Shown here one piece after another: positions 1 through 41,147 of a stretch of DNA of 41,147 nucleotides. The DNA is from Acidobacteria bacterium RIFCSPLOWO2_12_FULL_66_21 (GTDB lineage: Bacteria > Acidobacteriota > Vicinamibacteria > Vicinamibacterales > 2-12-FULL-66-21). Positions within the stretch are counted from its first letter, which is position 1. The number at the start of each line of letters is the position of its first letter. Position numbers and translations under genes: made by a program. Under the pieces are notes generated by a model that was given only the letters and a program-made list of their open reading frames with translations, was not told the origin of the DNA and made no database searches. The stretch lies in the NCBI GenBank assembly GCA_001767455.1, contig MELC01000012.1, positions 2,356 to 43,502 of the forward strand, given 5' to 3'.

Positions 1-157
1 GTACCCAACCCACGGATATCAGCAGGATCAACCGTCGGCATTACTGGCCCCGTCTCGGCGTCGACCCGGGTGTATTCGCGGAGAAGAAGAAAGAAAGAGC
101 GGCTGATATGTAAGAACGTTGCGTTCTAGATCTCGGCTCAGTTGACAACCGAAGTCA

Positions 158-229
158 TATCAACGTGCGGCTTCAGCCGCGGCGGCTCATGATCGCGCCG
201 GCCGCCGCCGGCTGCAACCGATGTTAGCC
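158..229 (-). other. candidate integron attC site (inverted repeat)
   Basis: A 72-bp element just past the stop codon of the 237-722 gene. Arms 174-186 and 201-214 pair over 13 bp with one extra base in the longer arm, like the extrahelical base of attC sites. AAC (162-164) and GTT (223-225) flank it, as in the R''/R' core sites. Only these triplets fit; the full RYYYAAC/GTTRRRY consensus is not met. The position after a gene on the same strand fits a gene cassette, and an integron-type integrase remnant lies 1 kb away. A plain terminator hairpin is the alternative, but there is no T-tract. Confidence 0.35.
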
Positions 230-236
230 AGCTGTT

Positions 237-722
237 TCAGATAGGCTCCTCAGCGCTGATGACCCATGGAAGTTCCGCGCTGATTTCAAGCTGAACGAGT
301 GACAGACCCTCAAACGGCGCCCGAATCAGTGCAACATCCGTGTGAAAGCCGATCGAGAGCGTGGGCGAGAGCGGCTCGAAGGCGGCCGTTCGCACGTCCG
401 ATCGATCACTCACTGGCCGCCACGCGGCCGATCCAGATTCGATCGTCCCGACGAAATGAAACCATCCGCCGTAATGGTGAAGGCCTGACGGCCCACGGCC
501 CATCTCGTACACCTGAACTTCCCACGGCGGCGAGATGCCTAGCTGATCTAGGATGCGGCCGAGCGGACCCCTGAGAACCTGCGGCCGCACGGCCTCGAAG
601 TTGGCGCATCCGGCGCAACTGCATTCCGCCGCCCCGCTTTGAGTGAGCTGTGAATGTGCGGCCAATGTTCGCCCCACATCGGGCCGTAGCACCCAGCGGC
701 CAATTTGAACGGTGTCGTTCAT
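237..722 (-). CDS. hypothetical protein with CxCxxC motif (possible cassette gene)
   Basis: 161 residues, not recognised with confidence. Near the N-terminus is a Cys cluster, CSCAGCANF (residues about 34-42), followed by a leucine-rich stretch and several Trp residues (WEVQVYEMG, HHYGGWFHFVG, AAWRPV). This reads as a compact globular protein, possibly metal-binding through the cysteines. There is no signal peptide or membrane segment. The ATG at 722 has no clear Shine-Dalgarno. It stands alone, on the same strand as the integrase stump at 1278-1400, and is followed by the attC-like hairpin, so it may be a captured integron cassette. Function unknown. Confidence 0.6.
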   Translation of the reverse strand: MNDTVQIGRWVLRPDVGRTLAAHSQLTQSGAAECSCAGCANFEAVRPQVLRGPLGRILDQLGISPPWEVQVYEMGRGPSGLHHYGGWFHFVGTIESGSAAWRPVSDRSDVRTAAFEPLSPTLSIGFHTDVALIRAPFEGLSLVQLEISAELPWVISAEEPI

Positions 723-1277
723 CTCGTCTCGTCTGGCTTCTTACTGATTAGACCGGCAGGCCCTGCTTGCAGCCATCGCGGGCGACTGCGCAGGCAGTCT
801 TGCTCGAAAGCGCTCGGAAATCAAGGCGCCACGCCTCCCGGCGGCCCCATCTGACAGGCTTGGCTGCAGGCCGCGTGTGAGACCTGCGTCCGGTTGCAGC
901 CAACGCCGGACAGGAGACCAGCGGGGACAGCGTCGCAATCCCCCATGATGTCACTCTGATCCTCGACAAGACCGGTGCGCCGTGCGCCAACGATCGCAGC
1001 TCCCGGCTGGCGGCCAATGCTGAAATCCCCCGCACGGAGTCTCGCGTCGATGTTGCTGAAGAATCAGAGACTCCGCGGGATTTCGATGGTGCAGGCGCGG
1101 GTGGGGTTGGCTGCAAACGGTGGGGTTCGCTGCGGCTGGCTGCGGCGAACGCTGAGAATCGGCCGCGCCGACAGACGCGGCAAGTGCCGTGGCGTCACTC
1201 GGTTGGAGATTGAACCGTGCGCGGTGACCCTGGCGCGGTTGGCCGCAACGACTCGCGGCTCACCCGGCCCCCGGCTG
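723..1277. other. non-coding or degraded stretch, no supported gene
   Basis: No reading frame here has convincing protein-like composition on either strand. A short direct repeat lies near 1099-1137 (two copies of GTGGGGTTsGCTGC, about 19 bases apart). A perfect palindrome CCGGCTGTCACAGCCGG at about 1271-1287 covers the stop codon of the integrase remnant. Eroded cassette or attI sequence is possible, but no AAC...GTT pair with a convincing stem was found. Confidence 0.4.
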
Positions 1278-1400
1278 TCACAGCCGGTCGAACGGACTCC
1301 GAACGCCAAGCCCGCCCCGGTTCAGCACGTGCAAATACGTCATCGTCGTACTGACGTCGGAATGCCCCAGCAACTCTTGCACGGTTCGAATGTCATGACC
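1278..1400 (-). pseudogene. 3' remnant of an integron-type tyrosine recombinase (IntI-like)
   Basis: The last 40 codons match the C-terminal end of integron integrases: [18 protein letters not shown], then [13 protein letters not shown] and GVRSP near the stop. The box III His of LLGH and the nucleophilic Tyr of TMTYLHV are both present. Upstream, where the HxLRHSFAT box should be, the frame dissolves. Bases 1400-1450 still resemble such a box only if small indels are allowed, and no N-terminal part is seen. The open frame extends to about 1493, but those residues are not integrase-like. It is an inactivated gene. With the cassette-like gene downstream of its 3' end, the layout recalls inverted ('reverse') integrons. 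Confidence 0.7.
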
Positions 1401-1629
1401 GATGGCAGGCTGGCTGACGGCGTCAAAGACCCGTGGGCGTGAGGCTGGAGATTGCCCTTTTTCCGCTGCGACTTCTTCCGGCTCGTCGTCCACGTCATCG
1501 ATCTCGGGGGTGTCAGGCCGATCTGGTGCTGTTACGCGCGAGGCAGGCGGCTAGTTCCGCACGTTAGCATGATGGGAGACACCATTCGTTGGAGGTCCAC
1601 CTCGCGTCTCGTCCGCGGGACGGCGACAT
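1401..1629. other. intergenic, no supported gene
   Basis: Contains decayed sequence upstream of the integrase stump (to about 1493) and then unremarkable DNA before the toxin-antitoxin operon. No confident coding frame or hairpin. Confidence 0.35.
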
Positions 1630-1641
1630 CATGATATCATG
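1630..1641 (+). promoter_or_regulatory. palindromic operator overlapping the vapBC -10 box
   Basis: CATGATATCATG is a perfect 12-bp palindrome. It contains TATCAT (1635-1640), a good -10 hexamer placed six bases before the antitoxin ATG at 1647. Ribbon-helix-helix antitoxins usually bind palindromes at their own promoter, so this is the likely autoregulatory site. No Shine-Dalgarno fits between it and the ATG, so the mRNA is probably leaderless. Confidence 0.6.
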
Positions 1642-1646
1642 TCATC

Positions 1647-1901
1647 ATGAAACGGGCCCTCGTGCAGCTGGACGAACAGACATACCGCCAACTGCGGCAG
1701 CGGGCCTTTCGCCAGGAGCGCTCCATTTCCTCGGTCGTGCGCGAAATGGTCGCAAAGGGACTGGCGAATGATGCCGCGCGCGAACGGCCCACCCGTGTCG
1801 GTCAGTTCTCTTCTGTGCGCGCGGGTCGATCGAAGCAGGAGGGACCGGCGCCTGTTTCTGAACACCACGACGAGGCGCTGGCCCGGGCGTTCGAAAAGTG
1901 A
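1647..1901 (+). CDS. vapB: VapB-like ribbon-helix-helix antitoxin
   Basis: 84 residues. The N-terminal 45 look like a CopG/Arc-type ribbon-helix-helix: a short strand (RALVQLDEQTYRQL) then two helices (RQRAFRQERSISSVVREMVAKGL). The C-terminal 35 residues are charged and flexible, typical of the tail that wraps the cognate toxin. It should neutralise the PIN toxin encoded next and repress its own promoter. Its TGA overlaps the GTG of the toxin gene (GTGA), so the two are translationally coupled. The ATG at 1647 follows a palindrome carrying a -10 box, with no ribosome binding site. Confidence 0.8.
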   Translation: MKRALVQLDEQTYRQLRQRAFRQERSISSVVREMVAKGLANDAARERPTRVGQFSSVRAGRSKQEGPAPVSEHHDEALARAFEK

Positions 1902-2308
1902 TCTTCCTGGACACTTCGGCCATCTACGCATGGGCCGACATGGCCGATCCCAACCATGACGCAGCCGTTCGACGCCTCGAAGTCATTCTCGAGCGCGGCG
2001 AGGAACTGCTCACTCACAACTACGTGCTCGTGGAGTCCACGGCCCTGCTTCAGGCTCGTCTGGGTGTTGCCGCCTCTGTCAAGCTGGCAAGGGACTCCGC
2101 GACGTTTGTCATCGACTGGGTCGATGACGATCTCCACGCCTCGGGTATCCGCGAGCTGGAGCGATCCAGAAGGCGTCACGTCAGCTTGGTCGACCACATC
2201 AGCTTTCTCGTGATGAGGCGCCGCCGCGTGGCGAGGGCGTTTGCCTTCGACCCGGATTTTGTGTCCGCGGGGTTCCAGATCTTCGAAGGTCAGCGAAACC
2301 AGGTGTGA
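1898..2308 (+). CDS. vapC: VapC-like PIN-domain ribonuclease toxin
   Basis: 136 residues, the usual size for VapC. The PIN acidic residues are visible: Asp5 in MIFLDTSAIYAW, Glu46 in LVESTALLQ, Asp99 in VSLVDHISF, and Asp118/Asp120 in FAFDPDF. These would hold Mg2+ for cleavage of RNA, commonly tRNA or rRNA in this family. The start is GTG at 1898, overlapping the antitoxin stop. The pair sits next to an integrase remnant, consistent with an accessory or addiction module. The cellular target cannot be read from the sequence. Confidence 0.85.
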   Translation: MIFLDTSAIYAWADMADPNHDAAVRRLEVILERGEELLTHNYVLVESTALLQARLGVAASVKLARDSATFVIDWVDDDLHASGIRELERSRRRHVSLVDHISFLVMRRRRVARAFAFDPDFVSAGFQIFEGQRNQV

Positions 2309-2364
2309 ACAGCCGTCTCGATACGATTTGCCGGCCGGGCAGGATCGTTCAGAGACCGAGAATC

Positions 2365-2487
2365 TCACGCAGCCGGACAGACTGACGCCACGACATCTCG
2401 ACGCTCCTCCCGCCGCACAGTGACCTGGAACGGTTCCTGCGCCAGCAGTCCGCTGGCGAGCGCGACGGACAGAAGGAGTGTGCTCAT
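2365..2487 (-). CDS. short secreted-type ORF, possible 5' remnant of a lost gene
   Basis: 40 codons beginning MSTLLLSVALASGLLAQEPF, a clean Sec signal peptide with an alanine-type cleavage site. It then runs VTVRREERRDV and stops at CPAA. Acidobacterial secreted proteins often begin this way, but the mature part is far too short for a domain. It lies divergently from the kinase gene and next to the accessory block, so it may be the front end of a gene truncated when that block arrived. No clear ribosome binding site. A chance ORF cannot be excluded. Confidence 0.3.
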   Translation of the reverse strand: MSTLLLSVALASGLLAQEPFQVTVRREERRDVVASVCPAA

Positions 2488-2577
2488 GCGAGGAGTCTGA
2501 GGTGAGGGGTTGCGCCTCGGGGCGGGAATGTGACGGGCGGTCGCCGCGCGGGATGAGCTGCCGCGGGCCCCGAGCGG

Positions 2578-2583
2578 TATAAT
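2578..2583 (+). promoter_or_regulatory. consensus -10 box of the kinase gene
   Basis: A perfect TATAAT ends 14 bases before the ATG at 2598. Transcription would start about 7 bases before the ATG, leaving no room for a Shine-Dalgarno. No convincing -35 was seen. Confidence 0.6.
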
Positions 2584-2597
2584 TCGTCCTCTTCGTC

Positions 2598-4847
2598 ATG
2601 CCCCTGAACCCCGGTCAGCGTTTCGGCGCCTACGAGATCCTCGCCCTGCTCGGCTCCGGCGGGATGGGCGAGGTCTATCGCGCCCACGACAGCCGGCTGA
2701 AGCGCGACGTCGCGCTGAAGATCCTGCAGACCAACGACGAGGACCACCGGCGCCGCCTCGAGCGCGAGGCCCACACGATTGCCGCGCTGAACCATCCGAA
2801 CATCGTCACCATTCATTCCGTCGAGGAGGTCGGTTCGACGCCGTTCCTCACGATGGAGCTGGTCGAGGGCCAGCCGCTGAATGCGCTGATCCCGCCCGGT
2901 GGCATGCCGCTCGAGATGCTGCGGAACCTCGCGATGCCCATCGCCGAGGCGCTGGCCGCCGCGCACAAGCAAGGGGTCATCCACCGCGATCTGAAACCCG
3001 CCAACATCATGGTGCGGCCGGACGGCCGCGTGAAGGTGCTCGACTTCGGGATCGCCAAGACGCTCCCCGCGGCGGACCAGGCGCTGGCGACCGTCGAGCA
3101 GACCGGTCCCGTGCCCATCGGGACGCTGGCTTACATGTCGCCGGAGCAGGCCGCGGGGCGGTCGCTCGACGAGCGGACGGACATCTTCTCGTTCGGCATC
3201 GTGCTGTACGAGATGGCGTCGGGACGGCGTCCCTTCCAGGGGCCGAATGCCGCCGCCGTCCTCGTGGCGCTGCTCAACCGGCCCGCCGCGGCGATTCCCG
3301 GAATCGATCCCGGGCTCCAGCGCGTCATCTCGCGCGCCATGGCGCGCGAGCCCGGCGCGCGCTACCAGCGCGCCGAGGACCTGCTCGTGGACCTTCAGGC
3401 GCTCGGGACCCCGACCGGTCCTGTGGCCGCGCCCATCGCGCCACGTACCACCGGCCCCTCGATCGCGGTGCTGCCGTTCGCGAACCTGAGCGCCGATCCG
3501 GACCAGGAGTACTTCTGTGACGGCATGGCCGAGGAGTTGATCAGCGCGCTGGCGCGGGTCAAGGGACTGTCGGTCGCCGCGCGCACGTCGGCATTTCAGT
3601 TCAAGGGACGCTCGCTCGACGTCAGCGAGATTGGCGAGCGGCTGAAGGTCCAGACGATTCTCGAGGGCAGCGTCAGGAAGATGGGCAACCGGCTGCGCAT
3701 CACGGCGCAGCTCGTCGACGTCCACGACGGCTATCAGCTCTGGTCCGAACGCTACGATCGCGCGATGGACGACGTGTTCGCGATCCAGGACGAGATCGGG
3801 CGGGCGATTGCCGAGAGCCTGAAGGTGACGCTGTCGCGCCCGCTGAGCGGGCCGATCGTCAGGCCGGGGACGAAGAACCTCGACGCGTACCACCTGTGCC
3901 TGCGTGGGCGCTTCCTGCTGAACCGGCTGAGCGGGCTCTTCGAATCGCTGACGGCCGCGCGGCGCTGCTTCGAGGAGGCGGTTGCGCTCGACCCGGAGTA
4001 CGCGGCGGCGTACGCCGGGTTATCCGAGTGCTGCAACGCGCTCGGCTACACGACGTTCCTTGCCGCGCCCGAGGCGAGCCGCGCCGCGCTCGCCGCCGCC
4101 GCGCACGCCGTCGCGCTCGATCCCTCGATGGCCGAGGCGCACACCGCGCTCGGATGGACGAAAACGCTCTTCGCGATCGACATGGTGACGGCCGAACAGG
4201 ACTTCGCGCGCGCCCTGGAGCTTGCGCCCGGGTATCCGCCGGCGCATGGCTACTACGCGCTGCTGCTCGTCGGCCTCGGCCGGTTCGACGAGGCCATGGC
4301 CCACGCCGAGCAGGCGCGCCAGCTCGATCCGCTCTGGCTGATCATGCCGTTCATCGTCTGCATGATCGACGTCTGCGCGCGCCGGTTCGATCGCGCCGAG
4401 CGGCAGATGCGCGAGCTCATAGCGCTCGATCCGCGAATGGATGGCACGTACTGGTACTTGAGCAGCGCGCTGGCCGGCCAGGGGAGGATCGACGAGGCGG
4501 TGCAGGCGCTCGAAACCGGCGTGGAGCTGGTTCACCGCGCGCCGTTCTTTCTCGCGTTGCTCGGCGTATGGTACGCGCGCGCGGGGCGGGAGACGGACGC
4601 CAGGGCCGTGCTGCGGGAACTGCTGGACGGCGGCCGTTGCCCGCCCGTCTGGTTCGCGCAACTCTACGGCGCGCTCGGGGAGACGGACGAGGCGTTCGAG
4701 TGCCTGGAGCGCGCGATCGAGGAGCACGACGACCAGGTCTCGTTCATGGCCGTCGATCACCGCTTCGACAGCCTGCGCGGCGATCCGCGCTTTGCCGTGC
4801 TGCTCGGCCGTCTCGGCCTTCCGGTCATCCCGCCGGCCGCGACGTGA
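2598..4847 (+). CDS. Ser/Thr protein kinase with TolB-like domain and TPR repeats
   Basis: 749 residues. A Hanks-type kinase domain fills residues about 9-270: glycine loop GSGGMGEVYRA, Lys41 in VALKIL, catalytic HRDLKPAN (129-136), DFG (149-151) and GTLAYMSPEQ in the activation segment. A TolB/adenylate-cyclase-associated type domain follows at about 290-420 (SIAVLPFANLSAD, GSVRKMGNRLRITAQLVD, WSERYDR). The rest to the C-terminus is TPR-like helical repeats. There is no strong membrane segment, so it is probably cytoplasmic. This architecture is frequent in Acidobacteriota; substrates are unknown. The start follows a consensus TATAAT. Its 3' end overlaps the convergent gene at 4825-5412 by 23 bp. 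Confidence 0.95.
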   Translation: MPLNPGQRFGAYEILALLGSGGMGEVYRAHDSRLKRDVALKILQTNDEDHRRRLEREAHTIAALNHPNIVTIHSVEEVGSTPFLTMELVEGQPLNALIPPGGMPLEMLRNLAMPIAEALAAAHKQGVIHRDLKPANIMVRPDGRVKVLDFGIAKTLPAADQALATVEQTGPVPIGTLAYMSPEQAAGRSLDERTDIFSFGIVLYEMASGRRPFQGPNAAAVLVALLNRPAAAIPGIDPGLQRVISRAMAREPGARYQRAEDLLVDLQALGTPTGPVAAPIAPRTTGPSIAVLPFANLSADPDQEYFCDGMAEELISALARVKGLSVAARTSAFQFKGRSLDVSEIGERLKVQTILEGSVRKMGNRLRITAQLVDVHDGYQLWSERYDRAMDDVFAIQDEIGRAIAESLKVTLSRPLSGPIVRPGTKNLDAYHLCLRGRFLLNRLSGLFESLTAARRCFEEAVALDPEYAAAYAGLSECCNALGYTTFLAAPEASRAALAAAAHAVALDPSMAEAHTALGWTKTLFAIDMVTAEQDFARALELAPGYPPAHGYYALLLVGLGRFDEAMAHAEQARQLDPLWLIMPFIVCMIDVCARRFDRAERQMRELIALDPRMDGTYWYLSSALAGQGRIDEAVQALETGVELVHRAPFFLALLGVWYARAGRETDARAVLRELLDGGRCPPVWFAQLYGALGETDEAFECLERAIEEHDDQVSFMAVDHRFDSLRGDPRFAVLLGRLGLPVIPPAAT

Positions 4848-5412
4848 CCGCGAGGTCCGCGGCGGCCGCTTCACGCTGCAGCTTGCGGTAGATCCACCAG
4901 AGCGTGGCGACGAAAAACACGAAGTCGCCCGCGAGAAGCGCCACGAAGCCCGGATCGGTCGAAATCCAGACGGCGTTGCCCGCCTCCCATTCCCGATAGG
5001 TGCCCAGCGTCAGCGTGCGGTAGGGCTGCACGATCATCCAGCCGAAGAAGAACGCGAAGCTCGCGAGAAAGATCGCCCACGCGGCGCGCGCCTGTCCGCG
5101 CCGGACGAGCACCGTCCCCACATGGAAACCGGCGAGGCTCATCACGAAGTATCCCGTGATGAAGATCGGAAGCAGCCAGGGGTATTCGGCGAGCGAATCG
5201 CCGTGCCACCACATGTGCGACGTCTGGAAGCCGAAATGGTTGACGAGAAGATACAGCGGCAGCCAGACGACGGTCACCGTCTGTACGATCAGGCTGGCCG
5301 CCAGCGCCCGCTGATAGAAGTAAGCCGATCGGCTGGATCGCAGACCGCGCTCCACCGCCGCGGCAAAGAGACTGCCGACGCCGAACGTGAACGGATAATC
5401 CACCTGCACCAT
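4825..5412 (-). CDS. small integral membrane protein of unknown function
   Basis: 195 residues with about four hydrophobic spans: near 37-58 (ALAASLIVQTVTVVWLPLYL), 80-100, 110-128 and 155-175. Aromatic-rich loops connect them (SHMWWHGDSLAEYPWLLP). I do not recognise the family. Initiation is well supported: AGGAGG (5425-5420) lies seven bases before the ATG. Immediately upstream of that site is a long inverted repeat (5429-5481) which would form a hairpin in the leader. The last 23 bp overlap the end of the convergent kinase gene. Confidence 0.75.
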   Translation of the reverse strand: MVQVDYPFTFGVGSLFAAAVERGLRSSRSAYFYQRALAASLIVQTVTVVWLPLYLLVNHFGFQTSHMWWHGDSLAEYPWLLPIFITGYFVMSLAGFHVGTVLVRRGQARAAWAIFLASFAFFFGWMIVQPYRTLTLGTYREWEAGNAVWISTDPGFVALLAGDFVFFVATLWWIYRKLQREAAAADLAVTSRPAG

Positions 5413-5428
5413 TCGTGGGCCTCCTAGA

Positions 5429-5481
5429 GGTCTTGACCCGAAAAACTCGCACCATTTGAGTCAAGTTTTTCGGTCAAGACC
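5429..5481 (-). promoter_or_regulatory. long inverted repeat abutting the ribosome binding site of the 4825-5412 gene
   Basis: Arms 5429-5447 and 5463-5481 (GGTCTTGACCcGAAAAACT and its complement) pair over about 18 bp with one bulge, around a 15-base loop. On the minus strand the stem ends three bases before AGGAGG, so it could control initiation of the membrane protein. It could instead end transcripts arriving from the TonB operon, as a run of five T lies at the stem base. Confidence 0.5.
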
Positions 5482-5483
5482 GT

Positions 5484-5499
5484 CCCCGCGTCAGCGGGG
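5484..5499. terminator. GC hairpin between TonB receptor and membrane protein genes
   Basis: CCCCGCGTCAGCGGGG: a six-bp GC stem with a GTCA loop. It has no T-tract, so it is at best part of a compound terminator with the neighbouring inverted repeats. Confidence 0.35.
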
Positions 5500-5518
5500 C
5501 GTTATCAAAGAATGCAAC

Positions 5519-5562
5519 CTAGCGAGGCGGAGCCTCGATGGTCTGAGGCGCAGCCTCGCTAG
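5519..5562 (-). terminator. inverted repeat spanning the TonB receptor stop codon
   Basis: Arms 5519-5536 and 5545-5562 match at 16 of 18 positions (CTAGCGAGGCGGAGCCTC against its complement). Each arm also has its own small palindrome with a GGAG or GCAG core. The TAG stop of the receptor gene lies inside the right arm. It may be a terminator or a dispersed REP-like palindrome: the same GCGGAGC core occurs in the tandem repeats at 28272-28480. Confidence 0.45.
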
Positions 5563-7802
5563 AGCTTGAAGCGAATCTCAGTGGTCACGCGGCGCCTGAT
5601 CAGATCGCCGAACACGTGCTGCTGGATGACGCGATCCGCGAGGTTCGTCCCCTTGACCATCCACGTCACGCGGCCGCGCGCGAAGGTCGCCCCAGCCGAT
5701 CCGTTCAGCATCCAGAAGCTGTTCGTCCATCCCTCGATCGCGAGCACGTCGGTCCAGTACGCGCGGTCGGTGAACGAGGCCGAGAACGAGGCGCTGAATC
5801 GCGGGCTGGCGAACGACATCCCGACGTTCGCCCGATTCCGCGGCGGCTTGTTGACAGGGAACGGTGTCTCGCCCGATCGGGTGCGCACGCCGGGTGCCGC
5901 CTGGAACGAGTAGTTCGCAGAAGCCGCGAGCCGCGGCCCTATCGGCACGTCGGCGCTGAGCTCCGCGCCCGATTCGTCCACGATCCCGACGCTGCTGAAC
6001 CGGAACGTCTTCGGGAGCACGAGCGCCTGGAGCACTTCCGGCGGCAGCGGCCACCCCGGCGGTGGACGTGCCGGCGTGTAGAGCTCCGCGAGCAGCAAGG
6101 TGACGAGGCCGCGGGTCCGATGGCGATACGCGGACGCGCTCAGCGTCGCGCCGCCGACGAGCGCGGTGTAGCCGACCTCGCCTGCGTCGATCGTCTGCGG
6201 CGCGAGCGAAGAATCTCCTTCGGTCAGGATCGGCAAACGGAACGGGCCCGTACCCAGGGGCAGCTCGATCGACGCGGGGAAATACGCGAAGTTCTCGACG
6301 AGCGATGGCGCGACGTACGCGCGGTTGTAGGTCGCCCTGATCGTCTGCCCGGCCGCCGGCTCGACGCGGATGCCCAGTCGCGGCGACGCCGACGCGCCGA
6401 ACGTATCGAACCAATCGACCCGCGCGCCCGCCGTCAGCCGGACCCGGTCGTTCAGGAAGATGTCGTCGGTCACGAACGCTCCCGCCTCCTCGCGGCGGTG
6501 GACCGATGGGACGAAACTGAGATCGAAGTGCGAGTGCTTGAAGCTCCCGCCGTAGACCAGGACGTGGTGCTTTCCTGCCGCGCGGAGGTGCTTCCCGTCC
6601 AGTTGAAACGACTGACTGTCGATCCGGCTCGAGTCGGTCGTCAACAGACCCTGGTAGCGTGCCTGGTGCGCCGTGAAGGACCCGGTGACCGACGCGGCCC
6701 CGTTCGTGAACTCGACGCTCCCGTAGCCCTGGCGGAGCGGTGCGGCATCGTACGGACCGACCGCCACGAGAATCAATCCGCTGCTGCTGGCGAACCCGGA
6801 GTCGAATCGCCACTTGACCCGGTCGGTCCTGTCGAAGTCGATTCGTGCGTCTGCCTTGTACTGTTCCGTCCCCTTGCTCGTGTAGGGCGGCAGCGCCGTG
6901 CCGTCCGGCGTGGCGGCCGGACGATCCCACCGATCCTGCGAGTAGAACGATCCGCTCACCTTGTAGCCGAGCCGCCCGTCGACACCGGCGTGCACGAGCC
7001 CCGCCGACCGTGTGCCGCGCTCGCCGATCGAGAGATGGCCCTGGGTGCCGACCATCTCCCTCGGGCTCCTGGTGATGATGTTGATGACGCCGGTGAGCGC
7101 GTTGGCGCCCCAAATCGCCGAACCCGGGCCGCGCAGCACTTCGACCTGACGCACCTCGTCGAACCCGACCGGGAGCAGATCCCACAGCACCATGCCGAAG
7201 TAGTCCTGGTAGATCGTCCGCCCGTCGAGCAGCGCCAGCGTCGTCCGCGCGTTGCGGCCCGACGCGGCCCGTGTGGACAGCTGAATGTCGCGCGCCGACA
7301 GCTCGACGGCGTTCAATCCGGGCACGCCGCGCAGCAAGTCGCCGTAGTGCGCGGCCGGCGACGTTTGCAGCTCGCGCTCGCGGACAACGGTCACGGCAAC
7401 CGGCGCCGTGCGGAGCGCTTCGGGCGAGCGGCTGCCCGTCACGACAACCGTGTCCGCGTACGACTCGATCTTCAGGACGATGGGCAGCGGATCCACGGCG
7501 GCGCTGCCGACGACGATGGGAGGGGACGAGAAGGGAGCGAAGCCGGCGAGATCGGCACGGACTGCGTATGTGCCGGGTGCGAGCGGCAGCTCGAACCGGC
7601 CGTCCGCGGCCGTGACCGTCGTGACCGTGGCGCCCGTCGTGGCTGTCGCGGTAACCGTGACGCCCGGCAGCACGCCGCCGGATTGATCCGACACGACGCC
7701 GGCGAGCGGTCGCGGCGCGGTTTGCGCGGCGGCGATCCACGCCGACGAGGCCAGCGTGAAAGCCGCCGCTGACATTCGCCAGCGCATGGACAGGCCTCGC
7801 AT
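5559..7802 (-). CDS. TonB-dependent outer membrane receptor with carboxypeptidase-regulatory-like N-domain
   Basis: 747 residues from the ATG at 7802. Signal peptide MRGLSMRWRMSAAAFTLASS...AAAQ, then a CarboxypepD_reg-like beta-sandwich (about 30-110: PLAGVVSDQSGGVLPGVTVT, GTYAVRADLAGF). Next is a plug domain (VTGSRSPEALRTAP, VEVLRGPGSAIWGANALTGVINIITRSP), then a 22-strand-type barrel ending TEIRFKL. It would import a ligand across the outer membrane using TonB energy. ATG overlaps the TGA of the upstream oxygenase gene by one base, with AAGGA as ribosome binding site, so the two are coupled. The frame stays open to 8024, but that stretch lies inside the oxygenase gene and has no domain. Ligand unknown; the partner suggests something hydrophobic or oxidised. 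Confidence 0.93.
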   Translation of the reverse strand: MRGLSMRWRMSAAAFTLASSAWIAAAQTAPRPLAGVVSDQSGGVLPGVTVTATATTGATVTTVTAADGRFELPLAPGTYAVRADLAGFAPFSSPPIVVGSAAVDPLPIVLKIESYADTVVVTGSRSPEALRTAPVAVTVVRERELQTSPAAHYGDLLRGVPGLNAVELSARDIQLSTRAASGRNARTTLALLDGRTIYQDYFGMVLWDLLPVGFDEVRQVEVLRGPGSAIWGANALTGVINIITRSPREMVGTQGHLSIGERGTRSAGLVHAGVDGRLGYKVSGSFYSQDRWDRPAATPDGTALPPYTSKGTEQYKADARIDFDRTDRVKWRFDSGFASSSGLILVAVGPYDAAPLRQGYGSVEFTNGAASVTGSFTAHQARYQGLLTTDSSRIDSQSFQLDGKHLRAAGKHHVLVYGGSFKHSHFDLSFVPSVHRREEAGAFVTDDIFLNDRVRLTAGARVDWFDTFGASASPRLGIRVEPAAGQTIRATYNRAYVAPSLVENFAYFPASIELPLGTGPFRLPILTEGDSSLAPQTIDAGEVGYTALVGGATLSASAYRHRTRGLVTLLLAELYTPARPPPGWPLPPEVLQALVLPKTFRFSSVGIVDESGAELSADVPIGPRLAASANYSFQAAPGVRTRSGETPFPVNKPPRNRANVGMSFASPRFSASFSASFTDRAYWTDVLAIEGWTNSFWMLNGSAGATFARGRVTWMVKGTNLADRVIQQHVFGDLIRRRVTTEIRFKL

Positions 7803-9019
7803 CAATCCTTCGCCGCGACGGCGGCGGCGACGTGGCCGGCCTCGCCAGGAAACCACTGTTCGATGAACTCGGGCGGGATGTCGAACGGCGCGTTGCCCGG
7901 CAGCCCGCCGAGGTGATCCATGATGCGCCGGTGCAGGAACTCGGATGCCATCCGGTACGGCCGGCTGAAGTTCAACCGCGAGAGTACCCAGGCCGCCGCG
8001 GCCCAGAAGCGCAGCGCGACCCATGCCACCACGCGATCGAGCGGCGGCGCGACGGCGATGCCGAGCGCGTCGGCCGACTCGTGCCCCACGAGCTCGCGCG
8101 TCAGCACCGCCGGCAGCGCTTTCAGCACGCGCGGCATCGGCGCCTCCAGCACGCCGAGCAGCGCGCGCGTCAGCTTGCGCCCCGCGTCCGACTCGCCGTG
8201 CTGGCGCTGCTGGATTCGGTCGAACAGCTCTCGCGATGCCTCGAAGTCGGCCGGCAGCAGCTCCTCACGGATGCCCATCAGCGACCCCACGACGTTCCAG
8301 CAGTGCACGTACGCGTTCCGCGCGGTCGCGTTCATGGGCACGCCGAGATGCCGGTAGCCTTCGATGACGACGTAGGAGAACGTCATCAGCGTGTACACCA
8401 TGTCTTCCTGGTTGATGGGCGCGCCGAACTTCTCGCGCAGCGCCGGATCGATCGGATTGGCCCGCGATCCCGGATCCTGCTGGATCATGTAGCGGATGAT
8501 CGCGTGCATCAGCCGCACTTTCTGTGTGGCGTGCACGCCGCGGCCGACGCCCTTCGCGGACACGAGGCCGCCGGGGCACATCACGTCCATGACCATCTGC
8601 GCCGTCTCGCGGATGCGCCGCGATGGATCGGCCTGGAGGAACTTCGTGAAAGCCAGCACCTCGGTGCCGTACTTCATCACGTAGCATTCCGGGAGGCTGG
8701 CGCAGGACAGCTGCGTCGCGGACGACAGGCCGAAGAGAAGGAAGAAGTTCTCGGCGCGGTTGATGAGCGCGGGATCGTGCCACGCGGGCAGGACGTTGGA
8801 TGCCGTCAGGTACTGCCGCACGTCTGGCGCCAGGAGCGGCGACACCTCGCCGTTGTCCTGCCACACCTGACGGCTCTTGATCAACTGCGCAAAGACGCGG
8901 TGGTCGCCGCGCTGGCACATGTCGTCCGCCACGCGATCGGCCGGCGGGTCCGCGACCTGCCGCATGCCGTCCAGAAAGGCGTCGTCGAGCGCGATGACGG
9001 CGCCCAGGACGTTCTTCAT
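7802..9019 (-). CDS. DUF2236 family oxygenase (MpaB / latex-clearing-protein-like)
   Basis: 405 residues. The DUF2236 family includes fungal MpaB and the rubber oxygenase Lcp, which bind heme b. The family signature is visible around GVHATQKVRLMHAIIRYMI, where His172 aligns with the proposed axial heme ligand of Lcp. Upstream helices carry TEVLAFTKFLQADPSRRIRET. No signal peptide is evident; the C-terminal third has a hydrophobic stretch (VAWVALRFWAAAAWVLSRLNF), which may be membrane-associated. The start at 9019 has GGGGAGGGA in front. The stop overlaps the TonB receptor start, so oxygenase and receptor are made together. Substrate not known; polyisoprene, lipid or terpenoid oxidation are family-based possibilities. 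Confidence 0.85.
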   Translation of the reverse strand: MKNVLGAVIALDDAFLDGMRQVADPPADRVADDMCQRGDHRVFAQLIKSRQVWQDNGEVSPLLAPDVRQYLTASNVLPAWHDPALINRAENFFLLFGLSSATQLSCASLPECYVMKYGTEVLAFTKFLQADPSRRIRETAQMVMDVMCPGGLVSAKGVGRGVHATQKVRLMHAIIRYMIQQDPGSRANPIDPALREKFGAPINQEDMVYTLMTFSYVVIEGYRHLGVPMNATARNAYVHCWNVVGSLMGIREELLPADFEASRELFDRIQQRQHGESDAGRKLTRALLGVLEAPMPRVLKALPAVLTRELVGHESADALGIAVAPPLDRVVAWVALRFWAAAAWVLSRLNFSRPYRMASEFLHRRIMDHLGGLPGNAPFDIPPEFIEQWFPGEAGHVAAAVAAKD

Positions 9020-9144
9020 CCGTCCCTCCCCGAAGATGATAAAGCGACCGCGGACACACCGGTCGCGGGCTGTGGTCTACGTGGATGGCCCGGCGTTTTG
9101 TCCCGCCGCCGAGGTGGAGGGATTCTAGCTCAAAAGGCGCGAAT

Positions 9145-9696
9145 TCAGGTCAGAATCTCGTCGAGCGACCGGCTGAATCCAGGCAGGACGGCGGAGCGGA
9201 TCGGCTCGCGCTGATCCAGTGTCAGCGTGGAGAGCACGCCCGCGGTGTTCAACGCGTGCACGTCGAGCCGGCGCTCCATCTGCCGGTACGCCCAGCACTC
9301 GCGTACGCCGTACTGGGCGAACCAGCCAAGGCGCTCGCGGAACTCGCCGATCCGCGGGTGGGGCGACAGCACTTCGACGACGAGGTCCGGCGCGCCCCGG
9401 ACACGATCGCGCACGATGAAGCCGCGTGCGGAAGAGATGAAGAACAGATCGGGCTGCACGATGAGGGCCCGCTGTTCGTCCAGGATCACGTCGAGCGGCG
9501 AGATCCAGACCTGACCGAGCGCGTATGCGCTGACGTATGCGTCGAGCGCCCGCGCGATCGCGAACACGGCCTGCTGATGCCGCGGGTGCGGCGCTTCGGA
9601 AACCCGCAACGCACCAAACGCCAGTTCCTGCGGCACGAGCGTCTCCGGGGTCCGGAGATACTCATCAACGGACATGAACAACGGTGCTGCCGCCAT
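9145..9696 (-). CDS. Uma2 family restriction-endonuclease-like protein
   Basis: 183 residues from the ATG at 9696; the frame is open to 9744, but the family normally begins at MAAAPLFMSVDEYLR. Uma2 (DUF820) proteins have a PD-(D/E)XK nuclease fold. Seen here: ALIVQPDLFFIS with the first acidic residue, APDLVVEVLSP with the second, then the helix RERLGWFAQYGVRECW. In most members the helix carries Lys (EKxxLYxxxGV), but here Arg occupies that place, so catalytic competence is uncertain. Stand-alone gene with weak ribosome binding site. The role of the family is unclear; many copies per genome are common. Confidence 0.88.
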   Translation of the reverse strand: MAAAPLFMSVDEYLRTPETLVPQELAFGALRVSEAPHPRHQQAVFAIARALDAYVSAYALGQVWISPLDVILDEQRALIVQPDLFFISSARGFIVRDRVRGAPDLVVEVLSPHPRIGEFRERLGWFAQYGVRECWAYRQMERRLDVHALNTAGVLSTLTLDQREPIRSAVLPGFSRSLDEILT

Positions 9697-9810
9697 GGCT
9701 GTTCTCTGCACTTGCGTAACATCGGGTGGGGCTCCGTGCTCCACACCTCGACGACGACGATGCCATCGTCCTGCGGCGGGGTCAAGCGCTAAAGTCGTGC
9801 CAGATGTGGA

Positions 9811-10995
9811 TTATCGAGGCCGTGCGGGGACGGTCAACACATCATTGCGACGAAGGACGCCGGCATCTCGCGCTGCCAGCTTCACCGTCTGGTCGTTTTC
9901 GCGCCGCACGATCGTCGCGTCGGCGAGATTGGCATCCGCCGCGATCCCGCCAGCGAGTGCGATCGCCTGATCGACGGTGACCTCACCGCGCAAGATCTGC
10001 GGTCCGGGCCTGTTGACGCGACCAAGGACGTAGAACCGTGGTTCCGTGATCGCAGAAACTGCCATGTTCGTCGTGGAGTCACCGGGACGGATCTGCTGCG
10101 TCCGGGCGCGCAACGAGAACGAACGGTTCCGAAAGGCGCCGCTCTCTTTCTCCACGATCGCGGGCAGCTGGATTTCGGCGACGTCATCCGGCTTCACACG
10201 CAGGACGAACGGAGCGACGCCGAAACTGAAGGGCAGTCCCGGGCCGATGGCCTCGTTCGCATGGCTGAAGCGACGCCGCGCGGTCAGCTGCAGCTCGATC
10301 GACCCGTCTCGGGGATGCGCGATCACATCGCCGTAAATATCGAGCCGGATGGCCCCCTCCTGCACGTCGTCGAAGTAGAAACGTTGCGTCTCGTCGAACC
10401 TGCCGCGCAGCGACACCTGCTGGCTCGCTTCGCGGCCACCCGGCTTCCGTTCCACGAGCCAGAGATCGGTCGCGACGAGCCGGCGATCGTAGTCGGCGTC
10501 CGAATCGAAATCGACCGACACTCGAAGTGACGCGCCTCGGCCGCCGCATCGTGAGGCGGGCGACGGCTGGAAAATCAGCAGCGGAAGCGATTGTCCCGCC
10601 CGAAGCGTCGCCTCCCGTTGAGCACGAGGCTCGCTGACAGCGCGCCCGTCCTCCATTACACGTTCCCATTCGAGTCGAAACGTGACAGCGTCCCCCTGCA
10701 CTCTCAGGGGCGTGGCCGAGACGCGCCAGGCCGCGATCGCCTTGGCGTCGATCGTCGTCGGTGCGACCTTGAGGTTGCAGTTGCCCCTGCCGAGCTCGGA
10801 AAACGAGATAGCTGCCGCGGTGCGCCCGCCGATCACCAGCGGCCGGGCCGTCATCCCGACGCTGGCTTTCTCTCCGCCATCGGCGTCGACCGTGTAGCCG
10901 CGGATGTCGATTCGCAATTGGTCGACGGCCGGCTGCGGCTCGGCTGGCCCGCCGGTGAATGGAATCAGGATGGACGCAAGCGCCAGGAGCTTCAT
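9811..10995 (-). CDS. secreted protein with C-terminal SLBB domain
   Basis: 394 residues from ATG 10995, which overlaps the anti-sigma stop (ATGA). N-terminal signal peptide MKLLALASILIPFTGGPAEP. Residues about 20-310 are beta-rich and not recognised (IDIRGYTVDADGG, RFYFDDVQEGAIRLDIYGD). The last 75 residues form an SLBB beta-grasp module (FYVLGRVNRPGPQILRGEVTVDQAIALAGG, RRNDVLTVP) as found in polysaccharide export and ligand-binding proteins. As the third gene of a sigma/anti-sigma operon it may be an envelope component or sensor controlled by that sigma factor. The open frame upstream of 10995 is the anti-sigma gene in another phase. Confidence 0.75.
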   Translation of the reverse strand: MKLLALASILIPFTGGPAEPQPAVDQLRIDIRGYTVDADGGEKASVGMTARPLVIGGRTAAAISFSELGRGNCNLKVAPTTIDAKAIAAWRVSATPLRVQGDAVTFRLEWERVMEDGRAVSEPRAQREATLRAGQSLPLLIFQPSPASRCGGRGASLRVSVDFDSDADYDRRLVATDLWLVERKPGGREASQQVSLRGRFDETQRFYFDDVQEGAIRLDIYGDVIAHPRDGSIELQLTARRRFSHANEAIGPGLPFSFGVAPFVLRVKPDDVAEIQLPAIVEKESGAFRNRSFSLRARTQQIRPGDSTTNMAVSAITEPRFYVLGRVNRPGPQILRGEVTVDQAIALAGGIAADANLADATIVRRENDQTVKLAARDAGVLRRNDVLTVPARPR

Positions 10996-11387
10996 GGGCG
11001 GCCCCCCTTCTCGACGTCGCGCCACGCGGCGCCAGGCTCGAGCTTGATGACGACGGTCGGAGCGGGTGGCGCCGCGTCGGTCCGGACGGCGGGCGCAGCC
11101 GCCGCGGTCGCTCGAGCTGGCGAACGCGAGAGGCCGGTCTGGTAACCGGCGGCGAGGGCGACGAGCAGTGCGGCGGCAACGCCGATCCATCGCGCGATGC
11201 GCGCGGGACCGCGTGGACGCGCCACCGCTCCCGAACCCGGTTCCGCCGGAACGAGCGCGACTTCCCGCAGCGCGACGACATCGATCAGATATTCGCGCCC
11301 CTCCGCGGAGCCGAGAGCGTCGGCCAGCGCCCGTGCATTCACGCGTTCGCCGTCGACGAACGCCGCGATGACGTCGAAATCGATCAT
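10992..11387 (-). CDS. putative membrane anti-sigma factor
   Basis: 131 residues. A short cytoplasmic N-domain (MIDFDVIAAFVDGERVNARALADALGSAEGREYL) precedes one transmembrane helix at about 65-85 (IARWIGVAAALLVALAAGYQTG) and an Ala/Pro-rich tail outside the membrane. It has no HxxxCxxC zinc motif. It is identified mainly by context: its start ATG overlaps the TGA of the ECF sigma gene, and its stop overlaps the SLBB gene start. It should hold the sigma factor inactive at the membrane until a signal arrives. Confidence 0.7.
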   Translation of the reverse strand: MIDFDVIAAFVDGERVNARALADALGSAEGREYLIDVVALREVALVPAEPGSGAVARPRGPARIARWIGVAAALLVALAAGYQTGLSRSPARATAAAAPAVRTDAAPPAPTVVIKLEPGAAWRDVEKGGRP

Positions 11388-11896
11388 GGTTCCCCTCTTG
11401 TCAGGCGGACGCCCGCCGCGCGCTGCTGCGCAACTTCCGCGCTCAAGACATCGCGGAGCTGTACCCGGGCGCGGTGCAGCCGGGAGCGAACGGCGTCCAC
11501 CGTCAATTCGCAGGCGCTCGCGATTTCCGCGTAGCTGAGTCCAGCGGTCTCGCGGAACACGAATATGTCGCGATCGAGGCTCTCGAGCGAGTCGAGGGCT
11601 TGCTGCACGCTGACGCCGATCTCCTGCCCCGCCGCCTGTACCGCGACGTCGGTCAAGGCCACCGTCGCGGGCCGCGCGGCTGCGTCTCGAAGGTGATTCA
11701 ACGCCAGATTCCGCGCGATTCTGAAGATCCAGCCGCGCAGCTCGCCGACGCCCGCCGCCGGAATCGAGCTCCGCGACACGCGCAGGAACACTTCCTGCGT
11801 GAGATCGCGGGCGGTGTCCGCCTGGCCGACGACCCGCGTCAGATACCGCAGGACAGCCGGTTGATGCGCGATGAAGAGCGTCTCGGCTGTCGACAT
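11384..11896 (-). CDS. ECF RNA polymerase sigma factor
   Basis: 170 residues from ATG 11896. Region 2 is visible (AVLRYLTRVVGQADTARDLTQEVFLRV, GWIFRIARNLALNHLRD) and region 4 has the helix-turn-helix (SLDRDIFVFRETAGLSYAEIASACELTVDAVRSRLHRARVQL). The frame extends to 11989, but the extra 31 residues are not sigma-like. First gene of a three-gene operon with ATGA overlaps. Directly upstream (about 11900-11922) is a GTTG...CAAC inverted element with TGTTACAG, possibly an autoregulatory promoter, though very close to the start. Confidence 0.9.
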   Translation of the reverse strand: MSTAETLFIAHQPAVLRYLTRVVGQADTARDLTQEVFLRVSRSSIPAAGVGELRGWIFRIARNLALNHLRDAAARPATVALTDVAVQAAGQEIGVSVQQALDSLESLDRDIFVFRETAGLSYAEIASACELTVDAVRSRLHRARVQLRDVLSAEVAQQRAAGVRLTRGEP

Positions 11897-11948
11897 GCGG
11901 CGCGTTGACTGTAACAACCCGGTGGAAGGAGGATCGTTGCACGGCGCG

Positions 11949-12686
11949 TCAGGATTTGCGCGATCCCTGCCCGCGGACCGCGGCGGCAAACGCGGTCCGG
12001 CGGCGCCGCGACACCGGAATCCGCGCCCCTGAGGCGAGCACGGCGACCAGTCCGCTGTCGCCGTCCCATGTCAGGGTCCGCACGGCTCCCAGTCGCACGA
12101 GCGCACGGCGGTGTGCGCGCAGGAACCCGTGGGTCTGCACGCGGGTCTCGAGCACGCGCATGGATTCGCGCAGCAGATAGCTGCGCCCACCGGTCCAGAT
12201 CCGCGCGTAATTGTCGGACGCCTCGATCCAGTCGATCTCGCGTACGGGCAGGACCGCGGCGCCCCGCGAGGTCGTGACGACGATGGCCTGCTCGCGGGAG
12301 GCCGGCGCCGCTCCGCGGAGCTGACGCACGAGCCGCTTCATCGTGGCGGCGAAGCGCGCCTCGGTGACCGGCTTGACGAGGTAGTCCAGCGCCTGCGCTT
12401 CGAAGGCCCGGAGCGCGAACTGGTCATAAGCCGTCAGGAACACCACCGGCGGCATGCGCTCTGGCGTGCGGCGCCGGATGACTTCGAAACCGCCGATCCC
12501 GGGCATCTGCACGTCGAGAAACACCACGTGCGGCCGCAGCCTGTCGAGCGAAGCCAGCACCTCGTCGCCGTCGCGGCATTCGCCGACGACGGCGAATGCG
12601 GGAAACGCGGCAAGCAGTTGGCGGACGCCCCGGCGCGCCGCGGGCTCGTCGTCGGCTATCAGGACGCCCCACTCAGCGCTCGGCAA
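11949..12686 (-). CDS. LytTR-family response regulator
   Basis: 245 residues. Receiver domain 6-120: acidic pair Asp12/Asp13, phospho-acceptor Asp58 (VVFLDVQMPG), Thr85 (VVFLTAYD) and Lys105 (DYLVKPV). LytTR DNA-binding domain about 130-238 (VLPVREIDWIEASDNYARIWTGGRSYLLRESM, LRAHRRALVRL). Such regulators bind direct repeats of about 9 bp upstream of targets. It overlaps the 3' end of its histidine kinase gene by 14 bp. The divergent membrane acyltransferase at 13971 is a plausible neighbour target, but no repeat site was identified. Confidence 0.95.
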   Translation of the reverse strand: MPSAEWGVLIADDEPAARRGVRQLLAAFPAFAVVGECRDGDEVLASLDRLRPHVVFLDVQMPGIGGFEVIRRRTPERMPPVVFLTAYDQFALRAFEAQALDYLVKPVTEARFAATMKRLVRQLRGAAPASREQAIVVTTSRGAAVLPVREIDWIEASDNYARIWTGGRSYLLRESMRVLETRVQTHGFLRAHRRALVRLGAVRTLTWDGDSGLVAVLASGARIPVSRRRRTAFAAAVRGQGSRKS

Positions 12687-13839
12687 CGTCCGACTCCAGC
12701 GCGATCTCCCGGTAAGGGATGCGCAATATCGCCGTGGTTCCGCCGGCGGGCTCCCCGGTCACGGTCAGCGACGCGTGATCGCCGTACAACGCGCGGAGGC
12801 GTTCCTGCGTGTTCTCGATGCCGTGCCCCTGCGGGAGCGGAACCGTGGGGTCGATGCCAGGACCGTCATCCTCGACCGACAGCTCCAGGGTGTCCGTCTC
12901 ATCCGACGCCAGCAAGCGCCGTGCGGTCACGCGGACCTGGCCGGCGGCCGTCCGTTTCGCGATCCCGTGACGGATGGCGTTCTCGACCAGGTGCTGCAGC
13001 GCGAAACTCGGGACCGCGGCCGAGAGGATCGACTCCTCCACGTCGAACGACACGCGCAGGCGGTCGGGGAAACGGGCCTGCTCGATCGCCAGGTACTGCC
13101 GTACGAGATCGAGCTCGTCGCCGAGCGGCACTTCGCTCGCCCGGTGGCGGCTCAGCGTGCGCCGCAGCACGTCGCTCAACTGCTCGACAATCCGCGCCGT
13201 GCCGGGCCCGTCGCCGTCGCGCGCGCGCACGGCGATCGTGTTGAGCGTGTTGAAGAGGAAGTGCGGATTGAGCTGCGCCTGCAGCGCCGCGAATCGCGCG
13301 CCGGCGAGCTGCTCGGAGAGCCGCGCCATCTGCACCTCGCGCTCCCGCGCCTCGACGAAATAGCGGACGGCGTGGGCCATCCCCGCGACCGTGAGGTACA
13401 CGACGATCCCGAAGGGCAGCGTCGTGAAGATCCAGCTCAGCACGTCCCGCCCCAGCCGCGGCCAGAACTGGTCGCCGGCGGCCTTGATGAACGCGTGCAC
13501 CTGGTCCGGGCTGAGCAACAGCCCGAGCGTGAGCTGGAGGAGCTTCCCGCAGACCGCCCACGCCACGCAAAAAAGGAGGGCGACGCCCAGGTGCGCGGCC
13601 GCGCGTCTGGCCAGGTGGGGGCGCGCGATCGGCCACCGGTTGGACAGCCAGAAAATGGCGGGGGTCAGGAACGCGTATATCAGCCAGTCGCCGCCGCTCC
13701 ACAGCAGCTCGCGCGCCGTCGCCGGCGGATCTCCATTCAGCCGGCGCTGCGCCACGTCGTCGATCGCGGCAAAGACAGCCGGCGCGATCCATACGGCAGA
13801 CACGAGCATCCAGGGGCGCAGCCGGGGTCGGAGACGCAC
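12673..13839 (-). CDS. LytS/YehU-type sensor histidine kinase
   Basis: 388 residues from GTG 13839. The N-terminal half has about four membrane spans (WMLVSAVWIAPAVFAAI, DWLIYAFLTPAIFWL, AHLGVALLFCVAWAVC, IFTTLPFGIVVYLTVAGMAHAV). A short coiled segment and the His_kinase motif LNPHFLFNTLN follow (phospho-His about 193). The HATPase domain has HLVENAIRHGI, VEDDGPGI and GHGIENTQERL. The open frame reaches a TTG at 13875, but AACCTA on the plus strand (13847-13852) reads as a TAGGTT -10 box exactly seven bases before GTG 13839, which favours the shorter leaderless form. Partner of the overlapping LytTR regulator. The signal is unknown; there is no recognised periplasmic sensor. Confidence 0.9.
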   Translation of the reverse strand: MRLRPRLRPWMLVSAVWIAPAVFAAIDDVAQRRLNGDPPATARELLWSGGDWLIYAFLTPAIFWLSNRWPIARPHLARRAAAHLGVALLFCVAWAVCGKLLQLTLGLLLSPDQVHAFIKAAGDQFWPRLGRDVLSWIFTTLPFGIVVYLTVAGMAHAVRYFVEAREREVQMARLSEQLAGARFAALQAQLNPHFLFNTLNTIAVRARDGDGPGTARIVEQLSDVLRRTLSRHRASEVPLGDELDLVRQYLAIEQARFPDRLRVSFDVEESILSAAVPSFALQHLVENAIRHGIAKRTAAGQVRVTARRLLASDETDTLELSVEDDGPGIDPTVPLPQGHGIENTQERLRALYGDHASLTVTGEPAGGTTAILRIPYREIALESDVAER

Positions 13840-13970
13840 GCAGGAGAACCTATCGCGGGGCGGTCCCCGGTGCAAGGGCGGGTTGGCCCCGCGCCAACCG
13901 TTCGCGTCATCCGGGGCGCCGTTCGCGTATTCTCTCTTGCCACGATGCCGGCGCGTGGAGATCGTAAATC

Positions 13971-15137
13971 ATGGCCACGACCCTGACGGCGACCGCGCCC
14001 ACCAGGCGCATCCAGTCGATTGACGTGCTGCGCGGGATCGTGATGGTGCTGATGGCGATCGATCACGTGCGGGTGTATTCGGGGGTCCCGGCAGGCGGCC
14101 CGACGGCGGGCGTCTTCTTCACGCGGTGGGTGACGCACTTCTGCGCGCCGGCGTTCGTCTTCTTTGCCGGCACCAGCGCCTTTCTCCTCGGGCGCAAGCT
14201 CGACCATGGACAACTCGCGCGGTACCTCGTGACGCGCGGCGCCGTCCTCGTCGCGCTCGAACTCACGCTGATCCACGTGGCGTGGACGTTCACGCTCGAC
14301 TTCACGCATCTGCTGGCCGGGGTGATCTGGATGATCGGCTGGTGCATGATCCTGCTGGCGGGGCTGGTCCGGTTCTCGCCGCGCGCGGTCGGCACCTTCG
14401 GGGTGATCGTGATAGTGGCGCAGCAGGTGTTCCTGTTCCTCCCGCGCGTGTTGCCCGGAGCCGTTCGCGCCGCCTCTATGTGGCTCTGGCGGTTCCTCTA
14501 TCTCGGTGGTGAGGTCCAGATCGGCGCAAGCGGCCCCACGATCGGCATCCTCTACACCATTGTTCCGTGGATTGGCGTCATGGCGGCCGGCTACGCGTTC
14601 GGCGCGATCCTGGTTCGCGAGCCGGCCGAACGCCGGCGCTTATGCCTCAGGATCGGGCTGTCCGCCACGGCCCCCTATGTGGCATTTGGCATCGTGGCCG
14701 CATTCCTGCTGCCCGACTCGGATGACGGGGTGCCGAAGCTCTTCCAGATTCTGAATCCGCCGAAGTACCCGGCGTCTCAGGCATTCCTGTTGATGACCCT
14801 CGGACCCACGATTGCGCTGCTGCCGTTCGCCGAACGAGGGACGTCGTGGTTCGGCCGGCTGTTCGCGACCTACGGCCGGGTGCCGATGTTCTACTATCTG
14901 CTCCACATTCCCGGGATCCATGCCGCCGCGCTCCTCGTCTGGTACATGCGCGACCGCGTGGTCCACTCCGAGTGGTTTACGTCGGCCCCGTACGTGTCCG
15001 TTGCGGAGCCGCAACGCTGGGGGCTGCCGCTGCTTTATCTGGTGTTCGTCATCGTCGTCGCCGTGCTATACGTGCCTTGTCGATGGTATGCGGGCGTGAA
15101 GTCCCGTCATGCCACGCGCTGGCTTCGGTATCTGTAA
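13971..15137 (+). CDS. HGSNAT-like membrane acyltransferase (DUF1624 family)
   Basis: 388 residues with about nine to ten hydrophobic spans. The N-terminal signature RIQSIDVLRGIVMVLMAIDHVR is diagnostic for the heparan-alpha-glucosaminide N-acetyltransferase/YeiB-related group, in which a conserved Asp-His pair acts in acyl transfer across the membrane. More conserved spots: CAPAFVFFAGTSAFLLGRK, LIHVAWTF, ATYGRVPMFYYLLHIPGIHAAA. It probably acylates a sugar at the cell envelope; the acceptor is unknown. GGAG lies about ten bases before the ATG, and TATTCT at 13928-13933 may be the -10. Divergent from the LytTR system. Confidence 0.85.
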   Translation: MATTLTATAPTRRIQSIDVLRGIVMVLMAIDHVRVYSGVPAGGPTAGVFFTRWVTHFCAPAFVFFAGTSAFLLGRKLDHGQLARYLVTRGAVLVALELTLIHVAWTFTLDFTHLLAGVIWMIGWCMILLAGLVRFSPRAVGTFGVIVIVAQQVFLFLPRVLPGAVRAASMWLWRFLYLGGEVQIGASGPTIGILYTIVPWIGVMAAGYAFGAILVREPAERRRLCLRIGLSATAPYVAFGIVAAFLLPDSDDGVPKLFQILNPPKYPASQAFLLMTLGPTIALLPFAERGTSWFGRLFATYGRVPMFYYLLHIPGIHAAALLVWYMRDRVVHSEWFTSAPYVSVAEPQRWGLPLLYLVFVIVVAVLYVPCRWYAGVKSRHATRWLRYL

Positions 15138-15165
15138 AACTGGCACCGAGAGGGAAGGAGGCGCC

Positions 15166-15966
15166 ATGCGTCACAGAAGCCTGCTGATCGCCTGTCTTGT
15201 TCTCGTCTTCGCAGCGTCGGGTTCGGCCCAGACACCAGGGACCGCCGCGGATCCGATTTCCGGAACGTGGAAGGGTGACCTGGGCCTCAGCGAAACCAGC
15301 CGGAATCCATTCACGATGGAGCTCAAGTTCGATGGCAAGGGCGCGGTGTCCGGCACCGTGCTGGGTCCCGGCACGTTCCAGATCAAAACAGGCAGCTTCG
15401 ATGCGCAGACGGGCGCATTGAAGCTCGAAGTGGGCACCGTCAATTTCGTGTTCATGGGGACAGCCGTCTCCGGCACCGCGACCGGCCAGGTGATGGGCAA
15501 CAAGGAAACCGGCACGTTCAGGATGACCAAGACCGCCGCCGATGCCGCCGAGAAGCCCGCCGGAGCGGACCCCGCCGTCTTCAAGATGGGCTTCGGAGAG
15601 GTGGCCGGATGGGTGGGGAAAGCCGCGGACCTCGTGCCCGCGGAGAAGTACGCGTATCGGCCGGTGGACACCGTCCGGACGTTCGGCCAGCTTGTCGCGC
15701 ACATCGCTGACGCGCACAACTACTACTGCGCGCGTGGGGCTGGAAAGAACGTGCAGTGGTCGGACGCGGTCGAGAAGGGACGCCTGGACAAGGCCACGGT
15801 GGTCGCGAAGCTCAAGCAGTCGATTGAGGCGTGCGACGGCGTGTACGCCGCGAGCGCGGCGCCGCCGTTGATGGCCAACATCGCGCACACCAACCTGCAC
15901 TATGGCAACATCGTCACGTACATGCGCATGCTCGGCCTGGCGCCTCCGTCCAGCCAGACGCCGTGA
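15166..15966 (+). CDS. secreted protein with N-terminal beta domain and C-terminal DinB domain
   Basis: 266 residues from ATG 15166, chosen because AGGGAAGGAGG precedes it. Signal peptide [22 protein letters not shown]. Residues about 30-120 are a beta-sandwich of the type GTWKGDLGL...GTFRMTK, resembling small 'extracellular lipocalin-like' domains. Residues about 135-262 are a DinB four-helix bundle; probable metal ligands are His179 ([10 protein letters not shown]), His241 and His245 ([10 protein letters not shown]). DinB-like proteins are metal-dependent hydrolases or thiol-S-transferases, usually cytoplasmic, so the exported fused form is notable. It lies 33 bp before the nucleotidyltransferase gene on the same strand. 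Confidence 0.82.
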
Positions 15967-15998
15967 GCCAGGCGCACGGCCGCGCCGGCGAATCACCG

Positions 15999-16931
15999 AT
16001 GCACTCGCGAGTCGAGCAGAAATTCACGGCCGCCCTCGAGGCGCTCGTCGAACAGGTGAAAGCGGACCGCTCGATCCTTGCCGCGGTCCTGGGCGGCAGC
16101 CTGTCCCACGACAAGGTCTGGGAGAAGTCCGACATCGATCTCGTACTCGTGACGATCGACGACAGGAAGGTCGAGCTCTCGGACCTGTCGCTCAATGCCG
16201 ACGGCGTCAACATCCACGCGCTCCTGATGCCCCGCGCGGAGTTCCGCAAGACGATCGAAGGCGCCGTCCGGCAGTCGTTCATGCACTCGTTCCTCGCGAA
16301 GGGACGCCTGCTGTACACCCACGACCCGACCATCGCCGATCTGTGCGCGTCGCTGGCCGCGCTGGGCGAGCGCGACACCGGGCTCCAGCTGCTCGGGGCG
16401 GCGACCTCCGCGCTGCCGCCGATCTACAAGGCGCACAAGTGGTTCGTCACCCGCGGCGATCTCGACTACACCGCCCTGTGGATCCTGTATGCCGCGACGG
16501 CGCTCGCGCGCATCGAGGTGATCGGCCGGCATCTGCTGGCCGACCGCGAGGTCATTCCGCAGGCACTGACGCTCAATCCGGCGTTCTTCAAGACGATCTA
16601 CACGGACCTGCTCAACGAGAAGAAGACGGCGGCGCGCGTCCAGGCGGCGCTCGACGCGGTGGACGGGTATCTTGCGAACCGGGCGCCCCTGCTGTTCGGG
16701 CTCGTCATCGAGCACCTGCGCGAGGTGGGCGAGGCGCGGTCGTGCAGGGAGATCGAAGACTACTTCAGCCGCAACTTCGGCGTGAGCGGCGTGACGACGG
16801 CCTGTGAGTACCTCGCGGACCAGGGCCTGATCGGAAAGGCAGCGACGGCCGCGCGTCTGACGAAGAAGAGCAGCGTCGAGGTCCAGGAACTGGCGTTCTT
16901 CTACCTTGGAGCACCACCCGATGGCCTCTAA
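15999..16931 (+). CDS. nucleotidyltransferase-domain protein
   Basis: 310 residues. The Pol-beta nucleotidyltransferase motif is present: [20 protein letters not shown], with Gly33-Ser34 and catalytic Asp45/Asp47. The middle is helical ([34 protein letters not shown]). The C-terminal 80 residues look like a winged-helix or HTH-type fold ([31 protein letters not shown]). The ATG at 15999 starts the domain; the open frame before it lies within the DinB gene. Its stop overlaps the start of the UvrA paralogue by 11 bases, so they are co-translated. Substrate unknown: antibiotic, tRNA or protein nucleotidylation are all possible. Confidence 0.8.
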
Positions 16932-19875
16932 GCCGGCTTCGCCGACGCGGCCGCCGCCGAACGGCGCGCGCACGACAATCGCCGTGCAGGGCGCGCGCGT
17001 CCACAACCTGAAGAACATCTCGGTCGAGATCCCCCGCGACAGCCTCATCGTCCTCACCGGCCTGTCCGGGTCCGGCAAATCGAGCCTGGCGTTCGACACG
17101 ATCTATGCCGAGGGACAGCGGCGCTACATGGAGTCGCTCTCGAGCTATGCGAAACGTTTCGTCTCCCAGGTGGCGAAACCGGACGTCGATTTCGTGTTCG
17201 GCCTTTCGCCCGTGATCTCCATCGAGCAGAAGACCCTGACGAGCAACCCGCGCTCGACGGTCGGCACGATGACCGACATCGCCAGCTACCTGAACCTGCT
17301 CTATGCCACCGTCGGCGAGCCGCACTGCCCCCGCACCGGCGAGCCGGTGCCGAGCCGATCGGCGAGCCAGATCCTCGAAGCCATCCTCTCGCTTCCGGAA
17401 GGAACCGGGATCGAGCTGCGCGCGCCCGTCTTCAAGATGTACGGCGAGGAACTGGATTTCGTCTTCACGGAGGTTCGAAAGAAGGGATGCCGCCGCGTGA
17501 TTGTCGACGGCAAGCCGATCGACATCTCGGAGCAGGTCGAGCTCGACGAATCCGCCGTGCGCGACATGGATGCGATCGTCGATCGCTTCGTCGTCGGGCG
17601 GAAGCACGAAAAGGCAATCAAGGCGGGGATCGCCGCCACGCTGCTGGTGGGCGACGGCCTCCTCCAGGCACATGTAGCCGGGGGCGCGAGCAAGGCGGAC
17701 GCGGCCCGGTTCTACGCGGCGCTCTGCAGTCCGACGCATCATTTTGTCTACGGCGACATTGGCCCCGACTACTTCCAGTTCAACAACCCTGAGAGCGCGT
17801 GCCGCACCTGCGGCGGTCTTGGCGTCGACAAGCTCACCCATCCCGAGCTCCTCGTTCCGGATCCGGAGCGCAGCATCGCCGGCGGCTGTTTCGTCCGCGA
17901 GGCCTTCAAGTACAACCCGGACACGTGGGACGGCCGCATGATGTACAGCCTGTCGAAGGCGCGCGGCTTTTCGCTCGACACGCCCTGGAAGGACCTCCCG
18001 AAGCCGGCACGCCAGGCGATCCTGTATGGGATCGATCCGGCGAAGATCCGGCTCGTCACGCCGCCCGAGGCCAAGATCAAGCGTGAGGAGCACGAGGGAC
18101 GCGAACTCGGTTTCCACGGGATCGCCCGCCGGATCGAGCGGCACTACCGGCGGTATCGCCAGCGAGGCGAGACGAGCTCGAGGATGGAAGAGTGGCTGGA
18201 CAAGGTCATGGTCGAGAAGACCTGTCCCGATTGCAACGGCGCCCGCGTGCGCGCCACGAGGCTGCTCTTCACGATAGGCAGCGCCGGAGCGGAGCGGGGT
18301 GGAGGGGTCCCCGCCATTCAAGGAATGACGCTCTACGACGTCGGGCAGCTGCATTTCGACGAGCTGCATGCCTTCCTTGGAACCGTGAAGCCGGCCGGTC
18401 GCGGCGCCGACGCCGGCCGGCAGGTGCTGAAGGAGATCCGCGCCAGGCTCGAGCTGCTCCTCGGCATCGGGCTGGACTATCTCAGCTTCAATCGCCGCTC
18501 GGGCACGCTGTCGGGAGGGGAGTCGCAGCGGATCCGGCTGTCCACGCAAATCGGGTCCGGATTGATGGGCATGCTCTACGTTCTCGACGAGCCGAGCATC
18601 GGCCTGCACCCGAAGGACAACGTCAAGATGATCGCGACGCTCGAGAGCCTGCGCGACATCGGCAACACGGTGATCGTCGTCGAGCACGACGAAGACACGA
18701 TCCGCGCGGCCGACCACATCGTCGAGATGGGCCCGGGGCCTGGCGTGCACGGCGGGACCGTCGTCGTGCAGGGAACGATCGACCACGTGCTGAAGTGCAA
18801 GGCGTCGCCGACGGGCCAGTACCTGTCCGGCAAGCGATCGATCCCGATGCCGGCGCGGCGGCGAAACGGCAGCGGCAAGGCGCTGGTGGTCCGCGGCGCC
18901 CGCGAGAACAACCTCAAGTCGCTGGACGTTCGGTTCCCGCTCGGCAAGCTCGTCGCGATCACCGGCGCCTCCGGATCGGGGAAGAGCACGCTCGTCAGCG
19001 AGATTCTCTATAAGGTGCTGTGGAAGCATCTCGTGGATACGCGCACGCTGCCCGGCGATCACGATCGGGTCGAGGGCATCGAGCACGTGCACAAGGTCGT
19101 CAGCATCGACCAGTCACCAATCGGTCGCAACAGCCGTTCGAATCCCGCGACGTACGTCGGCTTCTACGACACCATCCGCGATCTCTTCACCCAGGCGCCG
19201 CTCTCGGTCGAGCGCGGGTACAAGCCCGGGCGATTCAGCTTCAACGTGAAGGGCGGGCGGTGCGAGGAGTGCCAGGGGGAAGGATCGATTACGACCCAGC
19301 TCTATTTCATGCCGGACGTGGAGGTGACGTGCGGCGTGTGCAAAGGAGCGCGGTTCAACAGCGAGACCCTCGAGGTCACGCTGCGCGGCAAGACCATCGA
19401 CGACGTGCTGAACATGTCGGTCGAGGAGGGGGTGACGTTCTTCGCGAGCGAGCCGGCGGTGAAGAAGAAGATCCAGGTCCTCGCCGACCTCGGCCTCGGC
19501 TATCTCACGCTGGGACAGTCGGCGACGACACTCTCGGGCGGCGAGGCGCAGCGCGTGAAGATCGCGACGGAGCTCAGCACGCTCCAGCGCTCGAAGCACA
19601 CCGTCTACATCCTCGACGAGCCGACCACGGGACTGCACCTGGCGGACGTGGAGCGGCTGCTCGAGTCGTTGAACCGGCTGGTCGACGCCGGCCACACGGT
19701 GCTGCTCATCGAGCATCATCTCGACGTGATCAAGACCGCGGACTACGTCATCGATCTCGGCCCTGAAGGGGGCCACGCCGGCGGGGAAGTCGTGGCGACG
19801 GGGACTCCCGAGGACATCGCCGCGTGCAAGGCTTCGCACACCGGGAAGTTTCTGAAAGCGCATCTCCGCGGTTAG
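16921..19875 (+). CDS. uvrA: UvrA-family excinuclease ABC subunit (probable paralogue)
   Basis: 984 residues with two ABC modules: Walker [10 protein letters not shown] and GASGSGKST, signatures [11 protein letters not shown] and [11 protein letters not shown], Walker [12 protein letters not shown] and [11 protein letters not shown]. Both UvrA zinc regions can be located. The C-terminal one is intact (CEEC...CGVC). The first half of the N-terminal module, normally CxxC, reads CSPTHH, while the second half CRTC remains, so that zinc site is altered. ATG 16921 has GGAG nine bases upstream; an in-frame ATG at 16906 is possible. No uvrB or uvrC is nearby. Pairing with a nucleotidyltransferase gene, not repair partners, suggests a paralogue beside a housekeeping UvrA elsewhere. 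Confidence 0.93.
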
Positions 19876-22652
19876 CGGAGGCGGCCCGCTTCCAGCCGGC
19901 TCTTCTGAGCCGCGCTCCATCGGCGAAGCGTGTCCGCGTACCAGCGCACGTCCGCCGGGCGACGATCCGCGAGGTTATGAGTCTCCTGAGGGTCCCGGTC
20001 GAGGTCGAAGAGCCGCGAGCGGCCCGATCCCAGCTCGTAGATGTACTTCATCCGACCATCGCGCGCGCCGAGCAGCCTGAGCGAATAATCCGCAAAGAAG
20101 AGCGCCATCCGGCGCTCGCCGTCCAGCGCCGAACGCCCCTGATGCGCCGCGACGGCGGGCACACCGAGGAGGTCGAGGATTGTCGGCGCGGCGTCCAGGA
20201 GACTCACGACGCGCGAGGCGCGAAGCTGGCCGGGGATCATGCCCGGCGCCGCGATGATCAGCGGCACGTGGACGTTCTCCTCGTAGAGCTGAAACGTGTG
20301 GCCGGCGTTGCCGTCGTGCTGACCGAATGCCTCGCCATGATCGCCCAGCACAATCCACAGCGTGCGCTCCTGGAGTCCCCTCGCCCGAAGGCCGGCGATG
20401 AACGCTCCCAATGCGGCATCGCCGTATCGAAGCGCGTTGCGGTAGCGGCCGAATTCGTCGTCGTCGGAAAACGGCCCGCGCTCGGGCGCGTCGTACGGAT
20501 GGTGTCCCGCGATCGGAAGATAGGTGAGGAAGAAGCGGTCGCCCGCCGGCAGGGCGTCAATCCAGGCGAGCATGCGCGCGACCGTCGAACGATCGTCTAC
20601 GCCAAAGCTCGATTGGTGATTGCCGCCGATATCCCCCGCATCCTCGAGCACGTCATAACCGCGGTTGTGAATGGCCGCCTCCATTCCAAGGTACGCGAAT
20701 CGGCCTGAATGAAAGAGCGCAGTCCGGTACCCACGTTCCGAGAGCACGGCCGCGACCGGGGCGCACGGCACCTCAGCATAGCGATTCACCCCGAGATCGA
20801 AGGCGGGATAGATCGAGCAGAGGATCGAGAAGAGTCCCTTGATGCTTTCGGGATACACGGCGTAGGCGTTGTCGAACACGATCCCGGAGTCCGCAAGCTC
20901 CGAGAGATTCGGCATGACGTCCGGCCTGGCGCCGTACAACGCGAGGTACTGCGCGGCTGTGGATTCGAGGCTCACCAGAACGACGTTCCGTCCCTCCGCG
21001 GCGCCCCGGAATCGACCGAGATCGTCGAGCGGCACGGTGCCCGACCGAATGCCGTGCCGATCGAACGCGAACGGTTCCGCGCTCACGCCCGGCGCCGCGC
21101 TGATGACGAGCGCCGACCATGCGTTCCGCTCGAGGCCCCGCGTCTCGACCCGCGCCGCGGCCGACGGCCCGAGCGAGACGAGAACAAGGCAGGCCGCCAC
21201 GATCGATCGTCGCGAGACGCGGCGGAGCCACCATGGTGACGCGGCGCCGGCGCCGAGCAGCGCGCAGACCCACAGCACGTTGGCCGGTGTCACGTAGTAC
21301 CAGACGGAATCGCCCAGCGCACCGCCGGCCGCCTGCCACATCGGCCACGTCATCGGCGTGGACATCACGCGTGCGACCGGAACGCCGATGGCGACGTAGA
21401 TCACGAACGCCGCGTACGCCGCCCACGCGAGGCGCGTCCTGCGCAGCAGGCAGCGATCGACGACCGCGACGGTCAAGAGGGCCGCTGCATCCTGCCAGAG
21501 GTAAGCAGCCGGCGACCACCACGACCATGTCAGTTCGTGACCCGCCAGCGCCGCCGTGCGGCTGAGCGCCAGCACGACGAGCGCCCCCGCAGCCCTCATC
21601 GGCGGACGGGTCTCCCGCGCCTGAGACGGCGGCACGCTGGCGCACTCGTCACGCGCACGTACCAGCAGGTTGACTCGCTTCAGCAGGCCGAGAGAGACCA
21701 GACGGCTCGTGCCGCGCCGCCGCCAGATCCAGTCGTGGACGATGACCGCGGGCGCGGGCGGCCGCGCATAGATCGCGTCACGATCCGCATCGAACGCGAG
21801 GGGAAATACGGCGAGGTCGAACGAGGCGACCGACGACCTCTCGTAGCGCTCGTGGACAAACGTGACGCCGTCGCCGCCCAGCATCGCCCGCGCGCGATCG
21901 AGATTCGCCCCATTCCCGTCGATGACGGTGATCCGCGCATCCGGCAGCAGATCGCGCAGGATGAGCGCGGTGCGTGGAAAAAGACCGCCGCCGACGATGA
22001 CGACGTTTCTCACGGCCGGCAACGATGCCACCATGGGCCGGAGCGCCCGTGCGTGTGCGCGCAGCACCGCTCGCTGCAGCAGTCGGGAGCGCAGCACGAC
22101 TCTCTCGAGCCGTTCGAGACTGAGCGCATCGAGCCAGCGGAGCGGCGCGGGCCAGGCGCTGCCGCCGCCGGCGGGGTCCCGCCGCGCGGGCAGCCGCGAC
22201 CAGCGCTCCCCCGGGAACCGATGGTGCTCGAGGTGGTAGCCGTCGTTGAAACAGAGCAGGTTGTACAGCCGCCCATAGTGGCTCGTCGTCCCCGCGGCGT
22301 GCTCGTAGTGTCCGTGCAGGGCGCACAACAGCAGGGCGGCGAGATAGCCGGGCACGTACGTCCAGACGAAGAACGCCGGTGCCCGCAGGGCCATGACGGT
22401 CCACAGCGACAGGACCAGCGCGGTCTGTAGCGCAAGGTCGACCGACGGACGCAGCCGGTGCGGCCGTCCCGCGTGGTGTGCCAGATGCCGGGCCCGCCAC
22501 AGCGACTGCGGGATACCCATCACGATCGTCAGCCCCGCGGCCACGCACGCGTTCGCGAAGGGCCGCCGGTGGAAGGGCCGGTGAATGAACAGGTGGGCCA
22601 CAGTGTTCGCGGTCCACCAGATGCCGATGGCAATCGCGATGGCCGACGCCAT
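19872..22652 (-). CDS. fatty acid desaturase-like + Rossmann/methyltransferase-like + membrane sulfatase fusion
   Basis: 926 residues in one uninterrupted frame. Residues 1-155 are desaturase-like: hydrophobic helices with histidine boxes HLFIH (20-24), RHLAHH (55-60), HGHYEH (113-118) and YHLEHH (139-144). Residues about 215-335 have a Rossmann start ([22 protein letters not shown]) as in SAM-dependent methyltransferases. Residues about 353-500 are a second membrane region. From 555 on is an alkaline-phosphatase-superfamily sulfatase/LTA-synthase-like domain: [27 protein letters not shown] with Ser603 as likely nucleophile, and [11 protein letters not shown] near 769-779. It may modify envelope lipids or glycans. 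Met352 could be an internal start. Its stop overlaps the UvrA stop (TTAG). Confidence 0.85.
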
Positions 22653-22658
22653 GGCGCG

Positions 22659-23120
22659 TTACCGCCTGTAGTCGAGCAGTGCGCGGATCGGCGGGTAGTT
22701 CGTCATGCCCTGGACCTTCGTCACGCCGATGTTGACGGCATACGCGTCGGGACTCGACGGCTTCTCGGTCTGCTGTCGCAGGCGGGGGATGGACTGCTGA
22801 CGGGAGCCGAACGCAACGATTTGCCCCGTGCCAGCCACACTCTTCAGATCGGACCATTCCCGCCGTGCGGCGGCGGCGTCTTCGCCGGCAGTGAAATAGA
22901 GGTAGCCTTTGGCCGCAGCCCTGTAGGCGTTGGGGTCGTCCGGATCGGCCAGCGAGAAGACCCCCCACACTTGAATGGTGGCCGGCGCCTCGGCGTTCGG
23001 TTCCAGCACGACGCGGTCGATCCTGGCGTAGACCGCCGTACGATCGCTCGCGAGCGCCCCCTCCATGCTCGCTGCCACGATCGCGACCGCACAGATCAGC
23101 AGGCTTCGTCGTTTTGTCAT
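22659..23120 (-). CDS. hypothetical secreted protein
   Basis: 153 residues. Signal peptide MTKRRSLLICAVAIVAASMEGALA with an ALA-S cleavage site; GGGGGGACAG precedes the ATG. The mature part begins DRTAVYARIDRVVLEPNAEAPATIQVWGVFSLAD and contains a helix AARREWSDLKSVAGTGQIVAFGSR, ending TNYPPIRALLDYRR. Similar small periplasmic proteins with the line 'AxIDxVVLEPxxxxPxxIQVWGVF' occur in Acidobacteriota, but I know of no function. It lies six bases before the desaturase-sulfatase fusion gene on the same strand, so the two are probably one operon. Confidence 0.7.
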   Translation of the reverse strand: MTKRRSLLICAVAIVAASMEGALASDRTAVYARIDRVVLEPNAEAPATIQVWGVFSLADPDDPNAYRAAAKGYLYFTAGEDAAAARREWSDLKSVAGTGQIVAFGSRQQSIPRLRQQTEKPSSPDAYAVNIGVTKVQGMTNYPPIRALLDYRR

Positions 23121-23211
23121 CTGTCCCCCCTTTGGGGAGAGGACGACGGTTTCGCGACGATGTTAACGAAGGTGGGGCAGCTCAGCCGTGACGATCGTCG
23201 GGGTAGCCTCC

Positions 23212-24621
23212 TCAGCGGTCCGGCCGCGGGCTGAGGCTGAACGCTGCGAGCTTTCCGTCGGGCGCGACGGCGATCCGCAGCCTCAATGTCCGCTTTTCCA
23301 GCTCGACGTCGTACACGCGAATGCGGTCGTCGCCCAGTTCGCGCGCGTCCATCAGCGTGAGACGCTTCACGGGGCCGGCTTCCTTCAGCAGGTCCGCGTA
23401 CGCCTTCGCGGCACCGGGAAAGAACCCCGCGCGCACGTACGCGAATTCGTCAGCCTTGAGCGTCCCCGCCGCGATTTCACCCAGCAGGCGGCGCACGCGC
23501 GCCTGCATCTCCGGATCGGGTTCGGAGATCGGTTTGAGTTCGGGCACCGCAAGCGCCGGCTCGATGAGCGCTGCGACCCCGTCGCTGATTCGCTCGGGGT
23601 TGGCCTGCGCGAGGTTGGCCAGCACGATGATCGTGAGATCATCGTCCGGATATCGTGCGATGTACGTCTTGAACCCCTGCCAGGAGCCGCCATGGCGCTC
23701 CGCACGATGGCCCGCGACGGCCGCCACGTCCCAGCCGAATCCGTACGGATACGTCCTGCCGCTGTTCAGCGACACCGGCATGAAGACCTGTCTCCACGTT
23801 TCCGGTTTCAGCAGGCGGCCCGCGCGGATCCCCGCGTCCCAGGCGATCATGTCGTGGAGTGACAGGTAGAGCGACCCATCCGCGGTGGTGTTGAGCCGCG
23901 GCGCGACCCACTCCTGGTGCTTCAGCTCGTTCTTCACCAGCCGGTATCCGTCCGCGCGGTGCGGGACGATGTCTTCCTCGCTGATGATGCGCGCCGTCTT
24001 CATGCCGAGCGGCGCGAACACGCGGTCGCGCAGCACATCTCCATAGAACTGGCCCGCCACCTTGTGAATGACGATGCCGAGGACGACGTATCCCGTGTTG
24101 CTGTAATTCCAGCGCGCGCCAGGCTCGAACTCGAGTTTCAAGCCGTAGGCGAAACGCAGCAGCTCGTCTTCGGTGTAGTCCCGCCGGTAATCGACCATGC
24201 CCGCCGTGTAGTCGGGCAGTCCGGACGTGTGCGTCAGGAGATGGCGCACCGTGATGGGCTTCCACGTCGGCGGAGCGTCTGGAAAGAACTTCGTCAGGGG
24301 ATCCGTGAGCGCGAGCCGTCCGTCCTCGACGAGGAGCATGACCGCCGCCGCGGTGAACTGTTTACCGACCGAACCTGACTGAAAGATCGTGTCGGGCGTC
24401 ACCGGCACGTCGTGCTCGACAGTGGCGAGGCCGTACCCCTGCGCCTTGACCACCGCGCCCCTGTGGACGATGGCGACCGCGACGCCGGGGATCTTCTGCC
24501 GCGCCATCTCCGCGCGGACGAATTCGTCGGCCTTCGGGGGATCTTGAGGCGCCGCGGCTGCGGCCGCCGCCACGCTCCACAGCATCGCTCCGAGCAGGAC
24601 TGCGCGCAATCTTGCGATCAT
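23212..24621 (-). CDS. secreted serine hydrolase, class C beta-lactamase/DD-peptidase family
   Basis: 469 residues. Signal peptide to about residue 24 ([25 protein letters not shown]). Catalytic motifs: Ser84-Val-Gly-Lys87 (SxxK), Tyr173-Ser-Asn175 (YxN) and His310-Gly-Gly (the KTG equivalent). The context [11 protein letters not shown] is typical of the beta-lactamase/esterase EstB group (PF00144). A C-terminal domain (about 360-469) has alternating beta strands and is common in acidobacterial members. It acts in the periplasm on peptides or esters; antibiotic resistance should not be assumed. It lies downstream of the ECF sigma gene at 24670, with a 48-bp gap. Confidence 0.92.
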
Positions 24622-24669
24622 CGTGGGGATCCCTCGACTGACTTGTCGGCATGGGAACTCCGAGGCCGG

Positions 24670-25359
24670 TTACCCGCGCCGCGTGTGCGCCTCCGGGTCG
24701 ATCCGCGCGAACACCGCCGCGACGATCCGGTCGCAGCGCGAGAGGTGGAAGGCGAAGGCGGCCGGCGCCGCAAGGCCGGCGCTGTTCATGACGGCCTCGC
24801 GCAGCATGGCCCGCGCGCGGTGCAGCCGCGTTTTCACCGCTTCCTCGCTGAGCTCGAGGCAGTCCGCCGTTTCGGCGGTGCTCAGTCCCTCGACCTCGCG
24901 CATCATGAATACCGTCCGATGCCCGTCGGGCAGCGCGTCTATCGCCGACTCGAGAACCGTGCGCAGCTCCGAGGAGAAGGCCAGCCGCTCCGGGTCGAGC
25001 TCCCGGGATTCCAGCGTGTCGACAGGATCCTCCATCGGATCCTCCATGGGTGAATAGGCGATTCTGGCGCGCGTCTGGCGCCGCACGCGGCCGAGCGCTT
25101 CGTGCACGGCGATGCGCGTCAGCCAGGTGGCGAATTTCGCGCGTCCCTCGAACTGGGCGAGGTTGACGTAGGCATTCACGTACGCCTGCTGCGTGACGTC
25201 CTCCGCCTCCGCGTCGTTCCGCACGATGGCGCGGGCGACGCGGTACAGCCGCTGGTTGTAGCGCCGCATCAGCAGCTCGAACAGCGCCGTTTCCCCGTCC
25301 CGCACCCGGGCCGCGATTTCCTCGTCGCTCAGAGTGGCAAAGGCTTCGAGAACAAGCAT
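24670..25359 (-). CDS. ECF RNA polymerase sigma factor
   Basis: 229 residues, long for an ECF. Region 2: ALFELLMRRYNQRLYRVARAIVRNDAEAEDVTQQAYVNAY, with FATWLTRIAVHEALGRVRR. Region 4: LPDGHRTVFMMREVEGLSTAETADCLELSEEAVKTRLHRARAMLRE. A C-terminal extension contains FHLSRCDRIVAAVFARI, a Cys-bearing tail typical of one ECF subgroup. The linker has MEDPMEDP, encoded by an exact small DNA duplication (about 25025-25050). The likely promoter at 25366-25396 resembles an ECF-type promoter, suggesting autoregulation. No anti-sigma gene is adjacent; the serine hydrolase follows. Confidence 0.93.
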   Translation of the reverse strand: MLVLEAFATLSDEEIAARVRDGETALFELLMRRYNQRLYRVARAIVRNDAEAEDVTQQAYVNAYVNLAQFEGRAKFATWLTRIAVHEALGRVRRQTRARIAYSPMEDPMEDPVDTLESRELDPERLAFSSELRTVLESAIDALPDGHRTVFMMREVEGLSTAETADCLELSEEAVKTRLHRARAMLREAVMNSAGLAAPAAFAFHLSRCDRIVAAVFARIDPEAHTRRG

Positions 25360-25365
25360 ACGCCC

Positions 25366-25396
25366 CTACAGAGTCGCCGCCCGGCGAAAGGTTACA
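25366..25396 (-). promoter_or_regulatory. candidate ECF-type autoregulatory promoter
   Basis: Read on the minus strand, TGTAAC (25396-25391) is followed after about 13-14 bases by GCGACTCTGTAGG (25378-25366), ending 6 bases before the sigma ATG at 25359. TGTAAC-type -35 elements with GC-rich -10 regions are common at genes driven by ECF factors. Position alone suggests the sigma factor reads its own promoter. Confidence 0.4.
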
Positions 25397-25425
25397 AGCA
25401 TTCTAAGCCCTGCAACCATTCGGGG

Positions 25426-26064
25426 CTACTCGAGCGAGCGGCGGAGATCGCGGTACGAGTCGGTCAGCAGGCGCGCGATGGCGGGCCAGTCCGGATGGTC
25501 CGCCTGCGCGTCCCGAAGCGCCGCCGCGCGGGCGCGCAGCAGCGCCGCCGTGGTCACCCGCGGCCGGGGGACTTCGTACAACAGCGCGTACTCATCGGCG
25601 ATCAACGCGCCGACCTGCTCGGGGCTGTTGTGTCCGGGGACTCGACGCGCGACCCACCACGCCAGTTCGGCGCGCGCGACCTGCTGGGGATCGAACCCCG
25701 CGTGCAGCCAGTGCCTGGCCGCGATGTATGCGGTCTGGAGATCGGACAGCACCGCATCGTACTGATCGCGCTGATCGCGGGCGTCGCCGAACGTCGCCGC
25801 CGCCCGCGCGAGGTGGAAGCCCTCCGTCACCGCCGTCGTCCAGTTGTACCGATACTGCTCGCGCAGCATGGTGACGAGCAGCCCGAACAACCGTACTCGT
25901 TCCTTCGCGTAGTACGCCTGCCACATCCGCAGCTCGAGATCGGCCACGCGATCCGGGTCGAATCGGCGCAGCGATCGCGGTCCCGGCGGTGCGGCGAGGG
26001 CGACGTACGACGCGCCGCACACCAGGACGACGATGGACGCGAGGGTCAGCCATCGCCGGCGCAT
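25426..26064 (-). CDS. hypothetical protein with signal anchor
   Basis: 212 residues from ATG 26064. N-terminal hydrophobic segment LTLASIVVLVCGASYVALA (signal peptide or anchor), then an all-helical body rich in Trp/Tyr/Arg (RFDPDRVADLELRMWQAYYAKERVRLFGLL, HLARAAATFGDARDQRDQYDAVLSDL, ARAELAWWVARRVPGHN). Acidobacterial genomes carry similar unnamed proteins; no catalytic motif is evident. A GTG at 26085 overlapping the SnoaL stop (GTGA) is an alternative start seven codons upstream, implying coupling to the SnoaL-like gene. Function unknown. Confidence 0.7.
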   Translation of the reverse strand: MRRRWLTLASIVVLVCGASYVALAAPPGPRSLRRFDPDRVADLELRMWQAYYAKERVRLFGLLVTMLREQYRYNWTTAVTEGFHLARAAATFGDARDQRDQYDAVLSDLQTAYIAARHWLHAGFDPQQVARAELAWWVARRVPGHNSPEQVGALIADEYALLYEVPRPRVTTAALLRARAAALRDAQADHPDWPAIARLLTDSYRDLRRSLE

Positions 26065-26081
26065 CGGTCCGATTGATGACG

Positions 26082-26498
26082 TCACGCGACGCGGGCGGGC
26101 TCGAACGCCGCGTTGAGCGCGGCGCTGTCCGTGAACTCCTGGAAGTTCGTGATCTTTCCATTGCGCACCGTGAACACCATCACCCAGTCCGAGTCGAACG
26201 AGCCGCCCGGCTTGGCCGTCGCACGGTACTGGCCCAGCGCCACGACGGTGTCGTTCTCGGCCACGAACCGCCGCGGCTCGAACTGCTGGAACACAATCGA
26301 CTCGCCGAGGACACGGAAGAACTCGCCGACCTCGCGCCTGCCGCGCCGCTCGCCGGCGGTGGGCACCTGCGGCCCGGCGCCCGTGACCGCCCGCCACACG
26401 ACGTTCTCGTCGAGCAGATCGAGCAGCGCGGGGATGTCGCCGCGGCCGAATGCCGCGTACGCCTTCTGAACCAGTTGAGTATTCTCGGCAGCGCTCAT
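26082..26498 (-). CDS. SnoaL-like / NTF2-fold protein
   Basis: 138 residues with the NTF2-like pattern: helix NTQLVQKAYAAFGRGDIPALLDLLDENVVWRAV, then GRREVGEFFRVLGESIVFQQFEPRRFVAENDTVVALGQYRAT and the closing strands DWVMVFTVRNGKITNFQEFTDSAAL. This matches the ketosteroid-isomerase/SnoaL class, whose members are small cytoplasmic enzymes or ligand-binding proteins. GGAGGTACC lies just ahead of the ATG at 26498. The gene probably shares a transcript with the anchored hypothetical gene downstream. Substrate unknown. Confidence 0.88.
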   Translation of the reverse strand: MSAAENTQLVQKAYAAFGRGDIPALLDLLDENVVWRAVTGAGPQVPTAGERRGRREVGEFFRVLGESIVFQQFEPRRFVAENDTVVALGQYRATAKPGGSFDSDWVMVFTVRNGKITNFQEFTDSAALNAAFEPARVA

Positions 26499-26601
26499 CA
26501 GGTACCTCCGGAAACGTGGGGTGGCGGGATCGCCACCGAGGCCAGCTCCGAGGGTATTTACGGATGACGCGCGCGATCGGATTGCGCAGCGGCGCCGGGG
26601 A

Positions 26602-27171
26602 TCAACGGGCCGGCAGGTAGTCCTCAGGCGGGACGACGAGCAGCACGCGGCAGCCCTCGTCGGTCCACAGCTCGCCGTGATCGCTGCCGGCGCTCGCGTG
26701 CAGGAAGTCCCCGGCGCTGAACCGCCGGCCGCACGAGAACAGGCTGCCGGAAATCACGTAGCAGTCCTCGTTCTCCGAATGGTGATGCGGAGGAAACCGC
26801 GTGCCCGGCTCGACGTCGAGAAGCAGCGTCACGTAACCGCGGTCCACGTTCGACGAGAGCCGCTTCATCCGGATGCCAGGCACGACGTGCGGAACCCAGT
26901 CGTCGTCGGCCGCGAAGCGGAACGAAAAACCGGGCGGCGGCAGGGGCGCGGCGTCGTCCAGTCGCGCCATGAGCCGGATCTTCACCTCGGACGGCGGCCC
27001 CTCGGCGGGCGCTGTTTCGGCGAGCCTCACGGTCAGCTCGCGGATCTCCGCGATCGCCTGGCGCGTCTCCACCGGCGCGGCGGCCAGCGCGCGCTCGAAC
27101 TCCCGCCGCTCCTCGGGCGACAGCGCGCCGGCCGCATCGAGCGTTGCGAGCGTCTCCAGATCCATGTTCAT
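26602..27171 (-). CDS. ChrR-like cupin anti-sigma factor
   Basis: 189 residues. N-terminal anti-sigma region of about 75 residues (LATLDAAGALSPEERREFERALAAAPVETRQAIAEIRELTVRLAE). The C-terminal cupin has metal-ligand-like residues His129-131 and Glu135 in PPHHHSENEDCYVISGSL, and His165 in SDHGELWTDEGC. This is the architecture of ChrR-type anti-sigma factors that answer singlet oxygen or peroxide. The usual N-terminal zinc motif HxxxCxxC is absent, so only the cupin metal site is apparent. ATG overlaps the TGA of the ECF sigma gene (ATGA), which supports the pairing. Confidence 0.88.
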   Translation of the reverse strand: MNMDLETLATLDAAGALSPEERREFERALAAAPVETRQAIAEIRELTVRLAETAPAEGPPSEVKIRLMARLDDAAPLPPPGFSFRFAADDDWVPHVVPGIRMKRLSSNVDRGYVTLLLDVEPGTRFPPHHHSENEDCYVISGSLFSCGRRFSAGDFLHASAGSDHGELWTDEGCRVLLVVPPEDYLPAR

Positions 27172-27755
27172 CTCGTCGCGTCCCGCCGCGCGGCCGGGCC
27201 GCCGAGGCTGTCGTGAAGCTGCTGGCGCAGCGCCATCATGCCCGTGCGGATCCGCGTCTTGACCGTGCCGAGCGGCAGATGGAACCGCGCGGCCAGCTCG
27301 GACTGGCTCAGCCCGACGAAGTATGCGTGCTCGATGAGCGTCCGCTGATCCGCCGGCAGCGCGCGCAGCGCGCACGCCACCGCGCGCTCGCGTTCACCTG
27401 CCGCGGCGACCGCCTCGGGGCTCGCCGCCGGCGACTCGATCTCCTGTGATTCCGCTGTCACCAGACGCAGGCGCCGCGAGCGCAGGCGATCGATTGCCCG
27501 GTTGCGCGCGATCCTGATGAGCCAGGCCGCCGGCGACCCCAGGGCCGCGTCGTAGGTCTCCGACCGCGTCCATGCCAGCAGGAAGACCTCCTGGAGCACC
27601 TCTTCCGCCTCCGCGCGGTCTCGCAGGATGCGCGTGGCGAGCCCGAAGACGATGGCGCTGTACCGATCGTACAGGACGGAAACGGCAGACCCGTCCCGCG
27701 CTGCCACACGCTCGAGCAGCGCCACATCGGTCAGCTTGTCAGCTTCGCCTTGCAT
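27168..27755 (-). CDS. ECF sigma factor (RpoE/SigK-like, partner of ChrR-like protein)
   Basis: 195 residues from ATG 27755; the frame is open to 27815, but the first 20 codons are not sigma-like. Region 2: LYDRYSAIVFGLATRILRDRAEAEEVLQEVFLLAW, with AAWLIRIARNRAIDRLRSRR. Region 4: LPADQRTLIEHAYFVGLSQSELAARFHLPLGTVKTRIRTGMMALR. It forms a two-gene unit with the cupin anti-sigma, joined by an ATGA overlap, and probably governs an oxidative stress response. A perfect inverted repeat GAGTGT-A-ACACTC lies 23 bp upstream. Confidence 0.92.
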   Translation of the reverse strand: MQGEADKLTDVALLERVAARDGSAVSVLYDRYSAIVFGLATRILRDRAEAEEVLQEVFLLAWTRSETYDAALGSPAAWLIRIARNRAIDRLRSRRLRLVTAESQEIESPAASPEAVAAAGERERAVACALRALPADQRTLIEHAYFVGLSQSELAARFHLPLGTVKTRIRTGMMALRQQLHDSLGGPAARRDATR

Positions 27756-27777
27756 GGTCCCGGCACCAAAAGGGGAC

Positions 27778-27790
27778 GAGTGTAACACTC
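27778..27790 (-). promoter_or_regulatory. inverted repeat upstream of the ChrR-type sigma gene
   Basis: GAGTGTAACACTC is a perfect 13-bp palindrome with one central base. On the minus strand it contains TACACT, a possible -10, so it may be an operator over the promoter of the sigma/anti-sigma operon. Confidence 0.35.
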
Positions 27791-27932
27791 CGGCGAGAGC
27801 TAGGGATCCCGGCATGGCCTGTCCTGTCTACGAACGAGCGGCGGGACTGGATGTGAGGCCGCAGCCGCCTCGTCCGCGCGCTGGTGGTCGTTTGATTGCA
27901 TGACCCCGGGGTGGACAAAGGGGAGGCGACTA

Positions 27933-28184
27933 ATGGGTATTCTTGCGTGGATTCTGTTCGGTCTCTTGATCGGCGTGATCGCCAAACTCGTGATGCCCGG
28001 CCGCGACCCGGGGGGCTTCATCGTGACGATCCTGCTCGGGATCGCCGGCGCGCTGGTCGGTGGCTTCATCGGCCGGGCGATGGGCTTCTATGGTCCGACG
28101 GAAAGCGCGGGCTGGCTGATGTCGATCCTCGGGGCCATCATCCTCCTGGCGCTCTACCGGATGCTGATGCGCCGCCGCGTCTAA
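27933..28184 (+). CDS. GlsB/YeaQ/YmgE family stress response membrane protein
   Basis: 83 residues from ATG 27933, preceded by GGGAGGCG; the frame opens at 27900, but the extra residues are not part of the family. Two to three hydrophobic helices: GILAWILFGLLIGVIAKLVMPG, IVTILLGIAGALVGGFIGRAMGF and WLMSILGAIILLALYRML, with the family glycine pattern (PGRDPGGFIVTILLGIAGALVGG). Transglycosylase-associated/GlsB proteins are induced by envelope or general stress; the molecular role is unclear. A weak hairpin ACGAGA...TCTCGT (28217-28235) lies downstream. Confidence 0.9.
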   Translation: MGILAWILFGLLIGVIAKLVMPGRDPGGFIVTILLGIAGALVGGFIGRAMGFYGPTESAGWLMSILGAIILLALYRMLMRRRV

Positions 28185-28271
28185 GGAGATGTGCATCGAC
28201 CGTTATGTGGCGCGTCACGAGAATTCTGATCTCGTTGCCGCATGACGTCGGCGCGCACCGCGCGCCTGCGA

Positions 28272-28480
28272 GGGAGCGGAGCGGGGCGTAGGGGCCCCCG
28301 CGAGCGACCGAGCCGGGGTCCGGGGCGGAGCCCCGGTCAAGGTGGGAGCGGAGCGGGGCGTAGGGGTCCCCGCGAGCGACCGAGCCGGCGTCCGGGGCGG
28401 AGCCCCGGTCAAGGTGGGAGCGGCGCGGGGCGTAGGGGTCCCCGCAAGCGACGAGCTTGGCGGGGTGCAGGGGGCCCCGC
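28272..28480. repeat. 72-bp tandem repeat, about 2.9 copies, hairpin-rich
   Basis: Units begin at 28272, 28344 and 28416, each starting GGGAGCGGmGCGGGGCGTAG. Each full unit has two palindromes: GCGGGG...CCCCGC around the CGTAG loop, and CCGGGGCGGAGCCCCGG with a GGA loop. The third unit diverges and ends in GGCGGGG...CCCCGCC next to a TATAAT. The period is 24 codons exactly, so both strands stay open as proline/arginine-rich frames, which are not genes. The GCGGAGC core also occurs at 5519-5562. Confidence 0.85.
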
Positions 28481-28483
28481 CTA

Positions 28484-28489
28484 TATAAT
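28484..28489 (+). promoter_or_regulatory. -10 box of the LolA-like gene
   Basis: Perfect TATAAT directly after the last repeat hairpin. Transcription would begin near 28497, giving a leader of about 22 bases that contains GAGGAG. The -35 region falls inside the terminal palindrome of the repeat. Confidence 0.6.
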
Positions 28490-28518
28490 TGATGGGCCGC
28501 CTGCACGAGGAGAACTCC

Positions 28519-29244
28519 ATGCGCCGTCCGATCCTGTTCGTTGCCGCAGTCGCGGCCGGGCTCTGTCTTTCCCCCGGCTCGGCAGCCGCGCAGACCGCTG
28601 AAGAGATCGTCAGCAGGAACCTCCAGTCGAAGGGAGGCCTGCAACTGCTCAAGAGCACCACGACGGTGAGGATGACGGGCAGCGTGGTGCCCGCCGGCGG
28701 GCAGAAAGTGTCGATGACGATGACGGCGAAGCGCCCGAACCTGGTCAGGCGCGACGTGACGGTCGGCGACCGGATGAACACGGTCGCCTACGACGGCACG
28801 GATGTCTGGAGGCAGTCGGGACCGATGCCGCCGCAGCGCATCCCGGCGGCTGAGGCGGGCGACGTCAGGCAGCAGGCGGAATTCGACGGCGTGTTCGTCG
28901 ACTACAAGGAAAAAGGGCGTTCGGTCGAACTGGTGGGCAAGGAGACCTTCAAGGACCGGCTGGTCTATCACCTGAAGATCTCCCGGGCCGGGGAACCGGT
29001 CCAGCACTACTACCTCGACGCGGAGACCGGCCTTGAAGCCAAGGTCAGCGTCGAAGAGGACCGCGGCGGCACGACGGTCACGACGGAGACGGAGCTCTCA
29101 GACTACAAGCAGGTCCAGGGACGGACCATGCCCTTCCAGATGCGTCAGCTCGTCAACGGGTCGCCGGTCGCGGTCATCACGATCCAGAAGATCGAGTTCG
29201 ACGTTCCGGTGGATGCCGCCTTTTTCAAGATGCAGGGCAGATAG
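28519..29244 (+). CDS. LolA-like outer membrane lipoprotein-sorting protein
   Basis: 241 residues from ATG 28519, with GAGGAG seven to nine bases upstream. Signal peptide MRRPILFVAAVAAGLCLSPGSAAAQ, then TAEEIVSRNLQSKGGLQLLKSTTTVRMTG, the usual opening of periplasmic LolA/LolB-fold proteins. The body is a half-barrel of antiparallel strands (KVSMTMTAKRPNLVRRDVTVG, YDGTDVWRQSGP, YHLKISRAGEPVQHYYLDAETGLEAKV). The family carries lipids or lipoproteins through the periplasm; this one is a distant relative, so the cargo is open. Transcribed from the TATAAT at 28484 and convergent with the receiver gene. Confidence 0.8.
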   Translation: MRRPILFVAAVAAGLCLSPGSAAAQTAEEIVSRNLQSKGGLQLLKSTTTVRMTGSVVPAGGQKVSMTMTAKRPNLVRRDVTVGDRMNTVAYDGTDVWRQSGPMPPQRIPAAEAGDVRQQAEFDGVFVDYKEKGRSVELVGKETFKDRLVYHLKISRAGEPVQHYYLDAETGLEAKVSVEEDRGGTTVTTETELSDYKQVQGRTMPFQMRQLVNGSPVAVITIQKIEFDVPVDAAFFKMQGR

Positions 29245-29248
29245 CGGG

Positions 29249-29647
29249 TCACGGGCAGGCGGTTACGAGCGCCTCGACCTCGCGCAAGAGCTCGTCCCGC
29301 GTGAACGGGCGCACGAGGACGCCGCCGCACTCCGGCGTGCCCGCTTGCGCGAAGTACACCGGCCGCACGTCGGGATGGTGTCTCCGCAGGATCCGGACGA
29401 GGGCCGGTCCCGACGAATCGTCCATCGCCAGCTCCGTCAGCAGCACATCGATCCGCGGAGCGTCCAGGCACCGGAGCAGCGCATGCCCCGAATGAGCAGC
29501 CTGAATGACGTGGTAATCGGCGGCGGCCAGGGCCCGGGCGGCGGAGGCCCGGAGATCCGCGTCGCCGGTGACGAGGAGCACCGTCGGGCGCTCCTCCACG
29601 GCACGATCGATCGGGATGCTGACCCGACGCACGGCGATAGTTTCCAT
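29249..29647 (-). CDS. stand-alone receiver-like protein lacking the phospho-acceptor Asp
   Basis: 132 residues from ATG 29647; the open frame upstream to 29761 is low-complexity arginine. The receiver fold is recognisable: PTVLLVTGDADLRASAARALAAADYHVIQAAHSG, DVLLTELAMDDSSGPALVRILRRHHPDVRPVYFA, GGVLVRPFTRDELLREVEAL. The position expected to be the phosphorylated Asp is Glu72 (TEL where TDL is usual), and the conserved Lys is Arg113 (VRPF for VKPF). The protein cannot be phosphorylated in the normal way and may mimic the active state. There is no output domain, and its 3' end lies four bases from the convergent LolA-like gene. Confidence 0.8.
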   Translation of the reverse strand: METIAVRRVSIPIDRAVEERPTVLLVTGDADLRASAARALAAADYHVIQAAHSGHALLRCLDAPRIDVLLTELAMDDSSGPALVRILRRHHPDVRPVYFAQAGTPECGGVLVRPFTRDELLREVEALVTACP

Positions 29648-29816
29648 TGGAGGGGTGTCCGCTTCACTGGCAAGCGGAGTGCCGGCGGAATAGGGCGAGA
29701 AAGGGCCTGATCTCGCCGTTCGCCGCCGCCGCCGATTACGGTCTTCGCGCGCGATTACCAAGAAGGCCGATGCCTCGGCCGTTCTAAATTCGGCGGCCGC
29801 TCCGAAAAAACCTGTG

Positions 29817-29822
29817 TATCAT
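29817..29822 (+). promoter_or_regulatory. -10 box of speA
   Basis: TATCAT ends seven bases before the GTG at 29830 and overlaps the in-frame ATG at 29821. That spacing makes the GTG the first transcribed codon, implying a leaderless mRNA. Confidence 0.45.
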
Positions 29823-29829
29823 GTTTCGC

Positions 29830-31779
29830 GTGAGCACCCCGACAACTCGCGGCCATCGCAGCTTCCAGACGGGAGACGTCTTCACCGTCACCGACGCGAC
29901 CGAGCTCTACGAAGTCGACCGCTGGGGCAGGGGCTACTTCTCGATTTCCCCCGCGGGCCACGTGCTCGTCCACCCGACGAAGGATCCGGCGAGATCGATC
30001 GATCTGAAGCAGTTGACCGATCACCTGATGCTGCGCGGGATTCACCTCCCCGTGCTGATCCGGTTTCGCGACATCCTGCGGCATCGGGTCGGGGACATCT
30101 CGAACGCGTTCCGGGCTGCCATCGCCCAGCACAACTATTCCGGCCGGTACATCTGCGTCTACCCGATCAAGGTGAACCAGCAGCGGCAGGTCGTCGAGGA
30201 AGTCCTGGATTTCGGCCGGGAGCACGGGTTCGGCCTCGAGGCGGGCTCGAAGCCGGAGCTGCTGGCCGTCGTCGCGCAGGCCTACAACGACACGCCGATC
30301 ATCTGCAACGGCTTCAAGGACGCCGAGTTCATCGAGATGGCGATGCTGGCGCAGAAGATCGGGCGCCAGGTGATCCCGGTCGTCGAGAAATACACCGAGC
30401 TCGGCCTCATCCTGAAGTACGCGGAGCGGGTGGGCGTGCGGCCGCAGATCGGGATGCGCGTGAAGCTCGCCGCGCGCGGTGGCGGGCGGTGGCAGGGATC
30501 CGGCGGGTACCGATCGAAGTTCGGCCTGACCGTCGCGGAGATCCTGCGCGGTCTGGAGGAGCTGCGGGCTCGCGGCATGGAGGACTGCTTCAAGCTGCTG
30601 CACTTCCACCTCGGCAGCCAGATCCCCAACATCCGCATCGTCAAGGGCGCGCTCAACGAAGCGGCGCGGATCTACACCGAGCTGTCGAAGGCGGGCGCGG
30701 GGCTCGAGTATCTGGACGTCGGCGGCGGCCTCGGCGTGGACTACGACGGATCGCAGACGAACTTCGAGTCGAGCGTCAACTATACGCTCGAGGAGTACGC
30801 CAACGACGTCGTCTACCACATCCAGACCGTCTGCGAGGATGCCGGGGTGAAGCACCCGACGATCGTGTCCGAGAGCGGGCGCGCGATCGTGGCGTATCAC
30901 AGCGTCCTCATCTTCAACGTCCTGGGCGTGTCGGCGTTCGGCGAAGAGAAGATCCCCGACGCCATCAAGCCGGACGAGGCGGAGCAGCCGGTCATCGACC
31001 TGCTCGAGACCTACCAGAACCTGTCGGCGCGCAACGCCCTCGAGAGCTATCACGACGCGCAGCAGGCGCTCGACATGGCGCTGAACCTGTTCACCGGCGG
31101 GTACCTTCCCCTCGAACAGCGATGCCAGGCCGAGAACCTGTACTGGGCGATCCTCGTCAAGTTGCGGAAGCTCGTCGGACAGATGGAGGAGATCCCCGAA
31201 GACCTCCAGGGCCTGGACGACACGATGGCGGACACGTACTTCTGCAACTTCTCGCTGTTCCAGTCGTGTCCAGACAGCTGGGCGATCAAGCAGCTCTTTC
31301 CGGTGATGCCCATCCACCGGTTGAACACCGCCCCCACCCATCACGCGATCCTCGGCGACATCACGTGCGACTCGGACGGCAAGATCGATCAGTTCATCGA
31401 CCGGCGCGACGTCAAGCGCACGCTGCCGCTGCACACCGTGAACGGGGATCCGTATTACCTCGGGGTCTTCCTGATCGGCGCCTACCAGGAGATTCTGGGC
31501 GACCTGCACAACCTGTTCGGCGACACGCACGCCGTGCACGTCAGCCTGGACGAGCGCGGGAACGTGGTCCTCGATGCGGTGATCAAGGGCGACACCGTCA
31601 AGGAAGTGCTCGACTACGTGGAGTTCGACGCGGACACGCTCGTCCGCAAGCTCCGCCACGACGTCGAGCTGGCGGTGCGGCAGGGGAAGATCACCTACGA
31701 AGAATCAGGGCACTTGCTCGAGTTCTACGAAGAGGGCCTGCAGGGCTACACCTACCTCGAAGACCCCAAAGAAAGATAG
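29830..31779 (+). CDS. speA: biosynthetic arginine decarboxylase
   Basis: About 649 residues, full length for SpeA (E. coli about 658). It converts arginine to agmatine for polyamine synthesis, with PLP and Mg2+. PLP lysine in YPIKVNQQRQVVEEV (Lys117 counted from ATG 29821); HFHLGSQIPNIR, GGGLGVDYDGSQTNFESSVNY and ESGRAIVAYHSVLIF are the fold-III decarboxylase landmarks. The C-terminal part has CDSDGKIDQFI and LPLHTVNGDPYYLGVFLIGAYQEILGDLHNLFGDTHAVHV. An in-frame ATG at 29821 sits within the probable -10 box, so GTG 29830 is preferred. No speB or speE lies nearby. A repeat block follows the gene. Confidence 0.97.
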   Translation: MSTPTTRGHRSFQTGDVFTVTDATELYEVDRWGRGYFSISPAGHVLVHPTKDPARSIDLKQLTDHLMLRGIHLPVLIRFRDILRHRVGDISNAFRAAIAQHNYSGRYICVYPIKVNQQRQVVEEVLDFGREHGFGLEAGSKPELLAVVAQAYNDTPIICNGFKDAEFIEMAMLAQKIGRQVIPVVEKYTELGLILKYAERVGVRPQIGMRVKLAARGGGRWQGSGGYRSKFGLTVAEILRGLEELRARGMEDCFKLLHFHLGSQIPNIRIVKGALNEAARIYTELSKAGAGLEYLDVGGGLGVDYDGSQTNFESSVNYTLEEYANDVVYHIQTVCEDAGVKHPTIVSESGRAIVAYHSVLIFNVLGVSAFGEEKIPDAIKPDEAEQPVIDLLETYQNLSARNALESYHDAQQALDMALNLFTGGYLPLEQRCQAENLYWAILVKLRKLVGQMEEIPEDLQGLDDTMADTYFCNFSLFQSCPDSWAIKQLFPVMPIHRLNTAPTHHAILGDITCDSDGKIDQFIDRRDVKRTLPLHTVNGDPYYLGVFLIGAYQEILGDLHNLFGDTHAVHVSLDERGNVVLDAVIKGDTVKEVLDYVEFDADTLVRKLRHDVELAVRQGKITYEESGHLLEFYEEGLQGYTYLEDPKER

Positions 31780-31833
31780 TAGCCAGCAGGCGGCAGGCGG
31801 TGAGTCCCGCCGCCAACTTGGGCGTATGTAATT

Positions 31834-31928
31834 GGCGAGTTGGTGAATTCGTGATGTGGTGAATTCACAAGGCGGGGACGAACTCACCAATTCACCAATT
31901 CACGCATTCACGGATTCACGAATTCGAG
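31834..31928. repeat. octamer repeat block (NTTCACC family), inverted arrangement
   Basis: From 31881 to 31928 the sequence is six 8-base units: AACTCACC, AATTCACC, AATTCACG, CATTCACG, GATTCACG, AATTCGAG. From 31834 to 31865 four units of the reverse orientation occur (GGCGAGTT, GGTGAATT, CGTGATGT, GGTGAATT). The halves could pair into a hairpin around GGCGGGGACG between speA and the convergent M28 peptidase gene. A second block of the family is at 34868-34905. Confidence 0.75.
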
Positions 31929-33644
31929 CTATCTCCTGAGCATCGCGTCACGTTTGGCCTTGAACTCGTTGCCCGGCTTCCATTCGGGGAACGTGTCGGC
32001 GTTCGCCACGCGGTAGCCGACCGTCAGCAGAAGGTTCGCGTCCTCGGCGGCACCCGACAGATCCCAGTCCGGCTTCACTTCATCGGACGGCGCGTGGTAG
32101 TCGCGGTTCGTGTACTCGTCGCGCTTCTGCTTGCCGTATTCCGCCGGCTTGCCGATGTAGTTGACGCCGGCATCCGGGTCCAGCGCCGGCACGCCCTGCT
32201 TGGCGAAGTTGAAATGGTCGGAGCGGTAGTAGAAGCCCTTTTCAGGTTCCGGATCCGGCGTCAGCGTGCGTCCCTGCGCCGACGCCGCCTGGCGCAGATA
32301 GTCATCGAGATCGGAGGCGCCGAGGCCGACGACCGTGATGTCCTTGGTGCGCCCCCACTGGTTGACGCCGTCCACGTTGATGTTCGCGACCGTCTTCGCC
32401 AGCGGATAGAGCGGCGACACGGAATAGTACTGCGATCCGAGAAGCCCCTGCTCCTCCGCCGTCACCATCAGGAAGAGAATCGAGCGTTTCGGCTGCGGGT
32501 TCGCCTGCGTGAAGGCGCGGGCGATCTCGAGCACGGTCGCGACGCCCGACGCGTTGTCCAGCGCGCCGTTGTAGATCTTGTCGCCGTTGACCGGCGTGCC
32601 GACGCCGAAATGATCCCAGTGCGCCGAGTAGAGGACGTACTCGTCCTTCTGGCGCGGGTCGCTGCCTTCCAGCTTCGCCACGACGTTCTGCGAGTCAATC
32701 GTCCGCATCGTGTTGTGGATGGCGAGCGAGGCCTTCAGCCCGAGCGGCACCGGCTTGAAGTCGCGCGTGACCGCCTGCTTCTTCAGGGCGTCGAAGTTCT
32801 GCCCGGCCAGCTTCAGGATCTTCTTCGCCGTGTCGAGCGTGATCCATCCTTCGATTGCCGCGCGCCCCATGTTCTTGTCGGGCGTGACGAGGTCGAACTT
32901 CTCCTTGAGGTTGCCCTGCACGACCGAGAACGGGTACCCCGCGCGCTCCGTCTCGTGGACGACGAGGATCCCCGCCGCTCCCTTGCGCGCGCCCTCCTCG
33001 AACTTGTACGTCCAGCGGCCGTAGTAAGTCATGGCGTTGCCGCCGAACGTCTTCGGGTCGAGTTTCGACGCGTCCGCGGGGTCGGGCACAGGCGGGTCGT
33101 TGACGAGGACGATGATCGTCTTGCCCTTCACGTCCGCGTCCTTGAAATCGTTCCAGGTGAACTCCGGCGCTTCGACGCCATAACCCGCGAACACCAGCTC
33201 CGACGCGTCGAGCGCCGCGGAATCCGCGACGTGCTTGCTCCACGCCACCACGTCGTCGCCCCACTTGAAGGTGACCTTCTCCGCTCCCTTGGCGATCGTG
33301 AGCGGCGTCGTGTTCTTCGCGGTGATGCCGACGAGCGGGACCTTCTGGACGTAGGTGCCGTCGGGATTCCCCGCCGTGAGTCCCATCTGCCTGAACTGAT
33401 CCTGGAGATACTTGACGGTGAGGTCTTCGCCCTTCGTTCCTGGCGCGCGACCCTCGAATTCGTCCGACGCGAGCACGTTGATCTGTTTCAGGAGGGCCTG
33501 CTGGTCGACCTTCGGCAGCGACGTCTGGTCATCGGGCACCGGCGCGGCAGGGGCTCGAGGCGCCTGCGGCGCCGGTCCCTCCTGCCTGTCGCCGCAGGCG
33601 GCAACGAACGCGATGAGGATTGCAGCCACGAACGAGCGCTTCAT
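31929..33644 (-). CDS. M28-family zinc metallopeptidase lipoprotein
   Basis: 571 residues from ATG 33644, with GGGGG a few bases upstream; an ATG at 33653 is possible. Lipoprotein signal MKRSFVAAILIAFVAACGD (lipobox VAAC). M28 aminopeptidase with a protease-associated (PA) domain insert at about 150-290. Zinc ligands: His in SAHWDHFG, bridging Asp in GALDNASG, Glu in TAEEQGLLG (catalytic pair), Asp in NINVDGV and His in DYHAPSDE. It probably trims peptides in the periplasm or at the outer membrane. Second gene after the phytase-like lipoprotein, spacing 18 bp. Confidence 0.93.
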   Translation of the reverse strand: MKRSFVAAILIAFVAACGDRQEGPAPQAPRAPAAPVPDDQTSLPKVDQQALLKQINVLASDEFEGRAPGTKGEDLTVKYLQDQFRQMGLTAGNPDGTYVQKVPLVGITAKNTTPLTIAKGAEKVTFKWGDDVVAWSKHVADSAALDASELVFAGYGVEAPEFTWNDFKDADVKGKTIIVLVNDPPVPDPADASKLDPKTFGGNAMTYYGRWTYKFEEGARKGAAGILVVHETERAGYPFSVVQGNLKEKFDLVTPDKNMGRAAIEGWITLDTAKKILKLAGQNFDALKKQAVTRDFKPVPLGLKASLAIHNTMRTIDSQNVVAKLEGSDPRQKDEYVLYSAHWDHFGVGTPVNGDKIYNGALDNASGVATVLEIARAFTQANPQPKRSILFLMVTAEEQGLLGSQYYSVSPLYPLAKTVANINVDGVNQWGRTKDITVVGLGASDLDDYLRQAASAQGRTLTPDPEPEKGFYYRSDHFNFAKQGVPALDPDAGVNYIGKPAEYGKQKRDEYTNRDYHAPSDEVKPDWDLSGAAEDANLLLTVGYRVANADTFPEWKPGNEFKAKRDAMLRR

Positions 33645-33662
33645 GAGTTCCATCCCCCTATT

Positions 33663-34820
33663 CTATTCACGAATTCTGAACAGCAGGAACGCCGTGCGCT
33701 GCCGGGCGCTGAAGTTGTCGTCGCTCACGACGAGCAGCGTGCGGGCGCCGTCGGGAAGTACCGGGCCGAACTGCATGCCCTCGAAATTGTCGAGATTGGC
33801 CAGTTGGGGACTGAGCCCCTTGACGGTGGACAGGTCGAGCAGCAGGGTCTTGCGCACCGGCGTCACTCGCGCCCCGGCGATCGAGTCCAGCTTCGAGATC
33901 TCGGACGCCCCTTCGAGCGATATGCGGAAGATCCGCAGCCAGTTCTTCGATCGTCCCGTGCCCCCGGGCTCTTCGGCGTAGCCGCGCTCCATCGACAGGA
34001 ACTCCGAGTCGCCGAGCGCGACGAGTTCGACGAGCCCGTTGATGAAGAACCCCGGCGTGAAATCCGGTTTCGGCAGCCGGTCCACCGGATACGCGAACTC
34101 GCGGCGCGGCTCGAACGTGCCTCCCACCTGCTCGAACTCGAGGATGCGCGCAATCGTGCCCTGTTTCCAGTCCGCCAGCTCGCCATCCTGCGCGAGCGCC
34201 GCCTCGGCGGCGGTGTAGAGATGCTGCCCGTCGGGTGTCAGCGTCAGGCTCTCGAGCGACGCGTTGTCGCGGACGCCCTGGGTGATCGGTCCCGTCGCCG
34301 GCGGTATGAACTTCGACGGGATGGTGAGACGCCGCACGTAATCGACGCGGTTGGAGTACTCGACGATCGCGGGTGGCACGCGCGGCTCGTGGTTCTGGAT
34401 GCCTTCGGATGCCACGAAGATCTCGCCGGCGCTCGAGATCGCGATGCCTTCTGGATCGAGCCCCTCGGGCGCGCCGGGCCCGGACGGCAGCGGAAAGTAC
34501 GATCGCAGCTCGACGCGAAAAGGTGACAGCGGCGGCCGGGCGCGGAAGACAAAGATGCGGCTGTCCTGCCGGTCGTCGCAGATCCCGAGGAATTCCTTTG
34601 TCGTCGGATCGACGGCGAGGCCGGAGATGCCGCCGAAGCGCGCGGGCTTGAGTCCGTCCAGCGTCGTCAGCGGCGGGATGTCGAATTCCCCGACGAGATC
34701 GAGACCGGCGATTGGCGCCGGCGCCGGCCGCGACGGGAGCGACGGCCCCCGCCGGGGCGCGCACGACCCGGCCGCGGCAACGAGAAGGAAGATACAGATT
34801 GACGCAGCCGGTTTGCGCAC
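33663..34820 (-). CDS. esterase-like/phytase-like beta-propeller lipoprotein
   Basis: 385 residues from GTG 34820. Lipoprotein signal RKPAASICIFLLVAAAGSCAP. The body matches the 'esterase-like activity of phytase' group (PF13449): FGGISGLAVDPTTKEFLGICDDR, GLDPEGIAISSAGEIFVASEG, NASLESLTLTPDGQHLYTAAEAAL and LDNFEGMQFGPVLPDGARTLLVVSDDN. Members are periplasmic or surface propellers of uncertain substrate; true phytase activity should not be assumed. A TAGAAT -10 box lies seven bases before the GTG, so this is probably a leaderless start. It heads an operon with the M28 peptidase gene. Confidence 0.9.
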   Translation of the reverse strand: MRKPAASICIFLLVAAAGSCAPRRGPSLPSRPAPAPIAGLDLVGEFDIPPLTTLDGLKPARFGGISGLAVDPTTKEFLGICDDRQDSRIFVFRARPPLSPFRVELRSYFPLPSGPGAPEGLDPEGIAISSAGEIFVASEGIQNHEPRVPPAIVEYSNRVDYVRRLTIPSKFIPPATGPITQGVRDNASLESLTLTPDGQHLYTAAEAALAQDGELADWKQGTIARILEFEQVGGTFEPRREFAYPVDRLPKPDFTPGFFINGLVELVALGDSEFLSMERGYAEEPGGTGRSKNWLRIFRISLEGASEISKLDSIAGARVTPVRKTLLLDLSTVKGLSPQLANLDNFEGMQFGPVLPDGARTLLVVSDDNFSARQRTAFLLFRIRE

Positions 34821-34827
34821 CCCCTAC

Positions 34828-34833
34828 ATTCTA
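34828..34833 (-). promoter_or_regulatory. -10 box of the phytase-like/M28 operon
   Basis: ATTCTA on the plus strand reads TAGAAT on the minus strand, with exactly seven bases to the GTG start at 34820. No clear -35 was seen. Confidence 0.5.
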
Positions 34834-34867
34834 CTGCCGCGATATTTCCCGCATGAGCGCAGGGAGA

Positions 34868-34905
34868 GATTCACCACCTCACCGATTCACCAACTCGCGA
34901 ATTGC
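34868..34905. repeat. second octamer repeat block (NTTCACC family)
   Basis: Units ATTCACCA, CCTCACCG, ATTCACCA and ACTCGCGA in series at an 8-base period, in the divergent gap between the phytase-like operon and the PAS histidine kinase. Same consensus and period as the block at 31834-31928, so this is a dispersed family and not a local accident. Confidence 0.65.
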
Positions 34906-34957
34906 AGACCCCCAGGTCGGGGACCTCCCGAGCTGGGCTACACTGGATGAACCCCGC

Positions 34958-36118
34958 GTGACTTCCACGGTCTTCGTCCTTCCGCCGCTGCTCCAGTCGG
35001 CACCCGTGCCGATTGCCGCCCTGGATCTGTCCGGCCAGGTCCTCGACGTGAACCGCGCGCTGCTCGTGGCCTCGGGCTATTCGGCCGAGGATCTCAAGGG
35101 ACGGCTGTTCGCCGCCTTCCTGGATCCGGGAGACGAGCGGGCGGCGCGGGCGGCGTTCGGCGAGCTGGCGCACGGGCTTCGCGACCACTACCGGGCCGAG
35201 CGCCGCTATCGAACCGGCAGCGGCGATGTCCGCGAGGTGGACTTGAGCGTCGCCCTCGTGCGCGGCCCGTCCGGCGATCCGGAGCTGTGCCTCGCTGCGC
35301 TCCAGGACGTCACGGAACACAGGCGCGCGCTTGCCGAGGCGGCGCAGCGCGCCGCGCAACTCGAGGCGGCCGAGGCGGAGCGCGAGCGGTTGCTCCAGCA
35401 GACGCAACGCGCGCACCGCGAGGTCGAAGCCAGCAGCCGGTTGAAGGACGAATTCCTCGCCACGCTGTCGCACGAGCTGCGCACGCCGCTGAATGCGATC
35501 CTCGGGTGGGCGCGGATCCTGAGGGGCCGCCCGTTCGACGTCTCCACGCTGCACGCGCTCGACGTCATCGAGCGCAACGCCGCGGCGCAGGCGCGGCTCA
35601 TCGACGATCTGCTCGAAGTGTCGCGGATCATCACAGGCAAGATCCGGCTGCAGATCGAGGCGATCGACCTCCGCGCGATCGCCGCCGGGTCGATCGAGAC
35701 CATCAAGCCGGCCGCCGACAGCAAGAGCGTCAGCCTCCAGGCGGAGATCCCCCCGGACCTGCCGCGCATTACAGGCGATTCCCAGCGGCTGCAACAGGTG
35801 CTCTGGAACCTGCTCTCGAACGCCGTCAAGTTCACGGACGCCGGCGGCAAGGTCTCGCTGGAGCTGCTGCACGATCAGCGCGCCGTGCAGATCGTGGTGA
35901 CGGACACCGGGCAGGGCATCTCGCCGCAGATTCTGCCTTACGTGTTCGATCGGTTCACGCAAGGGGACTCGTCCACGACACGCGCCCACACCGGCCTTGG
36001 CCTCGGCCTCGCCATCGTCCGCCACCTCGTCGAGCTGCACGGCGGCGTCGTCTCCGCGGAAAGCGGCGGTGAGGGGAAAGGCTCGACATTCCGCGTCTGG
36101 CTCCCCACGCCGCCCTAG
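34958..36118 (+). CDS. PAS-domain sensor histidine kinase
   Basis: 386 residues from GTG 34958. PAS domain about 13-125 (SAPVPIAALDLSGQVLDVNRALLVASGYSAEDLKGR, ending LAALQDVTEHR), then a coiled-coil linker (about 122-160, Ala/Glu/Arg-rich). HisKA follows with DEFLATLSHELRTPLNAILGW (phospho-His172), then HATPase_c with VLWNLLSNAVKFTD, DTGQGISPQILPYVFDRFTQGD and GLGLGLAIVRHLVELHGG. No membrane segment, so it senses a cytoplasmic cue. Its partner regulator is not adjacent. A TACACT -10 (34939-34944) ends 13 bases before the GTG; the longer open frame begins inside the divergent gene and the repeat block, so it was rejected. Confidence 0.93.
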   Translation: MTSTVFVLPPLLQSAPVPIAALDLSGQVLDVNRALLVASGYSAEDLKGRLFAAFLDPGDERAARAAFGELAHGLRDHYRAERRYRTGSGDVREVDLSVALVRGPSGDPELCLAALQDVTEHRRALAEAAQRAAQLEAAEAERERLLQQTQRAHREVEASSRLKDEFLATLSHELRTPLNAILGWARILRGRPFDVSTLHALDVIERNAAAQARLIDDLLEVSRIITGKIRLQIEAIDLRAIAAGSIETIKPAADSKSVSLQAEIPPDLPRITGDSQRLQQVLWNLLSNAVKFTDAGGKVSLELLHDQRAVQIVVTDTGQGISPQILPYVFDRFTQGDSSTTRAHTGLGLGLAIVRHLVELHGGVVSAESGGEGKGSTFRVWLPTPP

Positions 36119-36122
36119 ACGA

Positions 36123-36290
36123 CAAATTCCAAACTTCAAACTCCAAAACTCAAAGGCACTCCAAATTCCAAACTCCAAACTTTGGCGTTTGGCGTGCCTT
36201 TGGAGTTTGGAATTTGGCGTTTGGAGTTTTGGACGTGTCTTTGGCGTTTGGCGTGCCTTTGGAGTTTGGAATCTGGCGTTTGGAGTTGAC
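36123..36290. repeat. heptamer repeat block (TTTGG/CCAAA family)
   Basis: The left part (36123-36178) is built from 7-base units ending TCCA or TCAA (AATTCCA, AACTTCA, AACTCCA). The right part (36179-36290) is the opposite orientation, in units ending TTTGG (CGTTTGG, AGTTTGG, AATTTGG) interrupted by 11-mers CGTGCCTTTGG. The right part is a tandem of 59 bp (36182 and 36241). The halves can pair into a long imperfect hairpin. It lies between the histidine kinase and PQQ genes, both on the plus strand. Related blocks at 38111-38356. Confidence 0.85.
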
Positions 36291-36312
36291 GAGGTCCACC
36301 CCGATGTATGCT
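36286..36312 (+). promoter_or_regulatory. promoter of the PQQ-propeller gene at the repeat edge
   Basis: TTGACG (36286-36291) and TATGCT (36307-36312) are separated by 15 bases. TATGCT ends seven bases before ATG 36320, so transcript and translation starts coincide. The -35 box is the last unit of the heptamer repeat block. Confidence 0.5.
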
Positions 36313-36319
36313 ACCGCGC

Positions 36320-37663
36320 ATGTCACCAGCCATACGCGTCGTCGCGGTCGTCCTGCTCGCCGCGTGCCTTCATCTGCCGCGCGCGGGCGCGGCGCCCGAC
36401 GACAACTGGGCGCAGTGGCGCGGGCCATCGGGGCTCGGCATATCGGCGGCCGACAACTACGCGACCGAGTGGGCGCCTGACAGGAACATCGCCTGGAAGG
36501 TGGCCGTGCCGGGCCGCGGCCTTTCGTCACCCGTCGTCTGGGGTCATCATCTCTTCATCACTACGTCTATCGAAGGCGACCTGATTCCCGGGCACACCGC
36601 GCCCGATCACCTGGGCTTCGACCTCAAACCAGGGTACCTGCATCCGGACAGCACGGGCGTCGATCACAAGAACGCACTGAAGGTGCTGGCGTACGACACG
36701 TCGAACGGCCGGCTGTTGTGGGAACACACCGCCTACGACGGTCCCATGTACGACAACCGCCACAAGAAGAACACCTACGCGTCGCCGACGACCGTGACCG
36801 ACGGCCGGCTCGTGTACGCATTCTTCGAGGCCGCGGGCCTCTATGCGTACGACTTCAAAGGCAAGCTCGCGTGGAAGAAGTCACTTGGCAACATCGCGAA
36901 GGCGGGCCTTGGCCCGGGCACGTCGCCGATTCTGTACGACAACCTGCTCATCCTGCAGATCGACCAGGAGATGGGCGCGAACTCCGCGATTGTCGCGCTC
37001 GACAAGACAAACGGCAACGAGGTGTGGCGCGCCGCGCGGACCACGAGGCGGAGCTGGGCGACACCGATTGTGGTGAATGCCGGAAACCGCGCGGAGCTCG
37101 TAGCGTCGGGCGCCGAGGTCGTGATCGCATACGACCCGAAGACGGGCACCGAACTCTGGCGGACGAAAGGGGTCCAGAGCCATCCGATTCCGAGTCCGGT
37201 CGCCGGCGGCGGCCTCGTGTTCCTGACCGCCGGCAGCCAGGCCAAGCGCGCGATGGCCATTCGTCCCGGGGGATCGGGCGATCTGACCGATACCCCGGCG
37301 ATCGCCTGGCGATACGACAAGGGCACGGCCTACGTGCCTTCGCCGATCGTGTACGGTCAATACCTGTATCTGATGTCCGATGCCGGGATCATCACGTGCC
37401 TGGACGCGTCAACGGGCCAGGTGCAGTACGAGGGTGGACGGCCGCCGGCACCCGCGACGTTCACGGCCTCGCTCGTGGCGTACGGTGACCGTGTTCTTCA
37501 GACGAGCGAGGACGGCGACACATTCGCCATCAAGGCGGGTCCGAAGCACGAGATCCTCCGCACGAACTCGGTTGGCGAGCCGGTGTATGCCTCGCTGGCG
37601 CTCGCGGGCGGCACCATCTACATCCGGGGCGCGCAGCACCTGTTTGCGATCAGGGCGAAGTAA
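36320..37663 (+). CDS. PQQ-like beta-propeller repeat protein (BamB-like fold)
   Basis: 447 residues from ATG 36320; an in-frame ATG at 36308 falls inside the -10 box. Signal peptide MSPAIRVVAVVLLAACLHLPRAGAAP. The propeller has repeated W-motifs: WAQWRGPSGLGIS at the start, VLAYDTSNGRLLWEH, LYAYDFKGKLAWKKSLG, IVALDKTNGNEVWRAA, VIAYDPKTGTELWRT and ITCLDASTGQVQYEG. The opening W-x-Q-W-R-G-P is typical of periplasmic or exported PQQ-like propellers in Planctomycetes and Acidobacteria. No enzyme residues for PQQ dehydrogenation are evident, so a scaffold role is likely. The stop overlaps the next ATG (TAATG). Confidence 0.92.
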   Translation: MSPAIRVVAVVLLAACLHLPRAGAAPDDNWAQWRGPSGLGISAADNYATEWAPDRNIAWKVAVPGRGLSSPVVWGHHLFITTSIEGDLIPGHTAPDHLGFDLKPGYLHPDSTGVDHKNALKVLAYDTSNGRLLWEHTAYDGPMYDNRHKKNTYASPTTVTDGRLVYAFFEAAGLYAYDFKGKLAWKKSLGNIAKAGLGPGTSPILYDNLLILQIDQEMGANSAIVALDKTNGNEVWRAARTTRRSWATPIVVNAGNRAELVASGAEVVIAYDPKTGTELWRTKGVQSHPIPSPVAGGGLVFLTAGSQAKRAMAIRPGGSGDLTDTPAIAWRYDKGTAYVPSPIVYGQYLYLMSDAGIITCLDASTGQVQYEGGRPPAPATFTASLVAYGDRVLQTSEDGDTFAIKAGPKHEILRTNSVGEPVYASLALAGGTIYIRGAQHLFAIRAK

Positions 37664-38100
37664 TGAGCCTGAGATTCCAGTCGGTGGCGGCGTTCGCCCT
37701 GATGGTGGCCGGACTCGTCTGGCTGCTGATCCGCCACGAGGTGTTTGCCAGGAACTCCGTCGCGCTGGCCATCCAGGTGCTGGCGATCCTGCTCATGATC
37801 GCGGCGCGCCTCGCGTTCGGCATGCGCAGCTTTCATGCCGCGGCCAACCCGACGGCCGACGGCCTCGTCACCTCGGGCCCGTACCGGTGGATTCGGCATC
37901 CGATTTACGCGGCGGTCCTGTACTTCACCTGGGCCACCGCGCTCGACCATCGGACCTGGGAGGCGATTGCCGCGGCCGTGCTCGTCACGATTGGAGCCGC
38001 CGCGCGAATGTACGCGGAGGAACGGCTGCTGGTCGGGATGTACCCGGAGTACGTCGATTACAGCGCGCGGACGGCGCGGGTCATTCCGTTCGTTCTCTAA
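37663..38100 (+). CDS. isoprenylcysteine carboxyl methyltransferase-like membrane protein
   Basis: 145 residues with about four hydrophobic spans (SVAAFALMVAGLVWLLI, SVALAIQVLAILLMIAARLAF, IYAAVLYFTWATAL, WEAIAAAVLVTIGAAARM). The SAM-binding signature of the ICMT/PEMT group is present: TSGPYRWIRHPIYAAV, then EERLLVGMYPEYVDYSARTARVIPF. It should methylate a lipid-like or small hydrophobic substrate at the membrane; bacterial members have various roles. Coupled to the PQQ-propeller gene by TAATG. Its last 20 bases are duplicated 134 bp downstream within a repeat block. Confidence 0.88.
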   Translation: MSLRFQSVAAFALMVAGLVWLLIRHEVFARNSVALAIQVLAILLMIAARLAFGMRSFHAAANPTADGLVTSGPYRWIRHPIYAAVLYFTWATALDHRTWEAIAAAVLVTIGAAARMYAEERLLVGMYPEYVDYSARTARVIPFVL

Positions 38101-38356
38101 AGACGTGTAAACGACAATTCCAAATTTCCAACTCCAAATTTCATAGGCACTCCAAACTCCAAACTCCTTTGGTCGTTGGCGTTTGGAGTGCGTTTGGAGT
38201 TTGCCTTAGAACGGTCATCCCGTTCGTTCTCTAAAAGCGGGAATTCCAAATTTCCAACTCCAAATTCCAAAGGCACTCCAAACTTCAAACTCCAAACTCG
38301 TTTGGTCGTTGGCGTTTGACGTGCCTTTGGAGTTTGCCTTTTGGAATTTGGAATTG
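38081..38356. repeat. 134-bp tandem duplication carrying heptamer repeats and a copied gene end
   Basis: Bases 38081-38100, the end of the methyltransferase gene with its TAA, recur at 38215-38234 with one change, followed in both cases by CCAAA-type heptamers and then TTTGG-type heptamers. The period is 134 bp: unit one 38081-38214, unit two 38215 to about 38348. Each unit holds a hairpin-forming heptamer block of the same family as 36123-36290. The duplicated coding end shows the block arose or grew by duplication including flanking gene sequence. Confidence 0.85.
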
Positions 38357-38357
38357 G

Positions 38358-38990
38358 TTAGGATGGCTCTCCGAGAAGGCAGATGAACTCGCCGAGGACC
38401 ATCGCCGTGGCGCCCCACACCTGGTGCCCGAGCAAGTCGAAATAGGGATACTCGATCGCGACGCCTTCGCGGATGTGGCCGCCCTGCCTGATCCGCGACG
38501 CGTCCCGGATGTCTTCCAGCGAGACCTCAAGAATCTCGTCGACTTCATGCGGAGCGGCGCGAAACGCCGGCCGCTCCTCCGTGATGCCGACGATCGGATG
38601 GAGCGTGAAGCCGCTGACGAGCACGTGCACGGGCGTCAGCTCTCCGAGCACTCGGACCGCGCGCGGATCGACGCCGATTTCCTCCGCCGCCTCGCGCAGC
38701 GCCGCGTCGACGAGCGTCTCACCGGGATCGGCGGCGCCTCCGGGCAGGCTGATCTGCCCCGCGTGCCGCGCGAGCCCCTGCGCGCGCACGGTCAGCGGCA
38801 CCGCGGGGCCGTGCGCAAGGGGGTAGATCAGCAGCAGCGCCGCCGCCAGCCGCGCGTCGGCAGGGAAGTGCCCGGCCCGCCAGCCCGGGCCGTGGGGCGT
38901 CGGCACGAACCGCATCTGCGCCTCGGGTCCCGGCAGCGTCCCCGCCAGGCGGACGCGGAGCAACGCTTCCACGGCGGCGAGATCCGGCAT
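38358..38990 (-). CDS. NUDIX hydrolase, CoA pyrophosphatase type
   Basis: 210 residues from ATG 38990. Nudix box GGAADPGETLVDAALREAAEEIG (GX5EX7REUXEEXGU) at about residues 83-105. The preceding element LTVRAQGLARHAGQISLPGG is the UPF0035 signature of CoA/acyl-CoA diphosphatases (NudL, PCD1). It would split CoA-type dinucleotides into phosphopantetheine and 3',5'-ADP. CATACT on the minus strand (39003-38998) gives a -10 seven bases before the ATG; the longer frame to 39101 runs into the tandem repeats and was rejected. The last codons abut the heptamer repeats. A degraded fragment of a related gene lies at 40050-40092. Confidence 0.92.
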   Translation of the reverse strand: MPDLAAVEALLRVRLAGTLPGPEAQMRFVPTPHGPGWRAGHFPADARLAAALLLIYPLAHGPAVPLTVRAQGLARHAGQISLPGGAADPGETLVDAALREAAEEIGVDPRAVRVLGELTPVHVLVSGFTLHPIVGITEERPAFRAAPHEVDEILEVSLEDIRDASRIRQGGHIREGVAIEYPYFDLLGHQVWGATAMVLGEFICLLGEPS

Positions 38991-39003
38991 CGCCTTCAGT
39001 ATG

Positions 39004-39135
39004 ACCCACGGAAGGGCACGGCAACACGAACCACGGAAGGACACGGAGATCGGACCACGGAAGAACACCGAATCACATACCACGGAAGGACACGGAATCA
39101 CACGGAGGTTTCAACCACGGAAGGACATGGAAGCA
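39004..39135. repeat. interspersed repeat array, ACCACGGAAGGACACGGA family
   Basis: Units related to ACCACGGAAGGACACGGA start near 39004, 39030, 39054, 39079 and 39114, at spacings of about 24-26 and finally 35 bases. Spacers are short and A/C-rich (AATCAC-type). The array lies upstream of the NUDIX gene. It is not a CRISPR: units are only about 18 bases, imperfect, and the spacers are 6-17 bases. Bases 39136-39349 after it hold nothing I can identify. Confidence 0.8.
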
Positions 39136-39349
39136 CACGGTTCGAGTCCCCTTCAAGAGATGTGTTCGTCCATGTCACTGCCGGCTCGGAGGAGGGCGCG
39201 AGGCCACGCGGGACTGTGCGTCGCCCCAGGAAGTGGCAGCTCCGCTCGTGACGAGGAATCCCGCCGAACCTGACCGGACACCGCGCTCGTTGCAGGGTGT
39301 GGGGTGTCGCGCGTCACGTGCGGTCTTCGCTCGCGACGGGTGCGAGGTC

Positions 39350-39937
39350 CTATTCCGGCCTCGCGGCCCGGGTCAGTCGTTCGATGAGCTCCCGCCGGAA
39401 GCCGTCGATGTCCGACGCCTCCCGCTCGCTCCAGCCCAGCGCGCGAGCGAGCGGCCGTGGTTCGTAGCTCTCCAGTACCCACGCGAGCGTCATGGCCGAG
39501 AAGCCGGCGTCCTTTTTCGGCGCATCCCGCAGCGCGGCGATCAAGTCGCCGCCGGCCTTCAGCAGTGCCGCGACGTCCTGCAGATCGCGCAGCTCGACGC
39601 GTCCAAGCAACGCGGCGAGCTTCGCCACGAGGATTTCGTTGAGGTCATCCGCCTGGCGGTTCCACGTGTCGAGCAGCCAGCTCCAGAACGCCCGAGACCG
39701 TCCGAGGTACTTGACGAGACGCGGCCACAGCGCGCGGATCTCCGCGAGCCGCGCGAACTGGAACACGTCGTCCGGCCTGGCCTGTCGCATCATCTTGGCG
39801 AGAAAGTACGCGCGGACGTCGGGGTCCCCATGCCGGAGCCGTGCCTCGAAGTCGGCAAGCGTCAGGTCGCAATCCCAGAGAAAATACGGACGGCCAGCCG
39901 GGTCGGTCAGCGTCTCCCGGGGCGTCAGGTTCAGCAC
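39350..39937 (-). CDS. chimera of a DUF6922-like protein and the C-terminal part of an AbiEii-type nucleotidyltransferase
   Basis: 195 residues from GTG 39937; TACCAT (minus strand, 39949-39944) is a -10 six bases upstream. Residues 1-99 resemble DUF6922 proteins encoded before AbiEii toxins: RPYFLWDCDLTLADFEARLRHGDPDVRAYFLAKMM, ending DTWNRQADDL. Residues 100-195 match the end of an AbiEii-type nucleotidyltransferase (NEILVAKLAALLG, ELRDLQDVAALL, MTLAWVLES, RRELIERL). The catalytic N-terminal half (GS...DxD) is missing. The copy at 41046-41147 reads ...DDLQ-stop at the junction, so this gene seems to be an in-frame deletion fusion. Probably no toxin activity. Family names are from recall. 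Confidence 0.65.
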   Translation of the reverse strand: MLNLTPRETLTDPAGRPYFLWDCDLTLADFEARLRHGDPDVRAYFLAKMMRQARPDDVFQFARLAEIRALWPRLVKYLGRSRAFWSWLLDTWNRQADDLNEILVAKLAALLGRVELRDLQDVAALLKAGGDLIAALRDAPKKDAGFSAMTLAWVLESYEPRPLARALGWSEREASDIDGFRRELIERLTRAARPE

Positions 39938-40049
39938 GGACCCATGGTAGCCGATCGCCGTGTCCGCCGGTTCATGGCCGGTGTCAGTCCCTCAAAAGGC
40001 AGTGTCGACAGCGATCGGGACGACGGAATGTCGGCCGATGTCGGCCGCG

Positions 40050-40092
40050 ACGCGCGGGCAGGCTGATCTGTCCGGCATGACGTGCGAGTCCC
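40050..40092 (-). pseudogene. fragment of a NUDIX (CoA pyrophosphatase-type) gene
   Basis: On the minus strand this reads GLARHAGQISLPAR, the same motif as GLARHAGQISLPGG in the intact NUDIX gene. It matches 38743-38781 at most positions, with an exact run GGGCAGGCTGATCTG. No Nudix box follows. The substitutions are mostly at third codon positions, so it is an old copy or comes from another lineage. It lies between the hepT gene and the DUF6922/AbiEii chimera. Confidence 0.55.
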
Positions 40093-40134
40093 CGGGCGGC
40101 GCCTTGACTGTCTTCCGCGGTGTTGTTCTTGAAT

Positions 40135-40554
40135 TCAAATGCCTGCGGCTCTCGCGATGGCGGCCAGGACGTCGCGGAGCGCGGGGATACCGGGCTGGGC
40201 CTCCCGATGCACGCGTCGGTAGTCGAGCAGCGCGTACCCATGGGCGATGCGGTTGCGCAGCGCGGTGGCCGCGCGGAGGGCGGTCGCCGCCTCGCGGTCG
40301 ATCACGCCGTGATCGGCAAGCACGTCGAAGGCCGACCCTGCATCGTCCGGCTCTCCCCATCCCTCGTCCGCGACCCAGTGCGCGGCGAGATCGATGCACT
40401 CCTGGATCGCAAGAAAGAGATAAAACAGCGCCAGGTCCCGGCCCTTCGGATCTGCCACGAAATCGTCGACAGGGTTGACCAGGATGGCGGACGCGTCGTT
40501 CAGCCAGACGCGCGCGCGGCCGATCTTGGCCGCGACGAGGTCACGCCGGACCAT
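40135..40554 (-). CDS. hepT: HepT-like toxin (HEPN ribonuclease)
   Basis: 139 residues. The HEPN motif RX4HXY is exact: Arg100-NRIA-His105-Gly-Tyr107 (RNRIAHGY). Helices FYLFLAIQECIDLAAHW and AATALRNRIAHGYALLDYRRVH are typical of HepT/DUF86. HepT cleaves RNA unless its Tyr is AMPylated by the partner MntA antitoxin. Its ATG at 40554 lies within the mntA-like gene (14-bp overlap). It contains all residues needed for activity, so the module looks intact. It is followed by a NUDIX fragment and the DUF6922/AbiEii chimera. Confidence 0.88.
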   Translation of the reverse strand: MVRRDLVAAKIGRARVWLNDASAILVNPVDDFVADPKGRDLALFYLFLAIQECIDLAAHWVADEGWGEPDDAGSAFDVLADHGVIDREAATALRAATALRNRIAHGYALLDYRRVHREAQPGIPALRDVLAAIARAAGI

Positions 40555-40945
40555 GCCCGGCCTCCTCTCTCAGCCGCACGCTCATCGCGGCGTGCATCAT
40601 GCGCGCGGTCGGCGCCCAGTCCCACCAATCGATCATCGCCCGGGCGCGAAAGTCGGCCCATCCATGGCGGTCGCGTGCGACCAGCACGAGCCCGTCGCGG
40701 GCGATCTCGAAGCGCAGCAGCGGCGGGGCGTCGTCCAGCCACACGAGATCAACCGGGCGGCCGGCCGCGCGAGCGAGGGCGACTTCCAGCGTCGATGGAC
40801 GCTCGGTCCCAGGCTCCACGGATACCCCGAGATCGATGTCGCTGTCAGGTCTCGCGGTTCCTCGGACGGCAGAGCCAAATACCACGGCGAGCCGCACGCC
40901 CGGCGTATCTTCGAGCACGCGCCGAAGCTCTTCGATCGGGACCAT
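40541..40945 (-). CDS. mntA: MntA-like nucleotidyltransferase antitoxin
   Basis: 134 residues. The minimal nucleotidyltransferase motif GSX10DXD is exact: Gly24-Ser25 then Asp36 and Asp38 (FGSAVRGTARPDSDIDLGV); the third acidic residue is in RPVDLVWLDD. MntA enzymes AMPylate the HepT tyrosine and so silence it. TAGAAT on the minus strand (40959-40954) ends eight bases before the ATG, so this is probably leaderless. It lies 42 bp downstream of an AbiEii N-terminal stump and overlaps hepT by 14 bp. Confidence 0.88.
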   Translation of the reverse strand: MVPIEELRRVLEDTPGVRLAVVFGSAVRGTARPDSDIDLGVSVEPGTERPSTLEVALARAAGRPVDLVWLDDAPPLLRFEIARDGLVLVARDRHGWADFRARAMIDWWDWAPTARMMHAAMSVRLREEAGHGPA

Positions 40946-40953
40946 CGCCGCCC

Positions 40954-40959
40954 ATTCTA
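40954..40959 (-). promoter_or_regulatory. -10 box of the mntA-hepT operon
   Basis: ATTCTA on the plus strand is TAGAAT on the minus strand, eight bases before ATG 40945. The toxin-antitoxin pair therefore brings its own promoter within the disrupted AbiE-like locus. Confidence 0.5.
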
Positions 40960-40987
40960 CCGCGGCGAACTTTGCTCGCGATCCGTA

Positions 40988-41059
40988 TCACGGCGGCTCG
41001 AGCGCGGCCAGCGCTCGGACGAGGCGCCGCTGGAGCGGGCTGAGGTTACTGGAGGTCAT
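40988..41059 (-). pseudogene. N-terminal stump of an AbiEii-type nucleotidyltransferase gene
   Basis: 23 codons from ATG 41059: MTSSNLSPLQRRLV...ALEPP, then TGA. This is the usual opening of the AbiEii-type group whose next residues are a TGG-containing strand; here the frame stops where that would begin. The ATG overlaps the stop of the DUF6922-like gene fragment by 14 bases, the expected antitoxin-toxin coupling. The missing C-terminal part is of the same type as that fused into the chimera at 39350-39937. Confidence 0.6.
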
Positions 41060-41147
41060 CCGCCTGGCGGTTCCACGTGTCGAGCAGCCAGCTCCAGAAC
41101 GCCCGAGACCGTCCGAGGTACTTGACGAGACGCGGCCACAGCGCGCG
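41046..41147 (-). CDS. 3' end of a second DUF6922-like gene, cut by the window edge
   Basis: The last 33 codons of a gene whose start lies beyond the window: RALWPRLVKYLGRSRAFWSW...RQADDLQ, stop TAA at 41048-41046. Up to DDL it is identical at DNA level to the chimera at 39350-39937; it then ends with Gln-stop, which is probably the original C-terminus. The overlap with the AbiEii stump is as in intact AbiE-like operons. Confidence 0.6.
   Translation of the reverse strand, partial: RALWPRLVKYLGRSRAFWSWLLDTWNRQADDLQ
41052..41147. repeat. 96-bp exact direct repeat of 39641-39736 at the window end
   Basis: All 96 bases are identical to 39641-39736 in the same orientation, offset 1411 bp; identity stops exactly at the DUF6922/AbiEii junction. 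The repeat probably continues past the window. It marks either a recent tandem duplication or the place where assembly could not resolve a repeat. Confidence 0.9.

Follow-up and report, generated by a model that had tools for sequence, protein, structure and literature searches.

Intergenic inverted heptamer arrays of an Acidobacteria genome are best read as ORF-less relatives of S23/IVS-type mobile hairpins

Three intergenic blocks in the window, the whole 41,147-bp stretch of Acidobacteria DNA analyzed here, are built almost entirely of 7-bp units in two opposing arrays, which raises the question of what kind of element they represent. The first-pass annotation described them as inverted heptamer arrays with the complement orientation first, each able to fold on itself, in both co-directional and convergent gaps. 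Word counts, folding and gene context agree with this description. The blocks hold 14 of the 21 CCAAA words and 19 of the 23 TTTGG words of the window, spaced mostly 7, 11 or 14 bp apart. CCAAA precedes TTTGG in each block, a polarity that reads identically on either strand. The DNA folding z-scores of blocks 1, 2 and 3 are -7.1, -5.5 and -8.0, values equalled by 0 of 200 shuffles, and the RNA z-scores are -6.7, -7.0 and -9.3 (for block 1, folding covered the sequence up to 36270). The complementary ends thus fold into a long stem, and the copies have the terminal inverted repeats expected of a MITE. The features discussed here are as follows.

36124..36287, no strand assigned: element 1, CCAAANN heptamers in two opposed arrays that include CCAAAGGCACT 11-mers, 164 bp
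38116..38201, no strand assigned: element 2, a shorter copy, 86 bp, in a convergent gap
38242..38355, no strand assigned: element 3, 114 bp, in a convergent gap; a minus-strand gene stops 2 bp away
38086..38101, plus strand: 16-bp string, end and stop of the methyltransferase gene, found by eye; second copy at 38220-38235, offset 134 bp
31830..31925, no strand assigned: octamer hairpin of GGTGAATT-type and then CACCAATT-type units, inverted relation judged by eye
34958..36118, plus strand: flanking gene, PAS/HisKA/HATPase sensor kinase
36308..37663, plus strand: flanking gene, PQQ-type beta-propeller protein
37663..38100, plus strand: flanking gene, PEMT/ICMT-type methyltransferase

The kinase gene upstream stops 5 bp before element 1, which occupies a co-directional gap. 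The 16-bp string occurs twice at an offset of 134 bp, which places elements 2 and 3 within a tandemly duplicated local segment and makes them in part the product of one duplication. The octamer hairpin resembles the heptamer blocks in its build and sits in another convergent gap.

Searched genome-wide, CCAAANNCCAAANNCCAAA matches at 69+51 places, while its reversed control matches at 0+1. The blocks are therefore dispersed repeats, and the possibility that they occur nowhere else, which would have undone the original reading, falls away. At least 38 two-armed CCAAA copies are present in the 6.5 Mb genome. They share common ends (AAYT-CCAAA), with A at -4 in 77 of 83 arm ends and at -3 in 78 of 83. 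Of 76 arms, 29 have the 11-mer at offset 25 and 8 have it elsewhere, while 39 show no match. These fixed ends and the constant 11-mer offset sustain the earlier argument against pure slippage. The conserved core noted earlier is likewise upheld. The earlier claim that the units are maintained stands for the core and is weak for pairing, given that likeness between the two arms of one copy barely exceeds that between arms drawn from different copies. Position by position, likeness is 0.791 within a copy and 0.782 between copies (p=0.145), while a gapped comparison over at most 45 bp scores 26.4 within and 24.9 between copies, the within-copy score being higher than in any of 300 shuffles. Covariation of the NN positions between arms, considered as a sign of selected RNA pairing, is thus absent position by position, with a small excess in the gapped score. 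No loops are shared between copies (10 loops of at least 15 bp, best score 7); since the loops differ, there is no sign that whole elements were recently copied and pasted. DNA matches to the family-level relative L070 contain no syntenic pair for the gaps that hold CCAAA copies.

The CCAAA copies of this genome mostly lie directly behind stop codons. The 38 curated copies comprise 18 in convergent gaps, 20 in tandem gaps and none in divergent gaps, against background gene pairs of 16/66/15 (convergent/tandem/divergent), an enrichment in convergent gaps (p=4e-4). Called protein genes flank all 38, and the median distance from 56 gene 3′ ends to the element is 3.5 bp; some called starts overlap elements (down to -56 bp), and the L042 gene overlaps at its 3′ side (-97 bp). 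An initial assignment of 54 blocks had put 20 in convergent, 29 in tandem and 4 in ‘divergent’ gaps and left 1 unplaced. Among the 4, L042 lies in a called gene and belongs to the tandem class of the 38, and L049, L050 and L053, with one-sided or atypical arrays, fall outside the 38. A target-site duplication is not proven: 3-bp identity looked significant in 21 pairs (6 of 21 against 1.9 expected) and not in the larger set (6 of 32 against 3.3 expected, p=0.09; 7 of 38 in the curated set). The 3-bp flanks follow R-W-Y in 23 of 38 copies on the left and 24 of 38 on the right, which is suggestive.

This 3′-end placement is a property of the CCAAA copies and not of heptamer arrays at large. As a group, heptamer arrays are common: three 20-kb stretches chosen blind to the blocks contain 9 lag-7 arrays, none of CCAAA type. 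The window adds 2 more, both from block 1, for a total of 11, and Markov resamples give 0. By gap, these stretches and the window have arrays in 2 of 13 divergent, 7 of 59 tandem and 1 of 15 convergent gaps, and divergent gaps are not clearly free of general heptamer arrays across all fetched loci (11 of 43). Arms have a median of 5.0 units and a mode of 4 (26 of 66 arrays). A contig scan across genomes found at least 115 stretches with arrays in many phyla, a count that is no measure of frequency. By eye, much of the material among the stretches listed consists of heptamer arrays without hairpins, some of them within protein genes.

A link to a protein family comes from the CCAAA copy at C24:175375-175973, which carries in its loop an ORF of S23/IVP, the four-helix-bundle family of 23S rRNA intervening sequences (IVSs). 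Elsewhere, S23/IVP genes are known from rRNA insertions. The ORF scores 56.9 bits with TIGR02436 (cut-off 24) and 37.2 bits with PF05635 (cut-off 33.8). It is found in only 1 of the 38 CCAAA copies, and none of the three window copies has one. All four PF05635 matches in the genome (one below the cut-off) adjoin heptamer arrays, and the heptamers all differ, being CTGGAAG, GATTGGC, CCAAACT and GGCTCGT; at the GATTGGC locus only the left array is seen, as the contig ends there.

The same arrangement recurs in many genomes. For a phylum sample, 30 genomes were taken from the 99 that have an S23 match, each represented by its best-scoring locus. Arrays of 7-9 bp units are present at 26 of these 30 loci, compared with 2 of 27 for a ParE control. 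The left flank approximates the reverse complement of the right in 30 of 30, compared with 1 of 27, at a threshold above the 95th percentile of other-locus pairs (above the 99th in 19 of the 30; edge-truncated loci L219, L284, L287 and L294 left out). A separate set outside the phylum sample, in which every genome has a CCAAA array, gave arrays at 20 of 27 best-scoring S23 loci, inverted flanks at 26 of 27 and arrays in the far flanks at 4 of 27 (edge-truncated loci L301, L311 and L329 left out). On named plasmids, inverted arrays accompany 10 of 12 S23 loci, from 12 of 35 records and with two of the 12 near-identical, and are absent from the other 2. Of 50 genomes that have CCAAA arrays, 48 also have an S23 gene. 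We rejected this co-presence as strong evidence, as S23 base rates of 99/199 and 157/198 genomes make it weak; the strong evidence is the flank test.

The array/S23/array unit also behaves as a discrete insertion within one genus. A unit of about 435 bp lies between pdhA and pdhB in G197, and G242, G255 and G166 have the empty site; in G252 the same gap holds another S23 unit with other heptamers. In addition, hairpins that bear the heptamers of those S23 units and have no ORF exist in this genus. In G204 an ORF-less hairpin lies in frame in a racemase gene and is absent from 8 orthologues. Taken together, it is likely that the window blocks are copies, lacking the ORF, of a dispersed hairpin element from a wider class whose loop may or may not contain an S23/IVP gene. 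This class probably consists of two inverted arrays of 7-bp units (sometimes 8 or 9), typically 4-5 units and about 37 bp long.

Placement behind stops and in convergent gaps, together with strong RNA hairpins, would also suit 3′-end hairpins selected by the host as bidirectional terminators, 3′ processing sites or mRNA-stabilizing sites. We consider this unlikely. Intrinsic terminators (GC hairpin plus T run) number 0 in 36050-38450 against 2.2 in shuffles, so the terminator function earlier thought worth testing gains no support, and the NN positions of the arms do not covary. Moreover, arrays occupy just 1 of 15 convergent gaps in the window and the three 20-kb stretches, and hairpins of like build occur in other genomes within the racemase gene and, with S23, between pdhA and pdhB. 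Passive expansion of simple sequence, in which 7-bp slippage and template switching at hairpins act with no element and no protein, would account for the variable unit number and for the 18-bp subunits found in tandem in some copies. Nevertheless, separate copies have common ends and a fixed 11-mer position, and the inverted-array/S23 association (30/30 against 1/27) and the presence or absence of whole units at empty sites argue against slippage as the sole cause, making this explanation quite improbable.

Two further possibilities concern other proteins. Sites bound by a nucleoid protein of the IHF/HU type have been proposed for Geobacter metallireducens, whose paired tandem octamer/heptamer ‘global regulator binding sites’ include arrays on opposite strands at variable distance, according to passages of PMC2700814, passages that give no binding test. 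In our source genome the heptamer differs at each S23 locus, which ill suits a single sequence-specific factor, and this reading is very improbable. The scattered, extragenic palindromes, and three Y1_Tnp matches in the genome, also recall palindromes of the REP/BIME kind, which a RAYT (Y1) transposase mobilizes. However, no Y1_Tnp match lies at any fetched block: that at C71:3993 compares with a block at C71:15462, that at C86:119708 with blocks at C86:44574 and 169209, and that at C62:22302 is on a contig without fetched blocks. The RAYT link was accordingly rejected and is extremely improbable. Period-7 arms and a free heptamer sequence also set the present arrays apart from REPs.

The window blocks are thus best read as ORF-less relatives of S23/IVS-type mobile hairpins. 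On this reading, the arms would be the ends of a selfish element that moves and multiplies and is tolerated where genes stay unbroken. Its transcript, folded as a long hairpin, would be open to cutting by host RNase III, as has been reported for 23S rRNA IVSs. The S23 pentamer may bind the repeat array, each subunit taking up about one unit; a conserved period and unit number alongside free sequence would then be accounted for. Because family scans find no catalytic domain in S23, the strand-transfer enzyme would probably act in trans. Arm length is probably shaped by slippage. Such a scheme joins two old puzzles, namely what gives rise to intergenic heptamers and what S23/IVP proteins do: should the repeat arrays prove to be the flanks of S23 genes, each would account for the origin of the other. 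If true, small mobile hairpins would form a common class that is easy to recognize, and one from which host proteins could acquire peptides inserted in frame.

The first-pass annotation knew of no named element with this structure, which was incomplete, as inverted intergenic heptamers have been published for Xanthomonas and Geobacter, and heptamers beside an S23 ORF for the Coxiella IVS (parts of PMC4692102, PMC2700814 and PMC4990558). We found no paper in the open-access literature connecting intergenic heptamers with S23. In Xanthomonas and Nostoc, GGGAATC / GGGGAYT intergenic heptamers have variable positions; Xanthomonas has 70-75 inverted pairs per genome, mostly of four units, on average 28 nt from the upstream ORF and rarely between divergent genes (Rehm et al. 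2015, PMC4692102, in part). The CCAAA copies are of this type, being heterogeneous inverted intergenic heptamers near stops and rare in divergent gaps, whereas heptamer arrays at large are not. The Xanthomonas and Nostoc repeats have G runs that form G-quadruplexes, in contrast to the TTTGG core of the window blocks, which by inspection has no three-G tracts; the parts of PMC4692102 at hand do not mention S23. The Geobacter metallireducens sites share four or five short repeats each, in opposite-strand pairs at variable distance, and differ in repeat sequence (passages of PMC2700814). TAACTGA repeats of Beggiatoaceae, cyanobacteria and Bacteroidetes, for which translational regulation was proposed, are likewise intergenic heptamers of patchy distribution with suspected horizontal transfer and no mechanism, but are mainly direct, unlike the window blocks (PMC4679880, a text in which a term search finds neither ‘S23’ nor ‘four helix’).

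The closest parallel is the 23S rRNA IVS. In Coxiella burnetii it is 428 nt long, has terminal inverted repeats forming a long stem and an S23-family ORF with adjoining tandem heptameric repeats of variable copy number, and sits in an rRNA helix from which RNase III excises it (PMC4990558, in part). The elements described here share the inverted ends, the long stem, the heptamers and, in some copies, the S23 ORF. In contrast, they are mostly ORF-less, and the CCAAA copies lie between protein genes, with a related hairpin within one; given that called protein genes flank all 38, they work like a 23S rRNA IVS and are not themselves IVSs. The Avd protein of diversity-generating retroelements is a distant homologue of S23 that works with a reverse transcriptase (homology from parts of PMC10053308); in line with this homology, NF033474 matches the L238 protein at 31.4 bits against an 80-bit cut-off. 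We tentatively suggest, as a possibility short of an expectation, that the short-period repeats found in numerous bacteria, among them Xanthomonas, Nostoc, Geobacter and our source genome, form one mobile-element class with the S23-bearing 23S rRNA IVSs, in which a hairpin with freely variable arm units of 7-9 bp would be read by a pentameric S23/Avd-family protein, one unit per subunit, and the rRNA IVSs would be copies that landed in an rRNA helix.

The first-pass annotation had described inverted arrays of variable heptamers, with CCAAANN units in the left arm and NNTTTGG units in the right arm, and this description holds for three elements of the window:

36124-36287, first hairpin block
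38116-38201, second hairpin block
38242-38355, third hairpin block

The 11-mer CCAAAGGCACT occurs occasionally among their heptamers, and the blocks fold far better than shuffled sequences both as DNA (z -7.1, -5.5 and -8.0) and as RNA (z -6.7, -7.0 and -9.3). The complement-first order noted in that annotation reflects one fixed polarity of the element, because the hairpin reads identically from both strands, and bears no relation to the genes. The window also contains a CCACGGAAGGACACGGA-type tandem repeat of ~25 bp at 39006-39102, close to the minus-strand gene 38358-38990 on its 5′ side; by eye, the repeat has no inverted partner. A further tandem repeat at 28272-28456 (72-bp unit, 2.6 copies, 95% matches) closely precedes a gene start called at 28489.

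A genome-wide search revealed a dispersed family. In the window's assembly (6,475,179 bp, 91 contigs; the window is C12:2356-43502), a three-unit pattern matched 69+51 places, compared with 0+1 for the reversed control. Any match to this pattern was found in 14 of 59 relatives searched, with a maximum of 10+10 within the same family. Sequence was retrieved for 47 stretches surrounding some of these matches and for three of 20 kb picked independently of matches; together with the window these hold 54 blocks, from which 38 copies with both ends were curated. The arm boundary is sharp, with AA(C/T)T followed by CCAAA, the two outer positions being A in 77/83 and 78/83 aligned arm ends, and outside it there is only a weak GTC. 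Of 76 arms, 29 have the 11-mer at offset 25 and 8 have it elsewhere; in the other 39 it is unmatched. Given the sharp common boundary and the 11-mer at offset 25, the arms are therefore alike by descent. Their mean pairwise identity is 0.78, and the loops are short and unrelated to one another. Compared position by position, the two arms within a copy resembled each other no more than arms taken from different copies did (0.791 vs 0.782, p=0.145); a gapped comparison gave a small within-copy excess, greater than in all 300 shuffles. In two relatives (G002 and G016), some CCAAA-type arrays are reversed, with the TTTGG arm first, as judged by match strand order. In Parcubacteria and others, some conserved protein genes, by eye trmD-, priA-, rlu- and aminoacyl-tRNA-synthetase-like, seem to contain CCAAA-type arrays in frame.

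Relative to genes called with a dicodon caller trained on the fetched loci, 18 of the 38 copies are convergent, 20 tandem (one inside a called gene) and none divergent, consistent with the co-directional and convergent gaps noted at first pass. Background gene pairs were 16/66/15 convergent/tandem/divergent, and the convergent enrichment of copies is significant (p=4e-4). The median distance to the element is 3.5 bp for the 56 gene 3′ ends facing one and 19.5 bp for the facing 5′ ends. In tandem gaps, the element is closer to the upstream stop in 14/20, which is not significant (p=0.115), and convergent gaps retain a median of 11 bp beside the element, whereas those free of arrays measure 72.5 bp (p=0.056). 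When heptamer arrays of every family are counted, no such preference is evident: in the fetched loci, 11/43 divergent gaps carry one; in the window plus the three 20-kb stretches, arrays occupy 2/13 divergent, 7/59 tandem and 1/15 convergent gaps.

One CCAAA copy links the family to the 23S rRNA intervening-sequence protein (S23) family:

C24:175375-175973 (contig of the window's genome), S23-bearing CCAAA copy, its loop ~430 bp longer and containing an ORF

This ORF matches TIGR02436 "four helix bundle protein" (56.9 bits, cut-off 24) and PF05635 "23S rRNA-intervening sequence protein" (37.2, cut-off 33.8), and its closest solved chain is 2rld (E 3e-11). The genome holds four PF05635 matches, one below the curated cut-off, and reading of the flanks places heptamer arrays beside 4/4, each with a different heptamer (CTGGAAG, GATTGGC, CCAAACT and GGCTCGT). 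At the GATTGGC locus, the array was seen on the left side only, at a contig end. A flank test on three of these loci found lag-7 arrays in 3/3 and inversion in 2/3, the exception presumably being the contig-end locus. In the fetched loci, the S23-partnered families account for 74 (CCAAACT), 13 (GATTGGC), 12 (CTGGAAG) and 9 (GGCTCGT) arrays, counts that include those of the S23 loci themselves, and the CCAAACT share is inflated because loci were chosen for CCAAA. Arrays with no known S23 partner comprise GGCAGCT (14), TTGGGAG (4), CGATAGT (4) and unassigned heptamers (16). An octamer family, CACCAATT / AATTGGTG, is also dispersed in this genome.

The association extends well beyond this genome. 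PF05635 is present in 99 of 199 phylum-sample genomes, the window's own included, and in 0/14 control genomes. For 30 of these 99 the best locus was analysed, and 26/30 have a 7-9 bp array no more than 400 bp from the S23 gene, with a best lag of 7 in 21, 8 in 6, 9 in 1 and other in 2. Scored against between-locus pairs, likeness of the left flank to the reverse complement of the right exceeded their 95th percentile in 30/30 and their 99th in 19, whereas ParE toxin gene controls from the same phylum gave arrays in 2/27 and inverted flanks in 1/27. In a second sample, made up entirely of genomes with a CCAAA array (50 of 62 intended), 48/50 have PF05635, and their S23 loci show arrays in 20/27, inverted flanks in 26/27 and far-flank arrays in 4/27. 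PF05635 was found in 35 named plasmid records, mostly cyanobacterial, and in no phage records. Inverted arrays occur at 10 of 12 plasmid loci fetched, two of the ten being near-identical plasmid stretches of one strain; of the others, one has direct arrays only and one has no array near the gene. In Nostoc edaphicum, for example, such a unit separates ribonucleotide reductase genes, and in Picosynechococcus one separates cas10 from a Cmr3-family gene. Overall, arrays that pass the score limit are present in 66/120 flanks; their unit number has a median of 5.0 and a mode of 4 (26/66), and those of 7- and 8-mers span 37-38 bp.

Evidence for insertion comes from genomes other than the window's and from units other than CCAAA copies:

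L238 (locus in genome G197), array-S23-array unit of ~435 bp between the pyruvate dehydrogenase E1 alpha and beta genes

Among 41 genomes of the genus searched, 17 sister sites were fetched, and alignment reading identified clean empty sites in G242, G255 and G166. In G225, two heptamers are present, either as the remnant or as the precursor of a unit. The corresponding gap of G252 is occupied by an S23 unit built of other heptamers (TIGR02436, 109.1 bits), and five genomes (G218, G190, G261, G271 and G254) have other small ORFs by eye. In G204, an S23-less hairpin with the L238 heptamers sits in frame inside a racemase-family gene (PF01177), which has a net gain of 12-18 residues vs eight orthologues. 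The pdhA-pdhB gap of this genus (g77) is an insertion hot spot, empty in some sister genomes and occupied in others by varied small ORF modules, which by eye resemble toxin-antitoxin genes, or by one of two different S23 units. A second dispersed palindromic repeat, separate from the racemase insert, lies at L269:1730-1998 (G204:C25) and has matches in many congeneric genomes.

Our comparisons demonstrate that the units are discrete, that their arms are paired, that they are associated with S23 and that insertion has occurred. The element may be selfish and persist where it is harmless, and elements may lie behind stops because they survive where no harm is done. Its transcript would fold into a hairpin and may be cleaved by RNase III, as described for intervening-sequence (IVS) transcripts (PMC4990558). 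The S23 protein of Xanthomonas campestris is reported to be a homopentamer (PMC4990558; title of Lin et al. cited in PMC10053308), and GGGAATC arrays are abundant in that species (PMC4692102); a ring of S23 could bind the arrays. A family match and a statement in PMC10053308 both relate S23 proteins distantly to Avd of diversity-generating retroelements, and a reverse transcriptase acting in trans is therefore one option for how the element might move.

The first-pass annotation knew of no named element with this structure. Inverted intergenic heptamers near stops are, however, already described in Xanthomonas (PMC4692102). Geobacter has tandem octamers and heptamers in pairs (PMC2700814), and Beggiatoaceae have TAACTGA repeats (PMC4679880); also on record are tandem heptamers adjoining the S23 ORF of the Coxiella IVS (PMC4990558, which also cites an earlier proposal of IVS mobility). 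Open-access papers yielded no link between intergenic heptamers and S23. Thus, inverted intergenic heptamers and IVS heptamers are each known, the connection of S23 to the intergenic heptamers may be new, and an explanation by S23 and its arrays may unify several known kinds of repeat.
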